Positions 1 through 64,000 of a DNA stretch of 64,000 nt are shown one piece after another. Source of the DNA: an uncultured cyanobacterium (GTDB lineage: Bacteria; Cyanobacteriota; Cyanobacteriia; Cyanobacteriales; Microcystaceae); NCBI GenBank assembly GCA_903887375.1, contig CAISPN010000094.1, positions 1 through 64,000 of the forward strand, given 5' to 3'. A program made the translations under genes and the position numbers. How positions within the stretch are numbered: position 1 is the first letter of the stretch; the number at the start of each line of letters is the position of its first letter. A model generated the notes under the pieces. That model did not search any database, was not told the DNA's origin, and worked only from the letters and a program-made list of their open reading frames with translations.

Positions 1-323
1 ATTACAGTAGTCATTGATGAAACTGGCGATAGGAAAAAGGGTAAAAAAACTGATTATATAGCTAGACAATATTTAGGAAGTGTAGGAAAAATAGATAATG
101 GCATAGTTTCAGTTAATGCTTAGATTATCGTTTTACTGATTTTAGCAACATAGAGAAATGGAAAAATACTTTAAATAATTTTTGTTTAATTGTCCAACCA
201 CTCCTTCTATTTTGGTTGATTTGTCCCTGGCTAAATATTTTCCCTAACTCTAAGTTATTGCTTGGATTCAATCAGCTAATCGGTGCAATGAATCAATTTA
301 AGCCCTTTTATTCTTCTGGATAA
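1..323 (+). pseudogene. IS701-like transposase remnant (internally deleted)
   Basis: Bases 1-123 read as a transposase segment entering from the left edge: a DETGDRKKGKKTDY motif, then ARQYLGS and GIVSVNA, then a stop. This is the catalytic-Asp region typical of IS701/IS4-type DDE transposases. In another frame, bases 117-323 read through an IEKWKNTLNNF stretch and a hydrophobic PWLNIFPNS...LLGFNQLIGAMNQF stretch to a stop, which I read as the C-terminal end of the same protein. The middle is missing and the frame changes near base 120, so the element is dead. Bases 324-430 hold no recognisable gene. The family call is from remembered motifs, not a search. Confidence 0.6.
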
Positions 324-424
324 TGAGCCTTTATTTACTACTTGCCTGATTCGGAAGTTGACAGAAGAGGGATATAAGCATAAGAATCATCTCTGGGATC
401 ATTGCCAATTTCATCCTCTTGAGA

Positions 425-460
425 TTAAAAAACCCACCTCTAATTCAAGAGATGGGTCTT
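425..460 (-). terminator. Rho-independent terminator of ftsH
   Basis: On the minus strand the sequence forms a 10-bp stem (ACCCATCTCT with AGAGGTGGGT, one G-U pair, stem bases 432-457) followed by a run of six T. It lies about 25 bases past the ftsH stop codon. A T-run on the other side (459-465) could also stop transcription arriving from the left. Confidence 0.8.
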
Positions 461-481
461 TTTTTAAAAAAACAAGTGAAG

Positions 482-2329
482 TTAAGCAAAAGTTGCCATT
501 TTCACATCATTATTAGCCAGAAGATTTTGTAGCTCTTCTGCATCAACTGTTTCCTTTTCAACCAGTTTTTGGGCTAATTGATCCAAAATTGAGCGATTGT
601 TAACCAGAACGGTCTTAGCTCTGCTGTAGGCTTGATCCACCAACTGGCGAACTTCTTCATCAATCACTGCTGCAGTTTCATCAGAAAAATCACGATCTGA
701 GGCAATATCTCTTCCTAGAAAAACATTGCCATTTTGTCTACCTAAGGCAACTGGACCCAGGCGCTCGCTCATACCAAAACGGGTAACCATACGGCGGGCT
801 ACATTTCCAACCTGCTGGAGATCACTAGAAGCGCCTGTGGTGACTTCTTCTTCACCAAAAGCTATCTCTTCAGCTACACGTCCGCCTAAGGCAACTGCCA
901 TCTGATTTTGGAGATAGGAGCGCGAATAGAGCCCAGACTCCATACGATCTTCACTAGGGGTAAACCAAGTGATTCCCCCAGCGCGGCCACGCGGAATAAT
1001 CGAGACTTTCTGTACAGGATCATAATCTGGCATCAAGGCACCTACTAAGGCATGACCAGCTTCATGATAGGCAACTAGATTTTTGCGCTTTTCACTCATC
1101 ACGCGGTTTTTCTTCTCAGGTCCAGCCAAAACGCGGTCAATAGCATCATTAATCTCATCCATAGAGATTTCACTCAAGTTGCGTCTGGCAGCCAAAATAG
1201 CAGCCTCATTGAGCAAGTTGGAAAGATCTGCTCCAGTAAAGCCAGGAGTACGTCGGGCGATTTTATCGAGATCGACATCTTGACCTAGGCTCTTGCCACG
1301 GGCATGAACATTGAGAATTTCTTGGCGACCAGCATAATCGGGGCGATCAACTACTACTTGGCGATCAAAGCGGCCTGGTCTTAAAAGGGCAGGGTCTAAT
1401 ACATCAGGTCTGTTGGTAGCAGCTATGATGATCACTCCAGTATTGCCTTCAAAACCATCCATTTCTGTTAGTAATTGATTGAGAGTTTGTTCACGCTCAT
1501 CATTACCTCCACCTAAACCAGCCCCTCTTTGACGACCTACTGCATCAATTTCATCGATAAAAACAATACAAGGCGCGTTGGTTTTAGCTTGCTCAAAAAG
1601 ATCTCTTACCCTAGAAGCACCAACCCCTACAAACATCTCGACAAATTCTGAACCAGAGATGCTGAAAAAGGGAACTCCAGCTTCGCCTGCTACAGCCCGG
1701 GCTAGTAAAGTTTTACCAGTTCCTGGAGGTCCTACTAAAAGTACACCTTTGGGAATTTTGGCGCCGATAGCGGTAAAGCGATCAGCATTTTTGAGGAAAT
1801 CAACTACCTCAGTCAGTTCCAGTTTAGCTTGGTCGATGCCGGCTACATCCCCAAAAGTCACCTGAGTCTGTGGTTCCATTTGCACTCTGGCGCGAGATTT
1901 ACCAAAGTTCATCGCCTGTGATCCAGGACCACCTTGGGCACGTCTCAACAACAGAAACAAACCAACCAAAAGGATCATAGGTAGGAACAGACTGCTCAGT
2001 ATTCTAAAAAGAAGACTATCGTCAGCTTGAGGTTGTACTGCAATATCTACCCCATTTTCGGTCAGAATATTGATTAGCTGAGGATCATTGGGCAGATTAA
2101 CTATAAAAGATGGACCAGAAGGATTAGGAACCCGAGCTTCGCTACGATCACTGCTCAAGCTAACTCTCGTAATCTTGTGGTTTTCTACCTGTTGAATGAA
2201 ATCGCTGTATTTTAAAACTTCCCGAGTTTGGGTTTCTCTGTCAAAGAATGCTGAAGCAAGCGCTACAAGAACAATCAGCAATAAAGCGTAAAGCCCAGCG
2301 TTGCGCCACTTCTTACTATTTTTATTCAC
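482..2329 (-). CDS. ftsH: ATP-dependent zinc metalloprotease FtsH, type A-like
   Basis: Membrane-anchored AAA+ protease that degrades damaged membrane proteins, in cyanobacteria notably photosystem II D1. Visible in order: TM1 (about 11-28), a lumenal/periplasmic domain, TM2 (about 110-128), the AAA module with Walker A GPPGTGKT (200-207), Walker [16 protein letters not shown], the second region of homology [21 protein letters not shown], and the protease site HEAGH (422-426) with third zinc ligand D503. At 615 residues it is full length. The [17 protein letters not shown] segment resembles the group containing Synechocystis FtsH3 and plant FtsH1/5 (type A). That subgroup call is from memory. 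A second, different ftsH lies at 55468-57354. It is monocistronic: its own upstream region and a terminator flank it. Confidence 0.95.
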
Positions 2330-2380
2330 TCTGCATATCTCCTAGTTACGTATAAGAGCATTCTTTCTCTGATTATTTCT

Positions 2381-2419
2381 ATCATAATCATAAGGTGTTG
2401 TTAACTTATGTTAACCTTT
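2381..2419 (-). promoter_or_regulatory. Candidate ftsH promoter with 10-bp direct repeat
   Basis: Two copies of GTTAACNTNT-like sequence, GTTAACTTAT (2400-2409) and GTTAACCTTT (2410-2419), abut with exactly one helical turn between them. Just downstream for the minus strand are two overlapping-register TATGAT boxes (2381-2386 and 2387-2392) suitable as -10 elements. The repeat would sit near -35 of ftsH. Which regulator binds is unknown. Confidence 0.35.
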
Positions 2420-2442
2420 CTCAGAATTTTCTGCTATAGATA

Positions 2443-5034
2443 TTAGACGCTCAGAAAATCCTCTACCTTGGGCATATCTTCAAGAGCAACTACTCTACCT
2501 TGATTAACGAAATCAGAGATCTGGTCAAAGTTTAAGTAACGGTAAAGATCCTCGGCAAAAGGATCTATTTTACTGCTGACTATTTCCAAGTATTCAGCCT
2601 GGGTTGGAATTCTGCCTAACAGAGCGCAGACAGCGGCTAATTCAGCCGATCCGAGATAAACTCTAGCATCTTTGCCCATTCTGTTATTAAAATTGCGAGT
2701 CGAAGTAGAAAATACAGTAGCTCCATCTTCTACTCTGGCTTGGTTACCCATACAGAGCGAACAGCCAGGCACCTCAGTTCTAGCTCCTGCCGCGATAAAA
2801 ATATCATAGATTCCCTCAGCGCGCAGTTGTTCTTCATCCATGCGGGTGGGAGGACAAATCCAGAGCTTGGCTTTAGTAGAGATTGCTCCTTCTAGAATCT
2901 TGGCCGCTGCGCGGTAATGTCCAATATTGGTCATACATGAACCAATGAAAACCTCATCGATTTTGTCATTAACACATTCACTCATCAGCTTAATATTGTC
3001 TGGATCATTGGGCGCTGCTACTAGGGGCTCTTTAATTTGATTTAGATCTACTTCAATGATCTCTGCATATTCAGCATCAGTATCAGCTTCCATAAGAACA
3101 GGATTATTCAACCATTGCTGCATCTTAGCCACGCGGCGAGTGATAGTACGAGCATCTTGATACCCTCTGGCCACCATATTGGTTAATAGAGCGACATTGG
3201 ATCTTAGATACTCAGCTACTGTATCTGGGCTCAATTTAATCGTAGAACCAGCACAAGAGCGCTCAGCCGTAGCATCAGTCAATTCAAAGGCTTGTTCGAG
3301 CTTGAGATCAGGTAGACCTTCCATTTCCATGATTCTACCTGAGAAAACATTTTGCTTGTTCTGCTTGTCTACAGTCAACTTGCCCTGTTGGATTGCAATA
3401 TAGGGTATGGCATTGACTACATCGCGCAGGGTAATTCCCGCTTGTAATTTGCCAGTAAATTTTACTAATACAGATTCAGGCATATTTAGTGGCATCACTC
3501 CTAAAGCAGCCGCAAAGGCTACCAAGCCAGAACCAGCCGGAAAAGATATCCCAAGAGGAAACCGGGTATGAGAATCCCCTCCAGTGCCCACTGTATCAGG
3601 CAAAAGCATACGATTTAACCAAGAGTGAATGATTCCATCACCAGGTCTTAGGGCAACTCCACCTCTGGTTGAGAAAAAATCAGGCAATTCTTTATGGGTT
3701 TTGAGATCTACTGATTTGGGATAGGCTGCAGTATGACAGAAACTCTGCATTACAAGATCTGCGCTAAAGCCTAAACAGGCCAGCTCTTTTAGCTCATCTC
3801 TAGTCATTGGACCAGTGGTATCTTGGGAGCCTACAGTAGTCATGATTGGTTCGCAAGAACTACCGGGACGAACTCCTGCAAGACCTACGGCTTTGCCAAC
3901 CATTTTTTGAGCCAGAGTATAGCCTTTGCCAGTATCAACAGAAGCGCTAGGTCTTACAAAAAGATCACTTGCCGGTAATCCTAGAGCTTCTCTGGTTTTG
4001 TCAGTTAAACTGCGGCCAATCAAAAGAGGAATTCTACCGCCAGAGCGCACCTCATCGGTGATAGTCTCAGGTGTCAGGGAAAAAGTTGAGATTACTTGAT
4101 TTAACGAGTTGGTGATAGTTCCTTGATAGGGATAGATGGTAATGACATCACCAGTTTCCATTTTGCTGATATCACATTCAATAGCAAGAGCCCCGGAATC
4201 TTCGGCTGTATTGAAGAAAATTGGAGCTATTTTACTGCCGAGGATATATCCTCCAGTGCGCTTATTGGGTACATGGGGTATATCTGAGCCAATATGCCAG
4301 AGCACTGAGTTGATTGCAGATTTTCGCGAAGAACCAGTTCCTACTACATCTCCAACATAGGCTACAGGATGCCCCTTTTGCTTGAGCTCAGCTATTATCT
4401 CTAAAGCTCCTGGCATTCTGGTTTCGAGCATAGCCAGAGCATGAAGGGGAATATCGGGCCTAGTTGTAGCGTGAGTAGCAGGCGAGAGATCATCAGTATT
4501 AGTTTCACCTGATACCTTAAAAACTGTTACGGTGATGCTTTCTGACAAGGGAGCTCTATCTGTAAACCAGATTGCCTCAGACCAGGCATTAAGTACTCGT
4601 TGAGCATAGGCATTAGTTTGGGATAGATGCAGTACGTCATTGAAGGAATCAAAAACCAGTGTGGTTTTACTTAAAGCAGTAGCTGAGGCATCAGCAATTT
4701 CAGCTACTGGGGAGCTCAACAGTTCAATCAAAGAATGAACATTGTAACCACCAATCATAGTACCAAGAAGTTCAACTGCCTCTTTGGGACTAATAGCTGG
4801 AGAATGAGTTTCACCCTTGGCAATAGCGGTTAGAAAACCGGCCTTTACATAAGCTGCTTCATCTACTCCAGGGGCTATACGTTCCCTCAGGAGATATCTC
4901 AAATGCTCTATCTGCTCACTAGGAGGATTCAATAACAATGTACATAGCTGCTGGGTCTGTTCTGCGCCCAGGGGAAGAGGTGGAATGCCTAGCTGGGCTC
5001 TTTGATCTACCTGTTGCTGGTATGTTTCTAGCAT
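2443..5034 (-). CDS. acnB: Bifunctional aconitate hydratase 2 / 2-methylisocitrate dehydratase
   Basis: Interconverts citrate and isocitrate in the TCA cycle; cytoplasmic [4Fe-4S] enzyme. At 863 residues it matches the length of E. coli AcnB (865). The N-terminal HEAT-like helical domain (about 1-160) is followed by the swivel domain (SSRKSAINSVLWHIGSDIPHVPNKR region), then the catalytic domains. Iron-sulfur ligands are visible in IGSCMTNIGHYRAAAK and in PGCSLCMGNQARV near the C terminus. The NANXXR-like active-site context STSTRNFNNRMG is also present. Cyanobacteria use AcnB as their usual aconitase. The gene stands alone between ftsH and a divergent acyltransferase. Confidence 0.97.
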   Translation of the reverse strand: MLETYQQQVDQRAQLGIPPLPLGAEQTQQLCTLLLNPPSEQIEHLRYLLRERIAPGVDEAAYVKAGFLTAIAKGETHSPAISPKEAVELLGTMIGGYNVHSLIELLSSPVAEIADASATALSKTTLVFDSFNDVLHLSQTNAYAQRVLNAWSEAIWFTDRAPLSESITVTVFKVSGETNTDDLSPATHATTRPDIPLHALAMLETRMPGALEIIAELKQKGHPVAYVGDVVGTGSSRKSAINSVLWHIGSDIPHVPNKRTGGYILGSKIAPIFFNTAEDSGALAIECDISKMETGDVITIYPYQGTITNSLNQVISTFSLTPETITDEVRSGGRIPLLIGRSLTDKTREALGLPASDLFVRPSASVDTGKGYTLAQKMVGKAVGLAGVRPGSSCEPIMTTVGSQDTTGPMTRDELKELACLGFSADLVMQSFCHTAAYPKSVDLKTHKELPDFFSTRGGVALRPGDGIIHSWLNRMLLPDTVGTGGDSHTRFPLGISFPAGSGLVAFAAALGVMPLNMPESVLVKFTGKLQAGITLRDVVNAIPYIAIQQGKLTVDKQNKQNVFSGRIMEMEGLPDLKLEQAFELTDATAERSCAGSTIKLSPDTVAEYLRSNVALLTNMVARGYQDARTITRRVAKMQQWLNNPVLMEADTDAEYAEIIEVDLNQIKEPLVAAPNDPDNIKLMSECVNDKIDEVFIGSCMTNIGHYRAAAKILEGAISTKAKLWICPPTRMDEEQLRAEGIYDIFIAAGARTEVPGCSLCMGNQARVEDGATVFSTSTRNFNNRMGKDARVYLGSAELAAVCALLGRIPTQAEYLEIVSSKIDPFAEDLYRYLNFDQISDFVNQGRVVALEDMPKVEDFLSV

Positions 5035-5209
5035 GGGATATGTTTTGACTTAATTTCTTGCTATATGTTTCTAGGGTACAACAGATTTCTCCACTAATTG
5101 GTTATCTATTAAACCAAGCCTAAGCAAACTTTAAAGATATTTTTTATCGATATATCCACTGCCTAGTAAAATATAGAGATTAATCAAGGTTGATTACATT
5201 AGAAAATCT

Positions 5210-5821
5210 ATGATTAAAAAAATACTTCGTATTTTGGCAATGCGATATGGCTTATTTCCAAATCTGTTTAGAAAATTCTGTAAACCCAATGGATATGAAT
5301 ATGCAGATTTTCTGAAACTTCATGGAAACTTTTATTCTATCGGTGAAAAATGTAGTATTATAATTGAAACTAATTTTACTGATCCCTCCTATGTAAGAAT
5401 TGGTAATAATGTTCACTTTTCTAGCTGCGCTCTCATTGGACATGATGGTTCTATAGCCATGCTTAATGAGGCTTTTAATACTAAATTAGATTCTGTAGGT
5501 AAAATTGATATAAAAGATAATGTTTTTATAGGCTATCAAGCAGTAATATTACCTGGGGTAACTATTGGACCAAACAGCATTGTAGCTGCTGGAGCAGTAG
5601 TTACTAAAGATGTCAAAGAAGGAGAAATTGTCGCTGGAGTCCCAGCTCATTGTATTGGTCTTGTCGATGAATTAGTAGATAAATTGCAATCAAAAACAGA
5701 AAGACTGCCTTGGTACAATATAATACAACAAAGACAAGGATCTTACGATCCAGAAATTGAACCTCTTCTTGTTAAATTAAGGAAAGATTATTTCTACAAT
5801 AATTCAGACAAGATAAACTAA
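5210..5821 (+). CDS. Hexapeptide-repeat (left-handed beta-helix) acyltransferase
   Basis: 203 residues. The C-terminal half shows hexapeptide turns such as VFIGYQAVILPGVTIGPNSIVAAGAVV followed by EIVAGVPAHCIG, the hallmark of LbH acetyl- or succinyl-transferases of the WbbJ/CatB/sugar O-acyltransferase group. A catalytic-type histidine lies in ALIGHDGS. An insertion (about 85-100) precedes the second set of turns. Such enzymes commonly decorate polysaccharide or amino sugars; the substrate cannot be told here. It is divergent from acnB and converges tightly (8 bases) on holB, so it is probably its own transcription unit. Its codons look more AT-rich than those of its neighbours. Confidence 0.8.
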   Translation: MIKKILRILAMRYGLFPNLFRKFCKPNGYEYADFLKLHGNFYSIGEKCSIIIETNFTDPSYVRIGNNVHFSSCALIGHDGSIAMLNEAFNTKLDSVGKIDIKDNVFIGYQAVILPGVTIGPNSIVAAGAVVTKDVKEGEIVAGVPAHCIGLVDELVDKLQSKTERLPWYNIIQQRQGSYDPEIEPLLVKLRKDYFYNNSDKIN

Positions 5822-5829
5822 TAAATAGT

Positions 5830-6789
5830 TTATAAGCATTGTTTCAAATAAAAATTTTCCCAAACTAAACGAGGTTGGACATAGGATACTAGATAATTTC
5901 TTACCTTTTCCAAGGCTAAAATTATTGATTGGTCATTATATTTTTGCCAATATTTTTGTTGTAAATAACCTACCAACCAAAGTTGATTATCAATTTCTAA
6001 TTCTTGATCAATCATCTGGGCTAAAGTTAAACACTCCAGCGGAGCTTTGGGCAATTGGGCTAACTTAATACGTAGATCTATAGAGATACTCTGAAATTGA
6101 CTATAGGATTCGATTGCCTCTCCAGGCGAGCCTTGAGCCATTGTTAAGATATCTTCATATTGCAAGATTTCACCATGACCTTTAAGTTGCAGAACATTGC
6201 ACATTTGGCTATTGCTCAATCGAGAAAAAGGAATATATTGACAACGGGAAACCAGGGTTGGCAAGATCGATTGGAGGCTATTGGCAATTAAAATAAAGAT
6301 TCCCAATCCCGGTTCTTCAAGGGTTTTGAGTAAGGCATTGGCTGAGGTTTCATTCATGGTTTGCGCTGCTTGAATTACCACTACTGAACGGCTAGATTCT
6401 AGAGGAGGTCTTTGCAAAAACTGATAAATTTGACGGATTTGTTCAGTACGTATTTGGGGAAGCGATTTTTTTTTGACATTGGCCGCAGAGGCTTCTTTAA
6501 ATGTCAATAATTTACCTTGATGTTGGTAAGTTGGCTCAACTATCAATATATCTGGATGATTTTCAGCTATTACCCTATTTTTAATAGAATTGAATTTCTC
6601 TTGAGACTGATTTAGCATCAAAATAGCTAGGGCAAAAGAATTACTAGCTAAAGTTTTGCCTATTCCTGAAGGGCCAACGAAAAGATAAGCAGGGGCCAAG
6701 CGAGAGGTTTTAATGGCACTCTCTAAGAATTCAACAGCCTGGTTTTGTCCTTGTAACTGTGTAAAATAGTCCATGATACTGCGGCTCAT
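5830..6789 (-). CDS. holB: DNA polymerase III subunit delta-prime
   Basis: Clamp-loader subunit; opens the beta sliding clamp with DnaX and delta. It has an AAA+ core with a P-loop-like GPSGIGKT (about 39-46), the QTMNETSANALLKTLEEP sensor segment and the SRCQYIPFSRL motif usual in delta-prime and DnaX. The length of 319 residues fits the family. Two starts are possible: the first ATG at 6789 or Met6 at 6774, the latter giving MDYFTQLQGQ, closer to the usual start of cyanobacterial homologues. The zinc-binding cysteines found in many delta-prime proteins are not seen. It is divergent from the small gene at 6829. Confidence 0.9.
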   Translation of the reverse strand: MSRSIMDYFTQLQGQNQAVEFLESAIKTSRLAPAYLFVGPSGIGKTLASNSFALAILMLNQSQEKFNSIKNRVIAENHPDILIVEPTYQHQGKLLTFKEASAANVKKKSLPQIRTEQIRQIYQFLQRPPLESSRSVVVIQAAQTMNETSANALLKTLEEPGLGIFILIANSLQSILPTLVSRCQYIPFSRLSNSQMCNVLQLKGHGEILQYEDILTMAQGSPGEAIESYSQFQSISIDLRIKLAQLPKAPLECLTLAQMIDQELEIDNQLWLVGYLQQKYWQKYNDQSIILALEKVRNYLVSYVQPRLVWENFYLKQCL

Positions 6790-6828
6790 GCATTAAAATA
6801 TCAGCAATTGAAAATATTTTTAAAATCT

Positions 6829-7176
6829 ATGTCACGTTATTTGACTTGTTATCTGGTCACTAAAACAGTAGAAGGTTTGACTGTCCAATTTGAGAAAATT
6901 TTAAAATCATGCGATTTTGAGATAGTATATCAAAGCTCTGAATGTACTGTAGCTAGAGAGATTCCCGGTAAAGTACCCTTTAGTAAATTAGTAACTGTAG
7001 AATTACTTATTGATAACACCAAAGCTACAGCAGAACAAGTTCAAGTAGATCTGATAGCCAAAAGTGATGAGCTGACTTTGCAATTGGATAACCACTGCTA
7101 CAGGTTGTTTGATAATCTTACCAAGACTATTGCCAACTTAGGCAACTGGCAAATACTAGAGGGATTGACTAGTTAA
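6829..7176 (+). CDS. Conserved-type small protein of unknown function
   Basis: About 115 residues from ATG 6829 (MSRYLTCYLV); a TTG seven codons earlier is possible but less convincing. I see an alternating beta/alpha pattern, no membrane segment and no signal peptide. It starts 40 bases from the divergent holB start and lies 69 bases before the DrmA-like helicase on the same strand, so the two could be cotranscribed. I do not recognise the family. Codon use and composition look like a real gene. Confidence 0.65.
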   Translation: MSRYLTCYLVTKTVEGLTVQFEKILKSCDFEIVYQSSECTVAREIPGKVPFSKLVTVELLIDNTKATAEQVQVDLIAKSDELTLQLDNHCYRLFDNLTKTIANLGNWQILEGLTS

Positions 7177-7245
7177 TTATTTTTTTGTTTAAAGTACGCT
7201 AGTTTTTGGCATACAATACAGAGTATATAATTTTGCTCAGTAGAT

Positions 7246-10200
7246 ATGGAAAAAATAAACTTACCTCGCATATTGCCTGGATCTTGCAATCTTGAGCAGC
7301 TCAATGAAAAAATTATAAAAAAGCAAGTTAGCCTTGATTGGAGCAGAGTAAAAAAAGCTCAAAGAAGCGATCTAGTTAAACTGCTATCTGGAGTTAGAAC
7401 TGAAGATCCTGATTACGTAACTGATATTTTGGGCTTAGATGATGAAAATATTGCTCCACCAATTCTAGAGCTTTTGGAAGATATACTCTCTCCCAAAAAC
7501 CCCACGCCATATCAGTTGAGGCAAGAGTTTCAAGATGCCCTCTACAGAGATCTTTTAGGACCTGTCAATGGGGAATATGAAGAGGTTCTAACTCCTAGCA
7601 ATATATTAGATCGTTACTTATTGGGTGTGATAGCTCCTAAAATTCGCCAAAAACAAGACTCTGAACTCAAAGAACAAGATGATGAATCAACTCCAATCCT
7701 ACTAACTGATAATAATTCTGAAGAAGGCAATAGTGAGCCTAATAACTCTCTCTCCAATAGCCTCTATCCTTCTTCATTTGGCTTAACTTTCTCTGTAGAA
7801 AGACAGGTCAAAGCAATACAAATCAAGGCTTGCTGGGGACAATACCAAAGAGTAGATAGTGAAATATATTTCAAAGACAATGGCAATCCCAAAAGAGTTT
7901 GGCAACGTCAACCCATTAAGAAAGTTCACACTATCAATTTAGATAATGAAAAAAGTGACCAATGGAACATTGAAGCGGATATCTATATCACTTTCAAAAT
8001 ACGTAAATCAGGCCAAGGTGATTGGATCATCACAGTTTTTTTAGTTAATGGGCAAAAAGAAACCAAAGAAAACAGAGCCAGCAGTTGGCTATTTCAACCG
8101 GAATTAATTATCAATTCAGCAGATTCAGATTTTCCCTATCCCTTTATTCGCAAACCACTGCCCAAGATTCCTGAACTCGATACGCTGATGAAAGCCGAAC
8201 TAGAGCAGATGAACATGCTCTATCGCAAACAGGTTGAATTTGCTGTTGGGCATGGGGTTTCTGTAAAAGTTGGACCTAAATTCGACAATCGTACCAATGA
8301 AGTGCGCACCACCTTCATTCCCCGTTATGAAGTTCCCAGAAGCGATTTTCCAGATGAACAGAAAATTCCAGAATTGAAGGGATTGGTTCTGGATATGGAA
8401 GTACTAGCCCAAAGTGATATTAGTCAACTCCAAAGATACCTGGCTCCTTTACCTAAAGCTTATCGAGCTTGGCTAGAGCTTCAACAACAACAGATTCCTC
8501 TTTTAGAATTAGAGTATCAACAATCAGGTGAAAACGCTCTCAATAAATGCCAAGAGTCTCTTTCTAGGTTAGAAAAAGGTATTTTATTACTAGAACAAGA
8601 TCCTAATGCCTTTGAAGCTTTTCGTCTGATGAATCAGGCAATGTCGATTCAGCGTAGTCGAAGTCTCTATGCTGAGAGAACCAGACGGGGTGAAAAAGCT
8701 TCAATCAGTGACTTTGATTTGCCCAAATTTCGCACTTGGCGCCTGTTTCAATTAGCTTTTATATTGATTAACTTACCTGGTTTGAGTGATGTTCACCACC
8801 AAGATCGTGCTATTTGCGATTTACTCTGGTTTGCTACTGGTGGTGGAAAAACCGAGGCCTATCTAGGACTGACCACCTATACTCTAGCTATCCGCAGATT
8901 GCAAAAAGGTCTTGGCTACAGAGATGGGGAAAAAGGAGTAGCAGTGCTTATGCGCTATACTTTGCGTCTACTAACCCTCCAGCAATTTCAAAGAGCCACT
9001 ACTTTAATCTGCGCTTTAGAAGTAATCAGACAACAAGATCCTGTTAAATGGGGGCAAGAGCCTTTTCGCATTGGTCTGTGGGTTGGGCAAAACACTACAC
9101 CTAATCGCACCGAACAGAGCGAAGAGTATCTCAGATCTCTGCCTAATAAAAGTAACGATAAAGGTACTGGCTCTCCGCATCAGCTTACTAATTGTCCATG
9201 GTGTGGTAGCCGGATCAAGCCTGAGGAAAATCTCAAAGTAGAATCTTTTGCCAAAGGCAGAGCTCGTACTCTGGTCTATTGCAGCGATCCCCAAGAGCAA
9301 TGCCCTTTTAGTTTTAGTCATAGTCCTAGTGAAGGATTACCGATTGTTGTGGTAGATGAGGAGATCTATCGCCTGCTGCCTAGTCTGTTGATCTCTACTG
9401 TAGATAAATTTGCCAGGCTACCTTGGCAGGGTGAAGTGCAGATGTTGTTTGGACAGGTTAATGGCTATTGCCAAAGACATGGCTTTCGCTCAGGGGATAC
9501 TAAAGATGAAGATAGTCATCGTAAAAGTGGCAATCTACCGGCAGCTACAACTACTAGTCATTTATTGCTAAGACCACCAGATCTGATCATCCAAGATGAG
9601 TTACATCTTATCAGTGGACCGCTGGGCACTTTAGTAGGGATCTATGAAACTGCTGTAGATGAGCTCTCTAGTTGGCAAGTAGAAGGGCAAAAAGTACAGC
9701 CTAAGGTCATTGCCTCAACTGCTACAATTCGCCAAGCAGCTCAACAGGTCCAGAGTATTTTTAATCGTCAGGTAGAGGTTTTTCCTCCTCAAGCTATAGA
9801 TATTGAAGATAATTTCTTTTCATATCAGATTACGCCCTCAGCAGCAGATCCTGGGAGGCTTTATCTAGGAATCTGCGCCCCTGGTCGAAGAATGAAGGCT
9901 ACGATTATTCGGATATATCTAGCAGCGCTCTCAGCAGGCCAACTACTCTATGAAAAACATGGCAAAATTAGCGATCCCTGGATGACTCTAGTTGGCTATT
10001 TCAACTCTCTAAGAGAACTTGGAGGCACTAGGCGACTTGTAGATGATGATATCAGAACTCGCCTTGGGCAAATGAAAGAGCGTGATTTAGCCAACCGGCG
10101 AATAGTTAATTTTGATGAGCTTACTTCACGTAAAGATTCTACGGAAATCCCCATTCTTTTAGATCAACTAGAGGTTCCTTTTGATCCAGAATCAACAGAC

Positions 10201-10911
10201 AAAAAACCCCTTGATGTCATTCTGGCTACTAATATGCTCTCAGTTGGGGTAGATGTTAAAAGACTTGGTTTAATGGTCGTTTGCGGTCAGCCCAAAACTA
10301 CTTCAGAATATATTCAAGCTACCTCGAGGGTAGGGCGAAATTTTCCAGGTCTTGTGATTACGCTTTATAATTGGGCTCGTCCAAGAGATCTTTCACACTT
10401 TGAGAGCTTTGAGCATTACCATGCTACTTTTTATAAACAGGTCGAAGCTCTCTCGGTGACTCCTTTTTCTTATGGTTCACTTGATAGGGCATTAGCAGCT
10501 TTATTAGTAACCTTGGTTCGACATAAAGGCAATGAGTTTAATCAAAACAATTCACCGGGGCGCTTGAGTGAAGATCATCCCTATGTCAAAGCAGCATTTG
10601 AATCTATACTCAATCGAGCTAGAGTCACTCAATCACCAGAAGTATGTGAATATATCGCCAAAAAACTAGAAACCCTTCTTCAGCATTGGTTAGAAGAAGC
10701 TGGCACCCGTATTGGCGGGGCTACTCTCTGCTATCAACTACAGAATAACAAAGGTGGCACTTCGATACCTTTACTGCAAAATGCAGGTCAAGAAAGGCCT
10801 AGCCCATTTGCCTGCCTGAACTCTCTGCGCAATGTAGAACCAGGCTCTCAACTGATACTCAGCGATAAGACAGTATATGATGAGCCAGATCGAATCCCCC
10901 AGAAGATGTAA
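7246..10911 (+). CDS. drmA: DrmA-type (DISARM) superfamily 2 helicase, orphan
   Basis: 1221 residues. N-terminal segment with DLLGPVNGEYEE...RYLLGVIAPK (about 102-133), a beta-rich region, then a helicase core: Walker A FATGGGKTEAY (K535), a four-cysteine zinc knuckle starting CPWCG (C650, C653), Walker B-like QDELH (D784-H787), motif III STAT, and the C-terminal RecA domain ending in QATSRVGR (R1031) and YNWARPRDLSH. This order matches DrmA, the helicase of the DISARM anti-phage system, which works with DrmB (DUF1998) and usually DrmC and a methylase. None of these is next to it. It has its own terminator and likely its own promoter (TATAAT at 7226-7231). Family assignment is from motif memory; function when alone is unknown. 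Confidence 0.8.
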   Translation: MEKINLPRILPGSCNLEQLNEKIIKKQVSLDWSRVKKAQRSDLVKLLSGVRTEDPDYVTDILGLDDENIAPPILELLEDILSPKNPTPYQLRQEFQDALYRDLLGPVNGEYEEVLTPSNILDRYLLGVIAPKIRQKQDSELKEQDDESTPILLTDNNSEEGNSEPNNSLSNSLYPSSFGLTFSVERQVKAIQIKACWGQYQRVDSEIYFKDNGNPKRVWQRQPIKKVHTINLDNEKSDQWNIEADIYITFKIRKSGQGDWIITVFLVNGQKETKENRASSWLFQPELIINSADSDFPYPFIRKPLPKIPELDTLMKAELEQMNMLYRKQVEFAVGHGVSVKVGPKFDNRTNEVRTTFIPRYEVPRSDFPDEQKIPELKGLVLDMEVLAQSDISQLQRYLAPLPKAYRAWLELQQQQIPLLELEYQQSGENALNKCQESLSRLEKGILLLEQDPNAFEAFRLMNQAMSIQRSRSLYAERTRRGEKASISDFDLPKFRTWRLFQLAFILINLPGLSDVHHQDRAICDLLWFATGGGKTEAYLGLTTYTLAIRRLQKGLGYRDGEKGVAVLMRYTLRLLTLQQFQRATTLICALEVIRQQDPVKWGQEPFRIGLWVGQNTTPNRTEQSEEYLRSLPNKSNDKGTGSPHQLTNCPWCGSRIKPEENLKVESFAKGRARTLVYCSDPQEQCPFSFSHSPSEGLPIVVVDEEIYRLLPSLLISTVDKFARLPWQGEVQMLFGQVNGYCQRHGFRSGDTKDEDSHRKSGNLPAATTTSHLLLRPPDLIIQDELHLISGPLGTLVGIYETAVDELSSWQVEGQKVQPKVIASTATIRQAAQQVQSIFNRQVEVFPPQAIDIEDNFFSYQITPSAADPGRLYLGICAPGRRMKATIIRIYLAALSAGQLLYEKHGKISDPWMTLVGYFNSLRELGGTRRLVDDDIRTRLGQMKERDLANRRIVNFDELTSRKDSTEIPILLDQLEVPFDPESTDKKPLDVILATNMLSVGVDVKRLGLMVVCGQPKTTSEYIQATSRVGRNFPGLVITLYNWARPRDLSHFESFEHYHATFYKQVEALSVTPFSYGSLDRALAALLVTLVRHKGNEFNQNNSPGRLSEDHPYVKAAFESILNRARVTQSPEVCEYIAKKLETLLQHWLEEAGTRIGGATLCYQLQNNKGGTSIPLLQNAGQERPSPFACLNSLRNVEPGSQLILSDKTVYDEPDRIPQKM

Positions 10912-10913
10912 TC

Positions 10914-10950
10914 AAAGTTGCTGTAATAGTAAACCCAACTTTAATTTTTT
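10914..10950 (+). terminator. Terminator after the DrmA-like gene
   Basis: Perfect 7-bp stem AAAGTTG (10914-10920) with CAACTTT (10936-10942), followed by AATTTTTT. It sits three bases past the stop codon and argues that no partner gene is cotranscribed downstream. Confidence 0.65.
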
Positions 10951-11055
10951 CTATTTTTTGAGGCTCCCATAAGTTAATAGTTGTTGCAAAGATATATTGT
11001 AGTCTTTGTTACTAATCTAGAATGAATATATATCAACTTATCGAGAGGTAGGTCT

Positions 11056-11199
11056 ATGAATATCGTAAAAAGTTTTCAAAATTTAATAACTTCAGTTACT
11101 GAAGGCTTCGCTCGAATTTTCAAAGCTAGCGAGGATGACTATCCTAAAACAGGGGTTCAACCCTTTGAGGGCAAGACTGCTTCGCGCAAACATAGATAA
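11056..11199 (+). CDS. Small 47-residue protein
   Basis: ATG at 11056 follows a good ribosome binding site (GAGAGG, 11043-11048). The product has an amphipathic N-terminal half (SFQNLITSVTEGFARIF) and a charged tail with a DDYPKTGVQPFEG segment, ending KHR. A terminator hairpin begins five bases past the stop. Clean signals on both sides support a real gene. The sequence has the feel of short conserved cyanobacterial proteins, but I cannot name a family or function. Confidence 0.65.
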   Translation: MNIVKSFQNLITSVTEGFARIFKASEDDYPKTGVQPFEGKTASRKHR

Positions 11200-11204
11200 T
11201 TAAA

Positions 11205-11226
11205 AAAAGGGGGAAAACCCCCTTTT
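11205..11226. terminator. Bidirectional terminator hairpin
   Basis: Perfect 9-bp inverted repeat AAAAGGGGG (11205-11213), loop AAAA, CCCCCTTTT (11218-11226). It lies between the plus-strand 47-residue gene and the convergent minus-strand gene ending at 11232, so it can serve both. Confidence 0.8.
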
Positions 11227-11231
11227 ATATT

Positions 11232-11618
11232 TTATATATCAGAAGATGCTGATTGCCAATCAGGGCAAGATTCATCCGCTGTCCAACCGTAGGGATGAAT
11301 TCCACAGACAAGAAGCTGCTGGCTATAGATTTTGCCATGATAATTGCTACAGCCGCGACAGGCAGGATGGTAGTCGGCTGAAGGTTCAACTCTCGGATTG
11401 AGAAAATCATCAAGGAATTCACTATTTTCTGGAGGATAAATACCAGTATCTATAAATCCCATAAACTCCTGCCAGAAGACATCTAGATCATTGACCAAGA
11501 TGTTTTGCAGTTCCTGAGTTAATTCTTCAAATCCTTCTGTGACTTCTTGTACAAAAAAAGTGGCGTCTTTAGTCAAATTTTCTACAAGATTTGTCAGTTC
11601 TTTTTGCCAGTCTTCCAT
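11232..11618 (-). CDS. Conserved cyanobacterial-type cysteine-containing protein
   Basis: 128 residues. The N-terminal half is helical and acidic (about 1-60). The C-terminal half carries the pattern YHPACRGCSNYHG, then LLVCGIHPYGW and ESCPDW, giving CxxC plus two further cysteines and several histidines that could bind a metal. I have the impression that this C-terminal block is common in cyanobacterial hypothetical proteins, but function is unknown. It is cotranscribed with the upstream phasin-like gene (23-base gap). Confidence 0.75.
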   Translation of the reverse strand: MEDWQKELTNLVENLTKDATFFVQEVTEGFEELTQELQNILVNDLDVFWQEFMGFIDTGIYPPENSEFLDDFLNPRVEPSADYHPACRGCSNYHGKIYSQQLLVCGIHPYGWTADESCPDWQSASSDI

Positions 11619-11641
11619 AAGATACCCTATTAATATTATTT

Positions 11642-12013
11642 TTACTGTTGATTATTAAGATCTCGCAGTTCTTTTTGTAAGGCTTGAACTCTCTTTTTGA
11701 GCTCGTCAACCTCTTCATCTTCCCCTTCTATGACAATTTCAATTTGTCTAGGACTCTCAGTAGAGTTATTTGATTGTGATGATTGTGCTACAGGATTTTG
11801 GGCATTATTGAGAATCTCTTCAACAAAACGTCTTGCTTCATCAACATTCATTTCACCGCGTTTGACCATTTCGTCTGCTAGTTTTTGTGACTGTTGTCGT
11901 AATTCTTGAAAAACGCTACCAGCTCTTTGTGTCGCAAAATTAGCAACTCCAACTCCAAAGTAAACAGCCTTTTGGACTATATCACTCAAACCCAATTTCT
12001 TATCGTCAGTCAT
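11642..12013 (-). CDS. Phasin-like coiled-coil protein
   Basis: 123 residues. An N-terminal helix (LGLSDIVQKAVYFGVGVANFATQ) is followed by a helical segment rich in Gln and charged residues, a low-complexity Ser/Asn linker (about 75-88), and a C-terminal acidic region ending in a heptad coiled coil (VDELKKRVQALQKELRDL). Similar cyanobacterial proteins are annotated as phasin family, that is, helical surface proteins of polyhydroxyalkanoate granules. No PHA synthase is visible nearby, so the name is only structural. Confidence 0.7.
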   Translation of the reverse strand: MTDDKKLGLSDIVQKAVYFGVGVANFATQRAGSVFQELRQQSQKLADEMVKRGEMNVDEARRFVEEILNNAQNPVAQSSQSNNSTESPRQIEIVIEGEDEEVDELKKRVQALQKELRDLNNQQ

Positions 12014-12109
12014 AAAAGGGGCTATTGTCTATATTCAGTGCTTTTTTTCAGGATAACATATGAGCTTCAAGTAGCAAATCCAGTCTCTAGAGTCTGCTAT
12101 ATTGCTAAA

Positions 12110-12649
12110 ATGTTACATCAATCAACTTTTTTGAAAATAATGAAAATAGTACATTCGTTGATCCATGAAATCAAGGAGCTCTCAGGTAGAGCAATCTATT
12201 TTATGATCTGTTTCTCTTTGATTCTCCTGATTTTAAAGCTCATACTAGATCGATATTACATTGATATAATTATTTGGCCTAAGATATTACTTGGTTCTTT
12301 TATTGCTTCCAAGGCGACTTTTGTAGTTGACAAAACTGGCATAGCTAAAAATAATCTCAATAGAGCCCGCTATATTAATGTTCTATCTAAAACCTTTTTT
12401 TATACTCTAATGTCGATATATGTCATAATAATCGAGTCGTTTCTCAAAAGTCTGGTTCATACCAAAAATATTTTCACAGCTTTAGATACTGCATTTACTG
12501 AAAATTTCAACAACCAAACTTTAGCAGTAGCTATATTTTTATTTGCTATTTTTTTAATTTACAATATCATCAACGAAATAGATTCATACTTAGGAGGAAA
12601 AAAGCTCAAGCAATTCTTTTTTAGTAATCCCCGAAAAGAGAATATATAA
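12110..12649 (+). CDS. Four-helix membrane protein of unknown function
   Basis: From ATG 12110 about 179 residues (alternative ATG at 12140); upstream in-frame codons run antisense through the phasin-like gene and are probably not used. Hydrophobic segments: AIYFMICFSLILLILKLIL, IIIWPKILLGSFIASKATFVV, FFYTLMSIYVIIIESF and LAVAIFLFAIFLIYNII. The charged patch VDKTGIAKNNLNRARYINVLSK lies between the second and third. No family recognised. It ends four bases before alr, so it is probably cotranscribed with it. Confidence 0.65.
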   Translation: MLHQSTFLKIMKIVHSLIHEIKELSGRAIYFMICFSLILLILKLILDRYYIDIIIWPKILLGSFIASKATFVVDKTGIAKNNLNRARYINVLSKTFFYTLMSIYVIIIESFLKSLVHTKNIFTALDTAFTENFNNQTLAVAIFLFAIFLIYNIINEIDSYLGGKKLKQFFFSNPRKENI

Positions 12650-12653
12650 ATAA

Positions 12654-13793
12654 ATGACCCAAGAACTTTGTCGCCATAGAGCCTGGGTGGAAATAGACCA
12701 CCAGGCTATTGCCCATAATGTTGGAGAAATCAAAAAAATGCTCTCTCCGAATACTCAACTGATGGCAGTAATCAAAGCCGATGCTTACGGCCATGGTGCA
12801 ACTTCTATAGCTAAAACTCTTTTAGCTCAAGGTGTTTCCCGCCTGGCTATTGCTACTTTATCTGAGGGAATAGAGTTAAGAGAAGCGGCAATAGAATCTC
12901 CCATTTTAGTCTTAGGAGCGCTCAATACAGCAGAAGAATTAGAAACATTGCTTTATTGGGGATTAGAACCTACTCTTTGTAGCCTACAACAGGCTTTTGT
13001 TTTTTCGCAAACAGCCCAGCAACAGAAGGCTATATTGCCAGTTCATGTAAAAATTGATACTGGTATGTCTAGATTAGGAATAGCGCCTGAAAATACCTTG
13101 GATTTTGTGCGCTTAATTGAATCTTTACCCGCTTTAAAACTCTCTAGTCTTTATTCTCACTTTGCCACTGCTGATGATCCCAACAGCACTATAATGTATC
13201 TCCAGAAATCTCATTTTGAACAAGCTATTCAAAGCTTAACCAAAGCCCAGATAGAAATTCCCACACTTCATATTGCCAATTCTGCCGCTACCCTTAGCGA
13301 TTCTAATCTTCACTATGATCTAGTCAGAGTTGGACTTTCTCTCTATGGACTCTATCCAGCAAATCATTTACAATCCAAAATTTCCTTAGCTGCCGCTCTA
13401 CAAGTTAAAGCCAGAATCACGCAACTTAAGTGGATTAAAGCGGGTACAGGCATCAGTTACGGTCATCAATTTATCAGTAATAGACCTATGCAAATTGCCA
13501 CAGTTGGTATAGGTTATGCCGATGGGGTTCCTCGCAATCTCTCCAATCGCCTAAAAGTTTTGCTGAGGGGCCAATGGATAAAACAGATTGGTAATATCAC
13601 CATGGATCAATTAATGTTAGATGTTACAGAACTAGAAAATATAGAAATAGGAGAAGTTGTAACTTTAATAGGAAGCCAGGGAAATTTGAGTATCTCTGCT
13701 CAAGATTGGGCAGAGCAATTAGGAACTATATCCTGGGAAATTCTCTGCGGTTTTAAACATCGTCTGCCTAGGGTTAATTTACTGGCGGATTAA
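12654..13793 (+). CDS. alr: Alanine racemase
   Basis: PLP enzyme that makes D-alanine for peptidoglycan. The cofactor lysine lies in MAVIKADAYGHGA near residue 40. The N-terminal TIM barrel (KIDTGMSRLG and the SLYSHFATAD region) is followed by the C-terminal beta domain with the catalytic tyrosine in GIGYADGVPRNLS and the usual GNITMDQLMLDVT motif. 379 residues is standard. Its last 20 bases overlap the 3' end of the convergent gene at 13774, and it follows the membrane protein gene by four bases. Confidence 0.97.
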   Translation: MTQELCRHRAWVEIDHQAIAHNVGEIKKMLSPNTQLMAVIKADAYGHGATSIAKTLLAQGVSRLAIATLSEGIELREAAIESPILVLGALNTAEELETLLYWGLEPTLCSLQQAFVFSQTAQQQKAILPVHVKIDTGMSRLGIAPENTLDFVRLIESLPALKLSSLYSHFATADDPNSTIMYLQKSHFEQAIQSLTKAQIEIPTLHIANSAATLSDSNLHYDLVRVGLSLYGLYPANHLQSKISLAAALQVKARITQLKWIKAGTGISYGHQFISNRPMQIATVGIGYADGVPRNLSNRLKVLLRGQWIKQIGNITMDQLMLDVTELENIEIGEVVTLIGSQGNLSISAQDWAEQLGTISWEILCGFKHRLPRVNLLAD

Positions 13794-14562
13794 ATTTATC
13801 GTACCAAAGTGCACGCCAGGCAGCTTGAGATTTAGCTATTGTTAATTCCTGTTCAGTTTTTTTATAGATCTGGGCTATATTTTTTAATTGTTCATAATAT
13901 GAGCGAATTTGTCGATGCTCTCGTTCTATTGTGGGGTTATTGAATTCTAATTGAGCCAATTTTAAATTCACTACGATGATATTGCTAATTTTTGGCTCTT
14001 TATTTTCCAAAAGAGATTCATCACTAGCTATGATTAAATGCACTAAGCTATTGTAGCCATTTAAACTTGGAGAATCTGCCTGGTTTTCTAGAATTTTGGG
14101 AGGAATATTTTCGGGAAAGATTTCTAGCTCCATAAAATATTGATTGAGCAGATTAGAATAGTGAATAAAAACTTGGTGAATTTTATGTTCCACATTGTTT
14201 GACCACATGAGTAATTCCTGTGGTTTTTTGAAATTTGCTAAATATTCACTATCTTGTATGGTTTTACTAGGTTCATTATTAGAGAAATCTAGGGCATTAT
14301 TGAGTCTGTTTTCTATACTGTTAGCGTAGTTACGGATCTGCTCTTGTAGTTGTTGTCTTTGGTTAGTTGTGAGTTCGAGAAAACGCTGAGGATAAATCTC
14401 AGTACATACCTGGTAGCTAACAAGAATTATTTCTCCTCTAGCCAAGTGACTTAAAATATCCAAATATTGTTGATATTTTTGAGAGAAAGTTAAGGCAAAT
14501 TCAGATATTTGTTTTTCTAAATCAGCTAGATCTTTTTCCAGCTGTTGAATAGATTTAGTCAT
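13774..14562 (-). CDS. Coiled-coil protein of unknown function
   Basis: 262 residues, almost entirely helical. Coiled-coil heptads are seen at the N terminus (IQQLEKDLADLEKQISEF) and near the C terminus (REHRQIRSYYEQLKNIAQIYKKTEQELTIAKS). No signal peptide, membrane segment or catalytic motif is visible. It ends AAWRALWYDKFNPPVN. Convergent with alr, with a 20-base overlap of the coding ends. Family not recognised. Confidence 0.65.
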   Translation of the reverse strand: MTKSIQQLEKDLADLEKQISEFALTFSQKYQQYLDILSHLARGEIILVSYQVCTEIYPQRFLELTTNQRQQLQEQIRNYANSIENRLNNALDFSNNEPSKTIQDSEYLANFKKPQELLMWSNNVEHKIHQVFIHYSNLLNQYFMELEIFPENIPPKILENQADSPSLNGYNSLVHLIIASDESLLENKEPKISNIIVVNLKLAQLEFNNPTIEREHRQIRSYYEQLKNIAQIYKKTEQELTIAKSQAAWRALWYDKFNPPVN

Positions 14563-14591
14563 AAATTGCCAGCAACAAATTTAAATTATAT

Positions 14592-14638
14592 AAAAAACAA
14601 AAGGCAAAAGAGAGAGCATAAACTCTACCTTTGCCTTT
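14592..14638 (-). terminator. Terminator of the rpsB-tsf operon
   Basis: Stem AAAGGCAAAAG (14600-14610) with CTTTGCCTTT (14629-14638), extended by an inner AGAG/CTCT pair. On the minus strand it is followed by a TTTTGTTTTTT tract. It lies 26 bases past the tsf stop. Confidence 0.85.
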
Positions 14639-14663
14639 ACTCTATAGTACCAGATAGATAGGA

Positions 14664-15323
14664 TTATACTTGTCCGATCTGCGCTGCTACTTCTTCAGCA
14701 AAATTGTTTTCTTCTTTAGCTATACCCTCTCCCAAAACAAAACGAACAAAACGACGTACTTGAATATTTTCGCCTAAATGTGCAATGGTTTGTTTGAGCA
14801 GTTCTTCAATAGTAATTGTCTGATCCTTGATATAGGGTTGATTGAGAAGACATACCTCGCCTAGTCGCTTTTCAATTCGACCTTGAACAATCTTTTCTCT
14901 GATGTCTTTGGGTTTTTTAGCTAGATCCTCTCTGCCCATTTCTATCTCTTTTTCTTTTTCGACAAATTCACTCGGAATATCATCTACTTTGACATATTCG
15001 ACATTAGGGCAGGCTGCTATTTGCATAGCAATATTTTGCACGAGATCTTTGAACTCTTGGTTGCGAGCAACAAAGTCAGTCTGACAGTTAACTTCAACTA
15101 GAACACCAATTCTAGATCCTGTATGAATATAGCTGCCAACGAGCCCTTCCGATGTAGTACGACCAGCCTTTTTACCGGCTGAAGCTATACCTTTTTGGCG
15201 TAACCATTCTGCAGCTTTCTCTAAATCTCCTCCAGTTTCTTTGAGAGCTTTTTTGCAATCCATCATACCTGCGCTAGTCTTATCACGCAGTTCTTTTACT
15301 AATTGTGCTGAGATTTCAGACAT
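14664..15323 (-). CDS. tsf: Translation elongation factor Ts
   Basis: Nucleotide exchange factor for EF-Tu. The N-terminal UBA-like domain with [20 protein letters not shown] is followed by the core with [17 protein letters not shown]-type sequence. At 219 residues this is the short cyanobacterial/plastid form, which lacks the second half of the E. coli core. It lies 33 bases downstream of rpsB in the classical rpsB-tsf operon. Confidence 0.97.
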
Positions 15324-15356
15324 AATTTCTTTTCCTAGTATTGCAATAGAATTATC

Positions 15357-16148
15357 TTAGTTTTCTTCATCTTCTGGATCACTGTAATTACCAGAGAGGG
15401 CTTCTTCTTCGTGCTCCTCGTAATCCTCATATTGATCATCTAGATCAATGGTATGTCCTTCACCGCTGATTTGATGACCTTGGGCAATCGCATCTGCCAA
15501 TTTACCAACTATCAGTTTAATAGAACGGATAGCATCGTCATTTGCCGGAATCGGGACATCAGCCAAGCCGGGATCACAATTGGTATCTAGCAGAGAAATT
15601 ATGGGAATTCCGAGTTTTTGACATTCTTGGATGGCATTGTACTCTCTACGCTGATCGACTACGAGCACCACATCGGGTAGTCGTCGCATGTTTTTGATGC
15701 CACCTAGATATTTACGAAGTCTTGAGAGTTCTCTTCTTAAGACGGAAGCTTCTTTTTTGGGTCTTTTCTCAATGCCGCCACTTTCTTCCATGCTCTCAAG
15801 CTCTTTTAATCTTTCAACTCTTCCTTTGATGGTTTCCCAATTAGTGAGCATTCCACCTAACCAGCGCTGATTGACATAGTTGGCACCACAGCGAGAAGCT
15901 TCTTGAGCAATAATGCCAGCAGCTTGGCGCTTGGTACCTATAAATAAAAAGCGTTTGCCTTCTTCAGAGGATTGGCGGACATATTCATAAGCATCTTCTA
16001 TGAGCTGGGCAGTTTGAACCAAGTCGATTATATGCACCCCGTTGCGCGCTGCATAAATGTAAGGGGCCATTTTAGGATTCCATCGACGAGTTTGGTGCCC
16101 AAAGTGAACTCCAGACTCTAATAGTTCATTTAGAGTGATTACTGACAT
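15357..16148 (-). CDS. rpsB: 30S ribosomal protein S2
   Basis: 263 residues beginning [22 protein letters not shown], with the [12 protein letters not shown] and [15 protein letters not shown] signatures of S2. It carries an acidic C-terminal extension ([26 protein letters not shown]) beyond the usual core. A Shine-Dalgarno AGGAG precedes the start. Transcribed ahead of tsf, with a hairpin leader just upstream. Confidence 0.98.
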
Positions 16149-16174
16149 TTTTTCTCCTGTTCGGGTTTAACATT

Positions 16175-16220
16175 CATCCAGGGACTTTCTTAACTGAAAG
16201 ACCCGTACGTTGCCTGGATG
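16175..16220 (-). promoter_or_regulatory. Hairpin in the rpsB mRNA leader
   Basis: CATCCAGG (16175-16182) can pair with CCTGGATG (16213-16220). Nested inside, GGGACTTTC (16181-16189) can pair with GAAAGACCC (16196-16204) except for the central A/A. The two pairings share bases 16181-16182, so the structures could be alternatives or could stack. It ends 26 bases before the rpsB start, next to the ribosome binding site. S2 operons in other bacteria are autoregulated by S2 binding to such leaders; that role here is inferred. Confidence 0.5.
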
Positions 16221-16261
16221 TGTGATTTTTTGACAACCTTACCACTTTAGCATAGAGAGAT

Positions 16262-16292
16262 AATATAAATTACTGAAGAAATTTTGTGTCAA
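16262..16292 (-). promoter_or_regulatory. Candidate sigma-70 type promoter of rpsB-tsf
   Basis: On the minus strand, a perfect TTGACA (plus-strand 16287-16292) is followed after 17 bases by TTTATA (16264-16269), or after 19 by TATATT (16262-16267). Transcription would start around 16255 and include the leader hairpin. Confidence 0.55.
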
Positions 16293-16339
16293 AGTGTTGC
16301 TATTGTTTGTAATGAGCGTTAATAACCAAGAAAATCTCT

Positions 16340-16591
16340 ATGCCTAGACAAGCAGATGAATATGCTATTTTCCTCTTTCTGGCCAATGGGCACCGTGAGG
16401 AGGTTCGTTTTGCTACCATACAAGATTTTCAAAAATGGTATAGCAATGAATTAGTCCCCAGATATGACTCCCAAGAGTTTATCAATGTCCCTATCAAAAA
16501 TATTCAGGGAGAATATATGGTCTTACGTCCTGCCAGTGTGATGGCGATTCGAATAGAACCGGTCTTTTTTGGTAGTATAGATCGCACTTAA
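16340..16591 (+). CDS. Small conserved-type protein (83 residues)
   Basis: Small soluble protein with an alpha/beta pattern: AIFLFLANGHREEVRFATIQDFQKWYSNEL, then VPIKNIQGEYMVLRPASVMAIRIEPVF. It has no membrane segment. I do not recognise the family, but composition, an ATG start and the nine-base gap to mltA on the same strand support it as a real first gene of a short operon. Confidence 0.7.
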   Translation: MPRQADEYAIFLFLANGHREEVRFATIQDFQKWYSNELVPRYDSQEFINVPIKNIQGEYMVLRPASVMAIRIEPVFFGSIDRT

Positions 16592-16600
16592 TAAAAAAAT

Positions 16601-17767
16601 ATGAAAACAACTAATATATTATTGTCTCTAATGCTAGCTTTTGGAATATCAACAGTTCCAGCTTTAAAGATCAATAGTCAAGGCTATGTTTTAGAAAAGA
16701 TTAATCCTCAAAATGTAGATTTAGGGTTAGATGAGCGAATTTGGCAAAGCAAGCAAGATAGATTATCTCTTGTTCAAGCTATAGATAGATCTTTGAGTTA
16801 TATCAAAAGTGAGAAAGCTAGCAAAGACTATCGCGATTACCCAATACCAGGGATTACCCAAGAAAGGGTTCTTCAATCGCTGCTGAGGTTTCGCACTCTT
16901 TTACTTAAGAGTAATAATCCTCAAGAATTTAGCACTGCCATTAACAATGAATTTGTTCTTTATCAATCTGTAGGCAAAGATCCCCAAAAGACCGTCATTT
17001 TTACAGGTTATTTCCAACCAGTTTATCAAGGTAGCTTGAGTCCTTCAGCAATATATCGCTATCCAATTTATAAAAAACCCAAAAATTTTGCTAGCTGGCC
17101 TGTTCCTCACCCTACAAGAGTACAGCTACAAGGGAAAGATGGTCTCTCAGATAAAAATCATCTTCTCTCTGGCTCTGAGTTAGTATGGCTGCCCAGCCGG
17201 ATGGAAGCCTATTTAGTTGAAATTCAAGGTTCTGCTACGATCAAATTACCCAATGGTAAATATATGTCTGTAGGCTTTGATGGTGGTACGGATTATCCAT
17301 ATGTCAGCATCGGCAAGCTGCTCGTACAAGATAAAGTACTTCAACCCAATCAGGTTTCTTTAGCTAAGGTTGTCAGTTATCTCAATCTTCATCCAGATAT
17401 TGAAAATGAGTATATTTCTCGAAATAATCGCTTTATTTTCTTTCGTGAGACTCGCAATGGGGATCCCCAAGGCTCTATTGGTGTGCCTATCACTGCTGAG
17501 CGTTCTATTGCCACAGATAAATCCTTGATGCCACCGGGAGCTCTTGCCTTGATTCATACCCAAATTCCCCAGATTGAAGGTGGGAAAATTGTCACCCCTC
17601 AAGTCAGTAGATACGTTCTAGACCAGGACACAGGAAGTGCCATCAAAGGTCCTGCCAGAGTGGATATTTTTATGGGTATAGGTAAAGTAGCTGGAGATAA
17701 AGCCGGCATGATCAAATACCCCGGACAACTTTACTATCTCTTACTCAAAAATCAGTTTAATTCTTAA
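16601..17767 (+). CDS. mltA: Membrane-bound lytic murein transglycosylase A (MltA family)
   Basis: Cleaves peptidoglycan glycan strands to anhydro-muropeptides in the periplasm. N-terminal signal segment (ILLSLMLAFGISTVPAL). The MltA barrel domain has TGYFQPVYQGS and the FDGGTDYPYVSIGKLL motif. The C-terminal 3D domain contains RYVLDQDTGSAIKGPARVDIF and GIGKVAGDKAG, which carry the catalytic aspartates. 388 residues fits. Three bases separate it from the secreted glycosidase-like gene downstream, suggesting cotranscription and a cell-wall or extracellular context. Confidence 0.93.
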   Translation: MKTTNILLSLMLAFGISTVPALKINSQGYVLEKINPQNVDLGLDERIWQSKQDRLSLVQAIDRSLSYIKSEKASKDYRDYPIPGITQERVLQSLLRFRTLLLKSNNPQEFSTAINNEFVLYQSVGKDPQKTVIFTGYFQPVYQGSLSPSAIYRYPIYKKPKNFASWPVPHPTRVQLQGKDGLSDKNHLLSGSELVWLPSRMEAYLVEIQGSATIKLPNGKYMSVGFDGGTDYPYVSIGKLLVQDKVLQPNQVSLAKVVSYLNLHPDIENEYISRNNRFIFFRETRNGDPQGSIGVPITAERSIATDKSLMPPGALALIHTQIPQIEGGKIVTPQVSRYVLDQDTGSAIKGPARVDIFMGIGKVAGDKAGMIKYPGQLYYLLLKNQFNS

Positions 17768-17770
17768 TTT

Positions 17771-19396
17771 ATGAAATTATCTCAAGCACGATTAAGTACC
17801 TTTGCCCTGACAAGTCTAGTCTTTCTAGCTGGTTTAATCTTGAATAAAGCAAATACAGCAACAAACCCTCCAAAATCCAAGCCTTCTGTTGGTGTCAATC
17901 TTGCAGGTGTTTCCTATTACTCAACTGAGGACCCTTTTAAAGATGGATTTAAATCATCTGAGCCTTGGCGAGCCACTTTAGTGGATCCTACTAATGGTGG
18001 CTTTACCAAATGGGGAACAGGTGAAGACAGTAAAATCCCTAAAGATGCTCACGGCTGGGTAACATCACTTAAAGGAGTTCATCAATACAATGCAGTAGCT
18101 ACGATAATTTTCGGTGGTCAAAATGGTGCATATCCAAAAGGTCAAAATGATCAGTATGTAGCTACTTATCAAGGGCAGGGAAAAATTTTCTATAGTGGCG
18201 ATGCTACTCTAGTTAGCCATACTGTTTTACCCAATAAAACCAGCCAGGATATCCTGAAAATCAAACAATCCAATGCTGGAATCTGGTTAGCGATCACACA
18301 AATAGATCCGCGAAATTATATAAAAAACATCAGAATCCTACCCAAACAGTACAGCAAAAACTATCAAAATGATATTTTCAATCCTGATTTTCTCAGGGTA
18401 ATCAAACCATTTAGCACTTTGCGCTTTATGGATTGGATGCATACAAACAACGATCTTACTCAATATACTTGGAACAATAGACCCCAACCTAGCAATGTAA
18501 GCTGGGAAAATGTACCTGTTGAAGTGATGGTTGCTCTTGCCAATAAAACCAATAGCAATCCTTGGTTTAACATGCCTACTGCAGCAACAGATGACTATAT
18601 CAAAAAATTTGCTCAATATACCAAAACTCACCTCAACCCCAATCTCAAAGTCTATATTGAATATTCCAATGAAGTCTGGAATGATAGCTTCAAGCAGGCT
18701 CAGTATGCTAGAGAACAAGGATTAGCCCACCAGCTCAGCCAGGATCCCTCCTATGCCAAACTTTATTGGTACGCCCAAAGAACCAGAAAAATAGTAGATA
18801 TTTGGAAAGAGGTTTATGGCCAGCAGCGCTCGAAAAATATTAATGGAGTACTGTGTTTTGGCGGCTATCTACCTACACAACCTGAATTGGAATATCTCAA
18901 AACACATGGGGGATTTGAGGGGATCAAAGCTTTGGCAATTGCTGCCTATTTTGGTTACTATTTGGGTGATCCTACTGTTGCCTCTCAAGTTCAAAACTGG
19001 GATAAAGATAAATTATTCAATGAAATTACCAAAGGGGAAATAAAAAAAGGAGGGGCCCTGCAAGATGAGTATCGCCAGATTGCTCAATATGCTAGCTTAG
19101 CCAAAAAATATAATCTAGAATTAGTAGCTTATGAGGGGGGACAACATCTAGTTGGCCATAATGGCATAGAAAGCAATCAGAAAATAACCGATTTGTTTAT
19201 AAAATTCAATAGAGATCCTCGTATGCAGCTCATTTATGAGCAATTTGTTAGTAAATGGCGACAATTGGGAGGCGGATTATTTAATCATTACAGTGATGTC
19301 ACTCCCTATACCAAATGGGGAAGCTGGGGAGCTCTGGAAAACCTAAATCAAAAGAGTTCTGCCAAATATGCTGTATTGAAAAGCTTTAGCCATTGA
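17771..19396 (+). CDS. Secreted glycoside-hydrolase-like protein (clan GH-A type fold)
   Basis: 541 residues with a signal peptide or anchor (FALTSLVFLAGLILNKANT). Mature N terminus SVGVNLAGVSYYS, then a sugar-barrel pattern. Candidate acid/base Glu301 lies in VYIEYSNEVWN, matching the Asn-Glu at the end of strand 4 in clan GH-A enzymes. A candidate nucleophile is Glu455 in LVAYEGGQH. Similar proteins are annotated as cellulose-binding or putative glycosidases. The substrate is unknown; the coupling to mltA suggests the cell envelope or an extracellular polymer. I see no separate carbohydrate-binding module. Confidence 0.65.
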   Translation: MKLSQARLSTFALTSLVFLAGLILNKANTATNPPKSKPSVGVNLAGVSYYSTEDPFKDGFKSSEPWRATLVDPTNGGFTKWGTGEDSKIPKDAHGWVTSLKGVHQYNAVATIIFGGQNGAYPKGQNDQYVATYQGQGKIFYSGDATLVSHTVLPNKTSQDILKIKQSNAGIWLAITQIDPRNYIKNIRILPKQYSKNYQNDIFNPDFLRVIKPFSTLRFMDWMHTNNDLTQYTWNNRPQPSNVSWENVPVEVMVALANKTNSNPWFNMPTAATDDYIKKFAQYTKTHLNPNLKVYIEYSNEVWNDSFKQAQYAREQGLAHQLSQDPSYAKLYWYAQRTRKIVDIWKEVYGQQRSKNINGVLCFGGYLPTQPELEYLKTHGGFEGIKALAIAAYFGYYLGDPTVASQVQNWDKDKLFNEITKGEIKKGGALQDEYRQIAQYASLAKKYNLELVAYEGGQHLVGHNGIESNQKITDLFIKFNRDPRMQLIYEQFVSKWRQLGGGLFNHYSDVTPYTKWGSWGALENLNQKSSAKYAVLKSFSH

Positions 19397-19537
19397 TTAA
19401 ACTTAAATTTCAAAGAAAATAGAAAAAAAAACGCGCAATACTATCGACAAATTCTTTTTTTTCATGTACAATGTTGGTATCTGATTTCTGGGCTATTAAT
19501 CAATACTAATCATCTGACTTGACTTAGGAAAAATCAA

Positions 19538-20221
19538 ATGAGCAAAAACATTAAATTTTCAACTAGCGTAGCTGCCATTGCTCTAGCAGGAGTTGCCTGC
19601 GGAGCAACTTTTTCTCCAGCTAAAGCCGCTGTTCCCAATCTTTTCAACACTGGTGTTGATAATGCTGGGGCTCTATTAGGCCCCAGCGCTCAAGATCCTC
19701 ATTACACACTTATAAGTGCTCCTACTGGAGTACCTATTGGACCAGGATCTGTTGAACAATGGTCTGTTCCTGGTTACTTCTCTCAGCCTACTGCTACTTC
19801 CCAATGGATTCAACCTATTGTAGGTCAAAACGCTCCTGCTGGTAATTATACTTTCCAAACTACCTTTACAGTTCCTCAATTTGAAACTGCTACTTACTTG
19901 ACTGGAACCTGGGCAGCTGATGATTCTGGTGTACAGGTATTACTTAATGGTAATCCCCTTGCTTCTTCTCCAACTCCTTACCCCGGCGGAACACGAGGTT
20001 TCTCTTTCGCTAATGGATTTATACCTGGAGTAAACACACTACAGTTTGTGGTTAATAATACTGCACTTAATACTGGTCTGCAGGTTCAAGGTCTATCTGT
20101 CAGAACTACCGCTGCTATTCCTTTTGAGTTCGAGCCACAACAAGGTTTTCTTTTAGGAATCCCTCTGTTTATTGGTTTGAGACAGCTCAAAAAAAGAAAA
20201 GCTAAAGCTGCTGCCAAATAA
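19538..20221 (+). CDS. Exported protein with PFEF-type C-terminal sorting signal
   Basis: 227 residues. Signal peptide (STSVAAIALAGVACGATFSPAKAA). The mature part is rich in Gly, Pro, Thr and Asn, and I read it as a beta-sandwich (APAGNYTFQTTF, VNTLQFVVNNTAL). The C terminus has a tripartite tail: a PFEFEPQQG motif, a short hydrophobic stretch (FLLGIPLFIGL) and a basic end (KKRKAKAAAK). This is the architecture of exosortase-type CTERM proteins, in a variant with PFE rather than PEP. The protein at 57354 carries the same tail. It is flanked by its own upstream region and a terminator. Confidence 0.75.
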   Translation: MSKNIKFSTSVAAIALAGVACGATFSPAKAAVPNLFNTGVDNAGALLGPSAQDPHYTLISAPTGVPIGPGSVEQWSVPGYFSQPTATSQWIQPIVGQNAPAGNYTFQTTFTVPQFETATYLTGTWAADDSGVQVLLNGNPLASSPTPYPGGTRGFSFANGFIPGVNTLQFVVNNTALNTGLQVQGLSVRTTAAIPFEFEPQQGFLLGIPLFIGLRQLKKRKAKAAAK

Positions 20222-20242
20222 TTACAACAATAGTTAGCTATC

Positions 20243-20276
20243 AAACCTTCTCCTACTGTTGGGGAAGGTTTTTTTT
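20243..20276. terminator. Terminator shared by convergent genes
   Basis: Stem AAACCTTCTCC with GGGGAAGGTTT (20243-20271), followed on the plus strand by eight T. It terminates the PFEF-tailed gene and also covers the stop codon and last codons (LPQQ) of the convergent O-antigen-ligase-like gene. Confidence 0.8.
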
Positions 20277-21518
20277 GGCATAGACAACACCCCAGATTGC
20301 AGAAATTAGTATCCAATCCAACATGTTAATCTTGGTATTAAAAAGAGTTACATCAAATAGATTAAACAAAACGCAGCTTATAAAAGTCAGTAGATAAGTA
20401 AATAAAATAAAATGCTCACTTCTAGAGGAGACTTTTGAGAGAATTTTTATAGCTTGGTAAATTGTCGAGCCAATTGCACTAGAGATAATAAAAGTGCCAG
20501 GAATGCCTACTTCGGCAAGAAGCATCAAAAAGAAATTATGAGGATGTCCTAGCCATTCACCTACTTGGGCGCTATAAAATGGGCTGAAGTTGCGTAGACC
20601 CCAACCAAAAACTGGTCGATGGAGCATCATATCCCAAGCAAAGCTCCATTGTGTAGTACGCAAGCTCCCGATTGAACGATTAGGATAAAGTTCATCAGAG
20701 AGCCTAGCCCAAAAATATGACGGTACAATGTGTCGCAAAGTAGTACTAATAGGAGATGGTCCCCAAGATGCCCCAGCTATAAGAGCAGCTATTGCAACTA
20801 CCATTGCCACTAGCCAACGATATCCTAAATAAATAGCAAAGGCTAAACAACCAGCTACAGCAAGAATCCAGGCATTGCGAGAATCACTCAAGACTAAACC
20901 GACGATATCAGTTATAAGAGTAAGACTTAAGAGAGTAAAAGTAATTTTCTTGCCCTTGGCTTTAAGAAGAAAAAGCTCCAGCCAAAGACCAAGACCCAAG
21001 AGAAATGATAAAAGCAAATAGGCTGCCAGGATATTGGCATACATAAAAATTGAGGACATTCTTCCTATGGGATTGCCGCTATGAGCTAATGTCCAACCTA
21101 AATTAAGTTGATTTATTTGAGGTGAACTTTCCCACCCCCAATAGAGTTGTCCAATCCCCAAAAGAACCACAAATAAAGAGGGAATCACTATTAAATAGCC
21201 AATTCTTCTCAGTTGAGATATTTGAGAGATTAACATTCCAGAACTAGCTAGATAAAACATAAATGGTAAGAAATTACCAGTGCCCGCCCAAGCTTCTGGT
21301 GGTTTTGCAGATGTAAAAGATGTAATCAATAGCCAGATGGCAAAGAGCATTAAAGCTTGGTTCGGTCTATATCTTATAAGTTGAGAATATCCTTTCTTCC
21401 AAGAAATAATGGTACTCACAAGAAGAGATAAACCCGCAAGTAGGGGAAAAAACGGCAATAAAGCGACAGCAAATTCAAAGCTATGCCAAGCCAAATTATT
21501 ATTGTTTTTTGAATTCAT
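20253..21518 (-). CDS. O-antigen ligase-like (Wzy/WaaL family) membrane protein
   Basis: 421 residues with about ten to eleven hydrophobic segments and one large extracytoplasmic loop. The family signature appears in GWGLRNFSPFYSAQVGEWLGHPHNFFLMLLAEVGIPG, which has the HPHNxxL core. Members ligate O-antigen to lipid A or polymerise polysaccharide; the cyanobacterial group also includes IctB-like proteins once thought to transport bicarbonate. It starts 17 bases after the MscS gene on the same strand, so it may be the last gene of the chemosensory run. Confidence 0.85.
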   Translation of the reverse strand: MNSKNNNNLAWHSFEFAVALLPFFPLLAGLSLLVSTIISWKKGYSQLIRYRPNQALMLFAIWLLITSFTSAKPPEAWAGTGNFLPFMFYLASSGMLISQISQLRRIGYLIVIPSLFVVLLGIGQLYWGWESSPQINQLNLGWTLAHSGNPIGRMSSIFMYANILAAYLLLSFLLGLGLWLELFLLKAKGKKITFTLLSLTLITDIVGLVLSDSRNAWILAVAGCLAFAIYLGYRWLVAMVVAIAALIAGASWGPSPISTTLRHIVPSYFWARLSDELYPNRSIGSLRTTQWSFAWDMMLHRPVFGWGLRNFSPFYSAQVGEWLGHPHNFFLMLLAEVGIPGTFIISSAIGSTIYQAIKILSKVSSRSEHFILFTYLLTFISCVLFNLFDVTLFNTKINMLDWILISAIWGVVYAKKNLPQQ

Positions 21519-21535
21519 TTTTCTTGATATTAAAT

Positions 21536-23074
21536 TTAAACTAAATAGTTATTTTTGAGCTGCTCAATAATTTCATCATAGATTTGACTATTAATTCTAG
21601 ATATCCTTTTGCCATTTTCTAATTTGAAATTTTTAATAAAGAAATTTATTGTCAACTCAACATAAAGTACCGAATCTTCATCATGGTTAATAGCAGTAAT
21701 TCTAATTTGGGGATCTTGCCATTTAAGTCGAGGCTGCTTGAATTTCTCTTTTAACCATTGATTGATTTCCATAACATAGTCATCTAATCTTGTTTCATCT
21801 CCTTTGGGATTGGCTATTTTTTGGTATAGTTTAGAAATCCTGGATTTTAATAAATTTATTTTTCTTTCCCACTCTTGGGAAATAATATACGCATCCTCAT
21901 CAAGCAAATTAGGATCTCTAATGAGATCACGATACCATTGTTTGACTAATTCTATTAAGCTATCTTCTTGTTGTTGTTCTTCTGTGCCAACTAATTCTAA
22001 AACTCCTTGGTATTCTTGTTGAACATTTGCAATTTCATCACTGGTGAGTCCTCCTTTTTCTGCAAATTGTATAGTTGCTACCAAAGCATCAAGGCAGAGC
22101 GATATCTCTTCGAGCTTTTCATCAACTCTATGCTCTGCTAATAATTGTTTTTGTCCTAGTTCTTGTTGCTCTTGTAGCTCCGGCTCTTGATAATATTTAT
22201 CTATTAGTTCAACTTTTTGGTCGATATCGCCTAGAGTATTAGGATGCGCCATTACAATTTCATAAGCTACATGCCTAAGCTGTTCAAAATCACAAGAGGT
22301 AGGTACTTCTATTGTTACGCAAGATTGATAATAGGAAGTAGGCCGGCTCAAATTAACAATTTTCTGTCCTTGTAGAACGCTATTGGGAATATATATATCA
22401 CTATGTGTGCTAGATATATAGAGTTGTGTAACTCTTACGCCAATCTTTTTAAGAGTGCCGATAGTTCCATCTTCTAAAGATAGTACATCCCCAAAGCGAA
22501 ATGGGGTATCAATCAAAAGAACTATGCCACTGAAAAAATTTGATAGTATATCTTTAACAGCAAAACCAATTACAAAGGTAGCGCCTCCTAGCGTAACCCA
22601 AATACCCGTTAAATCAACTCCCAGAAATTTAAGAGCAAATGCTCCTCCCAGGATATAGATAATTACAGGGATAACAGCCTCGACAATTGGGAGCAAAACA
22701 TCATCCCACATTGCCTCGCTCTCTTTGGTATAGCTTTTCAAGTAGTAAATGATCACTTGATTAAAAATTTGAACAAGCCAAAAGGTAATAATTACAATCA
22801 AACTTACATCTAAGATTGCAAATACTTGTATTGGTATACTTAAGGATTTCCATTGATGATGTAGGTTAAATTTTACGCCCAGTATCAGATAAACAATTAA
22901 AATAGGATAACTAGATACAATAAGGCTAACTAAAGCTATATCAGTCTCTAAGCGACGGAAAACAGACTTAAGTCCATAAAAAAGGATTAAGTACAGAAAA
23001 ACCAACCCTAACAAAAAAAGAGCAAAAGATAACAAGGCTTTATTTTCCAGAATATAATTTGATATGCTCATCAT
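21536..23074 (-). CDS. Mechanosensitive channel, MscS family
   Basis: 512 residues. N-terminal TM helices (about 13-33, 40-65, 80-100, 130-155), then the MscS pore helix and beta domain: LGGATFVIGFAVKDILSNFFSGIVLLIDTPFRFGDVLSLEDG. The C-terminal cytoplasmic region is long (about 330-510), helical and charged, and unlike E. coli MscS. It is clearly paralogous to the adjacent STAS-fused channel over its whole length but ends where the STAS domain begins there. ATGA overlap (23071-23074) couples the two genes. Confidence 0.93.
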   Translation of the reverse strand: MMSISNYILENKALLSFALFLLGLVFLYLILFYGLKSVFRRLETDIALVSLIVSSYPILIVYLILGVKFNLHHQWKSLSIPIQVFAILDVSLIVIITFWLVQIFNQVIIYYLKSYTKESEAMWDDVLLPIVEAVIPVIIYILGGAFALKFLGVDLTGIWVTLGGATFVIGFAVKDILSNFFSGIVLLIDTPFRFGDVLSLEDGTIGTLKKIGVRVTQLYISSTHSDIYIPNSVLQGQKIVNLSRPTSYYQSCVTIEVPTSCDFEQLRHVAYEIVMAHPNTLGDIDQKVELIDKYYQEPELQEQQELGQKQLLAEHRVDEKLEEISLCLDALVATIQFAEKGGLTSDEIANVQQEYQGVLELVGTEEQQQEDSLIELVKQWYRDLIRDPNLLDEDAYIISQEWERKINLLKSRISKLYQKIANPKGDETRLDDYVMEINQWLKEKFKQPRLKWQDPQIRITAINHDEDSVLYVELTINFFIKNFKLENGKRISRINSQIYDEIIEQLKNNYLV

Positions 23075-24975
23075 TGAAACTGTAATTTGAGGCTAGGTAA
23101 AAGTCTTTCTAGATTTTTGAGAGATTTGTTCTGCCAGGGTATATTATTGGAGCCTAGAACAATCAATTGAGTCTCCTGTTGCTCTCTAAGGCTAAGTATA
23201 AAACTTGCTAGCTCGTCAACTCCTTGGCTATTTATAGAGGTTAAGTTTTGCAAGTTTAATGTTAAAGAAGATGGGGATTGTTGAGATAGCTGATGCAATA
23301 AATTATGAACTTCTGTATAGTCATCTAGATCTAGATGCCCCATAAAGCTCACAGTAGCAGTGGAAAAATCATAATTGATGATAAAATTTTCATCTTTGAT
23401 CTGCTTAATCTCTGAAGTATAATCAAGACTTTTAATATATTTCATTATTTCTTGATAAATTTGACTATTAACTCTTTGGGATCTTTTACTATCTTCTAGT
23501 TTTAGATCGTCAATGAAGAAATCCAGAACAAACTTGACATAAAAAATAGAATCTTCATGATTAATAGCAGCCATTTGGATCATAGGAGCTTGCCATCTCA
23601 TCCGTGGCTGCTTAAATTTTTCTTTGAGCCATAAACTTGTCTCGGTTATGTAGTCATCTAATCTAGTATCATCAGGTTGTGGATTGGCGATCTTTTGATA
23701 AAGTTTTTGCATTCTAGATTTCAAAAGATTGATTTTTCTTTCCCATTCTTGAGAAATGATAAAAGAGTCATCATCTAAAAGATTGGGATCTCTAATTAGA
23801 CTGCGATACCATTGCCTAACTAGTTCTATTAGAGCTTCCTCTATTTGATCTTCTTCTAAGATAAAATTCGATCTATTTTCATGATTAACTTGTAAACCGA
23901 TTAGTTCCAAAATTCCTTGAAATTCTAGTTGAATGTTTTCAATTTCATCTTGAGTTAAAGATCCTTTTTCTACAAATTGTATAGTGGCTACCAAGGCTTC
24001 TAAAGATTGATCTATTTCTTCTAATTTTTGATTAACTAAATCTTCTGAAATTAATCTTTGCCTGCCATTTTCTTGTTGCTCTTGTAAAATAGGATTTTGA
24101 AAATATTGATCTATTAATTCTAATTTTTCTTCAGTATAACCAAGGGTATCAGGATGAGCTAGGATGATATCATGCATAGCTTTTTTAACTTGCTTGAGAT
24201 CATATTTTAGGGGAATCTCCAATGTTACAGAAGATTGATAATAAGGAGTAGGACGGCTCAAATTAGTGATCTTGTGTCCTTGTAGAACGCTATTTGGAAT
24301 ATAAATATCACTATGAGTACTAAAAATATAGAGATGTGTAACCCTTACTCCAATCTTTTTGAGCATACCGATAGTACCATCTTCTAAAGAGAGGATATCT
24401 CCAAAGCGAAATGGGGTATCAATCAGCAGAACTATACCACTAAAAAAATTAGCTAGTATATCCTGCAGGGCAAAACCAATTACAAAAGTAGCCCCGCCAA
24501 GAGCTACCCAAATTCCGGTTAAATCCACACCAAAGGATTTAAGAATAAATACCCCTGATAGAATATAAATAATTACGGGTATAACTGCTTCTAAAATCGG
24601 TAGAAGTACATCATCCCACATCGCCTCAGTTTGTTTAGTATATTCCTTTAGATAGTAAATAATCACTTGAGTAAATAGCCCTATAACCCAATAGCTAACT
24701 ATCACAATTAATACTGTATTTAAAACTTTTGTTAATAGCTCAATATTTTTTGTAAATGAGAAAGATTTCAAGCACAGTATGATAAAAACACTCAAAATAG
24801 GATAGCTTGAAACATTGAGAGTAACTAGGGCAAAATCTTTCTCAAATTGACGAAAGATCTTTCTTAATCCATAAAAAAGAAATAAGTAAAGAAATAAACT
24901 TCCGCCTAATAAAGTAGCAAGAGGAATCAAAATATTGTTTTCTAGTATTTGATCGATTGCTAGCATATTATTCAA
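23071..24975 (-). CDS. MscS-family channel with C-terminal STAS domain
   Basis: 634 residues. Residues 1-520 match the neighbouring MscS paralogue (TM bundle, then GGATFVIGFALQDILANFFSG and IDTPFRFGDILSLEDG). Residues about 525-634 form a STAS domain very like the free STAS protein next door (shared IPWQxKSLKNLExLLPxLKLQ). At the STAS phosphorylation site the channel reads N-S-Q-G (Q584) where the free protein reads N-S-S-G (S64). The domain should therefore be unphosphorylatable at that position. It is coupled by overlap to both neighbours (4 bases and 8 bases). Inference: the domain competes for, or binds, the partner-switch components and tunes gating. Confidence 0.92.
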   Translation of the reverse strand: MNNMLAIDQILENNILIPLATLLGGSLFLYLFLFYGLRKIFRQFEKDFALVTLNVSSYPILSVFIILCLKSFSFTKNIELLTKVLNTVLIVIVSYWVIGLFTQVIIYYLKEYTKQTEAMWDDVLLPILEAVIPVIIYILSGVFILKSFGVDLTGIWVALGGATFVIGFALQDILANFFSGIVLLIDTPFRFGDILSLEDGTIGMLKKIGVRVTHLYIFSTHSDIYIPNSVLQGHKITNLSRPTPYYQSSVTLEIPLKYDLKQVKKAMHDIILAHPDTLGYTEEKLELIDQYFQNPILQEQQENGRQRLISEDLVNQKLEEIDQSLEALVATIQFVEKGSLTQDEIENIQLEFQGILELIGLQVNHENRSNFILEEDQIEEALIELVRQWYRSLIRDPNLLDDDSFIISQEWERKINLLKSRMQKLYQKIANPQPDDTRLDDYITETSLWLKEKFKQPRMRWQAPMIQMAAINHEDSIFYVKFVLDFFIDDLKLEDSKRSQRVNSQIYQEIMKYIKSLDYTSEIKQIKDENFIINYDFSTATVSFMGHLDLDDYTEVHNLLHQLSQQSPSSLTLNLQNLTSINSQGVDELASFILSLREQQETQLIVLGSNNIPWQNKSLKNLERLLPSLKLQFQ

Positions 24976-25312
24976 CCTGTAATTTTAAACCTGGGAGAAG
25001 CTTTTCTAGATTTTTTAGGGATTTGGCCTGCCATGGTATATTTTTAGAGCCAATTACAACTAACTGTACATTTTTTCTTTTGCGAAACCCAATTACAAAT
25101 TTTGAAAGCATGCTAATTCCAGAACTATTTAAAAAACTTAAGCCCTTGAGATTCAAGGTCAAAATTTCACTGGCAGTAGCAGATTGCTCTAATAGGCTGA
25201 CAATTGGAGCATAATCTATAGTTCCACCAAGGCTGATATCACCTATAAAATCAACTGAAGAAGTTTTTTCAATATACTCTACTGAATATTTTTGTCCCTG
25301 TACTTTGCTCAT
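24968..25312 (-). CDS. STAS-domain anti-sigma factor antagonist-like protein
   Basis: 114 residues, a single STAS domain. The conserved site is LKGLSFLNSSGISML with S64 at the position phosphorylated in SpoIIAA-type proteins. The C terminus shares IPWQAKSLKNLEKLLPGLKLQ with the domain fused to the adjacent MscS. It overlaps that channel gene by 8 bases and follows the GHKL-type kinase gene by 7. In the known partner-switch scheme it would be phosphorylated by that kinase and dephosphorylated by the REC-PP2C protein. Confidence 0.92.
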   Translation of the reverse strand: MSKVQGQKYSVEYIEKTSSVDFIGDISLGGTIDYAPIVSLLEQSATASEILTLNLKGLSFLNSSGISMLSKFVIGFRKRKNVQLVVIGSKNIPWQAKSLKNLEKLLPGLKLQVE

Positions 25313-25319
25313 ATTTTTC

Positions 25320-25862
25320 CTAAATAGTTAGTTGTACCATAGTTGTAATTTGCCAAAGATCATCTCTATTGGGTAAATTTTGTATTTTCCAGCCTAGTAG
25401 AGCCTGATGATCATGGGCAATAGTTATTAGACCTAAGCCAGATTCATTATTATTATTTATAGCATTAGATTCAATTTGCTCTAAATATAGACTTTGGAGA
25501 TCACCGGCTAAAACTTTCTCAATAGTTTGCTCAAGTTTAGTACATGATAATCTATCAGTATTATTAATCGTGGTTAGTATTATTTCTTGATCTAATAAGT
25601 ATAGATTTAAGCTAATTTGCTGGCTGCTATCTCTATGAAATTTGAGAGCATTTTCTAGTATTTCATTGGCTATGTAACTGATAGAAGATTCTAAATCTTT
25701 GCTAGCTAAAAAGGTCGCAAAGTACTGGCCGCAAAACTGGGCTGTAATAATATTGTTCTGCCAGCGCTCTTGGCTAGAATAAGAATAAGTTCCGAATCTC
25801 AGCTCTAGGGATTCGCTTATTTTGGGTAAGTAATCAATATAGTTTCCATATGTGCGACTCAT
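25320..25862 (-). CDS. GHKL-type kinase/anti-sigma-factor-like protein (SiaB-like)
   Basis: 180 residues. An N-box-like ISYIANEILENALKFH (about 81-96) and a G-box-like ESGLGLITIAHDH near 140 place it with the small HATPase-like proteins of the SiaB/slr1861 group, the kinase arm of PP2C-STAS partner switches. There is no dimerisation or phosphoacceptor domain, so it is not a normal histidine kinase. It sits between the phosphatase gene (2-base gap) and the STAS gene (7-base gap), as expected for a three-component switch. Confidence 0.82.
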   Translation of the reverse strand: MSRTYGNYIDYLPKISESLELRFGTYSYSSQERWQNNIITAQFCGQYFATFLASKDLESSISYIANEILENALKFHRDSSQQISLNLYLLDQEIILTTINNTDRLSCTKLEQTIEKVLAGDLQSLYLEQIESNAINNNNESGLGLITIAHDHQALLGWKIQNLPNRDDLWQITTMVQLTI

Positions 25863-25864
25863 AT

Positions 25865-27049
25865 TTACTCCGCCTTTTTTTTGATGACAACAAGGGTTAT
25901 ATCATCAAAAATTTTCTGCTGCCCAATAAACTCTTTGAGATCTGCGATGATTGCCTCTTTGACCTGTTCGGGAGATAAATGCCAATTTATACTGATGACC
26001 TCACATAACCTATCTAAGCCATATTGCTCATCATCCATGTTCTTGGCTTCTGGAATCCCATCAGTATAGAGGACTATGCCATCATCGCCTCCTAATTCAA
26101 TAATTGTATTATCAATGTATTGTCCAATTTCAGCATCTAAGCCAATAGGAAAACCCAAATCTAAAGTATTGATCCGCTCAATCTTTCCTCCTTTTTTAAC
26201 CAAAATTGTTTCCTCATGTTGGCCGCTGATACTCAGTTTACCCTCAGCGTAGTTAACTAAAACCAAGCTCAAGTTTTTTTCTGATTGCATGCGCTGCAAG
26301 TTTTTATAAAGGGTACGATTGAGAGTATCTAAAAAACGAACAAAGTCAAATTCTTGAATTTCTTTGATAGTGCGCACCGCGGTTTGGGTCATCACCATCA
26401 GTAAACCACTTTCTAAGCCATGTCCAGTGACATCCCCCATAGCAATAGTAACAATACCATCAGTATAGAGAACATCATAGTAATCCCCACCAACTTCATC
26501 TGCTGGCTCCATATAGCCTGCAATATCGAGATCTTGAATCTCTGCCAATTCCTCAGTTCTGGGTAAAATTAGCTGCTGCATTTGTCTGAGCATGTCTAAT
26601 TCGTTTCCCATACGGATATTTTCTCTTTTGAGGATTTCTTCTGCCTCAACTCTCTTGAGATGATCTCCATAAGCTCTAGAGTGATAGCGAATCCTAGCAA
26701 TCAACTCTGTTGCATCGGGTAGTTTTACTAAGTAGTCATTAGCACCAAGGGCAAAGGCCTTAGCTTTGATTATAGGTTCTTCCTTGCTAGATAGTACTAC
26801 TAGGGGCACATTAAATGTAGGCGCATCTTGAGCTCGCAAAAACTTCACTAACAATAGTCCATCTAGGCCGGGCATGACCAAATCTTGGAGAATTACTGTG
26901 GGTTTGTATTCTTTTGCTACTTTTATTGCCAAGCTGGGATCGCTGCAATAGTTGAAATCTATATCGGTTTCCGGTTCTAACATACGACGAATTCCTTCAC
27001 CAATAATGTACTGGTCATCGATTAAAAGAACACGAATTGGATCATTCAT
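25865..27049 (-). CDS. Response regulator with PP2C (SpoIIE-type) phosphatase output
   Basis: 394 residues. Receiver domain 1-125 with LLIDDQ (D11, D12), phosphoacceptor D56 in ILQDLVMP and [10 protein letters not shown] helical linker (about 125-165) follows, then the SpoIIE-type PPM phosphatase with metal ligands in DEVGGDYYD, GDVTGHGLESGL, LYTDGIPEA and FDDITLVV. Its first ~140 residues are near-identical to the hybrid kinase encoded upstream. The architecture matches HsbR- or RsbP-like regulators that dephosphorylate STAS proteins. The receiver is a natural target for the CheA homologue or the hybrid kinase. Confidence 0.95.
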   Translation of the reverse strand: MNDPIRVLLIDDQYIIGEGIRRMLEPETDIDFNYCSDPSLAIKVAKEYKPTVILQDLVMPGLDGLLLVKFLRAQDAPTFNVPLVVLSSKEEPIIKAKAFALGANDYLVKLPDATELIARIRYHSRAYGDHLKRVEAEEILKRENIRMGNELDMLRQMQQLILPRTEELAEIQDLDIAGYMEPADEVGGDYYDVLYTDGIVTIAMGDVTGHGLESGLLMVMTQTAVRTIKEIQEFDFVRFLDTLNRTLYKNLQRMQSEKNLSLVLVNYAEGKLSISGQHEETILVKKGGKIERINTLDLGFPIGLDAEIGQYIDNTIIELGGDDGIVLYTDGIPEAKNMDDEQYGLDRLCEVISINWHLSPEQVKEAIIADLKEFIGQQKIFDDITLVVIKKKAE

Positions 27050-27130
27050 TTACTCATAGTTCCTCTGGTGACTAAGTCTTTCGCTGCTTGGGGTATTCTA
27101 TAGCAGTATAAGTTAGAAGGTAGCCTGGTT
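27047..27130 (-). pseudogene. Decayed 3' fragment of cheB
   Basis: Read on the minus strand, the gap before the REC-PP2C gene ends in KDLVTRGTMSK and a TGA that overlaps the next ATG. This matches the end of the intact Che[12 protein letters not shown], which overlaps the hybrid kinase start in exactly the same way. Upstream bases (RIPQAA) also resemble CheB GMPKVA after an internal deletion. It is the scar of a tandem duplication that copied the cheB 3' end together with the receiver coding region. Confidence 0.75.
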
Positions 27131-27190
27131 AGCATTCTGGTTTTTCTATGAGTTAGGGGGAATCAGTTCTCCATTAACTTTGATGCTCAT

Positions 27191-29131
27191 TTAATTAAGT
27201 AATTGATTAACTTGATTTAAAAGAGAACTGTAATCATAATTTCCTTTTTGTAAAATATTATTTACATAACCACTTAGTCTTTGCCGATCATCTGAGGTTA
27301 AATCCTTAGCTGTAATTACAACCACTGGAATATCTTTCCATTGAAAATTTTTGCGCAATTCCTCAATAAATTGAAATCCATCCATTTCCGGCATCATCAG
27401 ATCTAGAAGAATTAATTTGGGTATTGACTGTTTTACCACTTCTAAAGCACTTATCCCATTGCAAGCTTCCTTTGTAGTTAAACCAATTTTTTCTAATTGA
27501 CTATGTAATATATCACGGTTATTACTCTCATCATCAACAATCAAAACATAGCCACCACTTTCAGAAGAAATGTATTTATTTAGGATCAATTTTATTTTTT
27601 CACCACATATTGGCTTGACTAAGTAATCAGATGCACCAAGAGTAAAGCCTAATTTTTTATCAGTAACAAAACTAGAAATAATTACTGGTATTGAAACTAA
27701 TTCAACATCTTCCTTGATTTTGCTTAGTACATTCCATCCGTCTATTTTTGGCATTATGATATCTAAAATAATAAGATCAGGATGATATTGTTTTGCTAAC
27801 ATTAACCCATCTTCAGATTGGCTAGTTGAAATCAAATTAAAGCCCTGAGGTACCAATATTTTTTTAATCATATCGGCAGCATTGGGATCATCATCAATTA
27901 CTAAAATGGTTTTAAACTCAGGATTATTAATTTGAGTTATTTTGGTCACAAGTTCTACATTATTTTTATCTATATTTTTATCTATAACTGTTAAAGGAAG
28001 AGCAATTGTAAATGTAGTCCCCTTTCCATATATACTATCGACTGTGACATCGCCACCCATCATTTCACAAAATCTTTTAGTAATATTCAACCCAAGTCCA
28101 GTACCACCATATTTGCGTGTGGTTGAAGCATCAGCTTGAGAAAAAGGCTTAAATAATTTTGTTAATTGTGCTGGAGTCATTCCAATACCACTATCGGTTA
28201 CTTTCATAGAAATCCAATCTTGTGAAACCTTTGTATATCGTTCGATGCAAAGAGTTATGTCACCATGATCAGTAAATTTACTAGCATTGCTTAGAAGATT
28301 GAAGAGAGATTGACGTATTTTAGTCAAGTCAGCATGCATTGTTCCAATATTTTCTGCAATATTAATTTTGAGAACATTACTATTTTTCTCAATCAAAGGA
28401 TTTATCATACTAACTACATCTTTAACCATTTGGTTAATGTCAAAGGTTTCTAAATAAAGATCCATTCTGCCTGCTTCTATTTTGGAGATATCAAGAATAT
28501 CATTGATTAAGCTTAAAAGATGTTTACCTGCACTTTTTATTTTTCCAAGATCAGATACAAATTCTTCTTCTCCCATATCTTGAGCTTCTTCTTCAAGGAT
28601 TTCGCTATAGCCAATAATGGCATTGAGCGGGGTTCTTAATTCATGGCTCATGTTAGCAAGAAAGTTACTTTTGGTTTGGCTTGCCTCTTCTGCCTCTTCT
28701 TTAGCTAGTTTTATACTTTCTTCAGCTTCAATTCTTTTGAGATGATTACCATATGCTATGGAATGGTAACGAATCCTGGCAATCAATTCTGCTGCATGGG
28801 GCAGTTTAACTAAATAGTCATTAGCTCCCATAGCAAAAGCCTTGGCTTTGATTTCACCATCATCCTTACTGGATAGTACGACTAAGGGGATATCAAATGT
28901 AGGAGAATCTTGGGCACGCAAAAACTTGACTAACAACAATCCATCTAGGTTTGGCATTACCAGATCTTGGAGAATTACTGTCGGCTGGTATTCTCTTGCT
29001 ACCTTGATTGCCAACATGGGATCACTGCAGTAATTGAAATCAATATCAGCTTGCGGTTTTAACATGCGACGAATTCCCTCAGCAATAATGGGCTGGTCAT
29101 CGATTAAAAGGACACGAATTGGATCATTCAT
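27191..29131 (-). CDS. Hybrid histidine kinase, REC-HisKA-HATPase-REC-REC
   Basis: 646 residues, soluble. REC1 (1-125, phosphoacceptor D56, near-identical to the REC-PP2C receiver). HisKA has phosphoacceptor H163 in [12 protein letters not shown]. HATPase carries VTDSGIGM and [17 protein letters not shown]2 has VIDDDPN and [14 protein letters not shown]3 has IVDDES and [11 protein letters not shown]. No sensor or membrane domain is present, so REC1 is the input, presumably fed by the CheA homologue. ATGA overlap with cheB upstream. It occupies the place where Wsp systems carry the WspR output gene. Confidence 0.95.
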
Positions 29132-30099
29132 TTACTAATAGTTCCTTTAATGACTAGATTTTTAATAGAAGTAGCGATTTGCTCAAGTGGCAGAATTTCG
29201 CTAGCTGCATTTAGTTCTACTGCTACTTTGGGCATTCCATAGACAGCCGAAGTGGTCTGGTTTTGGGCAATAGTATGCCAACCTTTTAAACGAAGGAGTT
29301 TGAGTCCTTGGGCTCCATCTTTACCCATACCAGTTAACAGTACTGCAATACCAGGTCTACTCCAATTTTTAGCTAGACTTTCAAAAAAAACATCCACAGA
29401 AGGGCGATAGGCATAATTTACTGGATTTTCAGTATAAGAGAGGGTGAGATTATGAGTCAGATAGAGATGATCATTAGTAGCAGCTACTAATGCTTCACCT
29501 GCGCACAAGCGATCTCCTTCTTTCGCTGTTCTAACTTTTAAAGAGGTTTGTTGATCTAACCACTGTGCCAAACCTAAGGAGAATTGTTGATCAATATGTT
29601 GGATGATGACTATTGGTGAGAGAAAGTTGGCAGATAAATGAGACAGAATAACTGAAAGTGCTTGCGGTCCTCCAGTGGAGGCGCCGAATACTACAAGTGG
29701 TGCATTAATAGTTTTCTTGAGTCCTTTTTTTATTCCCCTGAGTTTGCCAACAGTTGAAATTTTTTGGAGAAGAGATTGTTGACTATTGTCTGCTGCTATG
29801 TTTACCGAATCAAGAGCTCCATAACCTATAGCTTCAAAAATTTTGGCTGTGTTTTCTTCTGAAGTGATGGTAACCAAGACAATTGGACAGGGGGAATGGA
29901 GCATGATTAAGCGAGTGGCTTGGACACCATCAAGTACTGAAATTCTCAAACCCATTAAGATCAAATCAGGTCGATCTTCTAGAGATCTAGATACAGCCTG
30001 CTCACCATTGTGGGCAATCCAAGCAATTTCATGTTCGCTTGGGATCATTTCACGCAAGGTCTTGACAGTAGCTAAATTATCAGCAATAGCAATACGCAT
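29128..30099 (-). CDS. cheB: CheB-like methylesterase with degenerate receiver (WspF-like)
   Basis: 323 residues. The C-terminal methylesterase keeps its catalytic triad: S141 ([10 protein letters not shown]), H168 (IIQHID), D261 (GMGKDGAQG). The receiver is degenerate: the paired acidic residues are D7-N8, the phosphoacceptor position is Gly ([14 protein letters not shown]50) and the conserved Lys is absent (ALDSVN). The esterase may therefore act without phosphorylation control. The family role is removing methyl groups from the chemoreceptor. It follows cheA by 4 bases and overlaps the hybrid kinase gene by 4. Confidence 0.95.
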
Positions 30100-30103
30100 A
30101 TTT

Positions 30104-32809
30104 CTAAGTTCCTAATAGATTAGCCACAGCTTCAACCAAGGTATTATCTTCAAAACTACTTTTAGTCAAATAATAATTAGCACCAGCTTCCATCCCCTGA
30201 AGTCGATCTTCTTGGCGATCTCGATAAGAGACAACAATGATAGGTAAAAAAGAGTAGATAGGATGATTGCGAATATTTTTGATTAATTCAATTCCATTCA
30301 TTCGCGGCATATCAATATCACTAATCACCAAATCATAAGGTTTGGTTCGTATAGCGTTCCAGCCCTGTAGTCCATCTACAGCAACATCGACTTGATAACC
30401 TCTGTTTTCTAATAATTTACGCTCAGTTTCTCTGACTGTTATGGAGTCATCTACCACCAGAATAGTCTTAGGTTGAATTACTTCTTGACTTTCTATGTTA
30501 TTTAGGTCAATTTTGGTCAAGTGACTAGTATCTAAGAGTTGATTGATAGATTGTATTAAATCATTGGTATCAATAATCAAAACGGGCGAGCCATCTTGAT
30601 CTAGAGCCAAGGCGCTGATATCTTTTACCTTACCCAATCTGGGATCTAATGGTCTGACTACTAGATCCCTCTCACCTAAAAAGCGTTCAACTAAAACTCC
30701 ATAACTGTCTGAGTCATCACTAATAACTACTACCGAGAATTGGTTTTCTGGTTCTACATTTATTTCATAAAAGCCGAAAATCTGATCTGCTGCAATCAGT
30801 CCAATATTTTTGCCATCAATTGTAAAAAACTGTCTACCTTCTACTGTGGTAACATCTGCGTTCTTCAACATGATGATCCGATCTATTCTAGCTAGTGCAA
30901 AAGCGTAAACCTCTCCAGCAATTTCCACCAGCAAAGTACGAATTACTGAAAGGGTCAGGGGAAGCTGGAAGTGAAAACTAGTTCCCTTACCCAATACCGT
31001 AGAAACTCTGACATTGCCAGCAACTTCTTGAGTCATACTCTTGACGATATCTAGTCCTACTCCTCTTCCAGAAATCTCTGTAACTTCTTTGGATGTTGAA
31101 AAGCCTGGTAAAAAGAGAAATTCTAATAGCTCAGATTTACTCATTTGCTCTGCCATTTCAAAAGAAGAAAAGCCGCGATCAATCACCTTGGCTTTCAATT
31201 TTTCTATATCTATTCCTCTTCCATCATCGCTGATTGTAATTGCCAGCATCCCACCGCGATGAAAGGCTTCAAGCTTTATGTTGCCTTGGGCTGGTTTGCC
31301 AATAGCTATGCGTTCTTCTGTAGTTTCTAAACCATGATCTAAGGCATTGCGCAGAATATGAGTCAGAGGAGCTTCTAATTTTATAAGAATATCTCGATCT
31401 ACAGGTGTACTCTTGCCAATTATTTCGAAATTGACTTGTTTGTTTAATTGACGAGCTAGGTCTCGCAACATACGAGGAAACCCTTGTACACCATCACTAA
31501 AAGGTCTCATGTTGGTAGTAATTACCTCGTTATAAAGACGATCGGAAAGACTAATGGTGCGGTAATCATATTGCTCTAGCTCTTGAATCCTCTGCCCTAT
31601 AACCTTGATTTGCTGTTGCCCCTTAGCAATTAGATCTCTTAGCAAGTCATCTAGTTGGTTATCATTTTTGTACATGCTCAAATGGTTGCGTAAATCTTCA
31701 ATCGACTTGATCAGATCCAATTGTTGAGATTTAAATTGAATCAGAGAATTTGTAAAAGGCTCTAACCAATTAGCGCTGATCAATGCCTCACCAGCTAGTC
31801 CCATGATTCGGTTGAGATTATCGGCATTCACCCGAACTATTCTTTCTTGTCCACTATGGCTAACTTTAGTAGGCTCTTTATGTATTTCCTGAGTTGAAGT
31901 TACTACTGTTTGTGATATTTCTTGCTGTTGAGCTTGGGGATTGAGAATGTTGGCTATTGCTAGATAGATTGATTGCAGTTTAGTCTCATAAGATTCTAAT
32001 TCTTTAACGTCAACCTGGCTGATTACTGAAAGTTCATCAACTCCTTGTAGTAGAATGTCAACATCTTTTGATTGGATAAGAATTTGTTTTTTCTGAGCTG
32101 CGACAAAACAGTCCTCCATCACATGAGCCAAGTTGACGACACTACCAAATCCTACAATTCTAGCTGCTCCCTTGACTGAATGAGCAGAGCGCATGAGAGC
32201 TTCTAAAGCTTGAATTGAGGTAGGATTGCTTTCTAGAGAGAGTAGTCCATTATTGAGGATATTGACCTGCGTCTCAACTTCCAAACGAAACAGCTCAAAC
32301 ATTGATTCATCTTGAATTATGTCATTATGCGCTGGGTTGGTTTGTACAACTGGAAGTTTGGGTAGATCTTGGATTGCCGGCTCTAAGTTTACCGAATCTG
32401 TAATATCTGTAATAGTAGAACTAGATGCAGCTACTAAAGCATTCTTAATTCTAGAGATTTCCCAAGAGTCATTTTCTAGCCAGTTTGGCCATTCCTCTTG
32501 GCTAACCTGACTCATTTTTGTAATTAAAGTTGTGCTTTGACTAACCAATTCTAGTTCAGCTTGACTAAAAACATGATTTTGCCTGAGAAATTTAGCCAGG
32601 TAATACTCTAGAGAATGCGTCAATTCGACTACTGCATTTCTTTCAATTAGATTAGCCATTGCGTAGATAATATGGACAGACTCTATACTTTTTTCTAGAG
32701 CTGATTCGTCGGGATTTTGAGTCTTTAGCAGTTCGATTTGCTCTTCTAATAAAGCTACCTGCTGGGCTACCTCATGCTTAAAAAGTTCTAATATCGAGTA
32801 GTTATTCAT
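30104..32809 (-). CDS. cheA: CheA-like hybrid kinase with C-terminal receiver (WspE-like)
   Basis: 901 residues. HPt1 (1-110) has H46 but in a degraded motif (VHIIYAMA). HPt2 (about 165-285) has the canonical H210 in SAHSVKGAAR. A dimerisation segment follows, then HATPase with N-box HILRNALDHGLE (about 484-495), SDDGRGID and ISGRGVGLDIV. The CheW-like domain covers about 620-760. The receiver (781-901) has VVDDS and phosphoacceptor D831 in VISDIDMPRMNG. It is the central kinase of the cluster; likely targets are its own receiver, REC1 of the hybrid kinase and the REC-PP2C protein. Confidence 0.96.
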   Translation of the reverse strand: MNNYSILELFKHEVAQQVALLEEQIELLKTQNPDESALEKSIESVHIIYAMANLIERNAVVELTHSLEYYLAKFLRQNHVFSQAELELVSQSTTLITKMSQVSQEEWPNWLENDSWEISRIKNALVAASSSTITDITDSVNLEPAIQDLPKLPVVQTNPAHNDIIQDESMFELFRLEVETQVNILNNGLLSLESNPTSIQALEALMRSAHSVKGAARIVGFGSVVNLAHVMEDCFVAAQKKQILIQSKDVDILLQGVDELSVISQVDVKELESYETKLQSIYLAIANILNPQAQQQEISQTVVTSTQEIHKEPTKVSHSGQERIVRVNADNLNRIMGLAGEALISANWLEPFTNSLIQFKSQQLDLIKSIEDLRNHLSMYKNDNQLDDLLRDLIAKGQQQIKVIGQRIQELEQYDYRTISLSDRLYNEVITTNMRPFSDGVQGFPRMLRDLARQLNKQVNFEIIGKSTPVDRDILIKLEAPLTHILRNALDHGLETTEERIAIGKPAQGNIKLEAFHRGGMLAITISDDGRGIDIEKLKAKVIDRGFSSFEMAEQMSKSELLEFLFLPGFSTSKEVTEISGRGVGLDIVKSMTQEVAGNVRVSTVLGKGTSFHFQLPLTLSVIRTLLVEIAGEVYAFALARIDRIIMLKNADVTTVEGRQFFTIDGKNIGLIAADQIFGFYEINVEPENQFSVVVISDDSDSYGVLVERFLGERDLVVRPLDPRLGKVKDISALALDQDGSPVLIIDTNDLIQSINQLLDTSHLTKIDLNNIESQEVIQPKTILVVDDSITVRETERKLLENRGYQVDVAVDGLQGWNAIRTKPYDLVISDIDMPRMNGIELIKNIRNHPIYSFLPIIVVSYRDRQEDRLQGMEAGANYYLTKSSFEDNTLVEAVANLLGT

Positions 32810-32815
32810 GTAATT

Positions 32816-33502
32816 TTATATCTCTAGAATCCTGGTATTGAGAGTGTAGAATATCAACTCAGCATCAAGAAAGTTCACCTTTTGTCCCTGCCAGTCTAGA
32901 ACATATTGAGTGTATGTTTCTGTAGCCTTGGTGATGACAACTGGTGCTTGTTTTAATTCTTGGGGACCGAAACGGTAAACACCCAAAACTTCATCTACCG
33001 GAAAAACCCAACGAAATTCGGTATTTCCCACTACAATCATTTTTTGTCCAACCTCTTTGGTAATATCAGAATCAACATTTAAAGACAAAAGATGAGCCAA
33101 TGAAACACACATTAGTGTTTCTCCCCTGATATTAGTTAAACCTAAAAACAGTTGATTACTGCGATTGGGCAAACGGTGAACAATCCTAGGAACCACTATC
33201 TCTTGCAAAGAACTAACGGGCAATGCTAACAACTCTTGGGAAATGCGAAAAATCATCAGAGATATCGTTTCTTTGATGGAAGTATTGATCACTTGAGTAA
33301 CAGTTTCAGCCATTATCCCAGTCCAATATTCCAGAGACTCTAGTGTGACCTCCTGGTTGAATAGACTTCTTCCTGTTTCTAAGTAAACTGGACAATTGTG
33401 GCAATGTATAACCGAATTGAGCTGTGGACAACTCAAATCACCTTTGACGCCTATCTCATTCCAACAACTGATTGAGGATTGTTCTGGTTCAAATGCCTTC
33501 AT
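32816..33502 (-). CDS. cheW: WspD-like CheW adaptor with four N-terminal cysteines
   Basis: 228 residues. The N-terminal extension carries C13, C25, C34 and C37 (SCWNEIGVKGD, then SCP, then HCHNCPVY), a pattern like that of Pseudomonas WspD. A CheW domain follows (about 80-225: MIFRISQELLALPV...TNIRGETLMCVSLAHLL). CheW couples receptor to kinase. The cysteines could bind a metal or cluster. Six bases upstream of cheA, four bases downstream of the receptor gene. Confidence 0.93.
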   Translation of the reverse strand: MKAFEPEQSSISCWNEIGVKGDLSCPQLNSVIHCHNCPVYLETGRSLFNQEVTLESLEYWTGIMAETVTQVINTSIKETISLMIFRISQELLALPVSSLQEIVVPRIVHRLPNRSNQLFLGLTNIRGETLMCVSLAHLLSLNVDSDITKEVGQKMIVVGNTEFRWVFPVDEVLGVYRFGPQELKQAPVVITKATETYTQYVLDWQGQKVNFLDAELIFYTLNTRILEI

Positions 33503-33505
33503 GGT

Positions 33506-35095
33506 TTAGTCTTTGGAATTGGAGATCTTTGATCTTAGACGGGTAGAAGCATCATTTAAATCAGCTAGAGCCGAGTTAGTGTCTTGAATTGCTACTTTTG
33601 TCTGCTCTCCAGCTTGGCTCAATTGCTGCATTGCTTCGTTAATTTGTTCAGCTCCTTGAGATTGTTCATGCATACCTTGTGAGACATCAACAAAGCTGGG
33701 ACTCAATCCCTGTATTTGTTGGTTTACTTGAAGGAGTTGATTAGAGATATTCTGTACTTTGTTTGTACTTTCATAGACATCGTTGCTAAACTTGTCCATT
33801 TGCATCACTCCAGCAGAAACAGCTACTTGCATTTCTTCGACCATTTGCTTAATTTCTAGAGTAGCTACTGCAGTTTGATCTGCTAGACGCCTGATTTCCC
33901 TAGCCACTACAGAAAAACCTGCACCATATTCTCCGGCCTTTTCCGCTTCAATAGCCGCATTGAGAGAAAGTAGATTAGTCTGTACTGCTACGTTGGTAAT
34001 TGTTTCTACTACACTATTGATGTTGTTAGCCTTGTTGTTCATGGTTCCTAATTTGGAAACAATTGAAGTAGTACCGTCGGATAAATTCACCATCACCTTT
34101 TGCATCTCCTGGAGCTCATCTTGACTATTTCCAGCTTCTATAGCAGTTTTCTGTGACAACTGGGCTAAGCGATCCATCGTTTGAGCTAATTGCCTAGAGG
34201 TGGCAGCAATTTGTCTGGAACTAGCAGAAACTTCGTTAGTTGAGGCATTTTGCTCAGCAACTGTTGCTTCTAGCTCTTTGCCCGATGCACCGATTTGATT
34301 ACAGGCAGTTACAATAGCTATACAGGATTTTTGCACTTGACGAGTAAGGTCGTTTCCTAGGTATTTGCCCAAAAATATCGCTAGGATTGGTCCCAATATC
34401 AAAGCTAGAGTTGTCAATAAATTCGAAAGACTTATAATGCTTTTGGCTTGTTTACCTGCATCATTTGCAATTTTGGTATTGTAGTTGATTAGATCTAAAA
34501 GAGCTTGAGTTGCTTTTTTTTGAGCGGGTTTAAATTCTTCTGCTCTGTATTTATTTACGTCCTGGTGAACTTTATTGGCTTGTACTGCTTTTAAATATGC
34601 AGGACTATTTTTTCTATTTGCCAAAAGTTCACTTATGATAATACCATTAGGCTCGGGAACCACCTGAAACTGTTTATAAAGTTCTAGCAAGCGATCTTTC
34701 TTCATGTTAAAATCTGCCCAAAGCGGTTTTGCAATATCGTAAAGTTTTTGCTCTTCTGGATCACGATCCGCCCCTTCATAAAGCTCTCTTCCTTTTTCAA
34801 TGTCCTTGTTAATCGAATCTAATTTTATAAATTCTTGATTTTTTTCTTCTGCTGTAACATCCTCATTTAATATCAAGCGCAGGATAGATTGAATTCGAGC
34901 ATATCCTTGATTCATTTGCCAAAGACCATTAACACTAGGAAAGGTATTGTCAGAATAGGTTTGCAGTTGTGCTGCTAACCGAGCATTGTTAAACAGACCA
35001 AGCAAGGCAACTAGAAAGACCAAAAAACCCATCAGAAAAAAGCCTCTTAAAAGCTGCTCTTGTAAAGTTTTGGCCTTGAGAATAAAATTAAACAT
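33506..35095 (-). CDS. WspA-like methyl-accepting chemotaxis protein
   Basis: 529 residues. TM1 (about 17-36); a helical periplasmic domain (about 37-220), probably a four-helix bundle; TM2 (about 225-245); and a cytoplasmic signalling domain with the hairpin tip AVQTNLLSLNAAIEAEKAGEYG and AREIRRLADQTAVATLEI followed by VSAGVMQMDKF. The tip and the following stretch are strikingly like Pseudomonas WspA, which responds to surface contact or envelope stress. No C-terminal tether pentapeptide. Sole receptor in the cluster. Confidence 0.95.
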   Translation of the reverse strand: MFNFILKAKTLQEQLLRGFFLMGFLVFLVALLGLFNNARLAAQLQTYSDNTFPSVNGLWQMNQGYARIQSILRLILNEDVTAEEKNQEFIKLDSINKDIEKGRELYEGADRDPEEQKLYDIAKPLWADFNMKKDRLLELYKQFQVVPEPNGIIISELLANRKNSPAYLKAVQANKVHQDVNKYRAEEFKPAQKKATQALLDLINYNTKIANDAGKQAKSIISLSNLLTTLALILGPILAIFLGKYLGNDLTRQVQKSCIAIVTACNQIGASGKELEATVAEQNASTNEVSASSRQIAATSRQLAQTMDRLAQLSQKTAIEAGNSQDELQEMQKVMVNLSDGTTSIVSKLGTMNNKANNINSVVETITNVAVQTNLLSLNAAIEAEKAGEYGAGFSVVAREIRRLADQTAVATLEIKQMVEEMQVAVSAGVMQMDKFSNDVYESTNKVQNISNQLLQVNQQIQGLSPSFVDVSQGMHEQSQGAEQINEAMQQLSQAGEQTKVAIQDTNSALADLNDASTRLRSKISNSKD

Positions 35096-35134
35096 AATTT
35101 TTAACCACTGTATTTTGTAAGTTTGAGAAATCTG

Positions 35135-36313
35135 TTAAGTATGGCTCAATCGTTCTAAACGTTTTTTTAGAATTTTAACCTCATTAGGATCTCCTCTTTG
35201 TTCTTTGATTAACAAAAGGTATGTTAGGGCTTGGCGATCTTGTGGATCGAGATAAAGCGCCCTTTGAAAGCACTCTTGGGCTTCAATAATATTGGAAGAA
35301 GCTTGATATAACTCCCCTAACAGTATATGTCCTTCTGTGTTTAAAGAAAACTGATTTAGATGATTTTTACATAAATTGATAGACTCTTCTATTTTTCCCA
35401 TATTAGCTAATTTTCTTGCTTTAACTAAGTATGATTCTTCTTCTTTAGGCTGATCTGGCAAAAATTTTTGTGAGGAATCTTTAGGGTAAATGATTAAAGG
35501 CTCTTGGAAGGAATCTTTAGGTAGAGAAGATTGCTTTTGAGGTTGAATTTTCTGATAGGCAAAAGTGAACGGTTTATTCAAACTAAGATAAGACTTTAAA
35601 GAAACATAGATGGTTTCTGCCGAGCCGACAAATAAAATGCCTCCATTTTTAAGAGATCTTGTAATTTGTTCTATTAATTTGTGGGCAATCTCACTATCAA
35701 GATATATCAGCAAGTTGCGACAGAAGATAACATCATAATGATTTTCTGGAAAATTATGAATATTCAATATATTTCCCTGTTTAAAATGGACTATCTTGGA
35801 AACTTCTGGTGAAAGTTGATATCCCTGTGTAACTGGCTGAAAATAATGTTGATACTTAAAATCTCCCCGAAACGAATTTTTTCCATAAATTGCTTTGGTC
35901 GCCTTGGCAATTGCCCGATGACTTATGTCAATTGCCTCAATCGTGAATTTTTCAGGGAGAAGCCCAGCTTCTAAAAGACTCATGGCTATTGAATAGGGCT
36001 CTTCTCCAGTGCTACAAGGGATACTCAATAGTTTTATTGGCTTAGTTAATTTAATACTAGATGCATATGATTTTAAATACTCAAATGGTTGTGTATCCCT
36101 AAAAAACCAAGTTTCTGGAACAACTATTTCTTCGATTAAGTGTGTAAATTCCTCAGATGAATTCTTGAGTTTTTTATAATAGGAATCATCATCAAGATTC
36201 AATTTATTTTGTCTTTTTTCTATAATATAGCTCAATCTTTCTTTGCACAAAACCGTAGAATTAAAGCCAATCTTGATTTTGAGTAGTTCTTCAATTTCTT
36301 TTACAAATTTCAT
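35135..36313 (-). CDS. cheR: CheR-type receptor methyltransferase with TPR tail (WspC-like)
   Basis: 392 residues. CheR N-terminal helical domain (about 1-75), then the SAM-dependent methyltransferase (LLSIPCSTGEEPYSIAMSLLE, HYDVIFCRNLLIYLD, ILFVGSAETIY). A C-terminal TPR pair (about 295-390) follows: ISLCKNHLNQFSLNTEGHILLGELY and AQECFQRALYLDPQDRQAL. The TPR tail is the WspC signature. It methylates receptor glutamates. ATGA overlap with the upstream cheW. Confidence 0.95.
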   Translation of the reverse strand: MKFVKEIEELLKIKIGFNSTVLCKERLSYIIEKRQNKLNLDDDSYYKKLKNSSEEFTHLIEEIVVPETWFFRDTQPFEYLKSYASSIKLTKPIKLLSIPCSTGEEPYSIAMSLLEAGLLPEKFTIEAIDISHRAIAKATKAIYGKNSFRGDFKYQHYFQPVTQGYQLSPEVSKIVHFKQGNILNIHNFPENHYDVIFCRNLLIYLDSEIAHKLIEQITRSLKNGGILFVGSAETIYVSLKSYLSLNKPFTFAYQKIQPQKQSSLPKDSFQEPLIIYPKDSSQKFLPDQPKEEESYLVKARKLANMGKIEESINLCKNHLNQFSLNTEGHILLGELYQASSNIIEAQECFQRALYLDPQDRQALTYLLLIKEQRGDPNEVKILKKRLERLSHT

Positions 36314-36768
36314 GAGGCTCCCTCCATCAAAAGAGTAAATGGCTCAGAATCTTTCAAGATATCTTCTATTTCTATGCATTGAATTATCTCATTTTGATTA
36401 ATCATAATCTTAGAAATATAAGTGGATTTGGTATAATTAATATCTGGCTCTATCAATTCAGAAATCGGTTTATTGATTGTTTCAGTAACCTTCTCAGCAA
36501 TCAAGCCCAAACAGCGAATCATATTGTCTTGGTTATAATACTTGAGAATGATGATACGAGTAGTTAAATAAATATGTTTAGACTCTTGTTTAATTAAAGA
36601 AGAAAAATCAACTACCGGTACTATCAAACCTCGATAATTAAAAAAGCCAGCCATGTAGCTAGGCGCATTATAAACTTTTTTAAGCACTACCATTGGAATG
36701 ACTTCTACCACATGGGTAGTCTCTAGTGCGTATCGATTTTCTTCTATCTGAAAAAGTAAAAATAGCAT
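36310..36768 (-). CDS. cheW: CheW adaptor (WspB-like), first gene of the chemosensory run
   Basis: 152 residues, a single CheW domain: FLLFQIEENRYALETTHVVEVIPMV, FNYRGLIVPVVDF and the CLGLIAEKVTETI segment. It is the first clear gene of the 16.5-kb minus-strand run and overlaps cheR by 4 bases. The start lacks an obvious ribosome binding site. Confidence 0.92.
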   Translation of the reverse strand: MLFLLFQIEENRYALETTHVVEVIPMVVLKKVYNAPSYMAGFFNYRGLIVPVVDFSSLIKQESKHIYLTTRIIILKYYNQDNMIRCLGLIAEKVTETINKPISELIEPDINYTKSTYISKIMINQNEIIQCIEIEDILKDSEPFTLLMEGAS

Positions 36769-36774
36769 AAAAAA

Positions 36775-36963
36775 CTAGCTTGGATTTTGAGTAACAAATT
36801 CTGGTTTTAGGTGATCTAGGAAAACACTGAAGGCACTCAGTTCTATATTATAGCGGTTATTTTTCCGACTTCGTCTACCTAGCAGCGATTCCAAGGGTTG
36901 ACAAAAGGTGTTTACAATTTTCACAAACCTTATTTCAAAATGATCTATTTTGATACCAAGCAA
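36775..36963 (-). CDS. Possible small gene before the chemosensory run
   Basis: A 62-codon reading frame from TTG at 36963 ends six bases before cheW. The composition looks protein-like (VNTFCQPLESLLGRRSRKN, then NIELSAFSVFLDHLKPEFV). There is no ATG and no clear ribosome binding site, and I recognise no family. It may be a leader peptide, the tail of a decayed gene, or chance. Confidence 0.25.
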   Translation of the reverse strand: MLGIKIDHFEIRFVKIVNTFCQPLESLLGRRSRKNNRYNIELSAFSVFLDHLKPEFVTQNPS

Positions 36964-37007
36964 TTCATATAGAGAGGATCATAAATTACTTTCTCTAAAA
37001 AAACAAT

Positions 37008-37031
37008 ATGACAGGTCTTATGACCAGTCAT
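37008..37031. promoter_or_regulatory. Imperfect palindrome upstream of the chemosensory run
   Basis: ATGACAGGTC (37008-37017), TTAT, GACCAGTCAT (37022-37031): 9 of 10 positions are complementary. It lies 240 bases before the first CheW gene and about 114 bases past the bestrophin stop, where an operon promoter is expected. Candidate operator; the binding protein is unknown. Confidence 0.4.
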
Positions 37032-37083
37032 AGGACTTTAGTGGATTAAGATCATAGGATCTAGCTACAACTCATTATTTTCG

Positions 37084-37103
37084 TAACTTTTCAGAAAAAG
37101 TTA
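37084..37103 (-). terminator. Weak hairpin after the bestrophin pair
   Basis: Perfect 8-bp stem TAACTTTT (37084-37091), loop CAGA, AAAAGTTA (37096-37103), 42 bases past the bestrophin stop on the minus strand. No T-run follows, so termination is uncertain. Confidence 0.35.
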
Positions 37104-37144
37104 ATATCTAAAATAATACAAATAAAATATAAAAGTATATAGAG

Positions 37145-38026
37145 CTAGCTTTGGTTGTGGATGAATTCTTCCACATTTTTTTCAATATTAAGACAGATTT
37201 TATCTAGAGGAAGATAATTATAGTTATGGCCAAAGGGGTTTTCCAGTTGCGAGCCAATTTCTTCTATTCCAAGAAGCGAGAAACTGACAAGCCAAACAAA
37301 AACACCAGTAAACCAGCCTAGTTCTCTAACAAATTGGAATGGCAAAACTAAGCAATACACTACAATTAACTGTCTTAAATGGGTGGAATAAGCTGAAGGT
37401 AATGGAGTTTCTAGAATACGTATACACCCATTTAGAGAAGATTGATACTCCTGCATTGTATGGAGTATGCTCGTCAACTGATTTACATGAAGGTTTCCTT
37501 CTTTGCACTTATTTTGCAGATACTCAGCTATCCAATTAGTTATCTCTAATGGAAAGTTTCTTACATTTTTTAGCTTTTTATATTGGTCTACTGAGAGCCA
37601 TTTTGCCAATTCTTGGTTGGGGCACTCTTGCCTTAGATAAAGTTTCTTGGCAATAGCTAAAGCTGGCAGCAAGCGGAGAACTTGAACTTTTTTTTCTTTC
37701 TCTTGGGGGGTTTGAGTATTGATATTGCTCCAGATTTGCCAGATAAGATTGTTAATGGTAATGGTTGTAGCTGCCCAGAGTTTTCTTCCTTCCCAAAAAC
37801 GCTCATAAGCTGTATTAGTGCGAAAAACCAACAAAAGAGCTAGTACGATACTAGGGATTACATTGCCTAAAACTGGCTGTGCTACTGGTAGATTATAAAA
37901 GTATAGAGTAGAAATTAATAGACCAAATAGAGCAAAGCAAATTGAACGAACCAATATTACTGGTACTACAGAGCCCTTGATTTGAAAAGTAGTTTTAATC
38001 CACTCTGCGCTATCTGACTTAAACAC
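37145..38026 (-). CDS. Bestrophin-family anion channel (copy 2)
   Basis: 293 residues. Family signatures: VPVILVRSICFALFGLLIST near the N terminus, RTNTAYERFWEGRKLW, and PFQFVRELGWFTGVFVWLVSFSLLGIEEIGSQLENPFG. It is very similar to, and the same length as, the copy 11 bases upstream. Bacterial and plastid bestrophins conduct anions such as chloride and, in algae, bicarbonate; some bacterial ones prefer cations. The substrate is not readable here. Confidence 0.92.
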   Translation of the reverse strand: MFKSDSAEWIKTTFQIKGSVVPVILVRSICFALFGLLISTLYFYNLPVAQPVLGNVIPSIVLALLLVFRTNTAYERFWEGRKLWAATTITINNLIWQIWSNINTQTPQEKEKKVQVLRLLPALAIAKKLYLRQECPNQELAKWLSVDQYKKLKNVRNFPLEITNWIAEYLQNKCKEGNLHVNQLTSILHTMQEYQSSLNGCIRILETPLPSAYSTHLRQLIVVYCLVLPFQFVRELGWFTGVFVWLVSFSLLGIEEIGSQLENPFGHNYNYLPLDKICLNIEKNVEEFIHNQS

Positions 38027-38037
38027 CTAATAACCCA

Positions 38038-38919
38038 CTAGCTTTGATTTTGGATGAACTCTTCTACACTTTTTTCAATAGTAAGACAAATTTCATCTAG
38101 AGGTAAATCATTAGGTTCATAGCCAAAAGGATTTTCAATCTGCAAGCCAATTTCTTCAATACCAAAAAGAGCAAAACTGACAAGCCCAACAAAAGCGCCT
38201 GTAAACCAGCCTAGATCTTTAACAAATTGAAAAGGTAAAACTAGGCAATATATAGCAACTAATTGTTTAAGGTGGATTGAATAGGCTTTGGGTATGGGAG
38301 TTTTTAATATGCGCACACAACCATTGACTGAAGCTTGATAATCTTGAATTGTATGTTGCATATTAGCTAACTGGCTTAAAGTTAGAGCGCCTCTTCTGTA
38401 CTCATCTTGCAAGGCTTCTCCTATCCAGTAAGTAATCTCCAATGGGAAGTTGTTTATATCTTTTAGTTTTTCGTATTGTTCTATTGAGAGCCACTTGGCT
38501 AATTGCTCGTTAGGTTTCTCATTGCGCAGATAAAGCTTTTTAGCTATAGCTAGAGCCGGTAGTAAGCGAATAGCTTTGATTTTTCTCTCTTTACCTTCAT
38601 TGGTTTTATCATCTACTGCGGCCCAAATTTGCCAGGTAAGATTACTAATAGTGACTGATGTTCCTCCCCAGAACCTTCTACCCTCCCAGAAACGATCATA
38701 AGATGTATTTGTGCGAAAAACCAACAAAAGACCAAGTACAATGCTGGGGATAACATTTCCTAAAACTGGCTGTGCTACTGGTATTTTATAAAAATATAAA
38801 GTAGAAATTAATAGACCAAAGAGGGCAAAATAAATTGAGCGCTCTAAAATTATAGGCACTACCGATCCTTTGATTTGTAGAGTTGATTTTAGCCAACCCT
38901 TATTATCTGATTCCAACAT
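38038..38919 (-). CDS. Bestrophin-family anion channel (copy 1)
   Basis: 293 residues, tandem paralogue of the next gene: RTNTSYDRFWEGRRFW, PFQFVKDLGWFTGAFVGLVSFALFGIEEIGLQIENPFG. The two share most residues across their full length, so the duplication is fairly recent. It is divergent from the crcB pair with a 63-base shared upstream region. Confidence 0.92.
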   Translation of the reverse strand: MLESDNKGWLKSTLQIKGSVVPIILERSIYFALFGLLISTLYFYKIPVAQPVLGNVIPSIVLGLLLVFRTNTSYDRFWEGRRFWGGTSVTISNLTWQIWAAVDDKTNEGKERKIKAIRLLPALAIAKKLYLRNEKPNEQLAKWLSIEQYEKLKDINNFPLEITYWIGEALQDEYRRGALTLSQLANMQHTIQDYQASVNGCVRILKTPIPKAYSIHLKQLVAIYCLVLPFQFVKDLGWFTGAFVGLVSFALFGIEEIGLQIENPFGYEPNDLPLDEICLTIEKSVEEFIQNQS

Positions 38920-38982
38920 ACAAAAACTCCAGATAAACTCAAGTATAAATTAAATTAGCAAACTTTGTAAATCTGAGCAATA

Positions 38983-39378
38983 ATGGATTCTACTGTTTTA
39001 ACCTATCCGCTAGTAATAACGTTTGGGGCTATTACTGGCGCTTTGAGCCGTTTTTATATTACTGAATATAGCAAGAGAAACTGGGGAGAAAAATTTCCCT
39101 ATGGCACTTTTATAATAAATATTTCAGGATCTTTGTTATTAGGATTTTTCGTTACTATTTCTAGCGGTATTTTTAGCTATACCAAAGAATTAGAGCTATT
39201 AATCAAAATAGGATTTTTGGGCTCTTATACTACTTTTTCTACCTACGAGTGGGAAACACTTTTTCTCTGGCGTAAAAATAAAGTAGCAGCGACTGTCCTT
39301 TATTGGCTTGGTAGTAGTATTTTGGGGGTTATGGCAGTTTACCTGGGTAGTTTTCTTGCCAATTTATTGATTAAATAA
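38983..39378 (+). CDS. crcB: Fluoride channel CrcB/Fluc, first of a pair
   Basis: 131 residues, four TM helices. Signatures: GAITGALSRFYITEY, an Asn in INISGSLLLGFF, and FLGSYTTFSTYEWE (the TTFST Phe box region). Fluc proteins are dual-topology dimers that let fluoride leave the cell. Here two unequal copies are adjacent (11-base gap), as in genomes where the channel is a heterodimer. No fluoride riboswitch fits in the short upstream region. Confidence 0.93.
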   Translation: MDSTVLTYPLVITFGAITGALSRFYITEYSKRNWGEKFPYGTFIINISGSLLLGFFVTISSGIFSYTKELELLIKIGFLGSYTTFSTYEWETLFLWRKNKVAATVLYWLGSSILGVMAVYLGSFLANLLIK

Positions 39379-39389
39379 GTAGAGAATTT

Positions 39390-39791
39390 TTGATGATTAA
39401 CGCAATTAGAACTGCATTGGCAATATCCTATGGTGCTACAGCTGGCGCGCTTGCTCGTTATTATTTTACTGAGTTCATTAAAAATTCACTAGGCAAAGAT
39501 TATGGCTTTTTAGCCACCTTTATGATCAATTTTACTGGCTGCATTTTAATTGGTTTTCTACTAACTCCTAATATTGGCAAAGTTGAAAGGCTTTCACCAG
39601 AGAAACGTTTGCTATTAGTAACTGGGTTTTGCGGAGCTTTCACTACTTTTTCTGGTTATAGTTTGGAAACAACAATTTTTATTGAACAGCAGAACTTCCA
39701 GCTCGCTTTTAACTATTGGTTTGGGAGTATTGTTGTAGGAATATTAGGGGTTATTTTGGGTATTAAATTATCCCGAAGCCAAGATATCTAG
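39390..39791 (+). CDS. crcB: Fluoride channel CrcB/Fluc, second of a pair
   Basis: 133 residues with the same plan: GATAGALARYYFTEF, INFTGCILIGFLL, FCGAFTTFSGYSLE. It diverges from the first copy mainly outside the pore motifs, consistent with two subunits of opposite fixed topology. Its stop directly abuts the convergent lpxD stop (39791/39792). Confidence 0.93.
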   Translation: MMINAIRTALAISYGATAGALARYYFTEFIKNSLGKDYGFLATFMINFTGCILIGFLLTPNIGKVERLSPEKRLLLVTGFCGAFTTFSGYSLETTIFIEQQNFQLAFNYWFGSIVVGILGVILGIKLSRSQDI

Positions 39792-40811
39792 TTATTTTGC
39801 TATCTCTTTAAAAAGCTGGTACATTTCCGGAAGACGTTTATAGATAGCAGAAACCTTGAGATAGAGTTTGTTGGGTACCGCTGGACTACCAGAGATTACT
39901 TGACCAGCTTCTACATCACTATGCACACCACTTTGGGCAGAAACTATCACTCCTTTGCCAATTTTCACCTGGTTAGCCACTCCTACTTGTCCTGCAAGGA
40001 TCACTCTATCGCCAATTTCAACACCACCAGCTAAGCCAACTTGCGCTGCCAAGGCGCAACCACTACCGACAGTACAACCATGGGCAATATGGACCATATT
40101 ATCTAGCTTGGTTTGGCTTTTAATGAGAGTTCTTCCTACTGCTGGGCGATCTATGGTACTATTGCAGCCAACTTCTACTCCATCTTCCAAGACGGTAAAA
40201 CCAGATTGTTCCATTTTGTACCATCCCTCTTTGGTTGGCACAAAACCAAAACCCTCAGAGCCAATCACTGCCCCTGAATGGATGACACAGTCGGCGCCTA
40301 CTATAGTTCTCTCATGTATAGTGCAGTTAGCATGGAGGGTGGTTCTATCTCCTACAGTTACCTCAGGATAAATGACTACATTGGGGTGAATACAGACCCC
40401 ATCGCCAATTTGGACATGAGAATTGATCACTACATGGGCGCCTATTGCCACATCTTTACCTAAAACTACATCTTCAGAAATTACAGCAGTAGGATGAATC
40501 GAGCCAACAGGTCGAAAGGGCTTATAAAATAAACTGATCGTTTGAGCGAAGAATAATCGAGGATTATCAGTGGTCAACCAAGCAAGTCCAGAATTAGTTG
40601 CCCTATCGGTTAGGGAGGCATCTGCGGGCAAAATTATGGCACTAGCGGCAGTCGTCTCTAATAGGTGGGCAAATCTGGGCCCTTCTATGTAGGTGATAGC
40701 CCCTATGGTTGCTTCTTCTAAAGATGCGACTTGAGAAAGTTCGGGATCACTCAAGATATTGTAATCTTTAACATCACTGGCAAGTTTCTCTACTATCTCT
40801 TTAAACTTCAT
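39792..40811 (-). CDS. lpxD: UDP-3-O-acylglucosamine N-acyltransferase
   Basis: Third step of lipid A synthesis. 339 residues: N-terminal uridine-binding domain (about 1-100), then a long left-handed beta-helix (AIGAHVVINSHVQIGDGVCIHPNVVIYPEV...), a catalytic-type His in VHIAHGCTVG, and a C-terminal helix (YLKVSAIYKRLPEMYQLFKEI). Followed on its 5' side by the pentapeptide-repeat gene with a 6-base gap, so cotranscription is likely. Confidence 0.95.
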   Translation of the reverse strand: MKFKEIVEKLASDVKDYNILSDPELSQVASLEEATIGAITYIEGPRFAHLLETTAASAIILPADASLTDRATNSGLAWLTTDNPRLFFAQTISLFYKPFRPVGSIHPTAVISEDVVLGKDVAIGAHVVINSHVQIGDGVCIHPNVVIYPEVTVGDRTTLHANCTIHERTIVGADCVIHSGAVIGSEGFGFVPTKEGWYKMEQSGFTVLEDGVEVGCNSTIDRPAVGRTLIKSQTKLDNMVHIAHGCTVGSGCALAAQVGLAGGVEIGDRVILAGQVGVANQVKIGKGVIVSAQSGVHSDVEAGQVISGSPAVPNKLYLKVSAIYKRLPEMYQLFKEIAK

Positions 40812-40817
40812 AAAACT

Positions 40818-41366
40818 TTAACTTAGGGAAGTACCTTCCAAACAAGTCTTCTCAGTGATAATCCCATCTACTATAGCTGCTTCTAATTGGGCGCACAAGA
40901 GGTTGACTCCAGTTAAATTAGTACCTCGTAGAATAGCACTAGTTAAATCAGCTTCTTCTAGGTCAGCGTAGCTCAAATCTGCTCCAGCTAAGTTGGCAGA
41001 TCTTAGATCTGCTTGTGACAAATGACTAGATATAAGATTACATCCTCTTAAGTCTGCTCCTTTTAGATCTACTCCATCTAGATCTAAGCGGGTCAAGATG
41101 GCCCCTGCCAAAAAAGATCCAGCTAATGAGATTCTTGAAGTTTGAGCTTCTAAAAAGGTTGCCCCGCGAAGATCTGCGTTGCGAAGGTCAGCTCCTGTGA
41201 GATCGGCGCCATTGAGGTTGGCACCGCGCAAATTTGCTCTTAGAGAAGCTTCTCTTAAATCGGCCCCGCTTAAATCGGCCCCACTGAGATTGCAGCCATT
41301 TAGGTTAATGCCAGCTAAATCCTTTATCTGTCCTCGAATAATCGCTCCTAAATCCAGTTCTTTCAT
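40818..41366 (-). CDS. Pentapeptide-repeat protein
   Basis: 182 residues made largely of A(D/N)LxX repeats (LSGADLSGADLREASL, LNGADLTGADLRNADLRG, LAGADLSYADLEEADL), which fold as a right-handed quadrilateral helix. One interruption (about 70-90, LEAQTSRISLAGSFLAG) splits the array. No signal peptide or membrane segment. Function is unknown; such proteins are abundant in cyanobacteria. Confidence 0.92.
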   Translation of the reverse strand: MKELDLGAIIRGQIKDLAGINLNGCNLSGADLSGADLREASLRANLRGANLNGADLTGADLRNADLRGATFLEAQTSRISLAGSFLAGAILTRLDLDGVDLKGADLRGCNLISSHLSQADLRSANLAGADLSYADLEEADLTSAILRGTNLTGVNLLCAQLEAAIVDGIITEKTCLEGTSLS

Positions 41367-41376
41367 TGAATTTCAT

Positions 41377-42777
41377 TTAAACCTTTGTGCGATGATCATC
41401 ATCCTCTAACCAGATGGGCGGGACATGGCTGGGATGATCTGGTAATTTGACCATTCCCATTTCACTTAGGCGAATAAAAGTATCTAAATGCCCAAGCAAA
41501 CTGGGATCAAATCTAATACCGCTAAGTTGATTGCATTTTTCTAGTGCTTGCAAGGGAGTTAAAGCCTCGCGGGTTCCTCTAGTTTGGGTGAGCTCTTGAA
41601 AATAAATAGCCAGCCCCAAAATGCGCGATTCTATAGGGATTTCTTCTTCTTTTAATTGTTGAGGCTGACCGCTACCGTCCCAATATTCTAATTGATGCAG
41701 AACAATTTTGGTAATACTTTCTAATTCAGGCATTGCTCCTAATAACTGAGAGCTAAGAATTGCTCTATTGCGCCAAAAGGCTAAATCTTTCTCCTTGAGC
41801 TCACTTGCTCGATTGGTAAAGACTTCTATTGGAGCCTCGGCTAATCCTACTCTAAAGAGCAAGCCAGCCAATTTCAATCTTCTCAATTGGAGAGTAGATA
41901 AATCTATAATTTGACCTAGGGTTTCAGAAAGCGCTGCTACTTGTAAAGAAGCAACGGGATTAGCTATATCCCTTTGATCGACTTTCTGGGCCATTCTCAA
42001 AAAAGCCTGTAATTTATTGGCTTTAAGGTTGCGGTTTAATTTGAGGGCTTGACCTTCTAGTTTTACTAATTCTTGAGCCTGACGATTAAGGGTTATCAAT
42101 TGCTCTTGACTAGTTTGCAGATAACTGACAATTCTAGCAACCACTCCAGTCAAATCAGCCGCCAAAGGTGATAAGTTCTGGTTTATTTGTTGCTGGTAAT
42201 GGGCTACTTCTTGAGCCAAAGAACTATCTAATTTTGCAAAATTATCAATCAAAATACTTGCCGATTTGTCAACTATAGCTCGATCAAAAGTCCAAAGACC
42301 ATAGAATTTGCGCTCGGTATCAATCTTCGCAATAGTTTCGTCGTTGTACTCAGCAGGTAAAAGTTCATAGGTCAAGACAGCTGCTGCGTAGTTAGTATCT
42401 ATGATGATTAAGTTCCACTCATTGGTTAAAACATTATCGTTGGCAAATTCCACCAAGGAAACGTTAGATGTATCATCAGAGCTAATACTGGCAAAACCAC
42501 TATCGAAAGTTGATGCAATAACTACTTTGCCACTTTTTTGGACAATCTGAGCATATCTTTTGGCCTCTTGCTGGTACCATTTACCTTGCTGAAATGTAGC
42601 GATAACCAGAGGGTCGCCTTCTTGCTGAAGAATATGATCTTCTAAGGCATGGCAAAGGGCTACCAGGGTATTTTTAAAATACACCTCGTAACTTGAGGGT
42701 AAATGATCTGATCCAAAATAAGCTTTTAGCTGATTGAGTGTGGCGTCTGCTCTCATCTTTAAATCTGCTCCTACCAA
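41377..42777 (-). CDS. DICT-type sensory protein with degenerate HD-GYP-like C terminus
   Basis: 466 residues. The N-terminal half (about 25-180) resembles the DICT sensory domain found with two-component proteins (SYEVYFKNTLVALCHALEDHIL, VIATFQQGKWYQQEAKRYAQI). A helical linker follows. The C-terminal ~160 residues look like an HD-GYP module but degraded: HQLEYWDGSGQPQQLKEEEIPIESRILGLAIYFQEL keeps the H...DGSGxP and IP..RIL pattern yet lacks the metal-binding aspartate of the usual ADxxDAL. It may bind rather than hydrolyse a ligand. The start could be Met8 instead of Met1. Confidence 0.7.
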   Translation of the reverse strand: MVGADLKMRADATLNQLKAYFGSDHLPSSYEVYFKNTLVALCHALEDHILQQEGDPLVIATFQQGKWYQQEAKRYAQIVQKSGKVVIASTFDSGFASISSDDTSNVSLVEFANDNVLTNEWNLIIIDTNYAAAVLTYELLPAEYNDETIAKIDTERKFYGLWTFDRAIVDKSASILIDNFAKLDSSLAQEVAHYQQQINQNLSPLAADLTGVVARIVSYLQTSQEQLITLNRQAQELVKLEGQALKLNRNLKANKLQAFLRMAQKVDQRDIANPVASLQVAALSETLGQIIDLSTLQLRRLKLAGLLFRVGLAEAPIEVFTNRASELKEKDLAFWRNRAILSSQLLGAMPELESITKIVLHQLEYWDGSGQPQQLKEEEIPIESRILGLAIYFQELTQTRGTREALTPLQALEKCNQLSGIRFDPSLLGHLDTFIRLSEMGMVKLPDHPSHVPPIWLEDDDHRTKV

Positions 42778-42792
42778 TTACTCTAGCAGAAT

Positions 42793-43272
42793 TTAGCTCT
42801 GCAATAACACTACTACAGCATAGGATGCTATACCTTCTTCTCTACCAGTAGGTCCAAGTTGTTCATTAGTGGTGGCTTTGACACTAACTTGTTCAGTTTC
42901 AATTTCCAGGGCTTTGGCTAGATTTTGCCTCATTAAATTAATATGGGGTTTCAATTTGGGTCTTTCTGCTACTATTACTGTATCAATATTGCCGATTCTC
43001 CATCCTCTGGTTTTTACTATGTGATATACTTCCTTGAGCAATTTGATACTATCAGCGCCCGACCATTGCGGATCGCTTGGGGGAAAATAATGCCCAATAT
43101 CCCCTAAACTCAAAGCGCCTAGCAGTGAGTCCATAATGGCATGAGTCAATACATCAGCATCGCTATGTCCCAACAGACCAAGGGAATGTTCAATGGTCAA
43201 TCCTCCCAATATTAGAGGACGCTCGGGTACTAGCCGGTGGATATCATAACCATTACCAATACGAATATTCAT
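42793..43272 (-). CDS. ispF: 2-C-methyl-D-erythritol 2,4-cyclodiphosphate synthase
   Basis: Fifth step of the MEP isoprenoid pathway. 159 residues with [11 protein letters not shown] (metal ligands Asp and His), [22 protein letters not shown] and the [20 protein letters not shown] motif. Normal length. Divergent from the DUF2079 gene with 16 bases between start codons. Confidence 0.97.
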
Positions 43273-43288
43273 TTTCTAAAAGTTATTT

Positions 43289-44659
43289 TTGATGCCAAAA
43301 GTTTTATCCAAACCATCCTATCAGATCGCAGCTATAGCAACTGTAGTCTTATTTTTTTTTAGTAGTCTGAGGCATATTTTATTCAAATCAGGTGCCTATG
43401 ATTTGGGGATTTTTGATCAAGCTGTCTATCTCATCAGCCAAAGAGAGGTACCTATTTCCTCTTTGATGGGCTTTCATATCTTAGGAGATCATGCTGCCTG
43501 GATCTTATATTTACTGGCTATTCCCTATAAAATCTATCCAAGTGTCTATTGGCTTTTATTTATTCAATCGTTGGCTCTATCTATAGCAGTATTACCTCTG
43601 TGGCAATTATCAAAGCTAAATGGTCTATCAGAGAGGCAGTGTATCACTGTAGCACTAATATATTTACTATATCCAGCAATATTCAATATTAATTTATTTG
43701 ATTTTCATCCCGATGTTTTAGCTTTACCATTGTTATTTACAGCGGTTTTAACAGCTAAGAAAAATAATATTTTGGGTTTTATTCTTTCTATTTTATTTAT
43801 ATTGGGTTGCAAGGAGATTTTCTCACTCACTGTAATTGCTTTAGGTCTATGGCTGTTGCTTGTAGAAAAAAAAAGAAGCTATGGTTTTCTAGCTATTATA
43901 TCTGGCTTAATCTGGTTTATGATTGCCACTGGAATAATTATTCCCTTTTATAGCCATGGTGAAGCTGCTGGGGTTCATCGTTATAGTTTTCTAGGTAGTT
44001 CAGTTTCTCAAGTATCAAGTAATATTATTTTTAAACCTTGGTTAATTCTGGGACATATTTTTATTAAAGAAAATTTAGAATATCTCATATTTCTTATATT
44101 GCCAGTAATCTGGGCTTTTTCTTTTAAATCGCTTTGGTATTTGTTACCAGCTATTCCTACATTGGTATTAAATTTAATTACTGATTATCAACCGCAAAAA
44201 GATTTAACTCATCATTATAGTCTTGTTATACTACCTTTTTTGATGCTAATGGTTATAGCAGCGGTGGTTTATGACAAGGGCAAATACGCCAGGATCTGGT
44301 CTTTGATCTGCTTTTTGATTTTTGCTAAGTACTTGTATTTTACTGGAAATTATTTAAATAGCCTAGATTCTTGGCAAGCTACTACTGAATCTATCTCCAG
44401 GATTAAAGATAATGGGTCTGTGCTAACTTGGCCTGAAACAGTTGCTCATCTATCTCAAAGAAAAGAGATTTATATGGCTTTGGATGAATCTAAACTGGAT
44501 AATCTAGAAAAGTTTGATCATATCTTGCTTAACCAACGCCATCCAGGTTGGCTGAGCTCACCTGAGAAAATTTCTAATTTAATCACTAGAGTTCAAAATG
44601 AGTCAAACTTGAAACTAGATTACCAAAAAGATGGTGTATTCTTATTTAACAAAAAGTAA
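43289..44659 (+). CDS. DUF2079-type polytopic membrane protein
   Basis: 456 residues with about ten to twelve TM helices and the family motif SGAYDLGIFDQAVYLISQ near the N terminus, followed by GDHAAWILYLLAIPYKI and DFHPDVLALPLLF. It resembles the mannosyltransferase-like (GT-C fold) membrane proteins. The C-terminal ~100 residues are soluble. Substrate unknown. Confidence 0.85.
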   Translation: MMPKVLSKPSYQIAAIATVVLFFFSSLRHILFKSGAYDLGIFDQAVYLISQREVPISSLMGFHILGDHAAWILYLLAIPYKIYPSVYWLLFIQSLALSIAVLPLWQLSKLNGLSERQCITVALIYLLYPAIFNINLFDFHPDVLALPLLFTAVLTAKKNNILGFILSILFILGCKEIFSLTVIALGLWLLLVEKKRSYGFLAIISGLIWFMIATGIIIPFYSHGEAAGVHRYSFLGSSVSQVSSNIIFKPWLILGHIFIKENLEYLIFLILPVIWAFSFKSLWYLLPAIPTLVLNLITDYQPQKDLTHHYSLVILPFLMLMVIAAVVYDKGKYARIWSLICFLIFAKYLYFTGNYLNSLDSWQATTESISRIKDNGSVLTWPETVAHLSQRKEIYMALDESKLDNLEKFDHILLNQRHPGWLSSPEKISNLITRVQNESNLKLDYQKDGVFLFNKK

Positions 44660-44749
44660 GTAGTATAGAGATATTGTCGATAATTCAGCCATGAGTAATT
44701 TGAATTATAATGAAAATATAACTTTAGCCAAAAGTCGAGGTGAAGTTCT

Positions 44750-45298
44750 ATGGCTGTTCTTACTCTAGAAAACGGTGATATTTATACTCAATTAGAGGAC
44801 ATAGAACCTTTTCTAGCTAAACTGAAAGTCCAACTCAATCACTGGCCGCTCGATCAAGCCAGAGCTGATCTTCTATCTCAAGAATCGTTAGAACCTCAAG
44901 AAAAAGAAGAACTATTGAAGTCTATAGATTTCTATTTTGAGCAACTTACAAGAGATTTAGGTTATCAAAGTCGTGATTTAATCGTACTACACCCATCGCT
45001 TTCGGGGCTTTCTGTCCTATTGGAAAAATTTGCCCGCTGCCATACCCATGCCGATGACGAGGTACGCTATATCATTGATGGTGAAGGAGTATTTGGCTTT
45101 GTTTTTCCCGATGGTAGCCAAGGTGAATTAACAGTCCAAGCTGGAGAATATATCAATGTTCCTAAATTTACCGAACATTGGTTTCATCTGAGCGACAGCA
45201 ATAAAGTAAAAGCTGTCCGATATTTTACCAATACTGAAGGTTGGTCCCCTATATACACCAATACCGTAATTCGCTTTCCTCAATTAATCTCTAAATAG
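44750..45298 (+). CDS. mtnD: Acireductone dioxygenase
   Basis: Methionine salvage enzyme that oxidises the acireductone to the 2-keto precursor of methionine and formate. 182 residues, cupin fold. Metal ligands H98, H100, E104 (CHTHADDEVRYI) and H143 (TEHWFH). A good ribosome binding site (GAGGTGA) precedes the ATG. It lies three bases before the RuBisCO-like gene, which acts two steps earlier in the same pathway. Confidence 0.93.
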   Translation: MAVLTLENGDIYTQLEDIEPFLAKLKVQLNHWPLDQARADLLSQESLEPQEKEELLKSIDFYFEQLTRDLGYQSRDLIVLHPSLSGLSVLLEKFARCHTHADDEVRYIIDGEGVFGFVFPDGSQGELTVQAGEYINVPKFTEHWFHLSDSNKVKAVRYFTNTEGWSPIYTNTVIRFPQLISK

Positions 45299-45301
45299 AG
45301 T

Positions 45302-46384
45302 ATGAGCATAGAAGTTGACTATCTTTTTCCTAGCCAAAGCGATGGAGCCAAACAGGCAGAGATGATTGCCATTGGACAGACTGCCGGCACTTGGTCTGCT
45401 AAATATGTTCATAAAGAGGATTGCTTCAAAGAGCATCTAGGCCAAGTAGTCAGTCTCGATAGGCTAGAAAACGGCTCTCAAGTTGCCAGAATTAAATTTC
45501 CCCTAAATAACACTGAGAACGACATTGCTAGTCTTTTGACCATGATCTTTGGGAAATATTCTATGGCTGGCACTGCCAAGGTGATCCAAGTCAAGTTACC
45601 TGAGGGCTACGGAACTAGTCCCAAATTCGGGATAACTGGTATCCGTCAAAAGTTGGGAGTATGGGATCGCCCATTAGTGATGTCAATTTTTAAACCCGCT
45701 TTGGGACTAAGTGCCAGTGAGCATGCCACGATTCTGCAAGAAGTAGCCTCAGCTGGTCTGGATATTATCAAAGATGAAGAATTACTTGGTGATTTACCCA
45801 GCGCTCCTACATTAGAGAGATTGAAAGCTTGCACTCACGTAATTGATCAATATCAACAACAAACAGGAAAAACACTTCTCTACGCAGTCAATGTGACAGG
45901 GCGGGCTGATGTTTTACTTGAAAGGGCCAGACTACTGGTCAAAAATGGTGCCAATGCTCTTTTGCTAAATGTTTTGAGCTATGGTTTTTCTGTTTTAGAA
46001 GCTTTAGCTAACGATAGTGAAATCCAAGTTCCCATATTTGCCCATCCAGCCCTAGCTGGGGCAATTTGTGGTTCACCTGATTATGGCTTAAGTTATGAGG
46101 TGGTGCTAGGAACTCTCATGGCCCACGCAGGGGCCGATGCTGTCTTGTTGCCCTCATCTTATGGGAATTTACAACTCAAAGCTCACCAAGAGCAAGAAAT
46201 CCGTGATATTTTGCGCTCTAGAAATATTTTTCCAGTACCTTCAGCGGGCATACGCCCTGCTATAGTCCCTCAAGCTTTAGCAGATTATGGTATTGATGTA
46301 ATTCTCAATGCTGGTACGGGTATCATGGATCATCCAGCAGGACCACAAGAAGGAGTAAATGCTTTTTCCAAGCTGTTAAAATGA
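45302..46384 (+). CDS. mtnW: RuBisCO-like protein (type IV), likely diketo-methylthiopentyl-1-phosphate enolase
   Basis: 360 residues. N-terminal alpha/beta domain (1-125), then a RuBisCO-type barrel. K131 (IFKPALGLS) matches the substrate-binding lysine, and K157-D158-E159-E160 (IIKDEELL) matches the carbamylated Lys and metal ligands. The phosphate-binding end is PSAGIRP and NAGTGIMDHPAGP. It is shorter than true RuBisCO (~470) and than Bacillus MtnW (~414). Adjacency to mtnD supports the methionine-salvage role. The phosphatase that should act between them is not in the neighbourhood. Confidence 0.88.
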   Translation: MSIEVDYLFPSQSDGAKQAEMIAIGQTAGTWSAKYVHKEDCFKEHLGQVVSLDRLENGSQVARIKFPLNNTENDIASLLTMIFGKYSMAGTAKVIQVKLPEGYGTSPKFGITGIRQKLGVWDRPLVMSIFKPALGLSASEHATILQEVASAGLDIIKDEELLGDLPSAPTLERLKACTHVIDQYQQQTGKTLLYAVNVTGRADVLLERARLLVKNGANALLLNVLSYGFSVLEALANDSEIQVPIFAHPALAGAICGSPDYGLSYEVVLGTLMAHAGADAVLLPSSYGNLQLKAHQEQEIRDILRSRNIFPVPSAGIRPAIVPQALADYGIDVILNAGTGIMDHPAGPQEGVNAFSKLLK

Positions 46385-46400
46385 GCACATAAAATCACTA

Positions 46401-47081
46401 GTGTTATGGTTTAAAAATATAAAGAGTATGACCCAAAACCAATATACCCAACAACAAATTGATGCATGGCTATCTGGACTTTTGAGCGTAGCTTGGGCCG
46501 ATGGGGATTTTGGAGAACAAGAACAAGCAATCATAGCTTCTAGTATCGGAAAGTCCAAATCAAGTATCCAAAATTCAATATCACCCAAACAACTGCGCGC
46601 AGGTCTAGGTGATGATCCAAACTTGGCTGAACAATTCATCAGAACTGCTGTTATGGTAGCCATAGCAGATGGAATTTACTCCGTGCAAGAATTTAAACTG
46701 ATTCATGAATTTAGTGAGGCATTAGATCTAAAAGTGGAAGCCCTATCATCATTAGAAGAGACACTCTGTAAACCACACCCAGATGATCCCAATGGAGAAT
46801 TAGTAAATGGTGTTGTTGACCATAGTCTGTTGAACCCAGTTAAGGAATGGTTAGATCAAGTTGAAGTCAAAGATCCTCGTTTAGCTCGTTTCCTCTGTAA
46901 GATGATCCCGGCTCAATGTCCTTTTGAGAGAGATGTTACACTTTTTGGACATAAAATAGTTCATATTCCACCAATGTGTAAATTGAATCCTCTCTATGAT
47001 CAATTAGTAGGACTTCGCTTTAGATCTCTTTCCTATCTAGCTGACGAATGCCATGAAGATATAACCGAATACATACAATAA
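46401..47081 (+). CDS. TerB-like domain plus Mo-nitrogenase C-terminal-type domain
   Basis: 226 residues. The N-terminal TerB-like half shows two acidic motifs, WADGDFGEQEQAII and IADGIYSVQEFKLI. The C-terminal part (about 150-226: DPRLARFLCKMIPAQCPFERD, HKIVHIPPMCKLNPLYDQLVGLRFRSL) is the small domain named Mo-dependent nitrogenase C-terminus, with three cysteines. Despite the name it is widespread in cyanobacteria regardless of nitrogen fixation. The stop codon is followed directly by the obgE ATG. Confidence 0.8.
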   Translation: MLWFKNIKSMTQNQYTQQQIDAWLSGLLSVAWADGDFGEQEQAIIASSIGKSKSSIQNSISPKQLRAGLGDDPNLAEQFIRTAVMVAIADGIYSVQEFKLIHEFSEALDLKVEALSSLEETLCKPHPDDPNGELVNGVVDHSLLNPVKEWLDQVEVKDPRLARFLCKMIPAQCPFERDVTLFGHKIVHIPPMCKLNPLYDQLVGLRFRSLSYLADECHEDITEYIQ

Positions 47082-48083
47082 ATGCAGTTCATTGATCAAG
47101 CCACAATCGAAGTCAGAGCAGGCAAAGGGGGCGATGGCATAGTTGCTTTTCGCCGCGAAAAGTATGTTCCAGCGGGCGGCCCTTCAGGTGGCAATGGAGG
47201 CAAGGGTGGCTCGGTCAATTTGATCGCAGTTGAAAATTTACAGACATTATTGGATTTTCAATATGCCCGCTCTTTTAAAGCCGATGATGGTAAAAGAGGT
47301 GGTCCCAGCAACTGTACTGGAGCCAATGGAGAAGACCGATCCATCAAAGTCCCCTGTGGAACTATGGTTTATGATGCTGATACTGAAGAAGTTTTGGCAG
47401 ATTTGATTGAAAATGGACAGAGCTTCTGCGCTGCCAAGGGTGGTAAAGGTGGTCTGGGTAATCAGCATTTTCTAAGCAATCGCAACCGAGCTCCTGAATA
47501 TGCTCTACCTGGACTTGAAGGAGATGTGCGCAATCTGCGATTGGAATTAAAATTACTGGCAGAAGTTGGGATCATTGGCCTGCCCAATGCTGGTAAATCT
47601 ACTTTGATTGCAGCGCTCTCTTCGGCCAGACCAAAAATAGCCAACTATCCTTTTACAACCCTTGTGCCAAATTTGGGGGTTGTCCGCAAACCAAGCGGTG
47701 ATGGTACAGTCTTTGCCGATATTCCTGGGTTGATTGAAGGGGCCCACCAAGGAGTAGGCTTAGGGCATGATTTTTTGCGACATATCGAAAGAACTCGCTT
47801 ACTTGTTCACTTAGTTGACTTGACAGCAGAAAATCCCCTGCAAGATTTCAAGATAATCTTAGAAGAGCTCAAATCCTATGGAAGAGGTTTAGAGCAAAAA
47901 CCTCAAATTGTAGTTCTCAATAAAATTGATGCAGTTCAAGAGCTAGATCTTGAAAATCTCCGGCAAGAACTTAACAAAATTATTAAAGGGCAAATTTTAA
48001 CCATTTCGGCTGTTACTAGAGTAGGGCTAGATGAATTGATGCAAAATGTTTGGAATCAACTTGATGCTGAAAATTCAAGGTAA
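47082..48083 (+). CDS. obgE: GTPase ObgE/CgtA
   Basis: 333 residues. Glycine-rich Obg fold at the N terminus ([24 protein letters not shown]), then the G domain with [12 protein letters not shown] (G1), [17 protein letters not shown] (G3) and LNKIDAV (G4). It lacks the C-terminal OCT extension, as in other short Obg proteins. Role: late 50S assembly and stress control. Starts immediately after the TerB gene. Confidence 0.96.
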
Positions 48084-48125
48084 GCTAGAGTTGATCTTAT
48101 CCTAGCAATACCATATACAAGTCAT

Positions 48126-50582
48126 ATGTCCTATGATTCTAATTTTTCTGTAAATTCAGGTCTTACCTCGCAAGAAGTAGCAGAGCGCCGCGCAGCTGGA
48201 CAGGACAATAATACACATTTGCAATCGAGCCGCTCATATCGTCAGATTCTTTCAGAAAACCTTTTTACTTTTGTCAATGGGGTTTTCTTTCTCATCTCAC
48301 TAGTGATGATCCGCCTAGGGCGAATCAGCGATGGAGTGTTAGTTGTAATTGTCATTTTTGGGGGAGTGCTGGTCAATATTTATCAAGAGATCTGGGCTAA
48401 ACAAAAGTTAGATCGCATTGCTCTTTTGAATCGTCCTACTGCCACTGTAGTACGTGATGGTCAGGAAATCAACATCGACCCCAATTTAATAGTCTTGGAT
48501 GATATCTTAACAGTGCGAGCCGGGGACCAAATTGTAGTAGATGGAGAAATTGTAGGCCAAGGCAAGATTGAGGTAGATGAATCTCTCCTGACAGGAGAAT
48601 CAGACTTGATTCCCAAAAAAGCCGGTGATCAATTATATTCTGGTACTTTTTGCGTCAGCGGGCTAGCTCACTATCAAGCCCAAAAAGTAGGCATAGAGAC
48701 TGTAGCCTACCGATTGATGGCTAGCGCTCGTACTTTCCGTCGGGTTCTAACTTCCCTGCAAAAGGAGATCAATCTTTTAATTCGTATTTTTATTCTGCTG
48801 GCTTGTTTTTTGTGGATTTTGGTGGCTATCAGTTTTTTAAGCCTTAATCTTTCACTTAATGATGTCGTTCAAAAAGCGGCAGTTGTAGCCGGATTGGTTC
48901 CAGCTGGCTTGCTTTTGGCTATCACTCTATCTTACGGACTTGGGGCTGTCAGGATGCTCGGACAAGATGTCTTGATCCAACAGGCTAATGCTGTGGAATC
49001 ATTAAGCGATATTAATATACTATGCCTAGATAAAACAGGGACCCTGACTGCCAATACAATCAAGCTAGATAGCATCTATCCCCTGACAATCTCTCCAGAG
49101 CAGTTGATTGGGCTGCTTGCTGATTACAATGCCAGCACCAAAACTCCGAACAAGACTAGTGAAGCTATTCAACTGGCCTATCCAACCTCTCCCAGACAAT
49201 TGAGCCAAGAGATTGCTTTTACCTCTGCGCGCAAATGGAGCGCCTTAGCTTTTGCTGATGATTCGACTAGTTACTACCTAGGAGCTCCTGAGATATTAGG
49301 AAAGTCATTAAATTTAGAACCTAAGGCCAAAAATTGGATTAATGATTCTACCCAAGAGGGTTTAAGAGTATTATTAATGTCCAGAAGTAATCAAACTCTA
49401 TTGGAAAATTCACCTCAATTACCATCTGATCTTGAGCCATTAGGCTTAGTTTGCTTTAGCGATCAACTCAGGCCCCAAGTCAAAGAAACCCTTGCAGGTT
49501 TTACGCAAGCTGGTATCGTGATCAAGGTGATTTCCGGAGATAATCCCACAACAGTGGCTGCCATTGCCAAACAGGCAGGTTTAGGATCGGACATTCAAGC
49601 AATTTCTGGCCCGCAATTAGCAGAATTGGAGGATTCCCAGTTTGACCAAGCTGCCCAAAATTATACTATTTTTGGCAGGATCACACCTGAACAAAAAGCT
49701 AAACTAGTAAAGAGTTTACGTAGCAATGGTAATCATGTGGCAATGATTGGCGATGGGGTCAATGACATACCCTCACTCAAACAAGCAGATCTAGCTATTT
49801 CTATGGAAAGTGGCTCTAAGGCAACTAGAAGCGTAGCTGATATTGTTTTGCTTAAAGATTCCTTTGGCTCACTTCCCCATACATTTTTAGAGGGACAGAG
49901 AATTCGCAATGCCATCTTGGATGTGATGAAGCTCTTTCTAGTCAGGATTGTCTGTATTACTTTATTGATATTTGCTACCGGCTTAGTAACTGAAGGATTC
50001 CCACTACAAAATAAACAAAGCGCAGTAGTTACCTTGATTGGGATAGGTTTTCCCACCATGTTGATTCCCCTTTGGGCTAAACCGGGAGCTAGAAGTAACA
50101 GAAGCTTGATTCCTGCTACGCTCAATTTTGTCTTGCCCTCATCTATCACTTTGACTTTGGTTTCTTTATTAGTTTACTTGACCTTTTTAGTAGTAGCAAT
50201 TTTGGATCTACCAGCTACAGCTAGCTTAGCCAATATAGATCATTCGATTCCTCGTAGCGCTCTAGTATGCATACTCATTGTAGGAGAGCTTTTATTGATT
50301 CCTTTTCTCAAGCCACCAACTACAGCTTGGGTTGCTGGAGAGCCCCTTGATGGGGATTGGCGCTATAGCATTATGTCTGGAGTTTTGCTTGTGATCTATT
50401 TTTTGGGGGTATCAATTGGCCCGTTTAGACGCTTTTTTGAATTGTCACCTCTTAGTCCTATGAGCTATCTTTTTATTGGACTAGTAGGCCTTGAATGGGC
50501 ATTGATTCTACGTGCCATCTGGCGCAGTCGCTTTTTTGACAAATTTTTAGGTATTGACCTTACTACTTCCAGTTGGCATTAA
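48126..50582 (+). CDS. P-type cation-transporting ATPase (CtpE-like)
   Basis: 818 residues. Actuator motif VDESLLTGESD, phosphorylation site CLDKTGTLTAN, hinge MIGDGVNDIPSLKQADLAIS, and about eight to ten TM helices. The TM4 motif is VPAGLLLAITLSYGLGAVRM, with Pro-Ala-Gly rather than Pro-Glu-Gly. This resembles the CtpE group of bacterial ATPases linked to calcium. No N-terminal metal-binding domain or CPC motif, so heavy-metal export is unlikely. The ion is not certain. The next gene starts four bases after its stop. Confidence 0.85.
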   Translation: MSYDSNFSVNSGLTSQEVAERRAAGQDNNTHLQSSRSYRQILSENLFTFVNGVFFLISLVMIRLGRISDGVLVVIVIFGGVLVNIYQEIWAKQKLDRIALLNRPTATVVRDGQEINIDPNLIVLDDILTVRAGDQIVVDGEIVGQGKIEVDESLLTGESDLIPKKAGDQLYSGTFCVSGLAHYQAQKVGIETVAYRLMASARTFRRVLTSLQKEINLLIRIFILLACFLWILVAISFLSLNLSLNDVVQKAAVVAGLVPAGLLLAITLSYGLGAVRMLGQDVLIQQANAVESLSDINILCLDKTGTLTANTIKLDSIYPLTISPEQLIGLLADYNASTKTPNKTSEAIQLAYPTSPRQLSQEIAFTSARKWSALAFADDSTSYYLGAPEILGKSLNLEPKAKNWINDSTQEGLRVLLMSRSNQTLLENSPQLPSDLEPLGLVCFSDQLRPQVKETLAGFTQAGIVIKVISGDNPTTVAAIAKQAGLGSDIQAISGPQLAELEDSQFDQAAQNYTIFGRITPEQKAKLVKSLRSNGNHVAMIGDGVNDIPSLKQADLAISMESGSKATRSVADIVLLKDSFGSLPHTFLEGQRIRNAILDVMKLFLVRIVCITLLIFATGLVTEGFPLQNKQSAVVTLIGIGFPTMLIPLWAKPGARSNRSLIPATLNFVLPSSITLTLVSLLVYLTFLVVAILDLPATASLANIDHSIPRSALVCILIVGELLLIPFLKPPTTAWVAGEPLDGDWRYSIMSGVLLVIYFLGVSIGPFRRFFELSPLSPMSYLFIGLVGLEWALILRAIWRSRFFDKFLGIDLTTSSWH

Positions 50583-50586
50583 AATA

Positions 50587-51183
50587 ATGGCTAATTCTTC
50601 TACAAGATATTCAGTAAGTATTTGGGAGACAATCGGCATCAGTTTGGGAGCCGTTGGACTGAGCTTGGCCGCAGCTTCACATTTAGCCATGAAATATCTC
50701 AATAACAATTTAGATCCCATTCGCTCTGAGACTATAGCTCAAAGCCTTATTGACTATAAAATTCCAGGCGGATCTAAGGGAGTATATGGTATCAATGTTG
50801 GCGGCGGGCAAATAGCTGTAGTCTCCAGTTTGAACAACTTGCCTAATACCGATAATCCTGAAGTAAAAATCATTATCTCTAAAATTCCTCCTACTCAAGC
50901 TGAAAATTTAAACCCAAATAGTTTTTCTGATAGTCAGTTTCAAGCAATTTCACAAAAAAATCTCAACTACCAATTCTGCGGCAAACCAACAGATCTTTTA
51001 ATCGAACAGGGACAACAAACCCTCTCTGATGGAGTACACAAAAGCCAAGCTGCTCAATATACCTTAAAAACCACAGTCGGTAGTTATCAAAGAGAGGTTA
51101 TTATCAATACCCTAGGTCAAGATTCTCAACAAAAGGCTGAATTTGTCTTAAAAAATCTTAAATGTATCGTTAAAGAATACTAA
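50587..51183 (+). CDS. Membrane-anchored protein of unknown function
   Basis: About 198 residues from ATG 50587 (MANSSTRYSV); an earlier in-frame ATG at 50554 would overlap the ATPase gene and is less likely. One N-terminal hydrophobic segment (ISLGAVGLSLAAASHLAM), then a soluble beta-rich domain, probably extracytoplasmic. No motif recognised. Seven bases separate it from pfkA, so ATPase, this gene and pfkA may be one operon. Confidence 0.7.
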   Translation: MANSSTRYSVSIWETIGISLGAVGLSLAAASHLAMKYLNNNLDPIRSETIAQSLIDYKIPGGSKGVYGINVGGGQIAVVSSLNNLPNTDNPEVKIIISKIPPTQAENLNPNSFSDSQFQAISQKNLNYQFCGKPTDLLIEQGQQTLSDGVHKSQAAQYTLKTTVGSYQREVIINTLGQDSQQKAEFVLKNLKCIVKEY

Positions 51184-51190
51184 GGTATAA

Positions 51191-52339
51191 ATGAGCAAAA
51201 AAAGAGTCGGTATCTTAACAAGCGGTGGAGATTGTCCTGGACTCAATGCCATACTCTATGCCGTACTTAAATATGCCGGTAGTTTGAATTGGACTGTCTA
51301 TGGGATAGCTAATGGGACTGATGGTTTTATTGATGTAGCTCTTGGACGCATTGATCCTGAAGATATGAGGATTGATGAGCATAGTTTTGATATTCCCGGC
51401 CAAAAAGGAATGGGCGTTTTGCTTTTTCTCAGTGGGAGCGTTTTGGGCTGTCGAGGGAAAAAACAAAGAGAACCTCAAGAAGATGAGCTAATCTGCCAAG
51501 GCTATCAAAAAATACAGCTAGATGTGTTGATTGCCATTGGTGGAGATGGTAGCTTGGAGATCATTTCTGAATTGGCCCAAAAAGGCAATTGGAATCTGGT
51601 AGCTATTCCTAAGACTATTGATAATGATGTACCTGGAACCGAAAGAGTAGTAGGGTTTGATACTGCTGTTGAAGTTGTCTCAGATGCTCTTTACAACCTC
51701 ACTTTTACTGCAGCTAGCCATGATCGCATTATGCTAGTTCAAGTTATGGGCAGAGACGCTGGACATCTGGCTCTTAGCGCTGGAATAGCTGGTGGGGCCG
51801 ATGTGATTTTGCTACCTGAGTTGGTCCCTGTGATCAATGAGCGTATAGTCAGCGAGACTTGCCTGAAAATCGCGCATATTCGTCAACATAAGCGCAAGTT
51901 TGCACTCATAGTAGTAGCTGAAGGTGTCCAGGGTGAATCTCAAGATGAACCAAGCGCTGAATATCTTAAAAGACAACTTCAGCAATATAGCCATCTGCAC
52001 AACAGTACTGGCGCTACGGGATTTTACGGTCTAGGTGAAAAGATAGAGATCAGGGTTACAATCTTAGGCCATCTCACACGCAGCAATCGACCTACTGCCA
52101 GTGATCGTCTGTTGGCTACTGCTTTTGGTATCAAAGCTATAGAGGTAATAGCAAGAGAGAAGGACAATTTTCAACGCATGGTCATCTTGCAAGAAGGACA
52201 GATACGTGATCGACCTTTAGCTGAAGTGATGAGCGAGCTAAAAGCTGCCAAATCTCACAGCGCCTGCGCTTCTCCAGTAGATCCAGATGGATTTATAGTT
52301 CAAGTAGCCAGAGCTTTGGGAATTTATCTTGGCAATTGA
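51191..52339 (+). CDS. pfkA: ATP-dependent 6-phosphofructokinase
   Basis: 382 residues. Nucleotide-binding ILTSGGDCPGLNA and IAIGGDGSLEI; catalytic PKTIDNDVPGTE with the aspartates of the family; then MGRDAGHLAL. The second half has the substrate segment LGHLTRSNRPTASDRLLAT, where most family members read LGHLQRGG. The length is that of cyanobacterial PFK, longer than the E. coli enzyme (320). Gly/Asp context suggests ATP rather than pyrophosphate as donor, but this is not certain. Confidence 0.92.
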   Translation: MSKKRVGILTSGGDCPGLNAILYAVLKYAGSLNWTVYGIANGTDGFIDVALGRIDPEDMRIDEHSFDIPGQKGMGVLLFLSGSVLGCRGKKQREPQEDELICQGYQKIQLDVLIAIGGDGSLEIISELAQKGNWNLVAIPKTIDNDVPGTERVVGFDTAVEVVSDALYNLTFTAASHDRIMLVQVMGRDAGHLALSAGIAGGADVILLPELVPVINERIVSETCLKIAHIRQHKRKFALIVVAEGVQGESQDEPSAEYLKRQLQQYSHLHNSTGATGFYGLGEKIEIRVTILGHLTRSNRPTASDRLLATAFGIKAIEVIAREKDNFQRMVILQEGQIRDRPLAEVMSELKAAKSHSACASPVDPDGFIVQVARALGIYLGN

Positions 52340-52394
52340 GTAGAATAAATATTAAGATTTATATATAAATAATTAAAGAGTTTAAGCTTGTTAT

Positions 52395-52435
52395 ACAAAG
52401 AGAAATATTTATTTACTTAAATTTTTCTCTTTTGT
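52395..52435 (+). terminator. Hairpin after pfkA
   Basis: ACAAAGAGAAA (52395-52405) pairs with TTTCTCTTTTGT (52424-52435) with one bulge. No T-run follows, so it is a weak terminator or a processing structure. The rest of the 285-base gap is AT-rich with no gene that I can see. Confidence 0.4.
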
Positions 52436-52624
52436 TGGAATCAACAGCTTATTGCCTACTTCGGCTTAAGATTTGACAGAAAACAGCTTTAATATGATTT
52501 CATGAGAGATTTTAATTAAGTCTTTTTCGTTAATTCTTGTAACAATATTGACAAATTCAACTAAATGAGACCTTTAATTTAATTAGCTGTAGAAAGCTAA
52601 AAAAACAAACAAGACGTCTTTACA

Positions 52625-53389
52625 ATGTTAAACAAACAACTCTCTCGTAAATTAGCAATCTTGGCTGTATCAGCCCTTTCTGTTTCCAGCTTTGCCTCAG
52701 CAGCTAAAGCTGTAAATTTTGTAAACGGCAACTTTGAAAGTACTACAGGCACTGTTCCTGGTGAACTAGGTTATAATGGTGTCAGTGCTACAGGTTGGGA
52801 TCCGGTTGTTGGTTTAAATCTGGTCTACACTCCTGGATCAGCTGATACAACAGGAGCTGCTACTCAATATCCCGGCACAATCCAACTTTATGGACCTGGA
52901 AATGGCCATAACAATGGCTTAACTGCTACTAGTCCTGTTGGTGGAAACTATATAGCTCTAGATGGTACTTCCGCTGCCGGCATTGGGCCTGGTCCTGCAT
53001 CTATCTCCCAAACTGTATCTGATTTGATAGTAGGACAAGAGTATGCTGTGTCATTTTGGTGGGCAGCTGGCCAACAATTTGGCTTCCCTGGAGATACTAC
53101 TGACCAATTGATTGTTAGTTTTGGAGGTGAAACTCAATCAACCCCTGTTGTAAACGTTCCCAATGCTGGCTTTCATCCTTGGGAGCAAAAAACTTTTAAA
53201 TTTACAGCTACTAATACAACTCAAGTCCTAAAGTTCTTGGCTAATGGCACTCCTGATGGCGTCCCACCTTTTGCCCTGTTAGATGGAGTTACTGTCAATT
53301 CTGTACCTGAAGCTCCAGTATACATTGGTGGAGTAGTAGCCCTAGGGTTAGGCTCTGTTCTCAGAAGCAAAATGAATAGGAAAAAATAA
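52625..53389 (+). CDS. Secreted protein with VPEAP-type C-terminal sorting signal (copy 1)
   Basis: 254 residues. Signal peptide LAILAVSALSVSSFASAAKA, then a beta-sandwich-type domain starting VNFVNGNFES (as in DUF642/choice-of-anchor proteins) with YIALDG, FWWAAG and PFALLDGVTV. The tail is SVPEAPVYIGG, a short hydrophobic stretch and RSKMNRKK. This is PEP-CTERM architecture with PEA in place of PEP. Tandem paralogue of the next gene. Exported and possibly anchored by an exosortase encoded elsewhere. Confidence 0.8.
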   Translation: MLNKQLSRKLAILAVSALSVSSFASAAKAVNFVNGNFESTTGTVPGELGYNGVSATGWDPVVGLNLVYTPGSADTTGAATQYPGTIQLYGPGNGHNNGLTATSPVGGNYIALDGTSAAGIGPGPASISQTVSDLIVGQEYAVSFWWAAGQQFGFPGDTTDQLIVSFGGETQSTPVVNVPNAGFHPWEQKTFKFTATNTTQVLKFLANGTPDGVPPFALLDGVTVNSVPEAPVYIGGVVALGLGSVLRSKMNRKK

Positions 53390-53721
53390 TCGCTTTTAAC
53401 TAATTGAGTAAAAATAGACTCTCCTAGTATGGGGGGTCTCTTTTTTTAAAATTTGCAAAAAATTCTAGAAATATAGACATTCGCCATTATCTAGGCTATA
53501 ATGTTTCTCAAGTTGCTTTTTTGTAAAATTCAATATCCATTACAAAATAGCTTCTTGTCCGTCTAGAGAATAATATTAGCCGAGTCTAAATGAGATAAAT
53601 TGGTCTTATCTCATGTTCTTGTTTAATTTTTGTAACATCTTTGGTGCGGAAAAACAGATCAGTTTTTCAATTTAAGTAAGGTTGAACGACCAAAACAAAA
53701 AAAGATCAAAAATAGGTTTTC
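53390..53721 (+). other. 332-base intergenic region between the two VPEAP genes
   Basis: It begins with a terminator (53416-53449). The remainder is AT-rich and presumably holds the promoter of the second copy. I see no gene and no strong repeat. The bases just before the two start codons differ, so the promoters were not kept after duplication. Confidence 0.5.
53416..53449 (+). terminator. Terminator of VPEAP copy 1
   Basis: AGACTCTCC (53416-53424) pairs with GGGGGGTCT (53431-53439) using G-U pairs, followed by CTTTTTTT. Confidence 0.7.
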
Positions 53722-54516
53722 TTGATGCTAAACAAACAACTATCTCGTAAATTAGCGGTTATCACTCTTTCTGCTATGTCTATTTCTAGTCTTGCCGCTG
53801 GAGCTAGAGCAGCCTATATACAAAATGGCGATTTTAGTACCTATACTGGCACAGCTTCTGGAGAATTAGGTTATAACGTAGATGCTACAGGTTGGACTTA
53901 TACTGGCTTCAATTTGCTATATACTCCAGGATCTGCTGATACATCAGGAGCGCCTAATCACTTTGGTGATTCAACCGTGCTTTGGGGTCCTGCAGATGGA
54001 TCTAACAATGGCTTAACTACCAGTCCTGCTGGTGGAAACTTTGCTGCTTTAGATGCAGATTCTCAAGTACCAGGAGCAGTCGGTCCTGGTCCTTCTTCAA
54101 TTTCTCAAGTCCTCAGCGGGCTAACAGTAGGACAAGACTATACTGTTTCTTTTTACTATGCTGGAGCCCAACAAGAAGGCGCAGATCCAGTAAATGGAGT
54201 ACCATATGATATGGCTACTAGCACTAGCTTACAAGTTAGTTGGGGTCTTAATTATAGATCTACCCCTATTTTAAATAATGAAGGAAAAGGTTTTACTGGC
54301 TGGAAACAAGCAAGCTTTACATTTACAGCTAACAGAACTGATGAAACACTCAAATTTTTAGCTACTGGCGGTCCCATTGGTCAGCCACCTATGGCTTTGT
54401 TAGATGGTGTTACTGTTACTGCTGCTTCTGTACCTGAAGCTCCAGTATACATTGGCGCTGTAGCCGCCCTAGGTTTAGGCGCTGTTTTAAGAACGAAGTT
54501 GACTAAGAAGAACTAG
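53722..54516 (+). CDS. Secreted protein with VPEAP-type C-terminal sorting signal (copy 2)
   Basis: 264 residues. Same plan as copy 1: LNKQLSRKLAV start, signal peptide, NGDFSTYTG...SGELGYN, LYTPGSADTSGAP, GGNFAALDA, PPMALLDGVTV, then SVPEAPVYIGAVAALGLGAVLRTKLTKKN. The N terminus and tail are nearly identical to copy 1, while the central loops differ by insertions, a pattern of a diversifying surface protein. Met1 or Met2 could be the start. Confidence 0.8.
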   Translation: MMLNKQLSRKLAVITLSAMSISSLAAGARAAYIQNGDFSTYTGTASGELGYNVDATGWTYTGFNLLYTPGSADTSGAPNHFGDSTVLWGPADGSNNGLTTSPAGGNFAALDADSQVPGAVGPGPSSISQVLSGLTVGQDYTVSFYYAGAQQEGADPVNGVPYDMATSTSLQVSWGLNYRSTPILNNEGKGFTGWKQASFTFTANRTDETLKFLATGGPIGQPPMALLDGVTVTAASVPEAPVYIGAVAALGLGAVLRTKLTKKN

Positions 54517-54540
54517 AGTTTGATTCATTTCGATCTATAT

Positions 54541-54567
54541 AAGGGAGTATTTGCTCCCTTTTTTTAT
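54541..54567 (+). terminator. Terminator of VPEAP copy 2
   Basis: AAGGGAG (54541-54547) pairs perfectly with CTCCCTT (54554-54560), followed by seven T. Confidence 0.85.
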
Positions 54568-54590
54568 CAACTTATTATATTTGTTAAAAA

Positions 54591-55391
54591 ATGCAACAGT
54601 ATATCGTAGATATCCTCAGATTGAGTATTTGGTTGGTGCTGTTGATGGCTTTTTTTATACCAATAGAAAGGCTTTTTTCTCAGCATAAACAGAAAATTTT
54701 GCGCAATGAATTTTTTATAGATCTAGCCTATTACTTTATCAATAGTCTCTTACCTAAGCTTCTTTTGGTAGTACCAATTTCTCTGCTGGCTTATTTTTTA
54801 CATAGTTTTTTACATAGTGATTTTTATGTTTGGATGGCAAATATGCCAGTCAAAAGGAGACTATTGTTGACCTTGGTTGTAGGAGAATTTGGTACATATT
54901 GGGGTCATCGCTGGTCACATGAAATTCCTTTTCTTTGGCGCTTTCATTCCATTCACCACAGTGCAACTGAGATGGATTGGCTAGTCAACACCCGCGCCCA
55001 TCCTCTAGATATGTTTTTCACCCGCATATGCGGTTTAATCCCCATATATTTATTGGGCTTGGCCCAGCCTAGCGCTAATGAAGTTGATATGGTGCCAATA
55101 TTTTATACCTTGTTTGGCACTGTTTGGAGCTTCGTTATTCATGCCAATGTCTGCTGGCGTTTTGGCTTTCTAGAAAAGATAATCTCAACTCCCGCCTTTC
55201 ACCATTGGCATCATACCAACGACAGTCCTGAATATATTGATAAAAATTATGCCGCGATTTTCCCTTGGATGGACAAAATCTTTGGAAGCTTTTATCTACC
55301 AAAGAATCGTTGGCCTGAAAAATACGGCATTGATGCACCAACTTCCAATACTCTTGTAGGTCAACTTTTACAGCCCTTAGAGGTTAAGTAA
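54591..55391 (+). CDS. Sterol desaturase / fatty acid hydroxylase family protein
   Basis: 266 residues, membrane di-iron hydroxylase. Histidine boxes: HRWSHE (HxxxH), FHSIHHS (HxxHH) and FHHWHHTND, between four to five hydrophobic helices. Family members hydroxylate or desaturate lipids, sterol precursors or carotenoids; the substrate is not readable. The gene has its own spacing from neighbours (about 75 bases each side). Confidence 0.88.
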   Translation: MQQYIVDILRLSIWLVLLMAFFIPIERLFSQHKQKILRNEFFIDLAYYFINSLLPKLLLVVPISLLAYFLHSFLHSDFYVWMANMPVKRRLLLTLVVGEFGTYWGHRWSHEIPFLWRFHSIHHSATEMDWLVNTRAHPLDMFFTRICGLIPIYLLGLAQPSANEVDMVPIFYTLFGTVWSFVIHANVCWRFGFLEKIISTPAFHHWHHTNDSPEYIDKNYAAIFPWMDKIFGSFYLPKNRWPEKYGIDAPTSNTLVGQLLQPLEVK

Positions 55392-55467
55392 AACCCGAAC
55401 TCACCTTTGTTTGTTGGCATTACAGAACTAGGGAAGTTACAATGGTTCTATCAAGCTACTTAGTTAG

Positions 55468-57354
55468 ATGGGTCATAGCAGGCAGATGAAAAATATTTCT
55501 CAGTTAGTATTAAAGAGATCAAAATCAAAGCAACCTAAGCTTAAGTTGAAAATACTATCTGCTGCGCTGCTTCTGTCTCAGACTTTTCTGACAGCCTTAG
55601 AAGTTCAGGCAAAGCCTAACCCTAACAGCTTATCTTATAGTGAATTAATCCAAGAAATTAACCAAGAACAGGTAGTTAAAGTACAAATTGATGAATCTAA
55701 TCAAAAGGCGTTAGTCACCCTCAAAGGGCAGAGTACCCCAAAAAGAGTTTCATTGTTTGAGCGTAACCCAGAGCTGATTGCCAGACTGCGCAGCAAAAAT
55801 GTCGAGTTTGATGTAAATCGACCTGGAGACAACGCTGCAATCTATGGTTTATTGACCAATCTGCTCTTTTTGTTCCTCTTGATTGGTTTTTTGATGGTGA
55901 TTGTCAAACGCTCAGCTAATGCCTCAGGCCAGGCTATGAACTTTGCCAAATCAAAAGCTAGATTTCAAATTGAAGCCAAAACAGGAATCACATTTCAAGA
56001 TGTAGCCGGAATTGAAGAAGCCAAAGAGGAATTAGAAGAGGTAATAACCTTTTTAAAACAGCCCGAAAAATTCACCGCAATCGGTGCCAAAATCCCGAAA
56101 GGCGTTCTTCTGATAGGTCCGCCAGGTACGGGAAAAACTTTACTAGCCAAAGCAATTGCTGGGGAAGCTGGAGTGCCTTTTTTCAGCATTTCCGGTTCTG
56201 AATTTGTGGAAATGTTTGTAGGAGTTGGAGCTTCAAGGGTCAGAGACCTTTTCAAAAAAGCCAAAGAGAATGCACCTTGTTTGATATTTATTGACGAAAT
56301 AGATGCCGTTGGCCGCCAACGGGGTGTTGGCTATGGTGGTGGCAACGATGAAAGAGAACAAACTCTCAACCAGATGTTAACTGAAATGGATGGTTTTGAA
56401 GGCAATACTGGCATTATTGTTATTGCCGCAACCAATAGACCTGATGTGCTTGATGTTGCTCTTTTACGCCCTGGTCGTTTTGATAGACAGGTGACAGTTG
56501 ATTATCCTGATTTCAATGGTAGAAAAGAAATTCTAGAAGTCCATGCCCGCAATAAAAAAATGGATCCTGAGATTTCTCTAGAGATGATAGCTCGCAGAAC
56601 TCCAGGTTTTACAGGAGCTGATCTAGCCAATTTACTCAATGAGGCAGCTATCTTAACCGGTAGAAGAAGAAAAGAAGCTATCACTATGGTTGAAGTTAAT
56701 GATGCTATAGACAGGGTGGTAGCTGGCATGGAAGGTACTCCCTTGGTAGATAGTAAAAGCAAGAGGTTAATTGCCTATCATGAAATTGGCCATGCTCTTA
56801 TCGGTAGCCTTTATCCAGGTCATAGACCTCTAGAGAAGGTTACCCTGATTCCCAGAGGAAGGGCAGCAGGCTTGACTTGGTTTACTCCTAGTGATGAGCA
56901 GGGATTAACTACTAGATCTGAATTGCTGGCTCAAGTTGCTGCAACCTTAGGAGGCCGAGTGGCTGAAGAGATAGTATTTGGGCATGATGAGGTCACTACA
57001 GGCGCACTCAGTGATATTGAAAAGGTAACTACCCTGGTACGTGATATGGTAACTCGTCTGGGCATGAGTGATTTAGGTCTAGTTGCCCTAGAGCATGATA
57101 ATAATAATTCTTTTTTAGGTTATGACAATAGAAGGGGTGAATATTCTGAAGATGTTGCGGCCTCTATTGATTTGCAAATTCGCGCTCTTGTAATGCAATG
57201 CTACAACAATGCCCGCAAAATTCTAGAAAATAATAGACCCTTGATGGATCACTTGGTAGATATCTTAATTGAACAGGAAACAATTGAAGGAGATCACCTA
57301 AGAGAGATCATTGAATCATATCAAAAAAATGCAAATATACCAGCTTCAGTCTAA
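55468..57354 (+). CDS. ftsH: FtsH-family zinc metalloprotease, type B-like divergent copy
   Basis: 628 residues. A long basic N-terminal extension (about 1-28, possible start at Met7) precedes TM1; TM2 is about 127-146. AAA module: Walker A GPPGTGKT (217-224), [35 protein letters not shown]. Protease site HEIGH (438-442) with third zinc ligand D516. It differs from the copy at 482 in HEIGH versus HEAGH and in the [13 protein letters not shown] segment, placing it nearer the cyanobacterial FtsH2/FtsH4 and plant FtsH2/8 group. The stop overlaps the next start (TAATG). Confidence 0.95.
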
Positions 57355-57884
57355 TGTATAGATACTTAACAATATTGGGATTTCTACTAGCTTCCACCAG
57401 ACCAGCCTTTGCTTTAGGCTGGAAATGGTCTATCACTGATAATAATGGTAATATTTCTTTTGGTAGCCTTACTACAGATGGTACTTCTTATCAGACCAAT
57501 GTAGTATATAACATCACCTCTATCTCCGGAATATCGAATTTAGGTGCTCTTGGAAAGACCATTGCCCAAATTAGTAATTATTCTGATGCCACTAATACTC
57601 TCCAATGGGATGGTACTAAAATTTCACCATTTATCCTTAATTACGATGGAACGGCATGGGAGAATACCGATGGCAATAGTGTAGGTATTTTATATCTTGC
57701 AGGATCTAGCAATGGTAACTATGGAGCGGTAGATAGATACATCCAGACATATGATAACAAAGACTATTCTATTGTTTCTTCAACCTTAACTCCGGTACCT
57801 TTTGAATTCTCTCTTGAGCAAGGATTTATCTTGGGTATTCCTCTTTTTTTAGGCTTAAGATATTTCAAGAAAAAGAAAGTTTAG
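57354..57884 (+). CDS. Exported protein with PFEF-type C-terminal sorting signal, coupled to ftsH
   Basis: 176 residues. Signal peptide YLTILGFLLASTRPAFA, a beta-rich mature domain (WKWSITDNNGNISFGSL...), and the tail VPFEFSLEQGFILGIPLFLGLRYFKKKKV. The tail matches that of the protein at 19538 almost residue for residue. Its ATG overlaps the ftsH stop by one base (TAATG), so the two are translationally coupled. Whether FtsH acts on it or on its anchoring is unknown. Confidence 0.8.
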   Translation: MYRYLTILGFLLASTRPAFALGWKWSITDNNGNISFGSLTTDGTSYQTNVVYNITSISGISNLGALGKTIAQISNYSDATNTLQWDGTKISPFILNYDGTAWENTDGNSVGILYLAGSSNGNYGAVDRYIQTYDNKDYSIVSSTLTPVPFEFSLEQGFILGIPLFLGLRYFKKKKV

Positions 57885-58231
57885 ATCCCATATTCCGCAG
57901 GTTAGTCAAACCAATAAATAATATTTTTGACAGGGAGAACTGTTATTCCTTAACCCAAATTTTGGATATTGAGTCAGTTGTTGAGCTTTTCTCGGATCTC
58001 ATCCTTCAGGACTGTCTTTTGTCGGAGTTGCTATTGACATAAGCAAATTTTTTCATAGATGTTTTCTTTGTACCAAAGATTACCACTCCTTTCCTCGCGA
58101 GCCAAGGAAAGATTAACCGGATTATCTACTATGTATAGTTTTGAACTTCTTTTCCAAAACTTTTGTCAATTAATCAAGTATTTATGCTTTAATTTTATTG
58201 TGTTGATAGTTTTTCAATCTAAATAACTAAA
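57885..58231 (+). other. 347-base intergenic region
   Basis: No gene seen. It contains a hairpin CTTTCCT (58089-58095) / AGGAAAG (58105-58111) with a loop of nine bases, and AT-rich sequence before the glutamate-receptor-like gene that likely holds its promoter. No terminator for the upstream gene is obvious. Confidence 0.45.
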
Positions 58232-59338
58232 ATGCGCTTTAAAAAATATTCAATATTAGCATTACTCATTGCATTGCTGATGTCAGTTACTGCAATTTCA
58301 TCTTCATCCTTGGCTGCTAGCTCTCCTTCATCGGAAATTAAGGTTGCCACAAGAATTGTGCCCCCTTTTGTGATACAAGAAGGTGGAAAATTAACTGGCT
58401 TTAGCATTGAACTTTGGAAGCTCATCAGTGCTGATTTGAAAATACCTACAAAATTCACCCTATATGATAATATTCCGGACACTTTTGCCGCAGTCAAATC
58501 AGGCAAAGATGATGTGGCAATTGCTGCAATTTCAATTACTGAAGAGCGAAATAAAAGCTTTGATTTTTCTCAACCAATTTTTGAATCAGGACTACAAATA
58601 TTAGTACTATCTCAGCCTAGCAAGATGAGCTTATGGGATACTATTGTATCTTGGATTTTCTCACCAGTTCTGCCGCAAATTGTAGCATTGATGCTAGCTT
58701 TGATCTTGATCCCTGCACATATTATTTGGTTTGTTGAATCACGCCATAGTGGTGGAATTATCAATGGTCAATCTTATTTCCCTGGTATTTTTAAAGCCTG
58801 CTGGTGGGCTTTATCTACGTTGGCAACACAGGCAGATGAAATGCCCAAAGGTCCTCTTGGAAGAATTGTAGCTACTTTCTGGATGTTTATTAGTGTTCTT
58901 TTTATTGCCTATTTCACAGCAACTATAACCTCTTCTTTAACAGTGCAACAACTCAAGTCAAGTATTCAGGGAGTAGATGATCTAATCGGGAAAAAAGTTG
59001 CTACGGTTTATGGTAGTACTACAGCTGAATATATAGACCATGATCACATTACTGTAGATGAGGTAAAACAACCTAACCAAGCTTATGAAGAACTTATAGA
59101 AGGCAAGGCAGATGCGGTAGTACTTGATTCTCCTATGCTTCTTTACTATGCTGCTCATGAAGGTAAGGGCAAAGTAGAAGTTGTAGGTCCAGTATTTCAA
59201 AAAGAAAACTATGGTATATTAATGCCTTTTAACAGTAAATATCGCAAACCAATCGATATTTCTTTGTTAAAGCTGCAAAAAAATGGAACTTACAAAAAAC
59301 TCTATGACAAATGGTTTAGTACTAAAGCTGATAGTTGA
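58232..59338 (+). CDS. Prokaryotic ionotropic glutamate receptor-like channel
   Basis: 368 residues. Signal peptide (1-29). Ligand-binding lobe S1 (35-128) with ITEERNKSFDFSQP (R106 at the carboxylate-binding position). TM1 (146-168), pore loop (about 185-206), TM2 (about 212-232) ending AYFTATITSSLTV, then lobe S2. This is the GluR0 plan. The pore lacks the potassium filter TVGYG of Synechocystis GluR0 and instead reads STLATQADEMPKG (Q200), closer in layout to eukaryotic receptors. It converges on mutS with a 9-base gap. Confidence 0.88.
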   Translation: MRFKKYSILALLIALLMSVTAISSSSLAASSPSSEIKVATRIVPPFVIQEGGKLTGFSIELWKLISADLKIPTKFTLYDNIPDTFAAVKSGKDDVAIAAISITEERNKSFDFSQPIFESGLQILVLSQPSKMSLWDTIVSWIFSPVLPQIVALMLALILIPAHIIWFVESRHSGGIINGQSYFPGIFKACWWALSTLATQADEMPKGPLGRIVATFWMFISVLFIAYFTATITSSLTVQQLKSSIQGVDDLIGKKVATVYGSTTAEYIDHDHITVDEVKQPNQAYEELIEGKADAVVLDSPMLLYYAAHEGKGKVEVVGPVFQKENYGILMPFNSKYRKPIDISLLKLQKNGTYKKLYDKWFSTKADS

Positions 59339-59347
59339 TTGATTTTT

Positions 59348-61900
59348 CTAATCTTTTGTCCTCAGACCAATTGCTATTTTGCTGTGCTTTTCAATTTGAC
59401 TTAGAACTTCTTTGGCTCTGGAAATTACGCTTTGTGGCAGTCCTGCTAGTCTACCTGCTTCAATACCATAAGAGCGATCAGCCCCTCCAGGTCTCACCAG
59501 ATGAAGAAAAACTATCTCATTGGGAAATTCTTGGACGGTAACTTGGTAATTAGCTACCTTGGGTAAGATCGAAGCTAGTTCATTCATTTCATGATAATGA
59601 GTGGCAAAGATAGTGCGACATTGAATGTCCCTTGCTAAGTATTCAGCAACAGACCAGGCAATTGAAAGTCCATCAAAAGTGGCAGTACCTCTGCCAATTT
59701 CATCTAGAAGCACTAAAGATCGATCACTGGCATGATTGAGAATATTAGCCGTTTCATTCATCTCCACCATGAAGGTAGACTGCCCAGTTGCTAAATCATC
59801 AACCGCTCCAACTCTGGTAAAAATCCGATCACAGATTGAAAGCTTAGCTGATCTAGCTGGTACAAAACCTCCTATCTGAGCTAAAAGTTGTATCAATCCT
59901 ACCTGCCTAAGATAACAACTCTTGCCACTGGCATTAGGTCCAGTAAGAATTATCAGATCAGGAGATAACTGCCCTCCAAGATAGGTAGAATTCGGTACAA
60001 AAAATCCCGTACTCAATATTTTTTCAACCACAGGATGTCTGCCATCAACTATTTCTATGGTTCGCCCAGCAACAATCTCCGGGCAACAGTAGCCTTGATA
60101 GATAGCGACTTCAGCTAGAGAAGATAGCACGTCAACTGCGGCTATATTTGCAGCAATCATCCTGATTTGCTGAGCTCTTTGAGCTACTTCGTTTCTCAAT
60201 TCAACAAAAATATCGTATTCTAGGCGATTGAGATCATCTTTAGAAGTTAGTATACGAGTTTCTCTTTCTTTTAGCTCTGGGGTAATGTAGCGCTCTTCAT
60301 TGACTAGGGTTTGCTTTCTAATGTAGTCTGGTGGCGCTTGGCTTGCTTTGCTGCGTGGAATACTCAAATAGTAACCAAAGGCTTTGTTATAGCCAACTTT
60401 GAGCGCTGCTATACCAGATCTTTTTCTTTGGCTAAGCTCTAAATTGGCTAACCACTGTTCATCCTCTTGTTGATAACTCCTGAGCTCATCAAGGCGGCTA
60501 TCAACCCCAGCTTTAATCAAGCTTCCTTCTTTTAGCTGCAGAGGAGGACTTTCTACCAAGTAGCTGATGACCTTGTTGCCCAAATTTTCTAAGTCAAAGG
60601 GTATATTTTGTAAAGCTTGCAGATGTTGGGATTTAGAATTTTGTACAAGTATTGAGAGATCTTTAAGGCGTACTAAAGAATCGGCCAACCAAAGAAGTTC
60701 TCGAGCATTGGCACTACCGGCTCCAACTCTGCCTGATAATCTTTCTAGATCATAAAGTTGCTTTAAAAGCTGTCTGATATCTTGTCTAAGTTGGGTATCA
60801 TCGACCAGCTCAGCAATAGTGCTTTGGCGAGAGTGAATCTTCTCAAGCTCTAGCAAAGGTTGCAACAACCAACGCCGCAGTGCTCTTCCACCCATAGCAG
60901 TGCAGGTTTTATCCAAAGACCAGAGCAAAGAGCCCTGTAATTTGCCATCTCTGACTGTTTGGGTAATCTCCAGGTTACGTCTAGTTTGCTGATCTAAGAT
61001 CAAATAGTCAACTAAAGAATAGGTTCGCAAAGGCTGCAACGGTACAGGGCTCGATCTTTGTGTATCTTCTATATACTCTAATAGTCCACCGGCGGCTCTG
61101 ATGGCTAATGGCAAATCAGCACACCCTAGACCCTCTAAAGATCGCAGGCCAAAAGTTTGTAGGATTCGGCTTTTGGCTATGCTCATACTAAATGGATTTT
61201 GAGGGCGCAAACTATAGCAAAGTCCCTCAGGCAAGCCAGATGGTACATCAGGGCTCTTTTGTCCTGGACGCAGTAATCCCAAACCTCCTGACGTACTACT
61301 TGGCAAAAGAGTTTCTGCTGGCTGTAAACGGCTCAGCTCTAGATTAAGATCTTCTAATTTACTACCAGAGGTTGTCAAAAATTCCCCTGTAGAGATATCA
61401 GCATGAGCAAGTCCCCAATCTTCACCTGATAGAACAACCGCTGCTAAAAAGTTATTGCGCCTGGAGACCAACATATCTTCTTGAGTGACGGTGCCAGGAG
61501 TCAGCATGCGTGTAATTTGGCGCTCTACCAGCCTTCCTGCTGCTTGGGCAGAATCTTCTACTTGATCACAAATGGCAATGGCATAGCCCTTTTCTATCAA
61601 AAGACGACTATAGCGATCTAGAGCGTGATGAGGTACTCCCGTCATTGCAACTCGGCCAATTTCTCGTCCACCTTCTTTGCTGGTGATCACTAATTCCAAT
61701 TCTTGGGCTATGGTCATAGCATCTTGAAAGAAACATTCAAAAAAATCACCAACCCTATAGAGCAATAGAGTATTGGGATTTTGCTCTTTGACCTCCACGT
61801 AATGCTGGTACATGGGACTGAGTTGCTCCCTTAGTAATCCCCGATAGTCTTTATGAGGGTTCTTACTAGTTCCTAATTCAGTATTGTCATTATTGAGCAT
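59348..61900 (-). CDS. mutS: DNA mismatch repair protein MutS
   Basis: 850 residues, MutS1 type. N-terminal mismatch-recognition domain with the Phe-x-Glu motif in [15 protein letters not shown] clamp and lever region follows, then the ATPase with Walker [16 protein letters not shown], Walker [17 protein letters not shown] and the FATHYHEM motif. The cysteine after the P-loop Ser replaces the usual Thr, which I believe is common in cyanobacteria. Full length. Confidence 0.97.
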
Positions 61901-61931
61901 AAATCTAATATCAAGTTCTTTATCTTGAAGA

Positions 61932-61962
61932 GAAAAAAAGACCCACCCTGATGTGTGGGTCT
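61932..61962 (-). terminator. Terminator of psaC
   Basis: On the minus strand AGACCCAC (61955-61962) pairs with GTGGGTCT (61939-61946) followed by TTTTTTT. It lies 22 bases past the psaC stop and 31 bases before the mutS start, separating the two genes. Confidence 0.9.
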
Positions 61963-61983
61963 AGGAACAATGGCACTTTTAAA

Positions 61984-62229
<246 letters not shown>

Positions 62230-62523
62230 TTAATATCAACTCCATTGTCAGGTAGTTCTCTTGTTCAGAAATGAAAGAGCTAACTTTGCATCTTGTTGCC
62301 CTATTTTGCAAGAGCAAAAAGTTAATAAAGTAGCATCATGGCTTAGTTTACCGCACTGTTACTTTATACTGACTCAAAACCCTTTATAACTTTAAATTCT
62401 GTAACAAATAAAAAATGCTGCACTAGCTGATAATATTGTAGAACGAGGTTGTTTCTGTTAGATTATTAACAAACCTAGTGAGACAAAAAGCTTCAAAACT
62501 CGGACTGATAAGGATTACACTGC

Positions 62524-64000
62524 ATGGAGTTTTCAATCGCCACATTACTGTCCTATCTAAATGATGAGAAATCTATCACAGCTAAAATACTCAAAGAGAA
62601 ATTAGGCTTTGATGATGATCAAGGAGATGCCGAAAGATTAGATATTGCTCTTGATGCCTTAGAGAAAATTGGACTATTGCTCAAAGACAAGGGTAAATAT
62701 CGGCTTTCTAAGGAAGAAAACTTTGTTGAGGCTAAGTTACGCTGCTCTAGTAAAGGCTTTTGTTTTGCTATACAAGATATTGAAGATGCTGATGATATCT
62801 ATATCAGAGAAAGTCATCTCAGTCATGCTTGGAATGGAGATAGAGCTCTGGTCAAAATTATTAAAGAAGGAAGTCGCAGGCGCTCTCCTGAAGGTGAGGT
62901 AATGGTTATCTTAGAAAGAGCCAATCCCTCCTTATTAGCCCAAGTTAAATCTGTAAGCGGTCAATATCGAGCTGTTCCACTTGATGATCGTCTTTTATTT
63001 GAATTGGAACTCAAGCAAAACAATCAAGATTTAGAACAGGCAGTAGACCATTTAGTCCATGTTTCTGTGGTACGCTACCCCATTGCCCAATATTTACCTT
63101 TGGGTGAAGTGACTCGAATTTTGGGAAGCGACGCTGAAGCAGCAGCTGATACAGATATAGTTTGCTGCAAACATGATCTCAGTCTTGACTTTCCGGAGAA
63201 TATCTTAAAATTCGTTCAGCAATTACCTAGTAGAATAGAAAATTACGAATCTTGGAAGAGCTTTCGAGATATGAGCTCACTATTAAGCCTAACTATAGAA
63301 GATGAAGATAGTACCTTTATAGAAAATGCCCTAACCATAGAACGCTCCGAGAATGGAAATTGGCAAGTAATAGTCCATATAACCAATGTTGCCCAATATG
63401 TTCCCAGTAATTCTCCACTAGATAGAACTGCTAGAAGAAGAGGAACTACAGTCTATCTGCAAGATAAGATATCCCCTTTACTACCAGAAGAAATTACCAA
63501 GCGCTGCTCTTTGATTGTTGGTCAAGATCGCCAAGTAATTTCAGTAGCTATGGAATTTACCCCTGCAGGAGAACTAGAAGATTATGAGATATTTCCAGCT
63601 CTAATCCAAGTCAAGCAGGGATTAACTTATCAGGAAGTGCAACAATCTTTAGCCCAATTAGAAGATACTGAAAAAGATGAACTCTCAACAAAACTAGAAT
63701 ACCTGTTTTATAACCTCAGCCCCGTTCTAAAAGCCAGGAGAATGGAAAGAGGCAGTTTTGAAATAGAATCAGAAAGCGAATGCAAATATAAAGATGAAGG
63801 TAGACTGGGCGTAATTCTCGCATCTTCAGCAGTGCCAGTACGCTCTATGTTGTCTGAAGTGATGGTACTTGTAGGAGAGATAGTCGGTCATCACCTTCAA
63901 TCACTTGATTTACCAATAGTTTATTGTGGCCAAACTGAACCAGATGCCAGTGAACTAGAAGATCTTATCAAACTGGGACAAAATCTTGATTTACAGGTCA
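62524..64000 (+). CDS. RNB-domain protein (RNase II/R family, Zam-like), truncated by window end
   Basis: 492 codons visible, open to the right edge. N-terminal winged-helix (SIATLLSYLND...LDIALDALEKIG), OB-fold cold-shock-like domains, then the RNB domain (HITNVAQYVPSNSPLDRTARRRG, RCSLIVGQDRQVISVAMEF). The catalytic Asp cluster of RNase II/R (TIDxxDxxDxDDA) reads T-I-E-D-E-D-S-T-F-I-E-N-A here, so most metal ligands are changed. This matches my memory of the cyanobacterial Zam group (acetazolamide resistance), probably an RNA-binding or weakly active relative. It is divergent from psaC. Confidence 0.82.
   Translation, partial: MEFSIATLLSYLNDEKSITAKILKEKLGFDDDQGDAERLDIALDALEKIGLLLKDKGKYRLSKEENFVEAKLRCSSKGFCFAIQDIEDADDIYIRESHLSHAWNGDRALVKIIKEGSRRRSPEGEVMVILERANPSLLAQVKSVSGQYRAVPLDDRLLFELELKQNNQDLEQAVDHLVHVSVVRYPIAQYLPLGEVTRILGSDAEAAADTDIVCCKHDLSLDFPENILKFVQQLPSRIENYESWKSFRDMSSLLSLTIEDEDSTFIENALTIERSENGNWQVIVHITNVAQYVPSNSPLDRTARRRGTTVYLQDKISPLLPEEITKRCSLIVGQDRQVISVAMEFTPAGELEDYEIFPALIQVKQGLTYQEVQQSLAQLEDTEKDELSTKLEYLFYNLSPVLKARRMERGSFEIESESECKYKDEGRLGVILASSAVPVRSMLSEVMVLVGEIVGHHLQSLDLPIVYCGQTEPDASELEDLIKLGQNLDLQV

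Follow-up and report, generated by a model that had tools for sequence, protein, structure and literature searches.

We analysed a 64,000-nucleotide stretch of DNA, referred to below as the window, from an uncultured cyanobacterium of the family Microcystaceae. Positions 21536-36768 of the window hold a full chemosensory cluster with an MCP, CheA, CheB, a CheR carrying C-terminal TPR-like repeats and two CheW proteins, followed by genes for a PP2C phosphatase, an slr1658-type kinase, an slr1659-type STAS protein and MscS-type channels (Table 1). All lie on the reverse strand in the order CheW, CheR-TPR, MCP, CheW, CheA, CheB, hybrid histidine kinase, receiver-PP2C, 180-aa kinase, free STAS, MscS::STAS and MscS; CheA, CheB, one CheW and the histidine kinase were called by Pfam, and the MCP, CheR and the other CheW were read off their translations. 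The second mscS gene and the end of the fused gene overlap by four bases. The fused gene may start at the TTG at 24975 (634 aa) or at an ATG at 24966 (631 aa), and the argument made here is the same either way.

Table 1. Features of the chemosensory, partner-switch and channel genes in the window, with the evidence for each assignment.
Feature	Position	Strand	Evidence
Second MscS-type channel, 512 aa, without STAS domain	21536..23074	-	64% identical to fused channel
MscS-type channel with C-terminal STAS fusion, 634 aa from TTG	23071..24975	-	PF00924 E 2e-11; NF047705 105.9 bits, residues 525-631
Fused STAS domain, residues 525-634	23074..23403	-	BLASTP 42% identity to free STAS, E 8e-29; predicted STAS fold
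Gln584 codon (CAA), equivalent of SpoIIAA Ser59 / SiaC Ser69; Ser in 64/64 other homologues	23224..23226	-	Family alignment
Ser583 codon (AGC), predicted equivalent of the phosphoacceptor SpoIIAA Ser58 / SiaC Thr68, kept	23227..23229	-	Alignments
Free STAS protein, 114 aa, slr1659 superfamily, N62-S63-S64-G	24968..25312	-	NF047705 134.7 bits, cut-off 100; family alignment
Free STAS codon S64	25121..25123	-	
Free STAS codon S63	25124..25126	-	
180-aa slr1658-superfamily / SiaB-like (DUF6272) serine-threonine kinase	25320..25862	-	NF047703 161.6 bits, cut-off 100; PF19788 27.9 bits, cut-off 26.6
Receiver + PP2C (SpoIIE-type) phosphatase, 394 aa	25865..27049	-	PF07228 E 3e-35; PF00072 E 1e-18
Upstream chemosensory genes (CheW, CheR-TPR, MCP, CheW, CheA, CheB, hybrid histidine kinase)	27191..36768	-	Pfam and translations; synteny with L066 and L071

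Judged by its gene content and order, the run appears to be an operon in which a chemosensory cluster (MCP, CheW, CheA, CheB) has a SiaABC-like partner switch as its output stage, followed by MscS channels. The CheB/PP2C-kinase-STAS order is also found in other cyanobacteria (e.g., L066, L071, L074, L083, and L117), in some of them with mscS, and at L064, L065, and L069-L071 the module is immediately followed by mscS genes of this subfamily. Strict co-occurrence of the MscS subfamily with the module was ruled out, as an slr1659 gene is missing from the surrounding 1.5 kb or so in several relatives. The hybrid histidine kinase (27191-29131) is missing from the syntenic locus of a genome of the same genus (G386), where the PP2C gene directly follows CheB, and its N-terminal receiver is very like that of the PP2C protein, as if from a recent duplication. 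At a locus in another genome (G048, L178), fragments resembling CheA, CheB, PP2C and the channel C terminus lie within about 1.5 kb and resemble a decayed version of the operon.

Both STAS domains pass the curated 100-bit cut-off of the slr1659 superfamily, and the kinase passes that of the slr1658 superfamily while falling below the cut-off of the narrower slr1658_cyano equivalog (166.4 vs 200 bits); it matches SiaB kinases and DUF6272 more weakly. A profile search found it to be the single above-cut-off slr1658-type kinase in this genome. With its G386 orthologue the kinase shares only 54% identity, while the PP2C protein (83%) and the free STAS protein (77%) are more conserved. The fused channel can be assigned to the MscS family by its Pfam MS_channel beta-domain (44.2 bits, cut-off 20.2), and the nearest solved structures of its paralogue are YnaI/MscS. 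A full-length channel model was too poor for use (pLDDT 64), but the fused domain is predicted to adopt a STAS fold (pLDDT 82.8). In Foldseek, this model matched SiaC best by E-value and then anti-sigma antagonists including SpoIIAA and RsbV, all at modest E-values of 1e-4 to 1e-3. The likeness to SiaC is structural: a Pfam scan of the free STAS protein returned STAS alone, near its cut-off, and no DUF1987 (SiaC) match.

A comparison with known systems shows both likenesses and disparities. The slr1658/slr1659 superfamily of cyanobacteria resembles the locus in that its cut-offs are exceeded by both STAS domains and by the kinase, and in that the kinase and STAS genes are adjacent; here, unlike in that superfamily, a STAS copy is fused to a channel, has Gln in place of an otherwise invariant second serine, and lacks three residues of the beta2-alpha1 loop. 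In Synechocystis, an slr1658 mutant recovers poorly from iron limitation (PMC7555055). SiaA-SiaB-SiaC of Pseudomonas aeruginosa likewise combines a PP2C phosphatase, a DUF6272-type kinase and a STAS-fold substrate, and the SiaC motif LNTSSI matches LNSSGI here. SiaC itself, however, belongs to DUF1987 and activates a diguanylate cyclase, whereas the locus in the window has an slr1659-type STAS protein, no adjacent cyclase, and channels downstream. The anti-sigma antagonists SpoIIAA and RsbV share the STAS fold and the acceptor position, but the domains described here score below the TIGR00377 cut-off (19 vs 53 bits) and are paired with an slr1658-type kinase, and no sigma factor was found among the neighbouring genes examined in the window. 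SulP/SLC26 transporters are membrane transport proteins with a cytoplasmic C-terminal STAS domain. They resemble the fused channel in this arrangement but belong to a membrane family other than MscS and carry a different STAS family.

The initial annotation of this DNA proposed paralogy between the channel-fused domain and the free STAS protein, and this was borne out: the two are identical at 48 of 115 positions (E 8e-29, BLASTP) and share most of their last 53 residues (30/53). The difference it had noted between the two motifs, N62-S63-S64-G in the free protein and N582-S583-Q584-G in the channel, was likewise confirmed. Its placement of the SpoIIAA-type phosphoserine at S64/Q584, however, was off by one residue. 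Because N-S-S-G falls on D57-S58-S59-G in profile alignments to solved SpoIIAA chains, and Ser58 is the phosphosite of Bacillus subtilis SpoIIAA (Ser57 in B. sphaericus) (PMC3517971), the phosphosite is assigned to Ser63 of the free protein and Ser583 of the channel. In RsbV, phosphorylation occurs on Ser56 (PMC7340262). The SypA site is Ser56, which the printed primers place as the first serine of D-S-S-G, and the neighbouring Ser57 was mutated separately as a contact residue (PMC10120452). For SiaC, which with SiaB is the nearest known system by type of kinase, mass spectrometry located the phosphate on T68 of LLYLNTSSIK, directly after the Asn (PMC7647112). In cyanobacterial Ssr1600, S59 and S60 were mutated only jointly and modelling favours S59, the first serine of D58-S59-S60 (PMC12329169), so that the second serine might also carry some phosphate. 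By homology, then, the phosphosite would be the residue right after the Asp/Asn, a serine in both proteins of the window, and the channel would therefore retain it. Ser583 is the very "neighbouring Ser583" that the initial annotation had named as a possible refutation, and its description of the channel domain as non-phosphorylatable does not hold, with Gln584 one residue past the acceptor equivalent. An unphosphorylatable decoy thus does not appear to follow from the sequence; such a decoy, if real, would rest on impaired catalysis or docking rather than on an absent acceptor.

The change at Gln584 is more than ordinary variation, since all 64 other homologues aligned have Ser at this position. 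The Asn, first Ser and Gly are present in all 65 aligned domains, and the second Ser is replaced, by Gln, in the fused domain alone; N-S-S-G is an observed hallmark of these homologues, the free STAS protein included, and lies outside the curated NF047705 definition. In the SpoIIAA-SpoIIAB complex, the second-serine residue is said to contact a kinase arginine that stabilises the transition state (PMC10120452), and in SiaC, Ser69 lies in the interface with SiaD (PMC8457831). By analogy, a change at this position could slow phosphorylation or alter partner choice. In SypA, S57A did not phenocopy S56A (PMC10120452), and biofilm formation was still restored by SiaC carrying S69A as its single change (PMC8457831).

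Gln584 is one of several departures in the fused domain, which breaks nine of 33 near-invariant columns, defined as those in which 90% or more of the other rows agree; the next worst row breaks four and the median is one. These departures are Y11F, loss of a Gly from the beta2-alpha1 loop, P35E, I36V, F60S, L61I, S64Q, I66V and S70A, numbered within the domain (protein numbers are higher by 520). Every one lies within domain residues 1-72, with none in the 14 conserved columns beyond (hypergeometric P 0.0024, an optimistic value since the data had been seen before the split point was chosen), and every conserved position of the last 40 residues is kept. Counterparts of F60 are described as interface residues in SypA (Phe53; PMC10120452) and SiaC (Tyr65; PMC8457831). 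The alpha3 helix, which belongs to the RsbV-RsbW interface (PMC7340262), lies in a region that the fused domain retains. The STAS tree gives the fused domain an end branch of 1.49, where the median is 0.15. A smaller tree puts a path of 2.4 between fused and free STAS; the two channels are separated by 0.65 in the channel tree, so that the fused STAS would have changed several times faster than the channel if both were duplicated together. At a locus of another cyanobacterium (G125, L070:8486-9366), two tandem free slr1659-type STAS genes lie between kinase and channel, and one of them departs at four near-invariant positions.

The intact fused domain is known from one genome. Searches of 386 Cyanobacteriota genomes, 50 genomes of the family and GTDB 220, each a sample rather than an exhaustive set, revealed no second intact fusion, and among the 386 Cyanobacteriota genomes no long frame other than the fused channel contained an above-cut-off slr1659 match. 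A 510-aa frame in G021 was rejected as a second fusion, being a GC-rich read-through ahead of an ordinary NSSG STAS with no channel. Aligned relatives of the channel stop about where the STAS domain would begin, or carry short unrelated tails. We also found no MscS-STAS fusions in the open-access literature, which is weak evidence of absence. The locus of G386 (L066) is syntenic with that of the window, and its orthologous channel ends in QIQQIKNDNFTIDHYAQD followed by a stop codon, which resembles the start of the fused STAS domain (score 48, reached by none of 20,000 shuffles). After the stop and in frame, LSWTQKRYLERLLPDIHLKFE resembles the end of the domain (0/5,000 shuffles), and aligning the DNA reveals a large internal deletion. 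Because the G386 channel keeps in-frame remnants of both ends of the STAS domain, the fusion is older than the split of the two species, the domain having been lost in G386, as read from this one draft assembly. G386 is the only readable genome among the sister species, as the contigs of G387, the third genome of the genus, end inside the channel.

The initial annotation held that the fusion probably arose by duplication of the adjacent STAS gene, and an origin by duplication fits. In the channel phylogeny, the two species contribute four sequences that group in a single clade (100/100), within which A and B orthologues pair off clearly (99/96 and 100/99), so the channel duplication is specific to the genus. 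In outgroups, among them G129, G376 and G125, a single channel gene comes after the STAS gene. The order STAS, MscS::STAS, MscS fits a doubled [STAS-mscS] unit, and a tandem doubling of this unit followed by fusion would fit these observations. For the two STAS domains in the window, the STAS tree is compatible with a sister relationship but does not establish it (AU p 0.26-0.38); a weak placement is expected, as the branch of the fused domain is long.

The fused domain is most likely a relaxed or re-purposed appendage. We give about an even chance to a domain under relaxed constraint that would be a poor and non-essential substrate of the kinase, on a channel that works largely without it. 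This reading is favoured because of the loss in the sister species, the long branch and the broken conserved positions. In the ancestor of the genus, the [STAS-mscS] pair would have doubled in tandem, and read-through would then have joined the second STAS to the channel preceding it. The free STAS protein would have remained strongly constrained and is likely the substrate on which the kinase and phosphatase work. The fused copy has retained its fold, Ser583 and its C-terminal half and has changed fast at Gln584 beside the acceptor and on loops whose counterparts in related systems touch the kinase or effector. It does not appear to be dead or a pseudogene, since it has a full open frame scoring above the family cut-off and its acceptor and C-terminal half are intact, and we infer weak phosphorylation and a minor role in gating.

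The retained Ser583 and fold, the presence of kinase, phosphatase and channel in one gene run, and the mscS genes of this subfamily that directly follow the module elsewhere would also be consistent with a functional switch, in which the kinase phosphorylates Ser583, the PP2C protein removes the phosphate, and the chemosensory array directly tunes gating or placement of the channel. Given the altered partner-facing positions, the loss of the domain in the sister species and the adjoining paralogue channel without STAS, we consider this rather unlikely. Intact conserved columns past domain residue 72 (14/14), among a region whose alpha3 counterpart contributes to the RsbV-RsbW interface, together with the reported contact of the second serine with the kinase Arg, could instead point to a pseudo-substrate or tether: the C-terminal region would still dock the kinase, Gln584 and the altered loops would slow phosphoryl transfer, and the channel would hold the kinase at the membrane in competition with the free STAS protein. 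This is unlikely, as Ser583 is present, the SypA S57A and SiaC S69A phenotypes speak against it, and two of three kinase-contact elements are altered, so that docking should weaken too. The permanent kinase ligand of the initial annotation is now one of several possible readings. That a docking-competent but catalytically hampered STAS copy, competing with the free one for the kinase, physically ties the chemosensory array to an MscS-type channel via the PP2C protein and the slr1658-type kinase seems improbable. Finally, the uneven crowding of changes on one half of the domain might reflect a new partner, with the fused STAS no longer serving this kinase and binding a different protein or the cytoplasmic domain of its own channel; with no candidate partner, and with the loss in the sister species speaking against an important new role, we regard this as very unlikely.

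The correction of the register matters, as a retained phosphosite would otherwise have passed as "dead". The two species make an MscS-STAS fusion visible in two stages, intact in one and as two in-frame remnants in its sister. We found no direct target of an slr1658/slr1659-type kinase-STAS pair in the open-access literature, and the mscS genes that follow the chemosensory, PP2C, slr1658 and slr1659 module in several cyanobacteria are a concrete candidate for such a target. If the fused domain works, it would provide a direct link from the partner switch to an ion channel.
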